In this document: positions 1 through 35,444 of the stretch, one piece after another | How the letters are laid out: each line of letters opens with the position of its first letter | How positions within the stretch are numbered: position 1 is the stretch's first letter | Virus record (IMG/VR): IMGVR_UViG_3300040946_000130 | Span: 1 to 35,444 of that record | Origin: a virus | Reading direction: 5' to 3' (one strand) | Length of the DNA stretch: 35,444 nt | Position numbers and translations under genes: made by a program | The notes under the pieces: model-generated | The model's database searches: none | Seen by the model: the letters and a program-made list of their open reading frames with translations, nothing else | Told to the model about the DNA's origin: nothing

Positions 1-1204
1 CCCTGTAGTTATGCGAGAACAAAATTTCATTCAGGGACCCGGCAATGTGCTTCAAATCGGGCTCAATACCAGATGCCTGCGCCTGGTCATTGCCTTCTTT
101 CGCAGTCGATTGATGGCCGACTTGCTTCACAAGGGGCTGCGGACTCTCGCCGAAAGCGAAAGCTACAACCCGATTTAGATAGTCGTCCGTGGCATCTGTG
201 AGCGCTTCCTGTTTCGTAAGCATCGGATCGCGCTTGGCGTCGGGGATCATGATCATCCGCCGGCGCATCTTCAGGTTCCCGGCCAGCATCGAATCGAACC
301 ACTTTTGGAAATCCTTGATCTGCTGTGCGGTCCAGGTCTCCGGCATCGGCAGCAGCCCCTCGGGAACGTTCCCCGAGACGTAGTAGTCGCGCAGGAACTG
401 CTGCCGATTGGCCGCGATCGAAAGAGTGACGATGATCTGCTCAACGGGACTGAATCCCCACCGGCTGTCGACGCGGGGATTCTTTGGCTGGTAAAAGAGT
501 TCGCTCGGGGAACCGGGCTGCCACTTATCCCTGAGGGGAGCGCTAAATAGCTTGGGGTCTTGCCCTGCGAGGTTCGCTGTCGGGATCCCGAGAATGATCT
601 GCTGAAAGGCGGGCGATGGGGGCATTGGCCTGAAACCGTCCTTGTCGAGGAGAGGCGTGATCGTAGCTCCGGAAATCACGCGCAATGACAACAAGCCGCC
701 GTCCATGGCCCTCAAAGGAAAGGTGGTAGGGGCGTCGAAAACCAGCATCTGCTCCGCCCACATCCGGATCCACAGATCGAACCGATGAACACCGTCGGGA
801 AACTTGAGCAGGTTGGTCGCTTTCGCAATATTGGGAGTGGCCCCCTCGCGCGCCACCCGAGCCTTCTTTGTTTCCCCAGGCTTAGGGATAACGCGGATTG
901 ACCACGAACGATTGCTGATATCGTTCTTCCGCTTCTCGATCATCAGCCGACAGAGGTCGAAAGAGTTCGAGACGTTCCAGAGCTGGGGGAATTTGATCGC
1001 GACGTCGCCGCGGGGCGTGAACTGGAGGTTGATGCCGGGCGTGAAGTCCCACTGCCGGATGCCGACACCGAGCTGCAGCGTGGGCCGGATGGGGTTCTGA
1101 GGGCTCGCCCAGGAGCCGGGCTGCACCCCGTCGATCAGGTTGCCTGCAGGACGGAAAACCGGAGAGAAAGCGTCGGCGATCGTCTTGACGATGCTGGTGC
1201 CCAT
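1..1204 (-). CDS. Portal protein, 3' end beyond the window
   Basis: Portal proteins form the dodecameric ring at one capsid vertex through which DNA enters and leaves. About 401 residues are visible from ATG at 1202-1204, with an AGGAGG-type ribosome site just upstream (1213-1219); the frame is open to base 1, so the C-terminus is missing. The middle (about residue 245) reads SRWGFSPVEQ followed by FLRDYYVSGNVPEGLLPMP, the stretch usual in SPP1/HK97-type portals where a Y/F-G-x-SP-x-E motif precedes a helix and a GxxPxG turn. A basic block, KMRRRMIMIPD, follows. Terminase lies upstream on the same strand, as expected, but seven tiny genes separate them. Family assignment is from memory of motifs; exact subfamily is unclear. 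Confidence 0.85.
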   Translation of the reverse strand, partial: MGTSIVKTIADAFSPVFRPAGNLIDGVQPGSWASPQNPIRPTLQLGVGIRQWDFTPGINLQFTPRGDVAIKFPQLWNVSNSFDLCRLMIEKRKNDISNRSWSIRVIPKPGETKKARVAREGATPNIAKATNLLKFPDGVHRFDLWIRMWAEQMLVFDAPTTFPLRAMDGGLLSLRVISGATITPLLDKDGFRPMPPSPAFQQIILGIPTANLAGQDPKLFSAPLRDKWQPGSPSELFYQPKNPRVDSRWGFSPVEQIIVTLSIAANRQQFLRDYYVSGNVPEGLLPMPETWTAQQIKDFQKWFDSMLAGNLKMRRRMIMIPDAKRDPMLTKQEALTDATDDYLNRVVAFAFGESPQPLVKQVGHQSTAKEGNDQAQASGIEPDLKHIAGSLNEILFSHNYR

Positions 1205-1244
1205 CTCTCCGGTCTCCTCCTAGTGCACGGTCTGGTGCTGCTGG

Positions 1245-1775
1245 CTACTGTTTGGCTGCTGCAGCCGCCGCGGGCGCTGGGTAGAACGCGAGCGACAGAC
1301 CGAACGTGTTGGTGACAACTGCCGGTCCGATGGTGAAGGCGACGGTCTCGGTGACCGTGCTTCCGTCGGGCGCGGTGGCCGTGACGGTGATGTCGTCGGG
1401 GGTGCCAACGGTATCGCTCGCCGAGTCGGTGATCAGGAATTGCTGCGAGAGCGGAACGGCGCCGGCAGTGACATCGGCGGTCGCAGGTGCGATCGTGACA
1501 TCCGCGTCGTCGGTCGTGGCCGATGGAGAGAAGGTGTAGGGTGGGGCTCCGGCTGGGGCCACGTACGGCTGGCCATTTTCAAGGAGCTGGGCAACGAGTT
1601 GCGCGCTGCCGCCGAGCGGAAGTGAAGTGATGGGTGACGACATATCATCTCCTGTATACAGTGTGAGTTGCATGGACCAATTGTGAGGCGCGACCTCGCG
1701 CCGGATGGCGCGAACTTCGTGAAGAAGTTGCTCGAACAGGTGTTCAATCCTGATCAAAACGTGCTCTTCTGACAT
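1245..1775 (-). CDS. Ig-like/cadherin-like domain protein, possible virion decoration
   Basis: Encodes 176 residues, starting at ATG 1773-1775 with GGAG six bases upstream. The first 30 residues form a charged helix (EEHVLIRIEHLFEQLLHEVR). Residues about 40-165 are Thr/Val/Ala-rich with alternating beta-strand character and phrases such as DDITVTATAPDGSTVTETV, typical of bacterial Ig-like folds found on phage capsids and tails. It ends in an Ala-rich tail with seven Ala in eight residues. It lies directly upstream of the portal gene and begins three bases after the preceding stop. A surface-decoration or head-completion role is inferred from fold and place; no specific family is recognised. 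Confidence 0.6.
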   Translation of the reverse strand: MSEEHVLIRIEHLFEQLLHEVRAIRREVAPHNWSMQLTLYTGDDMSSPITSLPLGGSAQLVAQLLENGQPYVAPAGAPPYTFSPSATTDDADVTIAPATADVTAGAVPLSQQFLITDSASDTVGTPDDITVTATAPDGSTVTETVAFTIGPAVVTNTFGLSLAFYPAPAAAAAAKQ

Positions 1776-1778
1776 TGG

Positions 1779-2024
1779 CTACTCCTCCACTTTGGGCAGT
1801 TTCGCCCACACGTCCGGTCGCACGACTGGATTATAAGCCCACATCGCAAGACACGTCGGACATTGGCAAACCACCTGGCCTGTGGAAGAGTCGCACCGAA
1901 TTGTGACTTTCACGGAATTGCCGCACGCAAGACAGATCTGCCGGCGCTTCACGCGGCGCGCGCGGTAGTCGGCGCTCAGGATCGGGAACCGCCGGATCAG
2001 CCAGAGAACAAAGCGGGCGAGCAT
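1779..2024 (-). CDS. Small Cys-pair protein with hydrophobic N-terminus
   Basis: 81 residues from ATG at 2022-2024, preceded by GGAAGG at a seven-base spacing; its start overlaps the upstream stop as TAATG. The first 16 residues (MLARFVLWLIRRFPIL) are hydrophobic with basic spacing and could be a membrane anchor or amphipathic helix. The rest holds CLAC, a single Cys and CQCPTC, enough for a zinc-ribbon-like fold (CxxC...CxxC). It belongs to a run of overlapping tiny genes between large terminase and portal. Function is not recognised. Confidence 0.6.
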   Translation of the reverse strand: MLARFVLWLIRRFPILSADYRARRVKRRQICLACGNSVKVTIRCDSSTGQVVCQCPTCLAMWAYNPVVRPDVWAKLPKVEE

Positions 2025-2218
2025 TAACGTGCCTTCCAGGGGCCGTCGTCGCCCTTGGGCTGCAGTAGAGAGGACGCGACAGCCCAGCTGCAATGGGGCT
2101 GGTGTGGCGTCCCCTGAGGCGCACCGCACCCAGGACAATCACAGCAGGCGGGGCAGCGGCGGTCCTTACGGAGCGCACCAGTTGTCACTGGTTTCTGTAG
2201 CTGACCTGGTTTCTGCAT
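2024..2218 (-). CDS. Small Cys-rich protein
   Basis: 64 residues from ATG at 2216-2218 with GGAAAGGA upstream. The centre contains CPACCDCPGCG followed by HQPHC, a dense Cys/His cluster that could bind one or two zinc ions. The stop (TAA) shares one base with the start of the next gene, so the two are probably translationally coupled. The start lies inside the 3' end of the preceding gene in another frame. No family is recognised; translation is supported by the ribosome site, the coupling and the metal-ligand pattern. Confidence 0.55.
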   Translation of the reverse strand: MQKPGQLQKPVTTGALRKDRRCPACCDCPGCGAPQGTPHQPHCSWAVASSLLQPKGDDGPWKAR

Positions 2219-2378
2219 CGTTGGTTCCTTTCCTTCCGTCCAAGACCTGGGCCAAGCTGAGCACCTGCGAGTGACACCGGGGACACTGGCCCGAATCATT
2301 GCTTACCGTTCGGCAATCCGGCTCGGCGCAGAGAAACGCGGACGCGAGATTCATCTGAACAAGCGCCTCGTGAACCAT
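2166..2378 (-). CDS. Small zinc-ribbon-like protein
   Basis: 70 residues from ATG at 2376-2378, overlapping the upstream stop as TAATG. Residues 17-36 contain CAEPDC and, 12 residues on, CPRC; a Cx4C plus CxxC arrangement resembles a zinc ribbon. The C-terminal third is polar and overlaps the next gene by 53 bases in another frame. Function is not recognised; the Cys pairs and the coupled start are the reasons for calling it. Confidence 0.55.
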   Translation of the reverse strand: MVHEALVQMNLASAFLCAEPDCRTVSNDSGQCPRCHSQVLSLAQVLDGRKGTNDAETRSATETSDNWCAP

Positions 2379-2563
2379 TAACGCTCTCTGGGCCGCGCCT
2401 CGCGCAGCCCGACCGGCCCACTGGTCTGCATTTGAACCGCGAATCCAGACCGGCCGCCGGCCATCGCTGCCTGGATCATCTTCCGGCGAAGCGCAGTGAG
2501 CGATTTCTCACGCCGCGCGTTCATGCGCTCGAACTGGCCCTGTCGGGCCTTGCGCCTGTGCAT
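2378..2563 (-). CDS. Small basic protein of unknown function
   Basis: 61 residues from ATG at 2561-2563, chosen over a start ten codons earlier because GAGGAGG lies at good spacing upstream. It is rich in Arg, Lys and Met with helix-forming stretches (RKARQGQFERMNARREKSL) and no Cys. It overlaps the preceding gene by 56 bases and couples to the next by TAATG. The basic helical composition would suit nucleic-acid binding, but this is only composition. Confidence 0.5.
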   Translation of the reverse strand: MHRRKARQGQFERMNARREKSLTALRRKMIQAAMAGGRSGFAVQMQTSGPVGLREARPRER

Positions 2564-2708
2564 TCCGTTCCTCCTCGATCGCCACCGTGGCAATCAGTTT
2601 CTTAAGGCATCTGAAGCAGAGATCATGGTCGCGCCGAGCCCGCAGCCGCCGATTCTTGCGCGTCAGAAACAGCGCCCGGCGACGGCATTCTGAGCAATGG
2701 TGCGTCAC
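2508..2708 (-). CDS. Small Cys-pair, Arg-rich protein
   Basis: 66 residues from a GTG start at 2706-2708, which begins immediately after the stop codon of the upstream gene. The N-terminus has HHCSEC, then an Arg-rich stretch, then CFRC at residues 31-34, a CxxC-x23-CxxC spacing usual for small zinc fingers. The following segment (LKKLIATVAIEEERNAQAQ) is probably helical. It belongs to the same coupled set of tiny genes; a nucleic-acid-binding role is possible but not shown. Confidence 0.55.
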   Translation of the reverse strand: MTHHCSECRRRALFLTRKNRRLRARRDHDLCFRCLKKLIATVAIEEERNAQAQGPTGPVRAHERAA

Positions 2709-2939
2709 TTACCACCTCTGCTGAAACTTCCCGATCGACTTCCCGCGCCCGCGCTCCTCGTTCCAGCCCCGGCTGCGCACCAGGCGTTCGGCCTCAGCGT
2801 CCAGTTCGTCGTCCTCGGTGACGCGCTCCCAGGTGAGCCCGCATGCGTTGCACTGACGCTGGCGATCCCCCGTTTTCACCGCCGGCGCGCCGCATTTCGG
2901 GCACTCGGCGATGTCCTCCGTGACGATCAATTTGCTCAT
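2709..2939 (-). CDS. Zinc-ribbon protein
   Basis: 76 residues starting at ATG 2937-2939. CPKCG at residues 13-17 and CNACG at residues 30-34 form a textbook zinc ribbon, with short strands between (APAVKTGDRQRQ). The C-terminal half is charged (TEDDELDAEAERLVRSRGWNEE). Its start overlaps the end of the preceding gene by four bases and its stop abuts the GTG of the next. Ribbons of this size in phages often belong to transcription- or DNA-associated accessory proteins; the specific role is unknown. Confidence 0.65.
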   Translation of the reverse strand: MSKLIVTEDIAECPKCGAPAVKTGDRQRQCNACGLTWERVTEDDELDAEAERLVRSRGWNEERGRGKSIGKFQQRW

Positions 2940-3154
2940 TGAATCAACGCCACCCGCGCTGGTGCGAGGAGCCTCCGTCGCTGCTCGGCCTTAATCATCT
3001 CAAACATTTTCTGAGCGTCGAGGCGCTCCTTTTCCGGACCGCGTTCGCGCTTCCGGTAATAGGCCTTACAGACAGCCTTCATCCGTTCGAGGGCGTCATC
3101 TGGCGTTCTCTGCAGCATGCCCGGAATTTCAAGCCACGTCGTCATGCTTTCCAC
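2936..3154 (-). CDS. Conserved-looking small helical protein
   Basis: Up to 72 residues. The longest frame starts at GTG 3152-3154; an ATG three codons later (3143-3145), preceded by GGAAAG, may be the true start. The sequence is mostly charged helix (ALERMKAVCKAYYRKRERGP, then EKERLDAQKMFEMIKAEQRR). No domain is recognised. It is the first of the tiny genes after the large terminase, 40 bases downstream of it, and overlaps the zinc-ribbon gene by four bases. Confidence 0.55.
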   Translation of the reverse strand: MESMTTWLEIPGMLQRTPDDALERMKAVCKAYYRKRERGPEKERLDAQKMFEMIKAEQRRRLLAPARVALIQ

Positions 3155-3194
3155 ACATTACACCGGAACCGGGCTCGAACGCAACCATCGTTTT

Positions 3195-4640
3195 CTATGC
3201 TTCCGGCCGGACTTTTCCGCATTTGAAGCATAGATTTCCATCCCAGACCACGGATCCGCACTCGCAGCGGTCGCGATTTCCGCCGGCGACATTGACCCGC
3301 GGCGCTTTCGGAGCTTCGGGCGATTTCGACCCCTCGTCCTTCACGAAGCCAGCCCAGCCGCTCGATCCCTCGCCCAGTTCGGTCATCGCCCACACCATCG
3401 CGTCCATCCTATCCGGCGAGTCATCGTCGGTCTTAGGGTTGTAGGTTTGCATCTGGTCCTCGAGCTGGGCGAATGTGCCGTGGTGATGCACCCGATGCTG
3501 CTCATAGAGGGCCGACACGGGCTCAGCGCGCACAACCTTGCCGCGGCTGGCCGTGACTTTCTTATAAGAAACATTCGCATCCTGGTGGCGGATGAGCGCC
3601 TCGATCATGTCGCCACCGTTATTCGCCTCGCCCACCAGCCGGTCGGCGCCCAGCCGGTGATAGAGCCGGACAGCCTGTTTCGCCGCTTCGTCGGGCGTGT
3701 AGATGGCGCTCTCGTCGGCGAGCAGATAGAAGTGAGCCGGATCCCGGCCGTCCTGGCCGGCGGCGATGATGCCCCATTCGTCTGATTCCTCATTCGAGGT
3801 CGTCGCCGGATCCATGGCAACCACGATCCGGACCAGGGGCGGTAATTTCGCCACCCGGGCGCCCTCGATGTCGGAGATCTTAAAGAGCGCGCCGGGATTG
3901 TCGTCCAACACCTCGGCGAGCAGTTCCTGCCGGCCCAGCCGGGTGCCTTCATACTTGCGGATGATGCTGGTGTAGAACTTCTCGGCCAGGTTGGCTCGGT
4001 TTTCATAAGTCGTGCCGGCGGTCAGCACCGTGTCGGGATCTGCGATCAATTCCCGGACCAGCTTCGTTGGCCGCGGCGTCGTCGTGATGATCGCCTGCGG
4101 GCTCCGGCCAAGCCGGAGGCCCATCATGGCGTTATCCCAGGTCTCCTGGCCATAGCGCCAGGAGGCGAGCTCATCAGCCCAAAGGAACTCGCACTCCGGG
4201 CCGCGCAGAGAGTCGGGCTCCTCGGCCGTGAACACAAAGGTGGTGGCGCCGTTCGGCCAGAGAAAAAGGCGCTTATTCGATATCCAGGTCGGCCGCTCAT
4301 CTGGAGGGCACACTTTGAGGACGCCGCCAGAGCTGCGCACCAGCACCTTCTCAATGTCACCGACCGTGCGGACGATGATGTTCGCCTGTTTGACCCCGTC
4401 CTTGATTTTCTGCCGGAGAGTTTCTGAGCCGGTGCGCGTTTTTCCGAAGCCACGGCCCGCCTTGACCATCCAGTAAGACCAGGAGCCCGGTGGGGGGAGC
4501 TGATTCGGCCGAGCCCAGGACTGCCAGTCGTAGCGCAGTGCGATCGCCTTCTCGGGCGACAGCGACCGCACCAGCGCGTCGCGCTCAGGCTTTGGAAGCT
4601 GGCTGATCCGATCGACGATCGAGGGCAGCGATGAGCTCAT
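3195..4640 (-). CDS. terL: Terminase large subunit with extra C-terminal zinc ribbon
   Basis: DNA-packaging motor and nuclease. 481 residues, usual for the family. Walker A is AGRGFGKTR at residues 61-69 and Walker B is CEFLWADE at about 150-157, followed by the coupling segment TTTPRPT. The RNase H-like nuclease starts near residue 271 with VVAMDPATT (D277), with later acidic residues in GEANNGGD (E338) and SPDRMDAM (D410, D413). Unusually, the last 25 residues carry CEC and CFKCG (Cys 459, 461, 471, 474), a zinc ribbon normally absent from large terminases. The start ATG at 4638-4640 overlaps the small subunit gene by 56 bases; two AGGA-type sites lie just upstream. Confidence 0.93.
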   Translation of the reverse strand: MSSSLPSIVDRISQLPKPERDALVRSLSPEKAIALRYDWQSWARPNQLPPPGSWSYWMVKAGRGFGKTRTGSETLRQKIKDGVKQANIIVRTVGDIEKVLVRSSGGVLKVCPPDERPTWISNKRLFLWPNGATTFVFTAEEPDSLRGPECEFLWADELASWRYGQETWDNAMMGLRLGRSPQAIITTTPRPTKLVRELIADPDTVLTAGTTYENRANLAEKFYTSIIRKYEGTRLGRQELLAEVLDDNPGALFKISDIEGARVAKLPPLVRIVVAMDPATTSNEESDEWGIIAAGQDGRDPAHFYLLADESAIYTPDEAAKQAVRLYHRLGADRLVGEANNGGDMIEALIRHQDANVSYKKVTASRGKVVRAEPVSALYEQHRVHHHGTFAQLEDQMQTYNPKTDDDSPDRMDAMVWAMTELGEGSSGWAGFVKDEGSKSPEAPKAPRVNVAGGNRDRCECGSVVWDGNLCFKCGKVRPEA

Positions 4641-4983
4641 TCCTCACATCCTCAACCGCCAAGTGTAGTGGGTTTTCCGGGGAATCGCCCGGTGCGCTGA
4701 TCCGACCCTCCACGCGGTCGGCCAGCTCGGCTGCGGCCTGCACCTTGCCCTTGATGCCCTCGCGCGCCAGCGATAAGGCGATTACCTCGGCGTAGGTTGG
4801 ATGGCCTTTAAGGCCCAGCTTGCGCAGCACATCGGCTGGAACGCGCCGCTTGAGAATCCGGCCGTATGCCTCGGTCAGCGGCTTCTTCTTCGGTCGGCCG
4901 CCTGGGTTGCCGGACTGACCAGGCTTCCATTTCTTTGCCTCGAACGCCCTGCTGCGCCCCGTGTTCTCAGGGTTAGCCGCCAT
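4585..4983 (-). CDS. terS: Probable terminase small subunit (DUF5681-like N-terminus)
   Basis: 132 residues from ATG at 4981-4983, overlapping the end of the methyltransferase gene by 11 bases. The N-terminus contains KWKPGQSGNPGGRPKKK, the signature of DUF5681 proteins, which in phages lie directly upstream of the large terminase. The middle (LTEAYGRILKRRVPADVLRK and EVIALSLAREGIKGKVQ) looks helical and could form the DNA-recognition and oligomerisation core. Position before, and 56-base overlap with, the large subunit support DNA recognition during packaging. DUF5681 proteins are not always proven terminases, so the role is inferred. Confidence 0.75.
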   Translation of the reverse strand: MAANPENTGRSRAFEAKKWKPGQSGNPGGRPKKKPLTEAYGRILKRRVPADVLRKLGLKGHPTYAEVIALSLAREGIKGKVQAAAELADRVEGRISAPGDSPENPLHLAVEDVRNELIAALDRRSDQPASKA

Positions 4984-6274
4984 CGAGGACCGCCTTCTTA
5001 CCAGTGGCGTTCTGCCAGCGGGTCACGATCACATCGCAATACGCCGGCGAAAGCTCCATCATGAAGCACTTGCGGCCAGTTTTCTCGCAGGCGATCAAAG
5101 TGGTGCCCGTACCCGCAAATGGTTCATGGACGATCTGACCGCTTCGTGAATGCCATACTACCGAGCGCTGGGCAACGACGACCGGCATCCCGGCCCCATG
5201 GACATCGAGGCCGACGCCGAGATGATTGTCATGTGTGCTGTCGAACCAACCGGCCTGGGATGGCCACACTCCGCTGATCTGGTCGTTTACGGGCGGCTTG
5301 CCGGGAAGTTTCCATGTCCAGACATGCTCGAAGTTCGATGCGGCACGATTTGTGCCAATACAGTGCCGAGATGAACCAACTGCCGCACTGGGCTTACACC
5401 ATACGCGTCGGGACCAAAGCACGTAGCCGGCGTTCCTAAAAACGGGAAAATGCTCAAGCGCCATCGGATATTCGCAGGGTGTCCTTGATCCGCTCAATTC
5501 TTTTCCGCTTAGTACATCGCCGAAATTCACCACGGCAAAACCACCCTGGACCAGTAATGATTTCCAGACTTTTGCCGCTGCGGGCAACAAGACGCGAAGG
5601 TTTTCGATGGTGTCTTTATATTCCGCATACTCGATGCCAACGGCATAGGGCGGCGAGGTGAACACACAGTCCGCTTTCTGCCCGCCCATCAGCCGCTCGA
5701 CGTTAGCCTCCACGGTCGAGTCCCCGCACAGCAGCCAATGCTCTCCCAAAATCCACAGATCGCCCAGCTTGCTGGTGGGCTCGGCTGGGACCGGTGGAAC
5801 CTCGTCCTCGTCCGTGAGCAGATCGGCGTTCTGCGGCCAGAGCTTTTCGAGCTCGTCCTTGGACCAGAACGGTCCCAGGTCAACGCCGTCGCCCGAAAGC
5901 GCCTTGAGCGCGTCGACGCTCCAATCGAGCGAGACTTCCGAGGATCGATTGTCCGCGATGGCCAGCTGGCGCGCCTTGGGGTCCGCAAGGTCAAGATCCG
6001 TGCGCTGCACAGCGACAAGCTGCGAGCCGTCGGTCTGCACAACGATCACATCCTTGTGCCCCAGCGCGCCGGCGTTCTCAACGGTCTTGTTGCCGGCGAT
6101 GATCGCGCCGTTCCGGTCAAGCAAAACGGACCGCCCAGCGCCGTAGTCGCGAAGGCTGGCCCGGATCATGGCGGCGCCGCGCGCCGTGCCCTTGTTGGCG
6201 TTGCGGGCGTCCGCCGTGAGTTCGGAGAGCTTCTTATGGGAAAGTGCAGGGTCGGGAGATCGCTTTTTTGTCAT
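4973..6274 (-). CDS. ParB/Srx-domain plus beta-class DNA methyltransferase fusion
   Basis: 433 residues from ATG at 6272-6274; the frame is open 59 codons further, but AAGGA just before this ATG and the start of recognisable sequence favour it. Residues about 10-110 form a ParB/sulfiredoxin-like domain (AGRSVLLDRNGAIIAGNKT). The methyltransferase follows: catalytic motif IV TSPPY at 206-210 and SAM motif I EPFAGTGTTL near 385-393, an order typical of beta-class N4-cytosine or N6-adenine enzymes. The end (CDVIVTRWQNATGKKA) is also typical. No restriction enzyme gene is nearby, so it is probably a solitary enzyme that modifies phage DNA against host restriction or marks it for packaging. Target sequence cannot be read from the gene. 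Confidence 0.9.
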   Translation of the reverse strand: MTKKRSPDPALSHKKLSELTADARNANKGTARGAAMIRASLRDYGAGRSVLLDRNGAIIAGNKTVENAGALGHKDVIVVQTDGSQLVAVQRTDLDLADPKARQLAIADNRSSEVSLDWSVDALKALSGDGVDLGPFWSKDELEKLWPQNADLLTDEDEVPPVPAEPTSKLGDLWILGEHWLLCGDSTVEANVERLMGGQKADCVFTSPPYAVGIEYAEYKDTIENLRVLLPAAAKVWKSLLVQGGFAVVNFGDVLSGKELSGSRTPCEYPMALEHFPVFRNAGYVLWSRRVWCKPSAAVGSSRHCIGTNRAASNFEHVWTWKLPGKPPVNDQISGVWPSQAGWFDSTHDNHLGVGLDVHGAGMPVVVAQRSVVWHSRSGQIVHEPFAGTGTTLIACEKTGRKCFMMELSPAYCDVIVTRWQNATGKKAVLDGG

Positions 6275-6504
6275 GTCCTTACCGATGATTCGAGGGGCGG
6301 CCTTCCACCGCCCTGTGCCGATCTGCCCCCGGCTCCTCCCGATTTCCACCCGCATCGGACCCGTGCGCGGCCGGCGCGTCCCGGTTGCCCCTCGTTTCCC
6401 TGTTGCACCCGCCATTGAAGCACGGACGTCGAAGCAGTTCATTGCCGACAATCACCGAGGGGCCAAAGCCCGGTCCCGATCTGAGGCCGGGCGCTGGGAA
6501 TTCC
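6275..6504 (-). other. 230-base stretch without a convincing gene
   Basis: No supported gene lies here, although the methyltransferase frame stays open to 6451 and two other leftward frames are open for 40-60 codons, all with Gly/Arg/Ala-rich composition typical of GC-rich noncoding frames. A 6-bp inverted repeat (GCCCGG at 6468-6473, CCGGGC at 6487-6492) lacks a T tract. In an otherwise gap-free genome the gap may mark the recombination that left the chimeric remnant next to it. Confidence 0.4.
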
Positions 6505-6930
6505 TTAAGCTGTCACCGCCTGCAGGTCGGCCTCGAGGAGCGCCAGATCGAGCCCCGCCGGCGAGCCCTTCGCGCCCAACCAATCGTTGCTCAAAAGGGC
6601 GTGAGCTTCATCGCAGCATTGTTCCCAAAAGGACAAGGTCATCTTCTTCAGACCGCCCCAGGTGATGCACGTAAAGCTGAATTCGTCGTACTTCGGCACA
6701 AAAACGCAATGGCCGCCCCAGGTTCCAGGCTGCGAATCGGGGTCGTCGGGGTCGATTTCGAGGAGGGCCGCGCGCCGGCTCATCGTTTGGCAGGCTATCA
6801 GCGTCGACCCGGACCCGCCAAATGGATCGAGGACCAGGTCATCAAGGAACGGCAGGCGGCACAGGCAGCGTGCCCGGGTCGACCCCGCCGCTCGAGGCAC
6901 TGGTGAAACCAGCGAGCGCGTCATCGACAA
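6505..6930 (-). pseudogene. Chimeric remnant: methyltransferase motif I joined to C39-peptidase-like C-terminus
   Basis: 141 codons. Residues 1-27 overlap the upstream gene and look like out-of-frame sequence. Residues 28-61 (LDDLVLDPFGGSGSTLIACQ onward to LLEIDP) match the SAM-binding end of a beta-class methyltransferase, but no TSPPY catalytic motif precedes it. From about residue 66 the sequence changes to QPGTWGGHCVFV, TCITWGG and FWEQCCDEAHALLSNDW, which I recognise as the C-terminal end of a C39-peptidase-like protein carried by many phages and bacteria; its Cys-bearing N-terminal half is absent. So two gene ends appear fused by deletion. It may still be translated, but neither enzyme can be complete. 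Confidence 0.55.
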
Positions 6931-7207
6931 GATTCGAGACCTCGGCGATAGCGCCGACTACAGCCGGATCCGCGGAAGTGTCCTGTTTGATGGCCGTGTA
7001 CTCGGCCTGCAAGGCAGTGAGCGCCGCCTGCAGTTCGCTGGTCGCCGGCCCGCCACCCTTGATGGCATTGAAAAGGGCGATGCCGGCCGAGACGCTGGCA
7101 TTGATCAGATCGGCGAGCCCCTTCGACAGGATGCCGTCTGAGCCGAGCAGTCCGCTTAGCGAGCCTGAAAGCGCGGAGATGAGGGTCAAAATTAGCGTGA
7201 TGGTCAC
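6842..7207 (-). CDS. Small protein with N-terminal hydrophobic segment
   Basis: 121 residues from GTG at 7205-7207, with AGG seven bases upstream and just after the lipoprotein stop. An in-frame ATG upstream would run into the lipoprotein gene and is less likely. The first 25 residues (VTITLILTLISALSGSLSGL) are hydrophobic and could be a signal or anchor. The rest is Ala/Ser-rich helix (ELQAALTALQAEYTAIKQ). Its position after the holin-like and lipoprotein genes suggests membrane or periplasmic action during lysis, but no family is recognised. The 3' end (GTLPVPPAVP) abuts the chimeric remnant and may have been altered by that event. Confidence 0.55.
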   Translation of the reverse strand: MTITLILTLISALSGSLSGLLGSDGILSKGLADLINASVSAGIALFNAIKGGGPATSELQAALTALQAEYTAIKQDTSADPAVVGAIAEVSNLVDDALAGFTSASSGGVDPGTLPVPPAVP

Positions 7208-7214
7208 GGCTGAC

Positions 7215-7613
7215 CTACTTTCCCGTAAGCGCTGGCAGCTGGGCCAGCGTGGTTTGAATGGTGGAAATCGCGGCCGCAAGGTCAGCGGGCTCGACGGCAG
7301 TCGGGTTCGCTACGACGGCTTTTTCCCAGGTATCGAACTCGGGCTGCGCGATGGTGAGCGCCTTCTGGATCGCCGAAACCGCGGCATGAATGCCTGGGTT
7401 CGCGACCCCCGGACATTTGGTCAGCGCAGGCTGGGCCGCGCAGTCGACCTGGTCCTGCTCGTAACCCACAACCACGGCGTGACCGGTGGAGATCACGGAA
7501 CCGACCGTGGCGATCTGCACGTTCGGCGCCCAGGCTGGGAGCGGGGCGTTCACGGACTTGCAGGCTATGAGTGGCAAGGCAAGCCAGATTGAGAGCAGGG
7601 CAAGTCGTTTCAC
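7215..7613 (-). CDS. Lipoprotein in the lysis cluster
   Basis: 132 residues from GTG at 7611-7613, overlapping the upstream stop as GTGA, with GGAGGA upstream. The N-terminus MKRLALLSIWLALPLIAC is a lipoprotein signal with lipobox LIAC, lipidated Cys at residue 18. The mature part contains a CAAQPALTKC segment and a helical C-terminal half (HAAVSAIQKALTIAQPEFDT). It sits between the holin-like gene and a hydrophobic protein, so an outer-membrane lysis role is possible, but it is longer and less Pro-rich than typical Rz1 proteins. A superinfection-exclusion lipoprotein is the main alternative. Confidence 0.65.
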   Translation of the reverse strand: MKRLALLSIWLALPLIACKSVNAPLPAWAPNVQIATVGSVISTGHAVVVGYEQDQVDCAAQPALTKCPGVANPGIHAAVSAIQKALTIAQPEFDTWEKAVVANPTAVEPADLAAAISTIQTTLAQLPALTGK

Positions 7614-7924
7614 GGCGTTCCTCCTTGGCTGATGGGTGGCTGAGCTGCCACGGGTGCAGGACCGGGCGGTCCGACAGTGGCGACGGTCGAAGCGCCCGGG
7701 GACGGTTGGCTAGGAACGGAGACCGAGAGCGCGCCGTCCTTGTGGCCATTGATGTAGCCGTAGGCGCCGGAGATCAAACTGGTGCCAGCGGTTGTGATTG
7801 CCATCAGCACACCGAGCATCACGGTCGTCGTGCTGCCGTTGATCTTGAGAAGCACCGCGAGGAGCAGGATGCAGCCCAGCACCATAAACAAGAACGCCCA
7901 GAACGGGTTCGGTAGGTCTTTCAT
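7610..7924 (-). CDS. Holin-like two-helix membrane protein
   Basis: 104 residues from ATG at 7922-7924, with AAGGAAA upstream. Two membrane helices are visible at about residues 8-28 (WAFLFMVLGCILLLAVLLK) and 34-58 (TVMLGVLMAITTAGTSLISG), followed by a polar Ser/Pro/Ala-rich tail. Size, topology and position downstream of the endolysin fit a holin, which would permeabilise the inner membrane and release the endolysin. No specific holin family is recognised. Confidence 0.6.
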   Translation of the reverse strand: MKDLPNPFWAFLFMVLGCILLLAVLLKINGSTTTVMLGVLMAITTAGTSLISGAYGYINGHKDGALSVSVPSQPSPGASTVATVGPPGPAPVAAQPPISQGGTP

Positions 7925-7933
7925 GGTTTCCTT

Positions 7934-8026
7934 TCAGAGCATACGCTTCCGGTCGACGTAGAGCAGAATAAAAAAAAGCACCCAGAGACCAACAAAAAGC
8001 CCGAAACCGATCTCGACGTCGCTCAT
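7934..8026 (-). CDS. 30-residue single-span membrane peptide
   Basis: Starts at ATG 8024-8026, which overlaps the endolysin stop as ATGA, and ends nine bases before the holin-like gene. After a short acidic N-terminus (MSDVEIG) there is one membrane span (FGLFVGLWVLFFILLYV) and a basic end (DRKRML), giving a clear inside-positive topology. The coupling and clean membrane design argue that it is real despite its size. It could be an antiholin or accessory to the holin-like protein; this is inferred from position. Confidence 0.55.
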   Translation of the reverse strand: MSDVEIGFGLFVGLWVLFFILLYVDRKRML

Positions 8027-8523
8027 TTCCGCGCTCTCGCGACCCAGGCGGCCACGTGGGGCCCGCCGAGCGAAGTATAGAACGCGACGCGCAAGGACTT
8101 GAATGTGCCGACCAGGTCTACCAGGTTGCAGGCCCGCGCCGCGGCCACCGTGAGTGGACCCCAAGTCTCGTCAACCTCGAGATGCGCGCCCAGCGCATTA
8201 CAGGCCTGCTGCAGGAGTCGGACGCCCTCGCCACCGCTGTTGACCTCGGCATCCATCACCCGCATCGCGATCGGATCCTCGAGCTGCTGGATCCAGCCGT
8301 TCCAATACGTTTTTTGGTAGAACGCCTGAACCGCCGGCGCGCGATGGTTGACGGGAATGGCAAAGACCTCCTCGAAGTCGACCGGGAACGCCTCGCTATT
8401 GATCCCGGAGATGACCAGCGCCTGGGGATCGGTTTTCGTCGGATCGGGCTCGGTCTGGTACCGGGGCGGCGTATAGTCCTCGTTCCCCAGCACAAAGGCG
8501 TAACAGGTCGCGAAATCAGCCAC
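8023..8523 (-). CDS. Endolysin, GH108-type N-acetylmuramidase
   Basis: Cleaves peptidoglycan at lysis. 166 residues from GTG at 8521-8523; GGAAAGGAAGG lies upstream, and the length matches this lysozyme family. The N-terminus has FVLGNEDY, the place of the catalytic Glu (E15) in the usual FVLxxEGG motif. The GH108 core follows: DPQALVISG, EVFAIP, a YW in KTYWNGW, and DAEVNSGGEGVRLLQQACN, ending with a peptidoglycan-binding-like stretch, DETWGPLTVAAARA. The GG after the Glu is replaced by DY, a mild deviation. There is no signal peptide, so release should depend on the holin. It overlaps the upstream gene by 8 bases and the downstream peptide by 4. Confidence 0.8.
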   Translation of the reverse strand: MADFATCYAFVLGNEDYTPPRYQTEPDPTKTDPQALVISGINSEAFPVDFEEVFAIPVNHRAPAVQAFYQKTYWNGWIQQLEDPIAMRVMDAEVNSGGEGVRLLQQACNALGAHLEVDETWGPLTVAAARACNLVDLVGTFKSLRVAFYTSLGGPHVAAWVARARK

Positions 8524-8728
8524 GGGCGGCCTTCCTTTCCAGATCCCGGCAAGCCTGGCACCGGCTGCGATCGTGCCCGTCGGCCCGATGGCGCTCGAGG
8601 GCGTGCAGGAGAGAGCTACGGTCGGAACGTAGCCGGAGACCGTCGACGATGTCGCCATAGACGCGCGGCCGGGCGCCGATGCGGCCAGCGGGCCGGGGGG
8701 TTCCAAGAGAAAGCGTCTTCAATCCCAC
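8516..8728 (-). CDS. Small protein ending in His/Cys pair motif
   Basis: About 70 residues. The best starts are GTG at 8726-8728 or TTG at 8720-8722, both overlapping the end of the preceding 51-residue gene; I chose GTG because of the G-rich stretch upstream. The C-terminus contains HALERHRADGHDRSRCQACRD, a His/Cys array able to bind zinc. It overlaps the endolysin start by 8 bases. The first half (SLGTPRPAGRIGARPRVYGD) has no recognisable features. The call rests on coupling and the metal-ligand motif. Confidence 0.45.
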   Translation of the reverse strand: MGLKTLSLGTPRPAGRIGARPRVYGDIVDGLRLRSDRSSLLHALERHRADGHDRSRCQACRDLERKAARG

Positions 8729-8874
8729 ATGGACCCCCGCGCCAGGTGTGGCCCAAGTTCCTCCCTGCAGGCGTCGCATTGCCGGTCGGCGCTGGCAGCG
8801 TATCGGACATTGTGCACAGGACACCGGCCGTGACAAAACCGCCAGATCGAGCGAAGGGCGTTCCAGAGCTTCAT
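8719..8874 (-). CDS. 51-residue Cys/His-rich protein
   Basis: Starts at ATG 8872-8874, overlapping the upstream stop as ATGA, and runs to TGA at 8719-8721. The product begins MKLWNALRSIWRFCHGRCP and continues with VHN and a second pair CDACREELG. The Cx3C/H and CxxC groups suggest a small zinc finger. Coupling on both sides and the metal-ligand spacing make it more convincing than the longer frames that overlap it on either strand. Function is not recognised. Confidence 0.55.
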   Translation of the reverse strand: MKLWNALRSIWRFCHGRCPVHNVRYAASADRQCDACREELGPHLARGSMWD

Positions 8875-9092
8875 GGTGCCGGCGCCTTTCCGGCCAGCCG
8901 GGCGCGCCGGTTGGCCTCCCTGCTACGACGGTCCTCCCGGCATTTCTCGCAGAGAGTGGGCTTACGCTTGCCCTTCTGGGGAGCGATGGAATTCAGACCG
9001 CAGTCCCGGCAAAGACCCTGCTTCACCAGTTTCTTACGCCTGGCCAGGAGCGACTTCTGAACGGCCGCGCGTAGTTCCTCTTTCGTAGCCAT
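8871..9092 (-). CDS. Small basic zinc-finger protein, first leftward gene of the left arm
   Basis: 73 residues from ATG at 9090-9092. CRDCG at residues 28-32 and CEKCRED near residue 48 form a CxxC-x16-CxxC finger, flanked by strongly basic segments (LLARRKKLVKQ and RRSREANRRARLAGK). That pattern suits nucleic-acid binding. It is the first gene leftward from the divergent control region. A TATACT hexamer ends only eight bases before the ATG, so the transcript may be nearly leaderless. As promoter-proximal gene it could be an early or late regulator; this is inference. Confidence 0.6.
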   Translation of the reverse strand: MATKEELRAAVQKSLLARRKKLVKQGLCRDCGLNSIAPQKGKRKPTLCEKCREDRRSREANRRARLAGKAPAP

Positions 9093-9202
9093 GGCGTGGA
9101 GTATACCTCAAAAGAGGCATTACTGTGGATAAATATGTGGAAATCTGTCCTTGCAATTAATGTGGAAAGCCGGTACCGTGGTTGTGGAAAGGGGAACCAA
9201 CC
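9093..9202. promoter_or_regulatory. Divergent control region with four DnaA-box-like octamers
   Basis: This 110-base gap separates leftward and rightward genes. TGTGGATAA at 9124-9132 reads TTATCCACA on the minus strand, a perfect consensus DnaA box. TGTGGAAA (minus TTTCCACA) follows at 9136-9143, 9161-9168 and 9183-9190. A leftward -10 candidate, TATACT, occupies 9105-9100, with the first box over the -35 position and an inverted repeat CCTC-AAAA-GAGG at 9106-9117 between them. A rightward promoter candidate has TTGCAA at 9151-9156, a 17-base spacer and TACCGT at 9174-9179. The region could be a transcription switch, a DnaA-responsive element or part of an origin. Confidence 0.6.
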
Positions 9203-9421
9203 ATGAGCAGCATGCAAATCTTCGAAGCCAACAAGGGCACGCGGAATGAAGCCGAGGCCACGGCCACGGTGCTCGAAGCCGCCCGGGGGCACCTCATGGA
9301 ACACGAATACACAACCATCGAAGAGGCCTGCGCTGAAATCCAGGCAGCCGTTTTTTTAGCTAACCTTTCCCTGCTCGTATTCCCCGAGCGGGAAACCCGG
9401 ATCCGGAGAGAGGCACTATGA
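9203..9421 (+). CDS. Small early protein of unknown function
   Basis: 72 residues from ATG at 9203-9205 with GGAAAGGGG upstream; a TTG seven codons earlier is not needed. The protein is acidic and mostly helical (ATATVLEAARGHLMEHEYTT, then EEACAEIQAAVFLANLSLL). No domain is recognised. It is the first gene of the rightward early operon, a place where phages often carry host-takeover or counter-defence genes. Its stop overlaps the next start as ATGA. Confidence 0.6.
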   Translation: MSSMQIFEANKGTRNEAEATATVLEAARGHLMEHEYTTIEEACAEIQAAVFLANLSLLVFPERETRIRREAL

Positions 9422-9624
9422 AAATCGCTCTTATTTCGCTCGCCATCGGGTACGCGGCCTTTGTTTGGTTCGTGATCCACATCGCCATCAAAAAACATGC
9501 ATTTGAACTGGAGCGCCAGCGCCGGGCCCGCGAGCACGCTGCCATCGAAGAGAAATACATGACGCCGCGGATGACTGATGCCGAGATCGCCGAAATGCAC
9601 GCATCGCGCTGGATGGGGGACTGA
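9418..9624 (+). CDS. Small single-span membrane protein
   Basis: 68 residues from ATG at 9418-9420. The first 24 residues (KIALISLAIGYAAFVWFVIH and on) form a membrane span or uncleaved signal anchor, followed by a basic and then mixed-charge helix (KKHAFELERQRRAREHAAIE), placing the long tail in the cytoplasm by the positive-inside rule. It overlaps the previous gene by four bases. An early membrane protein might alter the envelope or exclude other phages; no family is recognised. Confidence 0.6.
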   Translation: MKIALISLAIGYAAFVWFVIHIAIKKHAFELERQRRAREHAAIEEKYMTPRMTDAEIAEMHASRWMGD

Positions 9625-9627
9625 ATA

Positions 9628-9921
9628 ATGACAAAATCCGAACTCATTGCAACCATCCGTAAACTGGTCGCCGACCGCCGGGCATGGTGGTCAGGGCTCA
9701 GCGTCGCCGACCGCAGGGCATGGTGGTCAGGGCTCAGCTACGCCGACCGCTGGGCATTGTGGTCAGGGCTCAGCGACGCCGACCGCTGGGCATTGTGGTC
9801 AGGGCTCAGCGACGCCGACCGCAGGGCATGGTGGTCAGGGCTCAGCGACGCCGAGCTTGAAGATTTTCCGGTATCGGTACTGGAGTCAATCAAAAAGGAT
9901 TTAGAAAGCAGGAGTATTTGA
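9628..9921 (+). CDS. Protein built of five 12-residue Trp-rich repeats
   Basis: 97 residues from ATG at 9628-9630. After a helical N-terminus (TKSELIATIRKLV), residues 14-73 are five tandem copies of a 12-residue unit approximating V/D-ADRRAWWSGLS, encoded by five exact-length 36-bp DNA repeats at 9667-9846. Copies differ at the first residue (V, V, Y, D, D) and at RA versus WA and WW versus LW. A sixth unit begins (DAE) and then degenerates into a unique acidic C-terminus. The spacing of Ala, Trp and Leu suggests an amphipathic helical array. No family is recognised. Copy number could vary by slippage. Confidence 0.65.
   Translation: MTKSELIATIRKLVADRRAWWSGLSVADRRAWWSGLSYADRWALWSGLSDADRWALWSGLSDADRRAWWSGLSDAELEDFPVSVLESIKKDLESRSI
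9667..9846 (+). repeat. Five tandem 36-bp repeats
   Basis: Units begin at 9667, 9703, 9739, 9775 and 9811. The core GGTCAGGGCTCAGC is identical in all five, and the few differences lie in the first third of the unit and the GGCATGG/GGCATTG position. The unit is a multiple of three, so gain or loss of copies keeps the reading frame. There are no spacers, so it is not a CRISPR array. Confidence 0.95.
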
Positions 9922-10599
9922 ATGGCGCCCTGGACCCTTCCCGTCAAAGCATCCATCGAAATCGAGCCGGTGCCGTCCGGCTCCCACATTGCCGTCTGCG
10001 ACATGATCGTCTGGCTCGGCATTCAGGCCGGATCGGGCAAATTCCCGAACCCGAGGCCGAAAGTGTACCTGCGCTTTCAGCTGCCGAACGAACGGTACGA
10101 GTTCGAAAAGGACGGCAAAAAGCTGACCGGCCCGCGCGTCATCGGCCAGGATTACACCGCGTCGATGAGCGAAAAGGCGAACCTGCGACACTTGCTCGCC
10201 TCCTGGCGCGGCCGGGACTTTTCCGATGATGAGGCCGTCAAGTTCGATATCGGAACCGCCATCGGTCGCCCGTGCATGCTGATGGTCATGCACACGAAAA
10301 AAAAGAAGCGAACCTACGCAAACATTTCCGGCATCGGGCCGCTCCCGAAGGGGATCGACCCAAAGACCATCATCTGCGAGGGCACGCCGCTCCTCTACAG
10401 CCCAGAGAACACTTCCACCTACCAGTTGCTGCCAGGATGGCTCCGAAACAAGATCGACGATCAGATCCTCGAGGAGCCAGCGCCCGAAGAGGGCAAGCCC
10501 GAGCCACCGCCCCGCGGCGACGCCTGGGACGGCAGTGAACCGCCAAACAATGATGGCCTCGATTCAACCATGATCACGGATGACGACATCCCGTTTTGA
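9922..10599 (+). CDS. Single-stranded DNA-binding-like protein with DDDIPF tail
   Basis: 225 residues from ATG at 9922-9924, immediately after the repeat-protein stop. Residues about 8-165 look like a beta-rich OB-fold-type core, with phrases such as PRPKVYLRFQLPNERYEF, FDIGTAIGRPCMLMVMH and TYANISGIGPLPKG that recur in phage ssDNA-binding-like proteins. Residues 180-219 are an acidic, Pro-rich linker, and the last six are DDDIPF, the interaction tip of bacterial SSB proteins that recruits replication and repair partners. The core is not a standard bacterial SSB, so it may be a separate phage family that converged on or borrowed the tail. It should protect single strands at the origin encoded nearby. 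Confidence 0.75.
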   Translation: MAPWTLPVKASIEIEPVPSGSHIAVCDMIVWLGIQAGSGKFPNPRPKVYLRFQLPNERYEFEKDGKKLTGPRVIGQDYTASMSEKANLRHLLASWRGRDFSDDEAVKFDIGTAIGRPCMLMVMHTKKKKRTYANISGIGPLPKGIDPKTIICEGTPLLYSPENTSTYQLLPGWLRNKIDDQILEEPAPEEGKPEPPPRGDAWDGSEPPNNDGLDSTMITDDDIPF

Positions 10600-10607
10600 G
10601 GATCAAA

Positions 10608-11021
10608 ATGATCGACAAAGACAAAGCTGCAGCGTTATTCGCCGACGGTGCGAGCACCGCCGCGGTCGCCCGAGCGTTGGGCATCAGCGAGTACAAAGCT
10701 AAAAAACTGAAGCCAGAGACCAGCCAGCCAGAGACCAGCCAGGAAGAGCCGGAAGCCGTGGCCCCGGACACGGCTGAGGGCCTGGTGTGGCCGATCGCGC
10801 TCGAGGTTCCCCGCGGAAATCTCGACAGGTTAATCGAAACGCTGGACCCCGAGGATCTCCAGAACGCCGTGATGCAAATGGAGGGTCCCGACAAGGCCCA
10901 GATCCTTACCTTCGTGCTGCAAAACCGCATCTGGAAGCTGAGCGAAGCGACGGCCCAGACGGATTCCGAACCGAGGACCCATGAGACGCAAAAAAGTGTT
11001 GCTGCTCGTCGACCAGGATGA
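10608..11021 (+). CDS. Helix-turn-helix protein
   Basis: 137 residues from ATG at 10608-10610, with GAGGA upstream; a TTG four codons earlier overlaps the SSB stop and is less likely. Residues 5-30 read AALFADGASTAAVARALGIS and continue EYKAKKLK, a typical HTH of the resolvase or transposase type. A linker with a short direct repeat (KPETSQ/QPETSQ) follows, then a folded region (GNLDRLIETLDPEDLQNAVM, then KAQILTFVLQNRIWKLSE). It could regulate early transcription. Its end overlaps the receiver gene by 41 bases. Confidence 0.6.
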   Translation: MIDKDKAAALFADGASTAAVARALGISEYKAKKLKPETSQPETSQEEPEAVAPDTAEGLVWPIALEVPRGNLDRLIETLDPEDLQNAVMQMEGPDKAQILTFVLQNRIWKLSEATAQTDSEPRTHETQKSVAARRPG

Positions 11022-11403
11022 GAACGCCCTCTCCATTTTGAAGTTCCTTCTCGAAACCAACGGATACCGCGTGCTCGCAGCCACCGGCGGTAAAGAGGCG
11101 ATCGCCATGTTCGCCGCGACGCCGGTGGTCGACATGGTCCTGGCCGCGGCCTTTATGAATCCCATGAACGGCGAACGCCTGGTGGCGCGCCTCAAGCAAA
11201 TGCAGGCCTACGTGCCGATGGCCATCATGAGGGAGACAGGAGACAAGCCCAGCGATGACTTCGTCGCCGATCGCTGGATTTCCCGCTCGACCGCGCCGGC
11301 GGTGCTCCTAGACCTCGCCAAAGTAATGTGCGCGCGCAAGCGGGGGCCGCGCAAGGGAGCCTGGCGAGAGATTACGGCCTGGATTTCCTTGGTTTCCACA
11401 TAA
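10981..11403 (+). CDS. CheY-like receiver domain lacking the phospho-acceptor Asp
   Basis: 140 residues from ATG at 10981-10983 with GAGGACCC upstream. The fold is clear: beta1 KKVLLLVDQDE, helix NALSILKFLLETNGYRVLAA, beta3 VVDMVLAAAFMNPMNGERL and beta4 YVPMAIM. However, the usual DD pair in beta1 is D11-Q12, the phospho-acceptor at the end of beta3 is Ala56, the switch Thr/Ser position is Arg or Glu, and the conserved Lys is replaced near Arg102. It therefore cannot be phosphorylated in the usual way. A basic tail (ARKRGPRKGAW) follows. Such pseudo-receivers can bind kinases or other receivers constitutively. It sits directly before the replication initiator. Confidence 0.75.
   Translation: MRRKKVLLLVDQDENALSILKFLLETNGYRVLAATGGKEAIAMFAATPVVDMVLAAAFMNPMNGERLVARLKQMQAYVPMAIMRETGDKPSDDFVADRWISRSTAPAVLLDLAKVMCARKRGPRKGAWREITAWISLVST
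11393..11400 (+). promoter_or_regulatory. TTTCCACA octamer upstream of the initiator
   Basis: A copy of the octamer seen in the divergent control region, ending four bases before the end of the receiver gene and reading in the direction of the initiator gene. It differs from the DnaA-box consensus TTWTNCACA only in the first base of the nonamer (GTTTCCACA). Confidence 0.5.
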
Positions 11404-11412
11404 GGCTGTGAA

Positions 11413-11463
11413 TTGCACCGATCTATTTCCTTGACTATGTAACGCTCCACCGTTACGGTAACG
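11413..11463 (+). promoter_or_regulatory. Initiator promoter with overlapping GTAACG operator sites
   Basis: TTGCAC at 11413-11418, a 17-base spacer and TATGTA at 11436-11441 form a promoter candidate. Overlapping and following it are GTAACG at 11439-11444, CGTTAC at 11451-11456 and GTAACG at 11458-11463; the last two make a 15-base perfect inverted repeat with a single central base (11450-11464) ending two bases before the ATG. The same hexamer recurs inside the initiator gene, so the initiator may bind here and limit its own synthesis. Confidence 0.55.
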
Positions 11464-11466
11464 GCC

Positions 11467-12321
11467 ATGTACAACAAAATCTTCACCAAGATCCTCGACT
11501 CAAGCGTTTGGCTGGAATCGACGCCCACGCGCATCGTCTGGATCACACTGCTGGCAGCAATGGATGAGGTAGGGTTTTGTCCATTCGCAGCTGTGGGCAA
11601 CGTTGCGTCCCGTGCGCGCGTAACCGCTGAAGAGGCGCGAGACGCCATCGCTACACTCGAAAGCCCCGATACCGCCGCCCCCCACCAGGAACACGAAGGC
11701 CGACGGATCGAACGTGTTCCTGGTGGGTGGATCGTCATCAACGCCAAAAAGTACCGAGACATTGTGACCAGAGCCCAAGCCCAGGAGACGACGCGCCAAA
11801 GAGTGAGTCGTTTTCGGGAGAAAAAGCGTCTCGCTGGTAACGGTGGTGTAACGCAAGGTAACGCTGTGACGACCGTGACGGTGGAAAAGCCGTCCGGTAA
11901 CGCTGTCGGTAACGCTCCTGTAACCCCATCAGAAGCAGAGGCAGTTACAGAAGCAAAAACAGAGGGGGAACGCCCCCCTTCCCCCCAGCCAAACCCGGCC
12001 TCTGACCCCGACGACTTCAACCAAGACCCCGAGGCTAATATCCCTGAGGGAATGGCGATCCTGCAGTACGCTGGCTTCGTGCTTCAGCAGGCCAGCATTC
12101 CGGCTGGCTACGCCCTCAAGGTCAAAACCGGCGACACGATCGAGATGCTGGCCAAAGATGAGGGCTGCACACTCGCTGTTGCAACGAAGCGCCTGCTGGA
12201 CCGCATGCGCAACGCGGGCCCGCAAAAGTGGAATTTTTGGTTGCAGGACGGAGGATGGAAGCAAGATGCTGGCATGGACGCGACCGAAAGAGCTTTTCTC
12301 TACGGAGTTCCCGATGACTGA
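11467..12321 (+). CDS. Replication initiator (lambda O-like role)
   Basis: 284 residues from ATG at 11467-11469. Residues 1-110 (MYNKIFTKILDSSVWLESTP, then TRIVWITLLAAMDEVGFCPF, VASRARVTAEEARDAI and the wing-like GRRIERVPGGWIVIN) match the winged-helix N-terminus of phage replication proteins of the O/DnaT-related type. Residues 124-165 are a low-complexity linker (GNGGVTQGNAV, SGNAVGNAPV) whose DNA holds the iteron-like repeats. The C-terminal part (residues 195-284) includes AKDEGCTLAVATKRLLDRMR and WNFWLQDGGW and may contact the loader encoded next. Like lambda O, the origin appears to lie within the gene. It overlaps the next gene by eight bases. Confidence 0.75.
   Translation: MYNKIFTKILDSSVWLESTPTRIVWITLLAAMDEVGFCPFAAVGNVASRARVTAEEARDAIATLESPDTAAPHQEHEGRRIERVPGGWIVINAKKYRDIVTRAQAQETTRQRVSRFREKKRLAGNGGVTQGNAVTTVTVEKPSGNAVGNAPVTPSEAEAVTEAKTEGERPPSPQPNPASDPDDFNQDPEANIPEGMAILQYAGFVLQQASIPAGYALKVKTGDTIEMLAKDEGCTLAVATKRLLDRMRNAGPQKWNFWLQDGGWKQDAGMDATERAFLYGVPDD
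11837..11926 (+). repeat. Iteron-like GTAACG(C) repeats, probable replication origin
   Basis: Direct repeats GTAACG, mostly GTAACGC, start at 11837, 11848, 11858, 11897 and 11909, with GTAACCC at 11920. Neighbouring copies are 10-12 bases apart, about one helical turn, in two groups of three. The 33-base interval between groups holds two degenerate copies, GTGACG at 11866 and 11875. All copies face the same way. The A-rich stretch from about 11930 to 11965 (AGAAGCAGAGGCAG and on) could be the unwinding side. Same-facing, phased repeats within an initiator gene parallel lambda ori in gene O. Confidence 0.65.
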
Positions 12322-12721
12322 AAAACAGTTGCTCGCGATTTATAAGAGAGCCTGCGCCGCGGCTGGACGCCGTGAAGATCCGCTCGCCAGCCCCGCCTGG
12401 CAGGACGTCCTGCAGGCCTTCTCGAGGGATGAGGTAACCGCGGCCCTGTCCACCTGGTGGAACGATACAGAGGCCACCCAGGGCAGCCTGATCCCCCGAG
12501 GAGCGACCATGCCCAGGCCTGCCGACCTCAAGGCCCGGATCATGAGGGCGCGCAGAGAGGCCTACCAGAACAGCGCCCAGGCCCATGCCGATCGGGAACG
12601 AATCGAGGAGTTCTGGCGCATCGCCGATGAGCGCGGCTTTACAGAGCAGGAGATCCGCGAGAGGTGGCCGTCCTACGTGGGCACCAGGCCGAAACCCAGG
12701 GATGAGGAGAATGCAGCATGA
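12314..12721 (+). CDS. Putative replicative helicase loader
   Basis: 135 residues from ATG at 12314-12316, overlapping the initiator end by eight bases. The N-terminus MTEKQLLAIYKRACAAAG is followed by AWQDVLQAFSRDEVTAALST, a WW pair, and RPADLKARIMRARREA. The order (helical hairpin, aromatic pair, then P-x-P-A-D-L) resembles loader/inhibitor proteins of the G40P type and other small phage loaders. The charged C-terminus (EEFWRIADERGFTEQEIRER) would contact DnaB-type helicase. No helicase gene is seen in the window, so the host helicase would be recruited. The call is mainly by position beside the initiator. Confidence 0.5.
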   Translation: MTEKQLLAIYKRACAAAGRREDPLASPAWQDVLQAFSRDEVTAALSTWWNDTEATQGSLIPRGATMPRPADLKARIMRARREAYQNSAQAHADRERIEEFWRIADERGFTEQEIRERWPSYVGTRPKPRDEENAA

Positions 12722-13710
12722 GCGTCAAAACGAAAATCGAATGGACCGATGCCACCTGGAACCCCATCATCGGCTGTAGCCGCGTGAGCGAAGGGTGCCG
12801 TAACTGTTACGCCGAGGGCATCGCGGCCCGTTTCGCCGGTGAAAAACAGAGTGTCTACTCAGGGCTCGCGCAGATTGTGAATGGCCACCCGCAGTGGACC
12901 GGCAAGATCGTCGAAACCAGGCAACTGCTCGATCCGCTCTCCTGGCGCCAACCGAAGCTGGTGTTTGTGAACTCGATGAGCGACCTTTTTCACGAAAATG
13001 TGAGCGATGACCTGCGGGATCGCATCTTCGGCGTGATGGCCCTGGCCGGGCACCACACGTTTCAGGTTCTGACAAAACGGGCAATGGCAATGTTGGAATA
13101 TTTCGCTGCTGGCCCGATGGCAAGGGTCCGCGAAGCGATGGTAGGGTTTGCGGCGAGCAGCATCCACCTGAAAAAAACCAGCGAGCCGTTCCTCGAATGG
13201 AGCGGGCTGCCGCTCCCGAATGTGTGGCTGGGCGTGAGTGTCGAAAACCAGGCCGCGGCCGATGAGCGGATCCCGCTCCTCCTTCAGACGCCGGCGGCCG
13301 TGCGCTTCATCTCGGCAGAGCCATTGCTGGGACCGATCAACCTTGAGAACCTGCCAAGCGCCAGTGGAATCGGGCGGTACCTGGATGCTCTCAGCAATGC
13401 GGGTGTCGACAAAAGCGCGCTGATCCCAAACGCGCTCGATTGGGTGATCTGCGGGGGCGAGAGCGGCCCGCATGCCCGGCCGATGAATCCGGATTGGGCG
13501 CGGAGCTTGCGCGATCAATGCGCGGCGGCGAGTGTCCCGTTCTTTTTCAAGCAATGGGGTGAGTTTGCTCCGGGGCCGCATGTGAGCGACCCAGGCAAAG
13601 ACATACCCATCCATTGTTCCACCGGCGGTCTGATGCACCACGCGGGCAAGAAAGCCGCGGGCTCGCTACTCGACGGCGTGGAGCACAAGGCGTTTCCGGA
13701 GGCGCGATGA
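12718..13710 (+). CDS. DUF5131 / phage Gp37-Gp68 family protein
   Basis: 330 residues from ATG at 12718-12720, overlapping the loader as ATGA. It begins KTKIEWTDATWNPIIGC and SRVSEGCRNCYAEG, the hallmark of the phage Gp37/Gp68 (DUF5131) family. Cys20, Cys27 and Cys30 (Cx6CxxC) resemble a radical-SAM-like cluster site. Later family phrases are VFVNSMSDLFHENV, HTFQVLTKR, LPNVWLGVSVENQ, FISAEPLLGP, VICGGESGPHARPM and FFFKQWGEF. The biochemical role is not established; a nucleic-acid-modifying function is often suspected. It lies between replication genes and the resolvase. Length is normal for the family and all key Cys are present. Confidence 0.88.
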   Translation: MSVKTKIEWTDATWNPIIGCSRVSEGCRNCYAEGIAARFAGEKQSVYSGLAQIVNGHPQWTGKIVETRQLLDPLSWRQPKLVFVNSMSDLFHENVSDDLRDRIFGVMALAGHHTFQVLTKRAMAMLEYFAAGPMARVREAMVGFAASSIHLKKTSEPFLEWSGLPLPNVWLGVSVENQAAADERIPLLLQTPAAVRFISAEPLLGPINLENLPSASGIGRYLDALSNAGVDKSALIPNALDWVICGGESGPHARPMNPDWARSLRDQCAAASVPFFFKQWGEFAPGPHVSDPGKDIPIHCSTGGLMHHAGKKAAGSLLDGVEHKAFPEAR

Positions 13711-14105
13711 ACGAGCTGCGCATCGAAATGCCTGGCATCCCGCCGAGCGTCAACGAATACAAGAAATACCGGATCGTCTGCAGCAAGGGCCGCAAGCCGG
13801 TGGCGCTCTGGTACCTCACGGCGAAGGCGAAGGCCTGGTTTCGGGACGTCGGGGTTTTCGCCAAAGGGCAGCAACTGCGGGCTGAGGAGTATTCGATCAG
13901 CTACGTTGTGTTCCTGCCGGATGCCCGCGTTCACGATGTTGACAATTTCGCGAAGTGCATCCTCGATTCCCTGGCCGAGCAGCACGGCTGCGGAGCCATC
14001 GACGATGACAAGCGGGTCTCGGAGTGCCACCAATACCGCCGCATCGATCGCGCCAACCCGCGGACCGTGATCGTCATCAAGGTGGCCCAGGGGACCCTGC
14101 TATGA
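13707..14105 (+). CDS. rusA: RusA-family Holliday junction resolvase
   Basis: 132 residues from ATG at 13707-13709, overlapping DUF5131 as ATGA; length is normal for RusA. The N-terminus (NELRIEMPGIPPSVNEYKKY) matches the family's opening strand and PPSxN loop. The metal-binding core is HDVDNFAKCILDSL (D77, D79 and N80), followed by GAIDDDKRVSECHQYR (D99-D101). It cleaves branched DNA made during replication or recombination, probably to prepare concatemers for packaging. All expected acidic residues are present. Confidence 0.88.
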   Translation: MNELRIEMPGIPPSVNEYKKYRIVCSKGRKPVALWYLTAKAKAWFRDVGVFAKGQQLRAEEYSISYVVFLPDARVHDVDNFAKCILDSLAEQHGCGAIDDDKRVSECHQYRRIDRANPRTVIVIKVAQGTLL

Positions 14106-14350
14106 GCAACCGCCGCCTGATGGCCGAACAGTGGGACAGCTTCGCCCGTGCCACGCTTCCCCGCTTCGCGCCACCCATCCAGCGGCAGGAGATGCGCCGG
14201 GCCTTCTACGCGGGCGCCCAGGGCATTGTGACCCCCTTCCTTGGATTCCTGGGTCCAGGTCCCGTGAAGCCGGAAGAGCTCGAGGCCGCGGTCGATCTGC
14301 AGGCGGAACTCCAGGAGTTCGCGCAACTGGTCAAGGACGGCCGCGCATGA
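14102..14350 (+). CDS. Small conserved-looking phage protein
   Basis: 82 residues from ATG at 14102-14104, overlapping the resolvase stop as ATGA. The sequence (MAEQWDSFARATLPRFAPPI, then QRQEMRRAFYAGAQGIV) is of the type found in phage early regions downstream of RusA, where an AxxGxxA-like helix follows QxxExRRAFxAG. The C-terminal half is helical (PEELEAAVDLQAELQEFAQL). No function is known to me. It couples to the next gene by ATGA. Confidence 0.65.
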   Translation: MSNRRLMAEQWDSFARATLPRFAPPIQRQEMRRAFYAGAQGIVTPFLGFLGPGPVKPEELEAAVDLQAELQEFAQLVKDGRA

Positions 14351-14616
14351 GCCAGACTTGGGAGCAGGCGCTTGTCGACGCTGACGTAGAAATTGCGCGT
14401 TCTCTCTTTGAGATGAACCGACCAGGGGCGCTCGAGACTGACTCCTGGTACGCACCAGAGCCTGACCTGGCCTATATCCGTGAGCATGTCGCTGCGGCGA
14501 TCGTCTCTCTCGAGGAATGCGCCGATATGCTGCCCGGAGCCCAGCGCCGGCTCTTCAGCCGGAAAGTGAGGAAAGCAAAATGCCCTGCGAGTGGTACGAA
14601 AAAGACGGCGTCATAA
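14347..14616 (+). CDS. Small acidic protein of unknown function
   Basis: 89 residues from ATG at 14347-14349, overlapping the previous stop as ATGA. The N-terminal two thirds are acidic and helical (WEQALVDADVEIARSLFEMN, then AYIREHVAAAIVSLEECADM); the end is basic (RRLFSRKVRKAKCPASGTKK). No domain is recognised. It overlaps the next gene by 37 bases. Confidence 0.6.
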   Translation: MSQTWEQALVDADVEIARSLFEMNRPGALETDSWYAPEPDLAYIREHVAAAIVSLEECADMLPGAQRRLFSRKVRKAKCPASGTKKTAS

Positions 14617-14882
14617 TCCACGTGAACCGCGGCCGTGGCCGCGGGCCGAAGCGCAACTGCAAGTTCTGCCACCGGGACTACTACGGCGGCAAGTTGTGCG
14701 ACTTCCCGATCGGGAACGACCGGACCTGCGACGCCGAGATGTGCAACGAGTGCGCGCGCACCGTCGGGCGGCAGGACAGGGACGCCGGCGGCGGTCTGAA
14801 GCGCCTGAATGACACGATCGACGTCTGCCCCATCCACCGCGACCGAGCCGTCGTCCAGGGCAGCGAGATCCGGGCCGAATAA
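14580..14882 (+). CDS. Zinc-finger-like protein with three Cys groups
   Basis: 100 residues from ATG at 14580-14582 with GAGGAAAG upstream. The sequence begins MPCEWYEKDGVIIHVNRGRG, then RNCKFC, then CDFPIGNDRTC, MCNECAR and VCPIH. Nine Cys and two His could hold two zinc ions. The PCxWY...IHVN opening recurs in phage proteins of unknown function near replication genes. It is the last gene before a promoter-like gap. Confidence 0.65.
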   Translation: MPCEWYEKDGVIIHVNRGRGRGPKRNCKFCHRDYYGGKLCDFPIGNDRTCDAEMCNECARTVGRQDRDAGGGLKRLNDTIDVCPIHRDRAVVQGSEIRAE

Positions 14883-14888
14883 TCTCTC

Positions 14889-14917
14889 TTGCATTTTCCA
14901 CAGCGGAGATGATAGCT
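14889..14917 (+). promoter_or_regulatory. Promoter candidate containing TTTTCCACA
   Basis: TTGCAT at 14889-14894, a 17-base spacer and ATAGCT at 14912-14917 sit in the 72-base gap before the next gene. The nonamer TTTTCCACA at 14894-14902 fits the DnaA-box consensus TTWTNCACA exactly and lies between the two hexamers, so a bound protein would block or modulate the promoter. Confidence 0.5.
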
Positions 14918-14960
14918 TTCCGCTCGAACCCAACCAACCCCACAACGCGAGAGGATGACC

Positions 14961-15659
14961 ATGAAACAAGGCGAAATTTTAACCACCGCGCTGCAGCGTG
15001 TGATCCTGGGCAGCGTAACGAAACAGAGTTCCAACGGCCGCATCGTCGTCCAGATGCGCATGCCCCTGGACGCCTATTCCCTCGGCACCCTGCCCGATTG
15101 GGCGGCGCGCGCCTATGAGGACGTCTCCAAAAAGTACACGGACGTCGACCCCGAGGTGCAGGAGATGAGTGACCTCGCGATCGCGTTCTCGAATGACAAC
15201 AACGCCGGCGTGATGTTCGCCAAGCGGGCCGTCAAGGTCGCTTCGGCGTCGCTGCGCGGCTTCAAGGTGACCCGCGTTGGCAAGCCGGATGAGCCGGAAG
15301 TCGAGCTGCAATTCAAGCTGTATCTCCAATTTGCTCGCGAGTTCTGGGCCTGGGCCGGCGAGATGGCCGGCGAAGAGGTCTACATGACGTTCCCGACACC
15401 GAAGGCCGATCAGGGGCCCATCGCCCAGACCGCCGAGCTGCCCCTGCAGGCCGCAGAGGCCGCCGAGGAGCCAAGGACGGCGCTGCCCGCCCTACCGACG
15501 CTCCAGGAAGCCACTGGCGAAGCCGAGCCCGCACCCGATACTGGCCCAGCCAAGAAACCGAAGGCCGGCAACGCCAAGACTCCAGGCAAAAAGAGTGGCG
15601 CGAGCAACCTGCAGGAGTTTCACCAAAAAGAAGTGCAGGCCGGCCGTGCCATCAACTGA
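14961..15659 (+). CDS. Early protein with Ala/Pro-rich C-terminal tail
   Basis: 232 residues if started at ATG 14961-14963, which has GAGAGG eight bases upstream; the ATG two codons earlier (14955) sits directly on that site. Residues 1-140 appear folded (ILTTALQRVILGSVTKQSSN, PLDAYSLGTLPDWAARAYED and LYLQFAREFWAWAGEM). Residues 145-215 are an Ala/Pro/Glu linker, and the end is Lys-rich (PAKKPKAGNAKTPGKKSG). A compact domain with a flexible basic tail might bind DNA or a replication partner. No family is recognised. Confidence 0.65.
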   Translation: MKQGEILTTALQRVILGSVTKQSSNGRIVVQMRMPLDAYSLGTLPDWAARAYEDVSKKYTDVDPEVQEMSDLAIAFSNDNNAGVMFAKRAVKVASASLRGFKVTRVGKPDEPEVELQFKLYLQFAREFWAWAGEMAGEEVYMTFPTPKADQGPIAQTAELPLQAAEAAEEPRTALPALPTLQEATGEAEPAPDTGPAKKPKAGNAKTPGKKSGASNLQEFHQKEVQAGRAIN

Positions 15660-16305
15660 GCCCGTCGTCGAAAGGGCCGTCCGCGAACGGCCCATCTTGT
15701 TCTCCGGACCGATGGTGCGCGCCGTCCTCGAGGACCGAAAAACCCAGACCAGGCGCGTCATGAAGCCCCTGAAGCATCCAGAATGGACCGGCTACAAGAT
15801 GGCGCGCGAAGGGTATGCAATCGAATGCGGCCCCGACTACCCGGATGATGAGCAGGATAAGGTCCGGTGCCCCCATGGCGTCGCCGGTGACCGGCTGTGG
15901 GTTCGCGAGACATTGCGCCCCAGCCAGAGCGGCATCGTTACCTACGGCGAGGATGGCTGCCCGGCGTGGCGCCAGGGCGAGTCGGTGAGCTGGCCTTGGT
16001 CGAAAACGCCGAAGGTTCGCACCGCGATCTTCATGCCCCGCTGGGCCAGCCGGATCCTGCTCGAGCTGATCGAGGTCCGCGCCCAGCGCCTACAGGAGAT
16101 CAGCGAGCAGGACGCTATCGCAGAGGGCATGCACCGGTTCGGATCGACCCAAATCTGGGGTCATGATCCAAAGGGAACGCGCGGATACCTCGCCGAATAC
16201 AGCGCAAAAGACGCTTATCGCTTGCTCTGGGACCAAATCAACGGCAAGAGGCACCCGTGGTCGAACAACCCGTGGATCTGGGCGATCACGTTCAAACGGA
16301 TCTAG
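15646..16305 (+). CDS. ASCH/PUA-like phage protein
   Basis: 219 residues if started at GTG 15646-15648, overlapping the previous gene by 14 bases; a GTG 17 codons earlier is the alternative. The opening RPILFSGPMVRAVLEDRKTQ and TRRVMKP is the signature of a widespread phage family related to ASCH (PUA-like) domains, which bind RNA or modified nucleotides. Later motifs fit the same family: GDRLWVRETLRPSQSG, TAIFMPRWASRILLEL, RAQRLQEISEQDAIAEG and NPWIWAITFKRI. The cellular role is unproven. Length and motif set are complete. Confidence 0.8.
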   Translation: MPSTEPVVERAVRERPILFSGPMVRAVLEDRKTQTRRVMKPLKHPEWTGYKMAREGYAIECGPDYPDDEQDKVRCPHGVAGDRLWVRETLRPSQSGIVTYGEDGCPAWRQGESVSWPWSKTPKVRTAIFMPRWASRILLELIEVRAQRLQEISEQDAIAEGMHRFGSTQIWGHDPKGTRGYLAEYSAKDAYRLLWDQINGKRHPWSNNPWIWAITFKRI

Positions 16306-16371
16306 CCAAACTGTCCAAAAGTGAGCATCCAACCCGTGAGAGCCCGTGCTCTCCTCAAGTGGAGGTGCCCC

Positions 16372-16563
16372 ATGCTTTCAATCCTGGTTTCGATTCTCGT
16401 CATGTGCCTGATTTTCGGGCTGATCTGGTGGGTGATCACGATGATTCCGCTGCCGGCGCCGTTCGCCCAGGTCGCGCGCGTCGTGATCGCGATCATTTTC
16501 GTGATCTGGCTTCTCTACCTGCTGCTGCCGTTTGCGACCTTCGGACATCCGCTTTTGCGGTAG
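16372..16563 (+). CDS. Small two-helix membrane protein, Thivi_2564-like
   Basis: 63 residues from ATG at 16372-16374 with GGAGG upstream. Helix 1 (ILVSILVMCLIFGLIWWVIT) is followed by IPLPAPFAQ and helix 2 (VARVVIAIIFVIWLLYLLLP). The GLIWW-x-I-x3-PLPAPF pattern matches the small membrane family named after Thivi_2564, common in phages. Its function is unknown; a late-early holin-like role is possible because lysis membrane genes lie just beyond. Confidence 0.7.
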   Translation: MLSILVSILVMCLIFGLIWWVITMIPLPAPFAQVARVVIAIIFVIWLLYLLLPFATFGHPLLR

Positions 16564-16567
16564 CGGA

Positions 16568-16590
16568 TTTCCACACTTCCGTGCTATCCT
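16568..16590 (+). promoter_or_regulatory. TTTCCACA followed by a -10-like hexamer
   Basis: TTTCCACA at 16568-16575, nine bases, then TATCCT at 16585-16590, in the 49-base gap before the last rightward gene. The spacing matches the copy at 30956-30963 and is close to the copy at 14895-14902, suggesting a shared promoter element. Confidence 0.45.
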
Positions 16591-16612
16591 ATGAGACGAA
16601 GGGAGGCCCGGA

Positions 16613-16798
16613 ATGGACATGATCTGCGAACCCCAGCTGAAGCGCGCCGCGGTCGCCTTCCCGTGTATCTGCTGCGGATCCCCGGTTGAGCGGGAGAACG
16701 TCTACTGCCCACGCTGCCTGCAGGCGATCCGTGCCCGCGGCGATGCCCGCTATGCATATCTTGAATGGGTTAACCGCGAAGTCGAGCGCGCGGCTTAA
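16613..16798 (+). CDS. Small zinc-ribbon protein, last rightward gene
   Basis: 61 residues from ATG at 16613-16615 with GGGAGG upstream. CICCGSP at residues 18-24 and CPRCL at 32-36 form a CxxC-x10-CxxC ribbon; the remainder is helical (AYLEWVNREVERAA). Its stop overlaps the stop of the opposite-strand spanin-like gene within a shared TTAA, so the early and late transcription units collide with no space for a terminator. Confidence 0.65.
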   Translation: MDMICEPQLKRAAVAFPCICCGSPVERENVYCPRCLQAIRARGDARYAYLEWVNREVERAA

Positions 16799-17088
16799 GC
16801 AATAGGCTTGTCGACGGCGGAATCCTTCAAATCTTGTCGCTGGTCCGCGCGCTCGCGTTCCTTTAGCTGACCGCCGCGGTCGGCGTTCTCCGCAGTCAAT
16901 CTCTGGAGTTCGGCAAGGATCTTTGACTGTGTCCCGTCGATACTGATAATGATGGCGCTGGCTTTTTCGTTGGCCTCGCGGGCCTGTCTCTCAGCCTGCG
17001 AGGCCTTCATTGCGGAATAGGCGTTGATCAGGGCCACGCCGACGAGCGCGAGGGCTCCGATCATGGCCGCGAGAGTGGTTGGGTTCAT
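16795..17088 (-). CDS. Spanin-like inner-membrane protein
   Basis: 97 residues from ATG at 17086-17088. One membrane span at about residues 5-25 (TLAAMIGALALVGVALINAY) precedes a long charged coiled-coil-like segment (ASQAERQAREANEKASAI, then KILAELQRLTAENADRGGQL). This is the layout of an inner-membrane spanin subunit such as Rz, whose periplasmic helix bridges to a lipoprotein. A small Pro-rich lipoprotein lies two genes upstream, which strengthens the idea. Length is rather short for Rz, so a holin accessory is the alternative. Confidence 0.5.
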   Translation of the reverse strand: MNPTTLAAMIGALALVGVALINAYSAMKASQAERQAREANEKASAIIISIDGTQSKILAELQRLTAENADRGGQLKERERADQRQDLKDSAVDKPIA

Positions 17089-17098
17089 GCGGGCCCCT

Positions 17099-17359
17099 TC
17101 AGCGAATCCAGTTGAGCGCGCGGGCGATCGATAAGAACAAAGTGCCCACGGAAGCTGGCCCGATGATATACGCGCCGATTTTGAAAAGCAGGCTCAGATC
17201 CTTCGCCCGCTGATCGGCTGCTGCCTTGCCGTCGTAAAAGTCTCGCGTCAAGCCTTTGTCTCCGTTCCGACCATTCAAAACCGGGTCGTTGGTTTCAATC
17301 CAGGTCTGCACGCTTGCGAGTTCTACTTCGACCGATCCATTCCCGCGCCTCCATGGCAT
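17099..17359 (-). CDS. Small protein with C-terminal membrane span
   Basis: 86 residues from ATG at 17357-17359 with GGGAG upstream; longer frames in the same phase run into other genes. The N-terminal half is polar (SVEVELASVQTWIETNDPVL, then NGRNGDKGLTRDFYDGKAAA), and residues 58-80 form one membrane span (LFKIGAYIIGPASVGTLFLS). It lies between the spanin-like protein and the small lipoprotein, so a part in lysis is likely. No family is recognised. Confidence 0.6.
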   Translation of the reverse strand: MPWRRGNGSVEVELASVQTWIETNDPVLNGRNGDKGLTRDFYDGKAAADQRAKDLSLLFKIGAYIIGPASVGTLFLSIARALNWIR

Positions 17360-17412
17360 CGTGCTCTCCCGCTTTCTGTTTCGATATTCCGGCACCCTTG
17401 CGGGCTCACCCA

Positions 17413-17535
17413 TTACTGGTGCGCCGGTGTATACACTGCGGTCCCGTTGGGAGCAGGCGGGGCTGTGGGTGGCGTCGGCGGCGCGGGCTTGGCGCACCCT
17501 GCCGCTGCCAACGCAATGAGGAGCATCCAGCGCAT
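17413..17535 (-). CDS. 40-residue Pro-rich lipoprotein, Rz1-like outer spanin candidate
   Basis: Starts at ATG 17533-17535, two bases after the upstream stop. The signal MRWMLLIALAAAGC carries lipobox AAGC with the lipidated Cys at residue 14. The mature peptide of 27 residues is Pro/Ala-rich (AKPAPPTPPTAPPAPNG) and ends TAVYTPAHQ. A short Pro-rich lipoprotein is the hallmark of Rz1-type outer spanins. Its GTAVYTP end is nearly repeated in the neighbouring gene, so it may also be a duplicated tail piece. Confidence 0.6.
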   Translation of the reverse strand: MRWMLLIALAAAGCAKPAPPTPPTAPPAPNGTAVYTPAHQ

Positions 17536-17537
17536 CG

Positions 17538-17978
17538 TTAGACGCCCGGCGTGTAGACGGCCGTGCCAACGGGCGGGGGCGGCGCTGGTGCGGCCGGGAC
17601 GGCTGCGAGTAAGGGACTCGACGGCGCTGAGACCTGACCGCTGGCAGTCGCGGTAACGGTGGCCACGTAGCAATAGGTGACGCCCTGGACGATGGCCGTG
17701 TCCTGGTAGACCCAGGCAGTGTTGACCTGGCCCACCGTGGGCACAATCGCGGCCGTGTTCAGCGCGGAGTACTTAGCGCTGCCCGCGGCGTCGCAAGTTG
17801 ACACGCCGGGTGCCAGAGCCTCACGGGAGAGCTGCAGCGTGCAAGCGACGGTCGTTGTACAGCCCGAGTCAATCCATGTGACGGTTTCGGTGCCAGCCGC
17901 CTGGGCTTGAACCGGCGGCGCGAAGCCGGCCGCAACGAGCACGGCCGGCAGGATGAACAGTAGATTCCGCATTTTCAT
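17538..17978 (-). CDS. Exported FN3-like protein with cleavable signal peptide
   Basis: 146 residues from ATG at 17976-17978 with GAGGA upstream. The signal peptide (MKMRNLLFILPAVLVAAGFA and on) ends PVQA before QAAG. The mature protein has a fibronectin-III-like beta pattern (TETVTWIDSGCTTTVACTLQ, then SAKYSALNTAAIVPTVGQV and VTYCYVATVTATASGQVSAP) with five Cys that could form disulfides after export, then a Pro/Ala-rich tail ending GTAVYTPGV. It sits downstream of the fibre genes. A secreted or surface role is inferred; FN3 domains also decorate phage virions. Confidence 0.65.
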   Translation of the reverse strand: MKMRNLLFILPAVLVAAGFAPPVQAQAAGTETVTWIDSGCTTTVACTLQLSREALAPGVSTCDAAGSAKYSALNTAAIVPTVGQVNTAWVYQDTAIVQGVTYCYVATVTATASGQVSAPSSPLLAAVPAAPAPPPPVGTAVYTPGV

Positions 17979-18172
17979 ATTTTCCTCATTGGCTGGTTCA
18001 CAAACTTGAGAGCTTCGATGCGCGCGATACAACCGTTCAGGCGACGCAGGATCCAATCCCTGCAGGGCGCCGTTGGATCGGCGCGCCGCACCTGGTCCTG
18101 GAGATGCTCGAGGCGCTTCTGGATCCGCGCGATTTCAGACCGATCGTCCTGCCCCGAGGTTCCCATCGTCAT
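17975..18172 (-). CDS. Small helical protein
   Basis: 65 residues from ATG at 18170-18172, eight bases after the Gly-rich gene; its stop overlaps the next start as ATGA. It is charged and helical (DDRSEIARIQKRLEHLQDQV, then RDWILRRLNGCIARIEALKF) with heptad-like Leu/Ile spacing, so it may form a coiled coil. No family is recognised; it could be a small chaperone for the adjacent fibre proteins. Confidence 0.55.
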   Translation of the reverse strand: MTMGTSGQDDRSEIARIQKRLEHLQDQVRRADPTAPCRDWILRRLNGCIARIEALKFVNQPMRKI

Positions 18173-18179
18173 AAGTCTC

Positions 18180-19235
18180 TCACGGCGTGTACGTGATTAC
18201 GACAATGCCTTGTGCACCGGCGCCGCTTACGCCGGAGGTATGGGCGTTCGAATATCCACCAGGGCCGGAGCCGCCTCCGTAAGAGCCGCCGTTGCCTCCA
18301 GCGCCGCCATTGCCGTTACAGGCCGGCGATCCCGAGGAGTTGCAACCGCCGCCGCCGCCCCCGCCTCCCCCCGAGCCATGAGCGCCGTTCCATTCCTGAC
18401 CCGAGCCGCCGTTACCGCCGGGATCGCCAACAGTATTAGAGCTGGCCTGACCGCCGCCGCCCCCGCCCGACGCTCCATTCGAGTCGCCCGAGCCATTACC
18501 AGCGCCACTCCCCGTATCACCCGCGCCGCCGGCCTGCGAAGCCGTGTGATTCGCGCCGCCGGCCACGCCGGAGTTGCCGCTCGGCGCCGAGGCCCCTGCG
18601 GATCCGCCGCCAGAGCCACCACCACCGCCGGCCCCTGCTCTGCCGCCTGCGGTGTTTCCTCCGCTGCCATTGGCGCCTGCGCCATTTGGCCCCCCTGCGC
18701 CGCCGCCGCCGCCGCCGGCTGAGTGGGTGCCGCTCTCTCCAGCACCGCCGTTATGACAGGTTGAGCCAGTGCCACCTGTGCCGCCGGCCCCCGAGGTGTT
18801 AGCCGTTTGTCCAGCCGAGCCGCCGACCGCTACCACGGTCGAGCCGAATGAGCTATTCCCGCCGGCATGACCGTCACCCGATGCCGTGCTAACGCCACCG
18901 CCGGCGCCGACCGTGACTGTGATGTTGGCTCCGGAAGAATATGCAACGGAAGAGGTGCAGTACTCGCCACCCCCGCCGCCGGTGATGTTGGTCGAGGCAC
19001 CGCCGCCCGTACCGCTGCCGCCGCCACCAATCGCCTCGATCGTGATGTTCGTGCCGTTGGTCGTCGCGTGCCAGGTCACAGAGGCGGTACAGAACTCGCG
19101 GATCTGCGAGCCCACAACAACGTTCGGGCAAACCGTCGTCACCGCGCCGCTCGAGTTTAAGGGAAAAAAGAATCCCTGGGCGCCAGCGAGCGCCCCGCAA
19201 AGCAAAACGAAAGTGAGAACGGTCGATTTCCTCAC
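18180..19235 (-). CDS. Gly-rich adhesin-like protein with signal peptide
   Basis: 351 residues from GTG at 19233-19235, overlapping the upstream stop as GTGA. The N-terminus VRKSTVLTFVLLCGALAGAQ is a Sec signal. After a short region with Cys, about residues 80-350 are dominated by Gly runs (GGGGSGTGGG, GGGGGG and others), similar to polyglycine-helix adhesins such as T-even gp38 and to the Gly-rich domain of many tail fibres; ANITVTVGAGGG near residue 115 and AQGIVVITYTP at the end are typical of that domain. It probably binds a receptor at the fibre tip. The signal peptide is unexpected for a virion protein. Confidence 0.7.
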   Translation of the reverse strand: MRKSTVLTFVLLCGALAGAQGFFFPLNSSGAVTTVCPNVVVGSQIREFCTASVTWHATTNGTNITIEAIGGGGSGTGGGASTNITGGGGGEYCTSSVAYSSGANITVTVGAGGGVSTASGDGHAGGNSSFGSTVVAVGGSAGQTANTSGAGGTGGTGSTCHNGGAGESGTHSAGGGGGGAGGPNGAGANGSGGNTAGGRAGAGGGGGSGGGSAGASAPSGNSGVAGGANHTASQAGGAGDTGSGAGNGSGDSNGASGGGGGGQASSNTVGDPGGNGGSGQEWNGAHGSGGGGGGGGGCNSSGSPACNGNGGAGGNGGSYGGGSGPGGYSNAHTSGVSGAGAQGIVVITYTP

Positions 19236-20959
19236 GAGAAGTTCCCCCGGAAGTTGGCAACACAATTTGTGCCGTCGAAAATGAAGGCCAGCATATCGAT
19301 CGCGCTCGAGCCGGTGAGGGTGATCGTGCCACCTCCGCCGCCTCCTATTTTCCAGGCCGAGCAGCTGCCCGACGTGCCCAGGAGCAGGGTTGCCGAAGCG
19401 CCGGATCCGTTAATGATCTCGAGCGTATAGGTGCCCCCGGCGATGAGGCCGGTGGGCGAGAGCGTACAGGTTTGGCTCGCCGTTGTAGTCAACGTCCCAT
19501 AGGCCACGAATGCGCTCGAGGCCGCATAGGTGCATGTGCCGCCGGAATTCCAGGTCACTGCGCCGACGGCATTATATTCAGCGACAGGTTGCCCGCTCGA
19601 GTTGTAGCCTGCGAGAAGCGCGCTGGTGGGCGGTGTGCCGCCGTTGACCTGAACCGCATTGCACGGCCGATAGCTCGGCATCGTCAGAAGACCGTTCGAC
19701 ACGAAGCAGTAATTGAGTACCCCCGCATGGAAGGGCTGAAGTTGGCCCAGGGGCCCAGCCACGATCGCATCGCCCTCGACGATGGAGTTCGAGCCCGCAG
19801 CAAAGAGCGCCAGGATCCCCGCGTAGAGATCTCCACCACCGCCCGTAATAGTGATCGTGTCCGAAAGGCTCCCTGTAGCCGGCGCGATCCCGTACCAGCT
19901 TTGGTAGGACATGGAGTTCGCATCGCCATTTTGGTAAAGAATCGAGGTATAGCTGTTGGCCTCAGTGAAGGTGTGCGCGGCGCCCGCGCGGGTTGCCCCG
20001 CTCACGAAGATGAAATCGTAGGCCGCCGTCGTGCTGATGGAGCCGGTCGAAAGCGGAGAGCCGGTCGAGTTTTGCGCCGAGGCGTATTTGTCCACGCACG
20101 AGGAGGATGCAAGCACGCCTGAGACCTCATAGGCCGCGACGACCGAAAAGTCGGCGCCGGCGCCCATGCTAATCGTCGTCGGGCCGCCGATCGCGTTACA
20201 TGCGACAAACTGCCACAGATCGAACTCACCAGAGATGGATTGGTAATTGTATTCGACAAAAGTGTCGCCCTGGGCGTCCGAGAATGGGTTTTGAACCGTG
20301 CCGTTACTGTGCTGGGCCTCGACAATGATGGCGTCGCCCGGAGTCACGTCGTAGGGCAGCGCAATTGAGGCGCCGCAGCCAGAGCCGGTGCAGCCGGCGC
20401 TCGCGTAGTTGTTCGTGAGCGCGGGCACCGTATTGCTGGTCGTGAGAATGGCGCCGCGGTTGGTAAAGTAGTTTGTTCCGTCCGTCCAGATCGAGACCCC
20501 CATTGTGGGGTTCATCTGCGCGGTCCCGAGTACTCCATCAATGGTCACGCCGGAGGGCGGCGCGATCGAGACCGCCGCCGGCCCGGTGGCCTGGGTAAAG
20601 ACTGCCCAGGTCGAGGAGATCGGCGACGGCAGCGTGAACGTGCAGGGCGCCGCGCAGTTCATGGAAATGATCTTGCCGTTATCTCCTGAGACTGCGGTGT
20701 AGCTTCCGGTCTGGGAATTGACGCCGTTCAAAGCACCGCCGCCGCCGCCGGAACAGCTGAGAGCGCCGGCCGAGGTGAGCGTGCAGCCGCTGACCGTTTT
20801 GGGGGCATACTTCCCGGTCGACTGCCCGATCGGGATCTGGCCGGCGGTGGGGGCCGTGCTGGTGCCCGTGCCCCCGTTTTGAGGTTGCTGGACCTGCGCC
20901 GCGGCCAGCGCCGAGAACAGGAGGATCAGACCGCCAAGGACTCGCTTAGAACTCGCCAT
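19232..20959 (-). CDS. Multi-module fibre-like protein with signal peptide
   Basis: 575 residues from ATG at 20957-20959, overlapping the preceding gene by 34 bases. The signal peptide (MASSKRVLGGLILLFSALAA) is cut before QVQQPQ. Modules: residues 27-70 (NGGTGTSTAPTAGQIPIGQS), a fibre module at 80-168 (NSQTGSYTAVSGDNGKIIS, then IWTDGTNYFTNRG), a beta-sandwich at about 185-388 (GDAIIVEAQHSNG, VVAAYEVSGV, YAGILALFA), and a C-terminal part at 410-575 ending in GGGGGGTITLTGSSAIDMLA. The first module also occurs in the adjacent 184-residue gene and the second in the tail hub. It is probably a host-interaction protein. Confidence 0.7.
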   Translation of the reverse strand: MASSKRVLGGLILLFSALAAAQVQQPQNGGTGTSTAPTAGQIPIGQSTGKYAPKTVSGCTLTSAGALSCSGGGGGALNGVNSQTGSYTAVSGDNGKIISMNCAAPCTFTLPSPISSTWAVFTQATGPAAVSIAPPSGVTIDGVLGTAQMNPTMGVSIWTDGTNYFTNRGAILTTSNTVPALTNNYASAGCTGSGCGASIALPYDVTPGDAIIVEAQHSNGTVQNPFSDAQGDTFVEYNYQSISGEFDLWQFVACNAIGGPTTISMGAGADFSVVAAYEVSGVLASSSCVDKYASAQNSTGSPLSTGSISTTAAYDFIFVSGATRAGAAHTFTEANSYTSILYQNGDANSMSYQSWYGIAPATGSLSDTITITGGGGDLYAGILALFAAGSNSIVEGDAIVAGPLGQLQPFHAGVLNYCFVSNGLLTMPSYRPCNAVQVNGGTPPTSALLAGYNSSGQPVAEYNAVGAVTWNSGGTCTYAASSAFVAYGTLTTTASQTCTLSPTGLIAGGTYTLEIINGSGASATLLLGTSGSCSAWKIGGGGGGTITLTGSSAIDMLAFIFDGTNCVANFRGNFS

Positions 20960-21480
20960 AATGAACCATCCCAATAGAATTGTGCTGCCTGCCACTGATC
21001 GAGGAGAAACGAAGCGTTGTTATCGATGTTCCCGCTGGTGGCCGCGACGGTGCAGACGCCTGATCCAACGTTTTTCACCCACAGAAAAAAGCCCGTCGCA
21101 AAGGTGACCGGCAAAGTGACCGCCACCGCCGACGATGAGTTCTCCTGGATGATAGCGCCCAGGTCCGTCGAGAGCGCGGCATAGTTCCCAGTCTGCGGGT
21201 TGATCGTCAAAAGACCGCCGCCAGGAGGAATCGCAAAAGTGCCATCCGCCTTGAGAAACTTTCCCGCCGCGGCCGAGCCCGCAGGCGCCGCGGGCACATT
21301 GCCAGCCTTGCCGCCGGAACCGGTGTCGCCGACCATGACTGGGTCGGAGGCCGAGATATTCGCGATGGGTGAGCCGTCGTCGGTGGCAAAAACAATCGCC
21401 TGCTGCCCGGTCGGGGGCGCCGGCGTCGGCGTGGGAGCCGCCGCAGTGGGGGTCAGATTGACGGTCGTCGCAAGGCTCAT
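20926..21480 (-). CDS. Tail fibre-like protein
   Basis: 184 residues from ATG at 21478-21480 with GGGGAG upstream. A Pro/Thr-rich N-terminus (LTPTAAAPTPTPAPPTGQQA) leads to ISASDPVMVGDTGSGGKAGN and FLKADGTF, usual in tail fibres, and then to the fibre module INPQTGNYAALSTDLGAIIQ with DGSLWRVLSE near the end. There is no signal peptide, unlike its downstream neighbours. It sits right after the hub gene, where fibre or tip-attachment genes belong. Confidence 0.7.
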   Translation of the reverse strand: MSLATTVNLTPTAAAPTPTPAPPTGQQAIVFATDDGSPIANISASDPVMVGDTGSGGKAGNVPAAPAGSAAAGKFLKADGTFAIPPGGGLLTINPQTGNYAALSTDLGAIIQENSSSAVAVTLPVTFATGFFLWVKNVGSGVCTVAATSGNIDNNASFLLDQWQAAQFYWDGSLWRVLSESLAV

Positions 21481-21493
21481 GGTTCTCGCTCCC

Positions 21494-24400
21494 CTATGCC
21501 GCGCCGGGAACCCCAGTGGGCACATAGATGAATGGTGACACATCGCCCAAAGACTGCAGGGCAGCGCCAAACGTATTGAACGTGCAGACCTTGAAATAGA
21601 GCACCTGGCCGATGTAGGCCGGCGGCATGGTCATTTTCAGAATGCCTGCCTGGCTGGGTCCTACCACCGCGAACCGCGAGCCCGCGGGATGGTCGACGCC
21701 GACGCCGCTCGAGCTCGGTGCCAGGAAAATGGACCGGCGCAGGAAGTTCCCCGAGCCCGTGGCCTTCAGCGTGTAGGCGTTCGGCCCGGTGAGGTCTGCG
21801 ATGGCGTAGGTCATGAGCTCGTAGCCGAAGCCGCCGCCGGCTGCAGCGATCGCGGTCCCGCCAGCCTCGAGTGTGCCGACTTCCCCGATCACAGATCCGC
21901 CAGCCTCGATAAACGCGGGGTCTCCCTCGGCCACGGCCACGCCGCCCACCTCAAAGATCACCGCGCCGCCCTCGACGTAGCAGGGCACCTCGAGGTTGTT
22001 CTCAACCGCGGCGGATGAGGACTGAAGCGTGCCCTTCGACTCACTGAGGTCGACCTCGAGGTCATTGGTCGTGTCCGGATCGTTTGCCGCCGGCCAGTCA
22101 GTGACCACCTCACCGGTGACGGCCGAGCCGATCACCACGTTCGAGTTGCCGTCGGCGCCGCCCGGGGCCGGGCTGTAGCTCGCGCCGCCATCAGTCGAGA
22201 CAAAGACCTGCGCACCCCCATAGTTCGGATCGGCGCTCGAGACCACAACCCAAAGCTGGTCGCCCGAGGATCCCGGATAGAGCCCGGGCGTGGGCTCGAA
22301 AATGACCGGGGCGTTGGCGTTGCCGGCGCTGCGCTGGGTGCTTACCGGATTCGGAGCCGGAGAGGTGACGGGGAGCAGCGTGGGCGCGCACATCCCGTAA
22401 ACGAAGGGCTCGGCCGTGGCCTGGAAACTGCCATCGTCCTGCTCGTTGTAGCTTGTGATCCGGACCGGGACGCCGACAATGCCCTGGAGCTCATCGGTGA
22501 GAGTGACCAGGTCCATCGGCGAAAGCAGCGACCAGCGCGCGGTCGTCGAGAAACTCCAGACGTCGCCGCCGTACTGATTCCGGCGCACCTGGATCCCGAG
22601 AATGGTTCTGGCGATCGAGGGATCCTGGATGGCATTGTTCGTGACCGGGTCGGCCTTGCGCACCCCGTAGAGCCCGAGCGTCGCCGGATCCGGGGTCTGC
22701 ACGGAGACCTGGGCATAGTTCGCGTTCCGGTCAATGCATTGCATCTGGAGCACGTTCGGCAGATCGATCCGGACCGCGGTGTCGAGCGAAGGGCAGTCGG
22801 ACAGTAGGAAATCGCCGGCGTCAGCGTCGAGGTCGGCGACGGGCCCCGCGGCCGTGGGCGGCTGGTAAAAGCCACCGTTTCCGACCGCCGAGACCTCGGA
22901 GTAGGGAATCAGGTAGAACTTCGCGCCCAGGAACACCGGGGCGGCGTTGGCAGCGCTACAGAGTGTTTTGATCCAATCTGCAGCCGCGGACTGCGAATTC
23001 ATCGTGAGCGAGCCCCAGAGCCCATTTGCGCGGCATTGCGCGCGCACCAGATCAAAGGACGGGATGTCGATGAAATCGCCCAGGGGCTTCGGATAGGGCG
23101 GCGGCTGCGCAGCCTTGATCGCAAGCAGGGCGATTGAAACCGGGGCTCCCCCAGCCCCGGCCGCAGAGAACGCACCTGGCGAATGAATGATGCGTTCCTG
23201 CATCTGGAATGTGGGCGGCGACTGGCCGGCGAAGTTCGCCGGGGTGACCGCGCGCCACAGGGGCTCGTCTGCGACCGGCGTGGCACCGCCGCCAGGGTAG
23301 AGCGAGATGGCCAAGAGATATCCAGGCAGGCCCTCGGCGACGCTGCTGGAGGCCTGTGCAGGGCCGCTCGAGGAGGTCGCCACGGCGTCGACCGTCTCCC
23401 CGCCCAGGTACCCGGCTGGCACGGTGTAGCTGACCAGCAGCGCGATCGAACTGACAGTGAAGTCGGCGGTGGTGTTCGAAAGCTGGTTTGTGACCTGAAA
23501 ATAGAACCCCGGCTCAAAGGCGGCCATCGCAGCCGGCGTGGTCCCGATGCTTGGCCCGGTGAAGGTGCCCGATGTCCCAAGGGCCGGGAATGTGCCGCCG
23601 CACCAGCCGGTCGATCCGCCGGCATAGGGAGCAGGCAGGAACCCCAGCGCGCCCGACGGCGTACCGCCTCCACTGCTCGAGTAGCTGACCACGGGCTTTA
23701 TTGAGATGACAACCGCGCCGGCTGGGAGCGTCGGCCACACAAAACCGCCCCAGGCGAGCGTGGTGTAAAAGCCCGTGTAGAGGTTGAAGGGCGGATAGGT
23801 CGTCGAACCCCCCATGCTTCCGCCAGAATTGCTCGAGATGGCGGTGCCAGAACTGGTGGGCCCGTGGGTCGCGTGATTCGAATTGCTCGTCGGCAGGACC
23901 AAAACGCTGTTCGGACTCGAGGCGCCCACCCCGCCGATTTCGAGGATGCCCATCGCCCACGGCGTCGATGCGCCGGAGACAGTTACCGTGTTCGGACCAC
24001 CGGCCGCATAGGCGTACCAGACCTGGTAGCCCAGGCCGTCGCCGTAAACCTTTGTCCAGGTCTCGCCGTTCGTCGAACTGATCCCGAGCGTGCCGGCGCC
24101 GGTCGCCGTGGCCACCAGGACGTTACCCTGGGCGTTCGGCATGTCGTACATCATCGCGGGCAGCGCCGCGGTGGAACTTGCGTCGACCTTCTTCTGGATC
24201 GTGCCAGGCAAGTCGTAGCTCGAGAGCCCGCGCTCCATCTGGGTCGCCGCCGGCTGGGGCTGCACGGAAGTCTCGGCCGCGATCGCCGCCTGCGCCATGC
24301 CGGACTTGTAGATATCCTCGATCATGTCCACAAAATCGGCATCCCCGCTCGGGTACACCCCCCATTTGAAAGCGACCTCGGGATTGAGCGACGGCAGGGC

Positions 24401-25186
24401 GCCCGTGGCGCCGAGGTCGAGTTCGGAGCTTTCGAGGCCGGCGAAATGCGGATAGATGATCTGTTGCGCAGACAGGCCGGCGTCGGAGTACTCATCGCCA
24501 GAGCCCAGCTGGGGCTCAAAAGCCATCGCCAGCTTCGCGATCGGGGGCTCGTTCGAGGTCGCCGCGGTGAGCTGCGCATAGTAGACGTTCACGGTGCCGG
24601 CCGGGAAGGATTCGGCATCCAGATAGATCGTGGCGCCCATCCCCTGCTGCCAGCGATAACAGAACGGCCAGCACCGATAGCTCATGGGGTCGGTCGGATC
24701 CGGACCTACCTCGAGCTCGTTCCAGAGCGGGATCTCCCAGGAGCCGGAGAGCGTCTGCGGGCCCTGGCCACCGTAATCGTCGACCGAGAAGCTGTAGGTG
24801 GCCGTGAGCGTCACCGCGATCACAAAGTAGAAGTTCGGGTCGCTCACCGTGAAAGACTGCCGGCCGCCGGATCCAGAGAATGCCTGCTGGGTGAACGCGA
24901 GAGGAATGTTCGACCCGTTATTCATGACCTGCAGCACGCCGCGGATCGGGTTGTGCCCGAGCAGGAAATCGATGTTCTCGCAATAGTTGGTGATGCCCTT
25001 CTTCAGTTGCTTAAACTTTTTGATCCCGAGGCCGCCCTGGCGAAGGTTCGCCGCCCAGATCGCGAGCAGGTTCGACTGCGTCTGCCCGTAGCCCACCGGG
25101 ATCGTTGCGCCGTAGGCCGAGGCCTGCAGGAGCGAGCCCATGGCCGTGGGCCGTTGCGTTGCCTGGGATTTGAACGTGGCCGTCAT
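21494..25186 (-). CDS. Central tail hub / tip protein with inserted modules
   Basis: 1230 residues from ATG at 25184-25186, overlapping the NlpC/P60 gene as ATGA. The N-terminus (LLQASAYGATIPVGYGQTQS, then NLLAIWAANLR) and the region at 700-935 (DTAVRIDLPNVLQMQCIDRN, DLVTLTDELQGIVGVPVRIT) match phage tail hub proteins of the Phage-tail_3 / J-like group. Residues 352-693 interrupt this core with a beta-sandwich also found in the 575-residue fibre-like protein, itself interrupted at about 437-588 by a further beta-rich domain. The C-terminus has Ig/fibre-like repeats. It should close the tail tube and carry the fibres. Confidence 0.85.
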   Translation of the reverse strand: MTATFKSQATQRPTAMGSLLQASAYGATIPVGYGQTQSNLLAIWAANLRQGGLGIKKFKQLKKGITNYCENIDFLLGHNPIRGVLQVMNNGSNIPLAFTQQAFSGSGGRQSFTVSDPNFYFVIAVTLTATYSFSVDDYGGQGPQTLSGSWEIPLWNELEVGPDPTDPMSYRCWPFCYRWQQGMGATIYLDAESFPAGTVNVYYAQLTAATSNEPPIAKLAMAFEPQLGSGDEYSDAGLSAQQIIYPHFAGLESSELDLGATGALPSLNPEVAFKWGVYPSGDADFVDMIEDIYKSGMAQAAIAAETSVQPQPAATQMERGLSSYDLPGTIQKKVDASSTAALPAMMYDMPNAQGNVLVATATGAGTLGISSTNGETWTKVYGDGLGYQVWYAYAAGGPNTVTVSGASTPWAMGILEIGGVGASSPNSVLVLPTSNSNHATHGPTSSGTAISSNSGGSMGGSTTYPPFNLYTGFYTTLAWGGFVWPTLPAGAVVISIKPVVSYSSSGGGTPSGALGFLPAPYAGGSTGWCGGTFPALGTSGTFTGPSIGTTPAAMAAFEPGFYFQVTNQLSNTTADFTVSSIALLVSYTVPAGYLGGETVDAVATSSSGPAQASSSVAEGLPGYLLAISLYPGGGATPVADEPLWRAVTPANFAGQSPPTFQMQERIIHSPGAFSAAGAGGAPVSIALLAIKAAQPPPYPKPLGDFIDIPSFDLVRAQCRANGLWGSLTMNSQSAAADWIKTLCSAANAAPVFLGAKFYLIPYSEVSAVGNGGFYQPPTAAGPVADLDADAGDFLLSDCPSLDTAVRIDLPNVLQMQCIDRNANYAQVSVQTPDPATLGLYGVRKADPVTNNAIQDPSIARTILGIQVRRNQYGGDVWSFSTTARWSLLSPMDLVTLTDELQGIVGVPVRITSYNEQDDGSFQATAEPFVYGMCAPTLLPVTSPAPNPVSTQRSAGNANAPVIFEPTPGLYPGSSGDQLWVVVSSADPNYGGAQVFVSTDGGASYSPAPGGADGNSNVVIGSAVTGEVVTDWPAANDPDTTNDLEVDLSESKGTLQSSSAAVENNLEVPCYVEGGAVIFEVGGVAVAEGDPAFIEAGGSVIGEVGTLEAGGTAIAAAGGGFGYELMTYAIADLTGPNAYTLKATGSGNFLRRSIFLAPSSSGVGVDHPAGSRFAVVGPSQAGILKMTMPPAYIGQVLYFKVCTFNTFGAALQSLGDVSPFIYVPTGVPGAA

Positions 25187-25656
25187 GGTCCAGGCTCCAT
25201 CTTAGCGAAGGGATCGAAAACCTCCATGGGCTTATAGGCGGTGAGACGGTGGCTGGCCAGGTTCACCTCCCGGACCCCGTCGGCGCCGGCGTGGACCCCG
25301 TGCGGCCAGGCGGTCACGATTGCGCCGTGGTTGAACACCCTGCTCCGTACCACCCTGAACAGCACCAGATCGGCTGGCTGGGCCTCGGCGTCGGCGCGGC
25401 ATAGGGAGTGCGCTGCCTCGAAGCCGAAGCGCACCAGGCCCCGCAAATACCGTTCATTGGCATCGTGTAGAAACCAATCGTGGTGGTAGGTCTTGAGGCT
25501 ATCCCAGAGCGTCGGCGCCGCGGCCCCGATTTCGATCAGGTAACAGCCAAGCAGCGTGGCGCAATCGAGCCCGGCGCCTTTTAGCCGGCCGCCCAGGACG
25601 TAAGGCGTGCCCAGGAACGAGCGCGCGATCGCCACAGCCTCGAGCCGGGTCTTCAT
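25183..25656 (-). CDS. NlpC/P60 tail-associated peptidoglycan peptidase
   Basis: 157 residues from ATG at 25654-25656. The domain is complete: FLGTPYVLGGRLKGAGLDCA carries the catalytic Cys (C32), and RVFNHGAIV carries the catalytic His (H110) in the expected H-G-x-I/V context. It is the K-like subunit of siphovirus tail tips, cutting peptide cross-links locally during DNA entry. It sits between the DUF2163-like gene and the hub, the standard order in this tail type. Confidence 0.88.
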   Translation of the reverse strand: MKTRLEAVAIARSFLGTPYVLGGRLKGAGLDCATLLGCYLIEIGAAAPTLWDSLKTYHHDWFLHDANERYLRGLVRFGFEAAHSLCRADAEAQPADLVLFRVVRSRVFNHGAIVTAWPHGVHAGADGVREVNLASHRLTAYKPMEVFDPFAKMEPGP

Positions 25657-25659
25657 GGC

Positions 25660-26595
25660 TTACACCGCCTGGGTGGGATTCGGAACGAAGGGGAACCCGT
25701 AATAGTCCTCGTCGCCCACGTTGATGGGGGCGGTCGTCGAGACGTAGAACGTGTCGACCCCGGGCGTGGGCGGCCAGGGCAGCGGGGAGTAGATCACGAA
25801 TTCCGAGTGCGTGTTCCCATCGCCATCAGTCCAAGCGCCGTTCTGGCCGATCGCGGACCAGGCACCGGCGAGCGTGGCTCCGGGCCCCGAGAGAAAAACC
25901 ATGTAGCCGCCGGCGAAAAGATCGCCTGAATAGATCTTGCCGGCCGAGGGCGAGACGCAGTCGGCGACGATGTAGGTTGCGCTCGAGGGCCGGATACAAG
26001 AAAAAACTGGGATCGATGGATCCCCGGCCGGGAGAGTGACTGCGGCCGTCGACGCGAGAGTGTTCGTGACCTCAACCATCGTTGAGGGCACCTTTTGCTT
26101 CAGGACGTCGATGTAGCTCTTGGTGTTAAAGATCAGCTTGTTCCGGGCGACTTTGCAATTCTGGATCCGGCCGCCGAACCATTCCGCGCACCCCAGGGTA
26201 TCGGCGTCCCCGGGCGTGGGCATAAAGGCACGGAGAATGAGCAGGGGCCAATTGTCGTAGAAGTGTTGCGCGGCCAGCTGGTAGGGCGAAGCCGTCGACG
26301 TGCTCGCCGTTTTCGAGGCCTGCGCGCTGGCGCCAGGAGACCAGGTGACCGCGAGAGCCTGCGCGTCGAGCCCTACCTTCGCCTCGACACCGCCGCGCGA
26401 CATCACGGCCGGCTGGAAGAGGCCGTAGGGCCTGTAGAGCACCGGCGCCTCATGGTTGGTGAGATAGAGCGCGTTTGGGTTTTCCGGGGGCCCGATGAGG
26501 ATGAGATCCCGGATGATCGGATCGCTGGTCGAATTCAGATAGGCCTGGGTGGCGAGCGTCGTGTCCGAGCCATTACCACCGATCGTGCGCCTCAT
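25660..26595 (-). CDS. DUF2163/BR0599-like baseplate hub protein
   Basis: 311 residues from ATG at 26593-26595, overlapping the DUF2460-like gene as ATGA. The region DLILIGPPENPNALYLTNHE with GVEAKVGLDAQALAVTWSPG resembles the first domain of DUF2163 proteins, and WFGGRIQNCKVARNKLIFNT the second. The remainder (GKIYSGDLFAGGYMVFLSG, and CxxCVSPS-type segments) looks like the small beta domain at the end of that family. It should link the distal tail protein to the hub. Confidence 0.75.
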   Translation of the reverse strand: MRRTIGGNGSDTTLATQAYLNSTSDPIIRDLILIGPPENPNALYLTNHEAPVLYRPYGLFQPAVMSRGGVEAKVGLDAQALAVTWSPGASAQASKTASTSTASPYQLAAQHFYDNWPLLILRAFMPTPGDADTLGCAEWFGGRIQNCKVARNKLIFNTKSYIDVLKQKVPSTMVEVTNTLASTAAVTLPAGDPSIPVFSCIRPSSATYIVADCVSPSAGKIYSGDLFAGGYMVFLSGPGATLAGAWSAIGQNGAWTDGDGNTHSEFVIYSPLPWPPTPGVDTFYVSTTAPINVGDEDYYGFPFVPNPTQAV

Positions 26596-27746
26596 GAGGG
26601 CACCGGCCGCGCCGTGCGCAGCACCAGAGTCCCGGTCCCGTTCTGCGATTCCGAGCCACCCACGGTCCAGTAGCCGCCGCCCTGCCCCGCCGGAGGCTGG
26701 CCAGCCGAGGAACCGATGCCGGCGAACTTCTCGAAATCCTGCGAGTCGGCGTCGAACCGGACCCGGAAATAAAAGTGGAACTGTGCGGTGACCGGTGCTG
26801 CAGGGCCGGCGTAATAGCCTTGGTCCTCCCAGACCAAAGTACCTGTGCCATCGGGAGTAGCACCGCCGGTGTCATTGAATGCCGGAATTGCGGACCCGGA
26901 GGTGCCAGCGCTCCCACCGGCGCTGCCCTGGTCGGTCCAGACCGCCATGGTGCCCCCGGTGCCATCGTTCGTCGTACCGCCGGTGTCATTGAACGTCGGG
27001 ATGCTTGCGCCGGTTGTCCCCGCCGTGGTGATCTTTTGAATGTGACCAGCTGGGTCGATGATTTCGTAGCCCAGCGCCACGGGTGTCAAGGCTGGCCAGG
27101 CAGCACCTGTCGCCTTCTGGATGTGGCCAGCGGGGTCGATGATTTCGGCATTGACAACGTAGGCGTGGGTCGCGGCCCAAGAGGGGGCACCGGGGCCCCA
27201 CTTGAGCACCATGCCCAGCCAGGAGTAACCGGGAATGGCAAGCCCAGGGCCCTCGAGCGTGTACTCGTTGGCGCCAGAGCCGGCGGCGGCCAGCGTTCCA
27301 TTCAAATAGACCGCGATCGCGCCATTAAGGTCGGTGACGTCCTCGTAGCCCACGCCGTCGAGCGTGCGCTGCACGGGAGAGTAGTAGTTGCCAGCGCCAT
27401 CGGAGACCAGCGCCAGCTGTGCCAGCGGGGCGTTCGGGGTACCAGCGACCAGCGCTGGCCCAACATAATTGTCGTCCGGATCAGTGTAGAGAAACGCCGC
27501 GGCCTTTCCGAACTGGTCGGTGAAAAAGCCCATCAGGGTCCGGAGTTCGCTGACCGCAGTGAAACTGCCCCAGAAAAAATCGTGCAGGAAATCAAAGAGT
27601 AGGGTCCAGGACCAGATCGGGTTGGTGTACTGCGGTAACCGGACCTCATAACCGTTCGAGCCCTCTTCGTCCAGCGTTTTGAACGCGGGCGCCTTCAGCG
27701 ATGTGTAGGTAAGCCCAGGCAGCGTGGGGAACACAGGCAGGCTCAT
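26592..27746 (-). CDS. DUF2460-like distal tail protein with inserted repeats
   Basis: 384 residues from ATG at 27744-27746, overlapping the tape measure as ATGA. The N-terminus (MSLPVFPTLPGLTYTSLKAP) and residues 40-160 (NPIWSWTLLFDFLHDFF, LMGFFTDQFGKAAAFLYTDP, VQRTLDGVGYEDVTDLNGAI) match DUF2460 distal tail proteins, which form the ring under the tail tube. At about residues 188-310 the core is split by three partial copies of a module (EIIDPAGHIQK, IPTFNDTGGTTNDGT, VWTDQG). The core then resumes (FHFYFRVRFDADSQDFEKFA). Confidence 0.8.
   Translation of the reverse strand: MSLPVFPTLPGLTYTSLKAPAFKTLDEEGSNGYEVRLPQYTNPIWSWTLLFDFLHDFFWGSFTAVSELRTLMGFFTDQFGKAAAFLYTDPDDNYVGPALVAGTPNAPLAQLALVSDGAGNYYSPVQRTLDGVGYEDVTDLNGAIAVYLNGTLAAAGSGANEYTLEGPGLAIPGYSWLGMVLKWGPGAPSWAATHAYVVNAEIIDPAGHIQKATGAAWPALTPVALGYEIIDPAGHIQKITTAGTTGASIPTFNDTGGTTNDGTGGTMAVWTDQGSAGGSAGTSGSAIPAFNDTGGATPDGTGTLVWEDQGYYAGPAAPVTAQFHFYFRVRFDADSQDFEKFAGIGSSAGQPPAGQGGGYWTVGGSESQNGTGTLVLRTARPVPS
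26817..27185 (-). repeat. Degenerate repeats of an AGHIQ / DGT-VW module
   Basis: Within the distal tail gene, the half-module IIDPAGHIQK occurs twice (residues 202-211 and 229-238), and the half-module IP-x-FNDTGG-x4-DGT with VW-x-DQG occurs twice (249-274 and 287-310). Only the central copy is complete, suggesting unequal recombination within a tandem array. The DNA copies are similar, for example GGGTCGATGATTTCG at two places about 80 bases apart. Confidence 0.75.
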
Positions 27747-30193
27747 GCGAAGGCCTCCGGACGCAGGAGGCGCCGCATATCGCTCATCGTTTGCGCGCGG
27801 TGCTGCTTCAGCAGATCCTCGTTCGGTGACCCGCCGAAGTGATTGGTCTGATGAAGCACAGCGGACCGGGAACCGCCCTGGTTCACCATGGTCTCGAAGT
27901 TCTGGGTTTGCGATGGCGACAGCACGCGCTCGGCGCTTCCGGAGGTGTTAAAGGCGAACCCCATGTGCGGCATCATGCCGCCATAATCCATGTGCGTGCC
28001 GGCAGCGTAGGCCATGGTTTTGGCGTAGGCCACCGCGGCCATCGCCGGCGCCACCGGCGGATTGATTGCCGAGTAATAGGCCATCGTGCCGGCTCCAGCG
28101 ACCGCGGCGTCCTTGCCGATCGTGGCGACGTCGGCCGCGCCCTGGGTCGCCTCCTGCGCGGCCAGTCCGGAGACCTGCATCAGCTTGTCGAGCGCCCACA
28201 TTTCAGCCTTCTCGAGCAGCCAGCGCGCAACGAAGTTAACCACCTGGAGTTCCATGTCGCCCAGCATGCGCCCAAAGGCCTCGCCCGCGGTCCGGGATCC
28301 GGTCGCCCACTCATTGAATGCCCGGGTGAAATCGGTATTGAATTCATTCGCGACCTTTTTGTAGGCCTGCTCCATTTTGGTCGCTTCCTGTTGGACGATC
28401 CGTTCCCGTTCGAGCGCTGCGCGCTTGGCCTCCTTAGTCATCTGGTCCTCGAGCTTTTTGTACTCGATCGCCTCCTTTTCACCGGCGCCCGGGTTAAAAA
28501 GGCCCTGCTCGGTTTTGAGGGCGCCCTGGGTCGTAGCCTCGCGGAGCTTCAGCGCGTCAAGCAAACGCTGCTCGGCCACGCGGTGCGAGATAATGCCGAG
28601 TTCTTCCTGCCCGCGGATTTCGACCTGGGTGCGCTCAAACTCCTGGTCAGCCGCCTCGATCAGAGCCGCTGCCGTTTCGCGGGCGGCAGAGATCTGCTCT
28701 TCCCGGGTTCGGTTGGCATTCTCGAGTTCGGCCCGGGCCTGTTCTTCAGCGCGCCGCCGGGCAGCTTCGTCCTCTTTCTGCTGGGCTTCGAAAGTGGCAT
28801 TCAACCGCTCCTTGCCGAGCGCGTCGATCTGCTCCTTGGCCTTTGCAAGCGCCAGTTGGTTTTCAAGAACGCGCAGCTGCTCCCGTTCGGCCGCGGTCCC
28901 TTCTGTGATGGTGCGCGCCTTCAGGTTATTGAGCTCGATCTGCTTGTCCATGGCAGCGACGATTTCCTGCTCCGGAGCCAGCTGGGCATCGGCCGCATGC
29001 GCCGCCTCGATCTGTGACCGCGCGATCTGTTCAGGAAGATTGTCAGAGGTTCCCTTGGATCCACCGCCCTTTTCCCCGGTGAGCTTTTCGTGAACCTGCT
29101 GCGCATCCCGGAGACGCATCTGTTCTTGGATCGCGGCCGTTTCCCTCTGGGTGTCAGCAATCAGGATTTCGGTCGCTGAGACCTCGTTCGCAAGCTCGCC
29201 CGGAAAGATGCCCATGGTCTGCTGGGCGTGCAGGTCGTTTAGCTTTTTTTGTTCCGTGGCGGTGAAACTTTTCGCCTCGGCCAGCTGCTGCTCGAGCGAG
29301 ACCGCCTTCTCCATCCAAAGCGCGTGCTGCTCGAGGTCGATCTGCTCCTGGCGCGTGCCGGTCGTCTGTGTGAGGCGCTGCAGCGTCGACCCGGCCAGCG
29401 ACTGCATCTTTAGGAGCGCCTCTTCTTTATCGATCAGGCCCTGCAGCTTCGCATTCATTTTGTCGGCTTCGACCAGGGCATCGTCGATGGCCTCTTTGAT
29501 GGCATTGGGGTTGGGTTTGTGCTCGAGCTTCGCGTTCGCGGCCTCGATTTTGTCAGCCTCGAGGGACGTCTCGTCGATCAGCGACCGATAGGAGGAGTCG
29601 AGCCCGGCGAGTTTCTGCTGGAACTCCCGCGCGCCCTCGCCGCCCAGATCGAATGCCTTGTAGATAGCCTCGCCCAGGTCGTAGAGCAGAAACACACCGG
29701 CAGCAAAGATTGCCACCGGGACCATGGCGGCGAGGATCGGGCCTAGCACCGAGGAGCCCGCAGCCAGCTTTGCCAGGCCCATCTCCATCATGTGAGCGGA
29801 GCCGGTCATGGCCCCCATGCTCACCTTGGCAGCGCCCATCGCCTCGGAGTGGCTATACGTTGCCGAGGTATCAACGCGCTGCGCGGCGGCGTTAGTCAAC
29901 GTTGCGGCTGTGTTGGCTTCCTGGCTGGCGGTGAGCTGCTGGACCGCGGCCGTAGCCATCGTGCTCGCTTCGGCATATTGCTGGATGATGGCCGCGGCGG
30001 CCGTCGATCCGCCCTCGGCTGCAGCGCCCAACTGAACCTGCGCCTCAGTGAGCGCCTTTGTCGCGGCCGTGGCCTTGGCCTGAGCGGCGGCGATCTGGTC
30101 AGCGGAGGACTCGATCGCAGCGGTGGCCTGGCTAACTGCAGGCCCAACCCCACTCGCATCAGCCGTGATAGTTACCCGGAGTTCGTCCGCCAT
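27743..30193 (-). CDS. Tape measure protein
   Basis: 816 residues from ATG at 30191-30193, the second longest gene here. It sets tail length and spans the tube. The start (MADELRVTITADASGVGPAV) is typical of lambda-like tape measures, followed by long Ala-rich coiled coil (DQIAAAQAKATAATKALTEA), a membrane-like span at 149-170 (ILAAMVPVAIFAAGVFLL), a second coiled coil to about 640, and a C-terminal part (EWATGSRTAGEAFGRMLGD and LSPSQTQNFETMVNQGG) usual in the family. By the usual rule of about 1.5 angstroms per residue, the tail would be near 120 nm. Confidence 0.9.
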   Translation of the reverse strand: MADELRVTITADASGVGPAVSQATAAIESSADQIAAAQAKATAATKALTEAQVQLGAAAEGGSTAAAAIIQQYAEASTMATAAVQQLTASQEANTAATLTNAAAQRVDTSATYSHSEAMGAAKVSMGAMTGSAHMMEMGLAKLAAGSSVLGPILAAMVPVAIFAAGVFLLYDLGEAIYKAFDLGGEGAREFQQKLAGLDSSYRSLIDETSLEADKIEAANAKLEHKPNPNAIKEAIDDALVEADKMNAKLQGLIDKEEALLKMQSLAGSTLQRLTQTTGTRQEQIDLEQHALWMEKAVSLEQQLAEAKSFTATEQKKLNDLHAQQTMGIFPGELANEVSATEILIADTQRETAAIQEQMRLRDAQQVHEKLTGEKGGGSKGTSDNLPEQIARSQIEAAHAADAQLAPEQEIVAAMDKQIELNNLKARTITEGTAAEREQLRVLENQLALAKAKEQIDALGKERLNATFEAQQKEDEAARRRAEEQARAELENANRTREEQISAARETAAALIEAADQEFERTQVEIRGQEELGIISHRVAEQRLLDALKLREATTQGALKTEQGLFNPGAGEKEAIEYKKLEDQMTKEAKRAALERERIVQQEATKMEQAYKKVANEFNTDFTRAFNEWATGSRTAGEAFGRMLGDMELQVVNFVARWLLEKAEMWALDKLMQVSGLAAQEATQGAADVATIGKDAAVAGAGTMAYYSAINPPVAPAMAAVAYAKTMAYAAGTHMDYGGMMPHMGFAFNTSGSAERVLSPSQTQNFETMVNQGGSRSAVLHQTNHFGGSPNEDLLKQHRAQTMSDMRRLLRPEAFA

Positions 30194-30842
30194 TCCCGCT
30201 CCATATCCGCGATCATTTTCAACTGATCAGGCGTGCGCAGGAACGCCGGCATGTCGGCCAGCTTCCGGACGTTCCTGCGCGGCGGCATCTTCGAAAGCGC
30301 CTCGGAATTCATCCTAGCAGCCTCGCGGAAAGACGGCTTCACGGATCGACCGTCTCGGCCAGGGGCCTTGTAGTGCAGGTAGGCAGCGACCAGAATGTCG
30401 GCCGGTGGGTGGGCGGCCATAAAGGAATCGAGCATCCAGAAATCAGAGAGCAGGAGCCGGCGCGCCTGGTCGGGCGGAATGCCGTGCCAACGCGCAAGCG
30501 ACCCAAAGATGTACTCGATATCTACTCGGCCGCCGCGACCGCCGGTGCTGCCGGCGCCGGTGCGTTTTTTTCCAGAACCCTCTTAAAGCCGTTGACCTCA
30601 TTCGCGGCGTCCAGGAGCAACTGAAAGGGAGCCGGACCGCCCTCGGGGTCGAAGGCGTGCACTGAACGGACCCAGGCCTCGGTGCCGCGCTCCTGGTCAC
30701 CAGAGGCCAGGATGGATGCGGCGATCATGGCGATGTTAAACTTCCGCCCCGTTTTGCCGCTCAGATCAACTGTTTCGAGGTCGCCGACCGTGATGGTGGC
30801 GAGAATGACTTCCTGACCTTCGATGAGAACCGGCTTCTTCAT
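30172..30842 (-). CDS. Tail assembly chaperone GT, made by -1 frameshift
   Basis: Frame 0 runs from 30842 to the slip site at 30570-30564; after a -1 shift the frame continues from 30564 to the stop at 30172, giving 93 + 130 = 223 residues. The -1 part reads RTGAGSTGGRGG, then RVDIEYIFGSLARWHGIPP and DQARRLLLSDFWMLDSFMAA, a sensible folded domain with no stop, and it overlaps the tape measure start. This is the lambda G/GT arrangement, in which GT binds the tape measure during tail tube assembly. The T domain could also start at an internal ATG (30435), but the part between the slip site and that ATG looks coding. Confidence 0.82.
30522..30842 (-). CDS. Tail assembly chaperone G
   Basis: 106 residues from ATG at 30840-30842 with a purine-rich site (GAAAGCAGGT) upstream. 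It reads KKPVLIEGQEVILATITVGD, then KTGRKFNIAMIAASILASGD and PFQLLLDAANEVNGFKRVLE, and ends in an Ala/Pro-rich tail after the slippery site. Size, position between major tail protein and tape measure, and the frameshift support the G role: coating the tape measure before tube polymerisation. The promoter-bearing gap upstream may give it its own transcript. Confidence 0.82.
   Translation of the reverse strand: MKKPVLIEGQEVILATITVGDLETVDLSGKTGRKFNIAMIAASILASGDQERGTEAWVRSVHAFDPEGGPAPFQLLLDAANEVNGFKRVLEKNAPAPAAPAVAAAE
30564..30570 (-). promoter_or_regulatory. A-AAA-AAC slippery heptamer for -1 frameshift
   Basis: In frame 0 the codons are GAA-AAA-AAC, so the heptamer A-AAA-AAC is exactly in phase for a -1 slip. 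It is followed by GCACCGGCGCCGGCAGCACC, able to form a GC hairpin (GCCGG-CAGCA-CCGGC) a few bases downstream. Both features are usual in phage tail chaperone genes. Confidence 0.85.
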
Positions 30843-30939
30843 GTGACCTGCTTTCAGAGAGCTGCGCGGGCCCGCCCTCCGTCACGAACCCAGACCTTAG
30901 ATCCGCGCCGGTTCCCCGCTCGCCCGCGCCAACGGTCCC

Positions 30940-30967
30940 ATAATACCGAAGTTGGTGTGGAAAGCAA
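30940..30967 (-). promoter_or_regulatory. Leftward promoter before the tail chaperone genes
   Basis: On the minus strand TTGCTT (30967-30962), a 16-base spacer and TATTAT (30945-30940) form a good promoter candidate in the 182-base gap after the major tail protein. TTTCCACA (30963-30956) lies just inside the -35 and ten bases before the -10. It would restart transcription after the adjacent terminator. Confidence 0.55.
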
Positions 30968-30976
30968 AGAAGGATG

Positions 30977-31010
30977 CCGGCCCGGATCGCCTGCAGGGTC
31001 GCCGGGCCGG
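30977..31010 (-). terminator. Terminator after the major tail protein
   Basis: Inverted repeat CCGGCCCGG (30977-30985) and CCGGGCCGG (31002-31010), a 9-bp GC stem with a 16-base loop, lies 14 bases after the stop of the leftward major tail gene. On that strand it is followed by CATCCTTCTTTGC, a broken T tract. It would lower expression of distal tail genes relative to the tube protein. Confidence 0.65.
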
Positions 31011-31024
31011 ACTTTTGGGGAAGG

Positions 31025-31969
31025 CTAGAAGGCCTGGTAGCTGACGAAGGGTACACCGTTGGGACCGGCAAAGCCCTCGTAGTCGGTCGTGTACATGGTG
31101 TAGTCCTCGAGCTTCGTGGCGATGTCGATCTTTCCCAGGCGCACGTTCGGCAGGTAGAAACCGAGGCCGCCGCCCTCGTAGGGAAAGACCAGGTTCAAAG
31201 CGATGATCGGGCCGTAGCCCATGGGGTGGTTGCCGGCCGAGAGCGTGGTCCCGGCGGCGGGCGATGGCGTCCAGGAGTAGTTGATGAACACTGCGGCGCT
31301 GGCGTCGGCCGGCGCGAAGCTATAGTTTCCCGCGACTCCGATGGCGTATTGACCCTGTGCCGGCAAGCCTTCATCGGTCCACACAGCCGTGCCGTCGGTC
31401 ACGGTGCCGCCGATATCGCTGAACGTGGGCAAAGTGGACCCCGAGGTACCGGCGGTGGTCACCTTCTGGATGTGGCCGGCCGCATCGATGTAGAGAGCCC
31501 CGAGCGCATAGGGCGTGGTAGCTGTCCAGGCGCCGCCCGAACTGACCCGAGTCAGCGAGATCCCGCTGTTCTGGTAGGTCACGCCGTAATCGACGAGGGG
31601 CGTTTTCGCCGAGTTGGTGACGGTGGCCACAAAAGGCGTCGTGGCAGGCACGGTGTGCGACTCGCCCGGATAGGTGGTCGTCGCCACATCGGCGGCCGTT
31701 GTCGCGTCGCCAAAAAACAACTGGCTCATCAACAGATTCGAGATCTGCGCGAACTCGAACGATCCCTTGATTGATCGCTTCCCAATGGCGGTGTCGACAG
31801 CCCACTGGTCGATGCCGTAGAGCGACTTGATGTCGGCGCCCAGCGTGAGCTTGATGTTCTGAAGAACGCCGAGCGCCACGGGCGTCGGATTGGGGGCCGG
31901 GTTTCCCGAGGTGGACTGAGGGGCTGCAAGAGCGACGCCAGAACCAAACATCAAACCAGGAAGCTGCAT
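31025..31969 (-). CDS. Major tail (tube) protein with inserted modules
   Basis: 314 residues from ATG at 31967-31969 with AAGGAG upstream. The core, NIKLTLGADIKSLYGIDQWA, KRSIKGSFEFAQISNLLMSQ and a C-terminal ANIALNLVFPYEGG-like region (IIALNLVFPYEGGGLGFYLP, then NVRLGKIDIATKLEDYTMY), is typical of siphovirus tube proteins. Residues about 112-233 are an extra domain: the stretch DYGVTYQNSGISLTRVSSG and PAQGQYAIGVAGNYSFAPAD, itself split by an AGHIQ module at 145-201. The extra domain probably decorates the outside of the tube. The terminator downstream suits a highly expressed gene. Confidence 0.8.
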   Translation of the reverse strand: MQLPGLMFGSGVALAAPQSTSGNPAPNPTPVALGVLQNIKLTLGADIKSLYGIDQWAVDTAIGKRSIKGSFEFAQISNLLMSQLFFGDATTAADVATTTYPGESHTVPATTPFVATVTNSAKTPLVDYGVTYQNSGISLTRVSSGGAWTATTPYALGALYIDAAGHIQKVTTAGTSGSTLPTFSDIGGTVTDGTAVWTDEGLPAQGQYAIGVAGNYSFAPADASAAVFINYSWTPSPAAGTTLSAGNHPMGYGPIIALNLVFPYEGGGLGFYLPNVRLGKIDIATKLEDYTMYTTDYEGFAGPNGVPFVSYQAF

Positions 31970-32033
31970 GATCTAACTCCTTGGCCGGCGAATTTGGCGC
32001 TGGGAGGCGCGCTGGGATCATTCTACTTCGTGC

Positions 32034-32249
32034 CTAAATCGACACCTTGTTCTGAATCGCCGCCGGCATGCCAGAGAGCACGACCCGGGCGGTCTGAAGG
32101 CCTAACAGATAGCCGGCCGCGACTTCCTCAGTTGCCTGCGCGCCAATAGCCGTATGCAGTTCTTTGAGTTGGTCGGCGCGATCCGCATCGACGAGAGTTT
32201 TCACTTGGTCGAGAGCGGTTTCGATGAACATCGCCGCCGGTATGAGCAT
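32034..32249 (-). CDS. Small helical protein before the major tail gene
   Basis: 71 residues from ATG at 32247-32249, chosen over a GTG two codons earlier because GGAG sits five bases before the ATG. It is helical (IPAAMFIETALDQVKTLVDA, then QLKELHTAIGAQATEEVAAG). No family is recognised. The place between tail completion and tube protein suggests a small assembly factor. Confidence 0.55.
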   Translation of the reverse strand: MLIPAAMFIETALDQVKTLVDADRADQLKELHTAIGAQATEEVAAGYLLGLQTARVVLSGMPAAIQNKVSI

Positions 32250-32265
32250 TTGCACTCCGCTGAAA

Positions 32266-32778
32266 TTATTGCCCGCTTAGAACCGAAATCGGAAAAACCA
32301 GGGCGCTCCGGTTGTTCTGCAGACCCTCGTTTTTAAGTATGCGGCCCTTCACTCTTGCATGATACACAACGCCGCCGAGCGTCTGTTTTTGGCCGCCCAG
32401 CAGCGGGATGACGGTGACTCCGTCCGCTTTCAAAGTCTGCTGCTGCATCTGGTAGAGCACGGCGTCGCGCAAGCCGTTAAGCTGAGTCGAGGCGATCGCG
32501 TCCTGGCCGCCGGTGATTTCAGCCAGTACGATCGCCGCGGCGTGAAGTTCATATTTCGGCAGCGCGATCGCGTTTTCGACAACCTCCTCATCGCCCTCCA
32601 TCATCCACAACCCAGGTAGGATCGCCGGCGTGATGGCGTCACGCTGGGGCATGCGCCGGCCAGTGGCGGTGGGGTTCTGAAAAACCGGCCCGCCCGAAGG
32701 GACGCCACCCACCAGCAACTGCGTTTGCGAGAGCAGGTTATACAGGTTTTGGAAGATGGTCTCGGTCGCCGTCATCAT
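32266..32778 (-). CDS. Tail terminator / completion-like protein
   Basis: 170 residues from ATG at 32776-32778, overlapping the upstream stop as ATGA. The sequence ETIFQNLYNLLSQTQ, RDAITPAILPGLWMMEGDEE, KYELHAAAIVLAE and the ending KGRILKNEGLQNNRSALVFP fits the general pattern of siphovirus tail terminators (gpU-like), which cap the tube at the head-proximal end. Position after the neck genes agrees. Family is inferred from size and order. Confidence 0.6.
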   Translation of the reverse strand: MMTATETIFQNLYNLLSQTQLLVGGVPSGGPVFQNPTATGRRMPQRDAITPAILPGLWMMEGDEEVVENAIALPKYELHAAAIVLAEITGGQDAIASTQLNGLRDAVLYQMQQQTLKADGVTVIPLLGGQKQTLGGVVYHARVKGRILKNEGLQNNRSALVFPISVLSGQ

Positions 32779-32969
32779 CGGATGTCCTCCACCAGAGTAA
32801 TCTCAACGCTGGTGTGCTGCTGGCCGTTGCGCCGTTCAACGTCGCGAGTGAAGCAAACGGCCGCGACCGTTTCCACCCGCTCTAGATCTTCAGCCAGCGC
32901 GCGCAAGCGAGCTGCGAGGGCAATCGCGACTTCCGCCACCTGAACCCCGTTCTGTGTAGAGATTCTCAT
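32775..32969 (-). CDS. Small protein between neck and tail terminator
   Basis: 64 residues from ATG at 32967-32969, overlapping both neighbours as ATGA. It has a helix (QVAEVAIALAARLRALAEDL) followed by strands (VETVAAVCFTRDVER, HTSVEITLVEDIR). No family is recognised. Perfect coupling on both sides supports it as a structural or assembly protein of the neck. Confidence 0.6.
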   Translation of the reverse strand: MRISTQNGVQVAEVAIALAARLRALAEDLERVETVAAVCFTRDVERRNGQQHTSVEITLVEDIR

Positions 32970-33553
32970 TCTGCCAGGACCCCCGCAAGCGCATCCGAAA
33001 TCTGAAAGCGAACGGTCTCCCGCACCTGGTCGAGCGACGTACGCATATACCGGAACTCCCGCGACGGTGGATGGGTGACCCGCTTCGCGAAAACCATGCC
33101 GCCACCTTCGCCAATCCAAGCCAGCGACCGCGGCAGGCGCCCCTCGGCCAGCGCGATCGATTCCTCGGCAGAGTGCATCGATTCCTTGCCGAACTCGCCG
33201 CTCGGACCCAGAAACTCGGCGAAACGATCCATGAGAGGCACTATCTCATAGGCGTGCGTGCCTCCGAACTCGAGGACCATGCCCACCAGATGTTCGAAGG
33301 AACCATCGTCCGGGATCTCGCACCAGACCGAGACCACCGGCCCATCCGTGGCCACGGGGGAGAGCACAACGGAAGAGGAGAGAAGCCCGGTGCGTGCCTG
33401 GATGATGCCCCCGGTCATGTTGTACATGATCGCTTCGTAAAGCGACTCCCCGGCCAGCCCCATGGCTTCAGCGATTGCCTCCATCAGCCGGTCACCCTTA
33501 GCGGCGAGGGCCTCAGCAACTTCATCGCTGTTGATTGTGTAACGAAGAATCAT
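32966..33553 (-). CDS. Neck / head-tail joining protein, HK97 gp10-like
   Basis: 195 residues from ATG at 33551-33553, overlapping the connector as ATGA. The start (LRYTINSDEVAEALAAKGDR, then LMEAIAEAMGLAGESLYEAI) and RTGLLSSSVVLSP with VLEFGGTHAYEI match HK97-gp10-like tail completion proteins, which carry the RTGxLxxS and FGGTHAYxI phrases. The remaining part is family-typical (REFRYMRTSLDQVRETVRFQ). It joins head to tail. Confidence 0.82.
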   Translation of the reverse strand: MILRYTINSDEVAEALAAKGDRLMEAIAEAMGLAGESLYEAIMYNMTGGIIQARTGLLSSSVVLSPVATDGPVVSVWCEIPDDGSFEHLVGMVLEFGGTHAYEIVPLMDRFAEFLGPSGEFGKESMHSAEESIALAEGRLPRSLAWIGEGGGMVFAKRVTHPPSREFRYMRTSLDQVRETVRFQISDALAGVLAE

Positions 33554-34485
33554 GGCAAAAAGCGCATTTTATAGCGCTCGATGGTCATGGCGGTACCGAT
33601 TTCCACCTCGAGCGCTGAATAAGCCGTGGTTCCGATCCCGGGCTGCACCTGAGAACTCTGGCCGATCCAAGCCCGCTTCCGGTACATCTGGGCCACCAGC
33701 CGCGCGCAAGCCTCCTGGAGGTCGAAGGGTGGCGCGCCGTAGGCATAAGCCAGCAGCACAGAGGAGCCCGCCTGGGCGGCGTTGAAGGTGTAGACCCCTG
33801 CGGGCAACACGCCGGGCTGCGGGGGCTGGTACTGCCCTGGGGCGGGCGCAGAGGCCCCGCTAGAGATCAGAGGCGTCCCGTTTGCCAGCAGCACGCCGGC
33901 ATCTTTCCAAAACGTCGCCGCGTTGGTGGCAGCTACGGCGTAAGGACCCGGGCCTGCTGGCACGCTCTGCGCCTCGGCAGGCACGTCGATGGTGTAGCCG
34001 GCGGTGTAGGACACCGCGACGTTCTGGATGCCCTCAACAAACCTGAAGGGCGAAGAGCCAAGGGGCGGCGCGTTGCCGTAGGATCCCCAGCCACCAGGCC
34101 GAACGCCCCAGCGTTCTTCCGGATAGCCGCTCCACCCGGAGCCATTCGAGACCAGGGCGATGTTGCAGATCGAACCCTCGGTGTCGATCACGTAGCCGGA
34201 CTGCAGGTAGTCGGGACTCGCCGGGATGATAATCCCGTTCACGGCGAGCGAAGCGACGGCCAGGATCGGGTAGTTTCGGACCGCGAGCTCATTCGCGCCG
34301 TTGCCGTTGTAGCGCTCAGAATAAGAGCGCACACCGGAGAGGAACCCGCGGCCGGTGCGAGTGAGGATGTTCTGAGAATAGGCGGTGATTTCAGACTGGA
34401 TGAGCGCCGCATCCGCCGTCGAAGCCTGGGCCAATATGGCATTTACGGCGCTTACGGTGGTCAGATCGATGACGGTCGCGCCCAT
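33550..34485 (-). CDS. Head-tail connector, gp6-like, with inserted module
   Basis: 311 residues from ATG at 34483-34485. The N-terminus (TVSAVNAILAQASTADAALI, then QSEITAYSQNILTRTGRGFL) and VAVSYTAGYTIDVPAE, with the C-terminal helix DLQEACARLVAQMYRKRAWI, match connector proteins that bind under the portal. Between the two core parts, residues 181-250 (PYAVAATNAATFWKDAGVLL to VYTFNAAQAGSSVLLAYAYG) form an extra module related to one in the tube protein, lengthening this protein beyond the usual 150-200 residues. Confidence 0.78.
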   Translation of the reverse strand: MGATVIDLTTVSAVNAILAQASTADAALIQSEITAYSQNILTRTGRGFLSGVRSYSERYNGNGANELAVRNYPILAVASLAVNGIIIPASPDYLQSGYVIDTEGSICNIALVSNGSGWSGYPEERWGVRPGGWGSYGNAPPLGSSPFRFVEGIQNVAVSYTAGYTIDVPAEAQSVPAGPGPYAVAATNAATFWKDAGVLLANGTPLISSGASAPAPGQYQPPQPGVLPAGVYTFNAAQAGSSVLLAYAYGAPPFDLQEACARLVAQMYRKRAWIGQSSQVQPGIGTTAYSALEVEIGTAMTIERYKMRFLP

Positions 34486-34497
34486 TGCTCACCTGAT

Positions 34498-34531
34498 AAA
34501 AGGGTGGCCTGGGGTCTCCCAACCCCAGGCC
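34498..34531 (-). terminator. Strong rho-independent terminator after the capsid gene
   Basis: On the minus strand GGCCTGGGGT, a six-base loop and ACCCCAGGCC make a perfect 10-bp stem (34531-34506), followed by ACCC and TTTT (34501-34498). It lies 39 bases after the capsid stop and just before the connector start, so capsid transcripts would mostly end here. Confidence 0.85.
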
Positions 34532-34570
34532 TGGATTTGCGCCGCGCCGGTGGCGACACTCCTCCGCTCG

Positions 34571-35444
34571 TTAGAACACGTTGGTGGCGCCGAACTTCCC
34601 GAGTCCGGTGATAAACGCGATGAGGTTGGGCGTTTTGACCGCCAGGACCTCCTCGGAAAAGACGCCGAAGGGATACTTGCGGCTGGTCTGCGCGAACTCG
34701 ATGCCGTATGTGTCGCGCCGCACAAAGACGCCGCGCGTTTCGCCCAGCCGGGAGTTCGCGTAGGTTTCCTGGAGCTTGTCGACGTCGAAAAGGATCGTCC
34801 CAGCAGGCAGGTACGGATGCTGAATCACGTCGACAAACTGGCCGCCGGGCAATCCGAAGATGTTGTGGTACTGCGCCACCCGGCCGTTGACCGCGATCCC
34901 GGATCCGTCGGTGTTCGGGCCGCCGTTCGGGAAGAAATAGTTCACCGCGGTTGAACTCGAAGAGCCGACCATGAACGCCGACCGGAAAGCAGGCACCTGG
35001 TCAGACGACAGGTAGATCTTCGTCGGGCCGGTGAGGGCCGCCTGCTGGATCTGGAAGAGGACGGTGTCGATCTCGGTGATCGATCCCACCAGGCCGCCGT
35101 TCGTGAGCCCGGCCCCGTGATTGTCCCAGCCGTTCGTGCCGAGCGCCGTGCCCCAGGAATTCAGGGTGAACGTGGGCACCGGGAGCCCGGTCATGTACGC
35201 CGAGTTCGAGGCGATGCTGAGCAGGCCGTCCATGTCGAGCGCGTTGGTCGATAGGTCAGTCGCGAAGCCAGCGTAGCCACCGGAACCGGCATAGGCCGCG
35301 GTCTGTGTGCCCTGGGCCTGGCCCGTGTACACGAAATACGACTGCCCGATGGTGATGCCCGTGAGCTTCGCCGAGGCCGCCGCCGGCGTAAAGCTGCTCG
35401 AGGCGTTGACTTCCACGAACCACGCATAGCCCCAGGCACCCGCC
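34571..35444 (-). CDS. Major capsid protein, N-terminus beyond the window
   Basis: About 291 C-terminal residues are visible; the frame is open to the right edge (AGAWGYAWFVEVNASS). A GTG at 35414-35416 is in frame but unlikely to be the start. Residues such as LDMDGLLSIA, SITEIDTVLFQIQQAALTGP, KIYLSSDQVPAFRSAFM, GQFVDVIQHPYLPAGTILFD and RRDTYGIEFAQTSRKYPFGV, ending in EVLAVKTPNLIAFITGL, fit HK97-fold capsid proteins with P-domain and A-domain segments. The edge segment resembles the insertion domain common in such capsids. A strong terminator follows. Confidence 0.82.
   Translation of the reverse strand, partial: AGAWGYAWFVEVNASSSFTPAAASAKLTGITIGQSYFVYTGQAQGTQTAAYAGSGGYAGFATDLSTNALDMDGLLSIASNSAYMTGLPVPTFTLNSWGTALGTNGWDNHGAGLTNGGLVGSITEIDTVLFQIQQAALTGPTKIYLSSDQVPAFRSAFMVGSSSSTAVNYFFPNGGPNTDGSGIAVNGRVAQYHNIFGLPGGQFVDVIQHPYLPAGTILFDVDKLQETYANSRLGETRGVFVRRDTYGIEFAQTSRKYPFGVFSEEVLAVKTPNLIAFITGLGKFGATNVF

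Follow-up and report, generated by a model that had tools for sequence, protein, structure and literature searches.

A probable replication origin with phased iterons and a hexamer array inside a phage initiator gene

The origins of most phages are unknown, and the locus discussed here raises the question of whether one of them can be recognized from repeats that lie inside a gene. The locus belongs to a viral sequence of 35,444 nucleotides (IMG/VR record IMGVR_UViG_3300040946_000130), and we call this whole stretch, at its full length, the window. A preliminary description pointed to direct repeats within a replication initiator gene and took them to mark an origin. Repeats of this kind may be kept as DNA, or they may be the by-product of a repetitive protein. 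Our conclusion is that positions 11837-11964 are very probably a phage replication origin of the lambda type, lying inside the initiator gene and working by the mechanism proposed below. As far as sequences can carry the point, comparison among relatives shows that the iterons, an operator, and a hexamer array beside the iterons are selected as DNA.

The gene and its repeats in the window

The features of the locus are these:

11431-11459, plus strand: possible promoter (TTGACT at 11431-11436, 17 bp, TACGGT at 11454-11459)
11439-11463: probable autoregulatory operator (GTAACG at 11439-11444, plus strand; CGTTAC at 11451-11456, minus strand; GTAACG at 11458-11463, plus strand)
11467-12321, plus strand: initiator gene, an open reading frame of 284 amino acids; relatives of its N-domain match replication-initiation PHROG families
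Protein of this gene, as modeled: winged-helix N-domain (residues 1-122), disordered linker encoded by the putative origin (about 123-187), helical C-domain
11837-11863, plus strand: iteron group 1, GTAACG at 11837, 11848, and 11858 (spacing 11 and 10), conserved in relatives
11866-11880, plus strand: degenerate iterons, GTGACG at 11866 and 11875
11897-11925, plus strand: iteron group 2, GTAACG at 11897 and 11909, GTAACC at 11920 (spacing 12 and 11)
11929-11964, plus strand: hexamer array TCAGAA GCAGAG GCAGTT ACAGAA GCAAAA ACAGAG, the probable strand-opening region

Searched against Pfam and PHROG, the window protein itself has no match. Of 48 members of its family, however, 11 fall into the PHROG 'replication initiation protein', 10 into 'primosomal protein', 3 into 'replication initiation O-like', and 2 into 'DnaD-like helicase loader'. 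The genes downstream in relatives include DnaB-like helicases (7) and DnaC-like loaders (3); no helicase or loader was recognized among the window's own downstream neighbors. These family matches and neighbors support the view that the gene belongs to a family of replication initiators. In an AlphaFold2 model residues 11-122 mostly have pLDDT above 90 and form helices, a two-strand wing, and one long helix, while residues 123-189 fall to about 40-55. The predicted disorder coincides exactly with the iteron and array region. The matches that Foldseek finds are all weak (winged helices at E 0.17 or worse), the nearest structures being of MarR/GntR type, and a sequence search of the N-domain profile against solved structures gave chance matches only. 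The earlier claim that the repeats encode the low-complexity linker of an initiator agrees with both the modeled disorder over the repeats and the replication-initiation families of the relatives.

Six GTAACG-type repeats begin exactly where the preliminary description placed them, and its two degenerate copies are the GTGACG words of the list. It also proposed a spacing of 10-12 bases. That spacing holds within both groups and is looser between them (8, 9, and 22); the successive spacings across 11837-11925 are 11, 10, 8, 9, 22, 12, and 11. Ties with GC-rich words aside, GTAACG is the window's most clustered hexamer per 90 bp that is not of low complexity, and none of 100 sequences simulated from the window by a first-order Markov model packed five copies into 90 bp of a single strand. 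Under synonymous-codon shuffling the gene has 5 copies where 2.9 are expected (P = 0.12), and since this is not significant the window gene alone cannot separate selection on DNA from selection on protein. The suggestion that GC skew would reveal an origin near 11.9 kb found no clear signal to support it, and neither the GC nor the AT skew profile switches cleanly there.

Three more copies of the repeat lie directly before the ATG at 11467, where the preliminary description overlooked them. The possible promoter overlaps them and ends 7 bp before the ATG, and self-repression is suggested because the inverted pair sits over the promoter. A simple sigma-70 scan stays below threshold at 11431-11459, so the promoter call is weak for the window alone. 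A possible -10 box 7 bp before the ATG (window 11454-11467) has a similar spacing in several relatives, which suggests that the initiator may be translated leaderless or from a very short leader.

Other features of the neighborhood are worth recording. The stretch GTTTCCACA at 11392-11400 is one mismatch from a DnaA box (TTWTNCACA), and the sequence around it is also conserved before the gene in L001-L003. A small open reading frame (10981-11403) that immediately precedes the initiator gene carries a response-regulator receiver domain (PF00072, E 5e-9), which is unusual for a phage. Farther away, at 9669-9854, a 36-bp tandem repeat is present five times in a frame of 97 amino acids and encodes protein repeats of the (A)DRRAWWSGLS type.

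Iterons and operator among relatives

Protein searches gave 13 related loci and then 53 in viral contigs, as well as one in a MAG from the Acidobacteria (L063), the sole relative in the genome collection. No named phage or plasmid carries the window's N-domain at 1e-5. After duplicates were removed, 52 genes with the same N-domain were compared. Their coding sequences contain 118 copies of GTAACG where 40 are expected and where 500 synonymous shuffles reach at most 58; these counts ignore phylogeny, the relatives are not independent samples, and the open reading frames were called mechanically. The linker (nt 360-449) holds 110 of the 118. Of 82 short gaps from one iteron to the next, 74 measure 10 or 11 bp and 7 measure 9 or 12. 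Gaps of 10-11 bp keep the helical phase, at the price of a reading frame that alternates between VT and xNx codons. Forward iterons accordingly stand in frame 0 (72) and frame +1 (60), with inverted copies in other frames, and the third forward frame goes unused because its TAA would close it.

It was argued in the preliminary description that the linker peptide is a by-product of the DNA repeat and that related phages should keep the repeats while the linker protein varies. The 52 relatives bear this out, since the iterons persist at 10-11 bp, read in more than one frame and found on either strand, even as the linker they encode changes. The opposite case, linker residues kept with random synonymous codons and the DNA repeats lost, was not seen among these relatives; L012 has lost the repeats and the VT/GNA linker together. 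It would be possible to hold instead that the repeats and the acidic run after them are a disordered linker kept for its composition and that the repetition in the DNA is a by-product. The linker is indeed predicted to be disordered, the VT and GNA motifs do recur, and the shuffle is not significant in the window gene by itself. However, a spacing of 10-11 bp is no multiple of three, and a peptide kept for its composition does not account for iterons in several frames and on both strands. We return to this explanation once the codons of the array have been considered.

Not every relative has the same iterons. GTGACG-type iterons prevail in the linker of L055 and GTGACA in that of L058, and linker iterons are absent from L012, L054, L056, and L061. 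The C-terminal domains vary widely while the N-domain and the iterons stay together. Conversely, L001-L005 have C-domains like that of the window on other N-domains, and their linkers differ in sequence and mostly lack GTAACG arrays. The iteron type therefore goes with the N-domain.

The operator is found among relatives as well. Counting only the 49 with enough upstream sequence, 27 have an inverted pair GTAAYn-N4-8-nRTTAC no more than 75 bp before the start codon, where shuffles give 0.025. The pair is usually 18-19 bp long, and in 14 of the 27 TTGAC lies within 10 bp before it. Across 32 genes the share of GTAAY sites that read GTAAT in the operator follows that in the linker (r = 0.92; 0 of 5000 permutations as high). 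The relatives that use GTAATG are mutually only 60-66% identical and on the tree this usage takes three changes, though it may have arisen only once. The simplest explanation is that one protein would recognize both the operator and the linker iterons.

One could go further and suppose that the repeats are transcriptional only, the protein being an autoregulator, the copies in the gene a roadblock or auxiliary operator, and replication starting elsewhere. No inverted pair is more regular than that of the operator, the nearest structures, weak as the matches are, are winged helices of MarR/GntR type, and L054 still has an operator-like pair though its linker lacks iterons. Yet the relatives match replication-initiation and O-like families and have DnaB and DnaC genes nearby, and the hexamer array described next also follows the iterons in annotated initiators of other families. 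We consider the transcriptional explanation improbable.

The hexamer array

Directly after the iterons the window has six hexamers of NCAGAN type, which the preliminary description overlooked. The same order, a last iteron, TCAGA within a few bases, and then six-base units with a CA step, is present in 36 of the 52 genes, or 36 of 41 if the count leaves out truncated genes, near-copies, and genes lacking iterons in the linker. The arrangement seen most often has a final GTAAC a few bases ahead of the TCAGA array. At successive six-base positions in the relatives the frequency of CA is 1.00 (the anchor), 0.91, 0.88, 0.82, 0.62, 0.50, and 0.38; everywhere else in the first 48 positions it stays at 0.00-0.21. 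The encoded peptides vary and include SEAEAEA, SDTDTDT, SEAVSEAVS, SEAYAYA, and SDQDHIN. Over the 15 codons that follow the last iteron, 218 of 317 codons for S, A, T, or P (69%) are NCA, compared with 454 of 2522 (18%) elsewhere. The duplex stability of the array is in the 1st percentile for the window gene and at a median of the 6th percentile in 34 genes, so the region adjoining the iterons is easily melted, though moderately so rather than A+T-rich.

The function of the array would be strand opening, helicase loading, or priming, and we propose the following mechanism. The winged-helix N-domain would bind the GTAACG iterons, about one helical turn apart. The initiator bound there would form a nucleoprotein complex that opens the adjacent array at 11929-11964. 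Opening would expose single strands onto which the host replicative helicase could be loaded, probably through the C-terminal domain. At 11439-11463, over the promoter of its gene, the N-domain would bind the inverted GTAACG pair as well, and the initiator would so limit its own synthesis.

The array might instead be a set of primase start sites that primes the first strand. CTG and CTA are published start triplets of DnaG primases from proteobacteria and firmicutes (PMC5204125). The complement of the array carries CTG, or CTA in arrays of TAGAYA type, and one strand has CAG every 6 nt, or TAG in arrays of GATATA type. Against this, the array is found in both orientations, and a stability minimum fits opening equally well. 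CAGA, CATA, CAAA, and CAGT all occur, and a pure primase-site reading is disfavored because conservation is stronger for the CA step than for the whole CAG. We regard priming as unlikely to be what the array is for.

Does the array occur beyond this family? In a reciprocal search the DNA pattern of the array alone (TCAGANRCAGANRCAGANRCAGA) was used and the iterons were not. It matches at least 105 distinct open reading frames in viral contigs, and in at least 74 of them the array lies at residues 95-290. Among the matches listed, the 110 bp before the array show direct repeats of five bases that peak at lags 11, 22, and 33, with rates of 33, 21, and 33 per 1000 over a background of mostly 1-3 in flanking controls. 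The repeated words differ by family and include TGCTAGCA, CGCAAACGGAT, GTCAGCCA, GTCCCGA, GAAACG/CGTTTC, TCCGGA, GTGACG, and GTAACG. An array-like stretch follows iteron-like repeats in two named phages as well: in Acinetobacter phage Silvergun within an annotated initiator, and in Pseudomonas phage D14H within 'DNA replication protein O', whose gene precedes that for DnaB.

The array is not tied to one frame or one strand. It is read in frame 2 (QKQTQKQ, QIQIQ) in L096, L166, L169, and L173, and at least about 10 initiator-like genes have an inverted array after the iterons, encoding SVSVSV or SASASA. Since both orientations occur, the polarity of the array relative to the iterons is not fixed. 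As individual observations, inverted arrays (TCTGTA...) are seen in L069, L104, L117, L125, L130, L136, L156, L178, and L181, and L173 has two arrays in two frames (SDTDTDT, NQKQTQKQTQTQT) at about codon 160, with GTGACG iterons before and between them. Many different iteron types in phage initiators, apparently undescribed, likewise have the NCAGAN array downstream (L066-L185, L221-L337).

The codons allow a control. Where (D/E)T runs use ACA, 97 of the 118 distinct open reading frames listed have them at the initiator position, and the lag-11 signal is 32.5 per 1000; where they use ACC, ACG, or ACT, 34 of the 116 listed do, and the signal is 2.7. Among the matches listed, the ACA set falls into the PHROGs for DnaD-like loaders (42), replication initiation (37), and O-like proteins (23), families which overlap, while the other set matches mostly head proteins and proteases, with two members in each initiation family. 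Runs of DI follow the same trend more weakly (21 of 43 when coded by ATA, 5 of 31 when coded by ATY, among the matches listed), the ATA-coded set including many plain microsatellites. Because the control separates ACA from other codings, we conclude that the repeated linker peptides are a by-product of a DNA signal. The idea of a linker kept for its composition has no place for the NCA bias after the last iteron, for non-ACA runs mostly outside initiators and without preceding lag-11 repeats, or for inverted arrays that encode SVSVSV or SASASA. In its purely protein-level form it is rejected by the codon control, and we find it scarcely credible.

Replication slippage near an origin could also leave a neutral hexanucleotide microsatellite, and in some loci the hexamer repeats are perfect; simple TAGAYA repeats occur outside initiators too. 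However, the arrays are mostly imperfect and begin a fixed few bases after the last iteron, and they keep the CA step in many initiator families while the other bases vary. Moreover, ETET and DTDT repeats in other codons lie in capsid and protease genes, rarely in initiators, among the matches listed. The imperfect units, the fixed start, the kept CA step, and the codon control lead us to reject a pure microsatellite and to hold neutral slippage very improbable.

We return to a DNA signal and offer, tentatively, a wider proposal that is possible rather than established. The NCAGAN array (TAGAYA in low-GC phages) may be a general element of tailed-phage origins, a sequence-specific single-strand site read by a conserved host or phage replication factor, which lies beside any iterons in either orientation and forces linkers such as EAEAEA, DTDTDT, DIDIDI, QKQTQK, and SVSVSV. 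If iterons and array do mark the origin, sequence alone would suffice to locate origins, including those of uncultured phages. The iteron family would then name the DNA specificity of the initiator and could serve to classify phage initiator specificities, and the repetitive dipeptide linkers of many phage initiators would be by-products of DNA signals. The array also raises the question of what reads a repeated signal of 6 nt on one strand of an opened origin.

Comparison with known origins

The hexamer array appears to be undescribed so far among open papers, the literature covered here, which leaves most subscription papers aside. Bacillus subtilis oriC has the DnaA-trio, of 3 nt, and the DnaD recognition element (5'-TnnT-3'), both believed to act in single-stranded form when the origin opens and the helicase is loaded (PMC10201434). 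Like the array, these are short repeated motifs beside duplex-binding sites. However, the array matches neither published motif, as its units have 6 nt and a conserved CA step. The rep gene of the lactococcal phage TP901-1 (annotated 'experimental') shares with the window a repeated linker sequence and AT-rich, T-poor stretches. It has no clear 6-nt array, so the array is not universal.

The iteron plasmids F, P1, RK2, and pSC101 have a winged-helix Rep, phased short iterons, and an inverted pair at the rep promoter that represses. Phased short iterons and an inverted pair at the promoter are common to the window, and an inverted iteron pair in the gene's own promoter, the mark of an autoregulated iteron Rep, is found in 27 of the 49 genes. 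Helical phasing and strand opening are described for these plasmids (PMC5043065). Their iterons lie outside the rep gene, whereas those of the window are inside the coding sequence, and the window's N-domain has no match in plasmid records.

The origin of lambda (oriLambda, in gene O), like those of P22 (gene 18) and phi80 (gene 15), likewise lies inside the initiator gene. The window differs from lambda in several respects. Lambda iterons are sites of 15-18 bp about 20 bp apart, whereas those of the window are hexamers 10-11 bp apart; the inverted iteron pair over the gene's promoter is seen in the window, unlike lambda; and the window N-domain, unlike lambda O, has no Pfam or PHROG match. 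The likenesses concern the plan of the origin. In both, the iterons form the coding sequence for the linker that joins N- and C-domain, and an easily opened, T-poor stretch comes directly downstream. A further likeness to lambda is seen in several relatives of the window gene, where a helicase or loader gene is next. Lambda, P22, and phi80 all pass at once from iterons to a T-poor, CA-rich stretch, and lambda DNA opens at the stretch following the iterons (PMC5043065, PMC7466680). The framework of a lambda-type origin is already known; at the same place where lambda has an A+T-rich tract as its opening region, the window has an array of NCAGAN hexamers.
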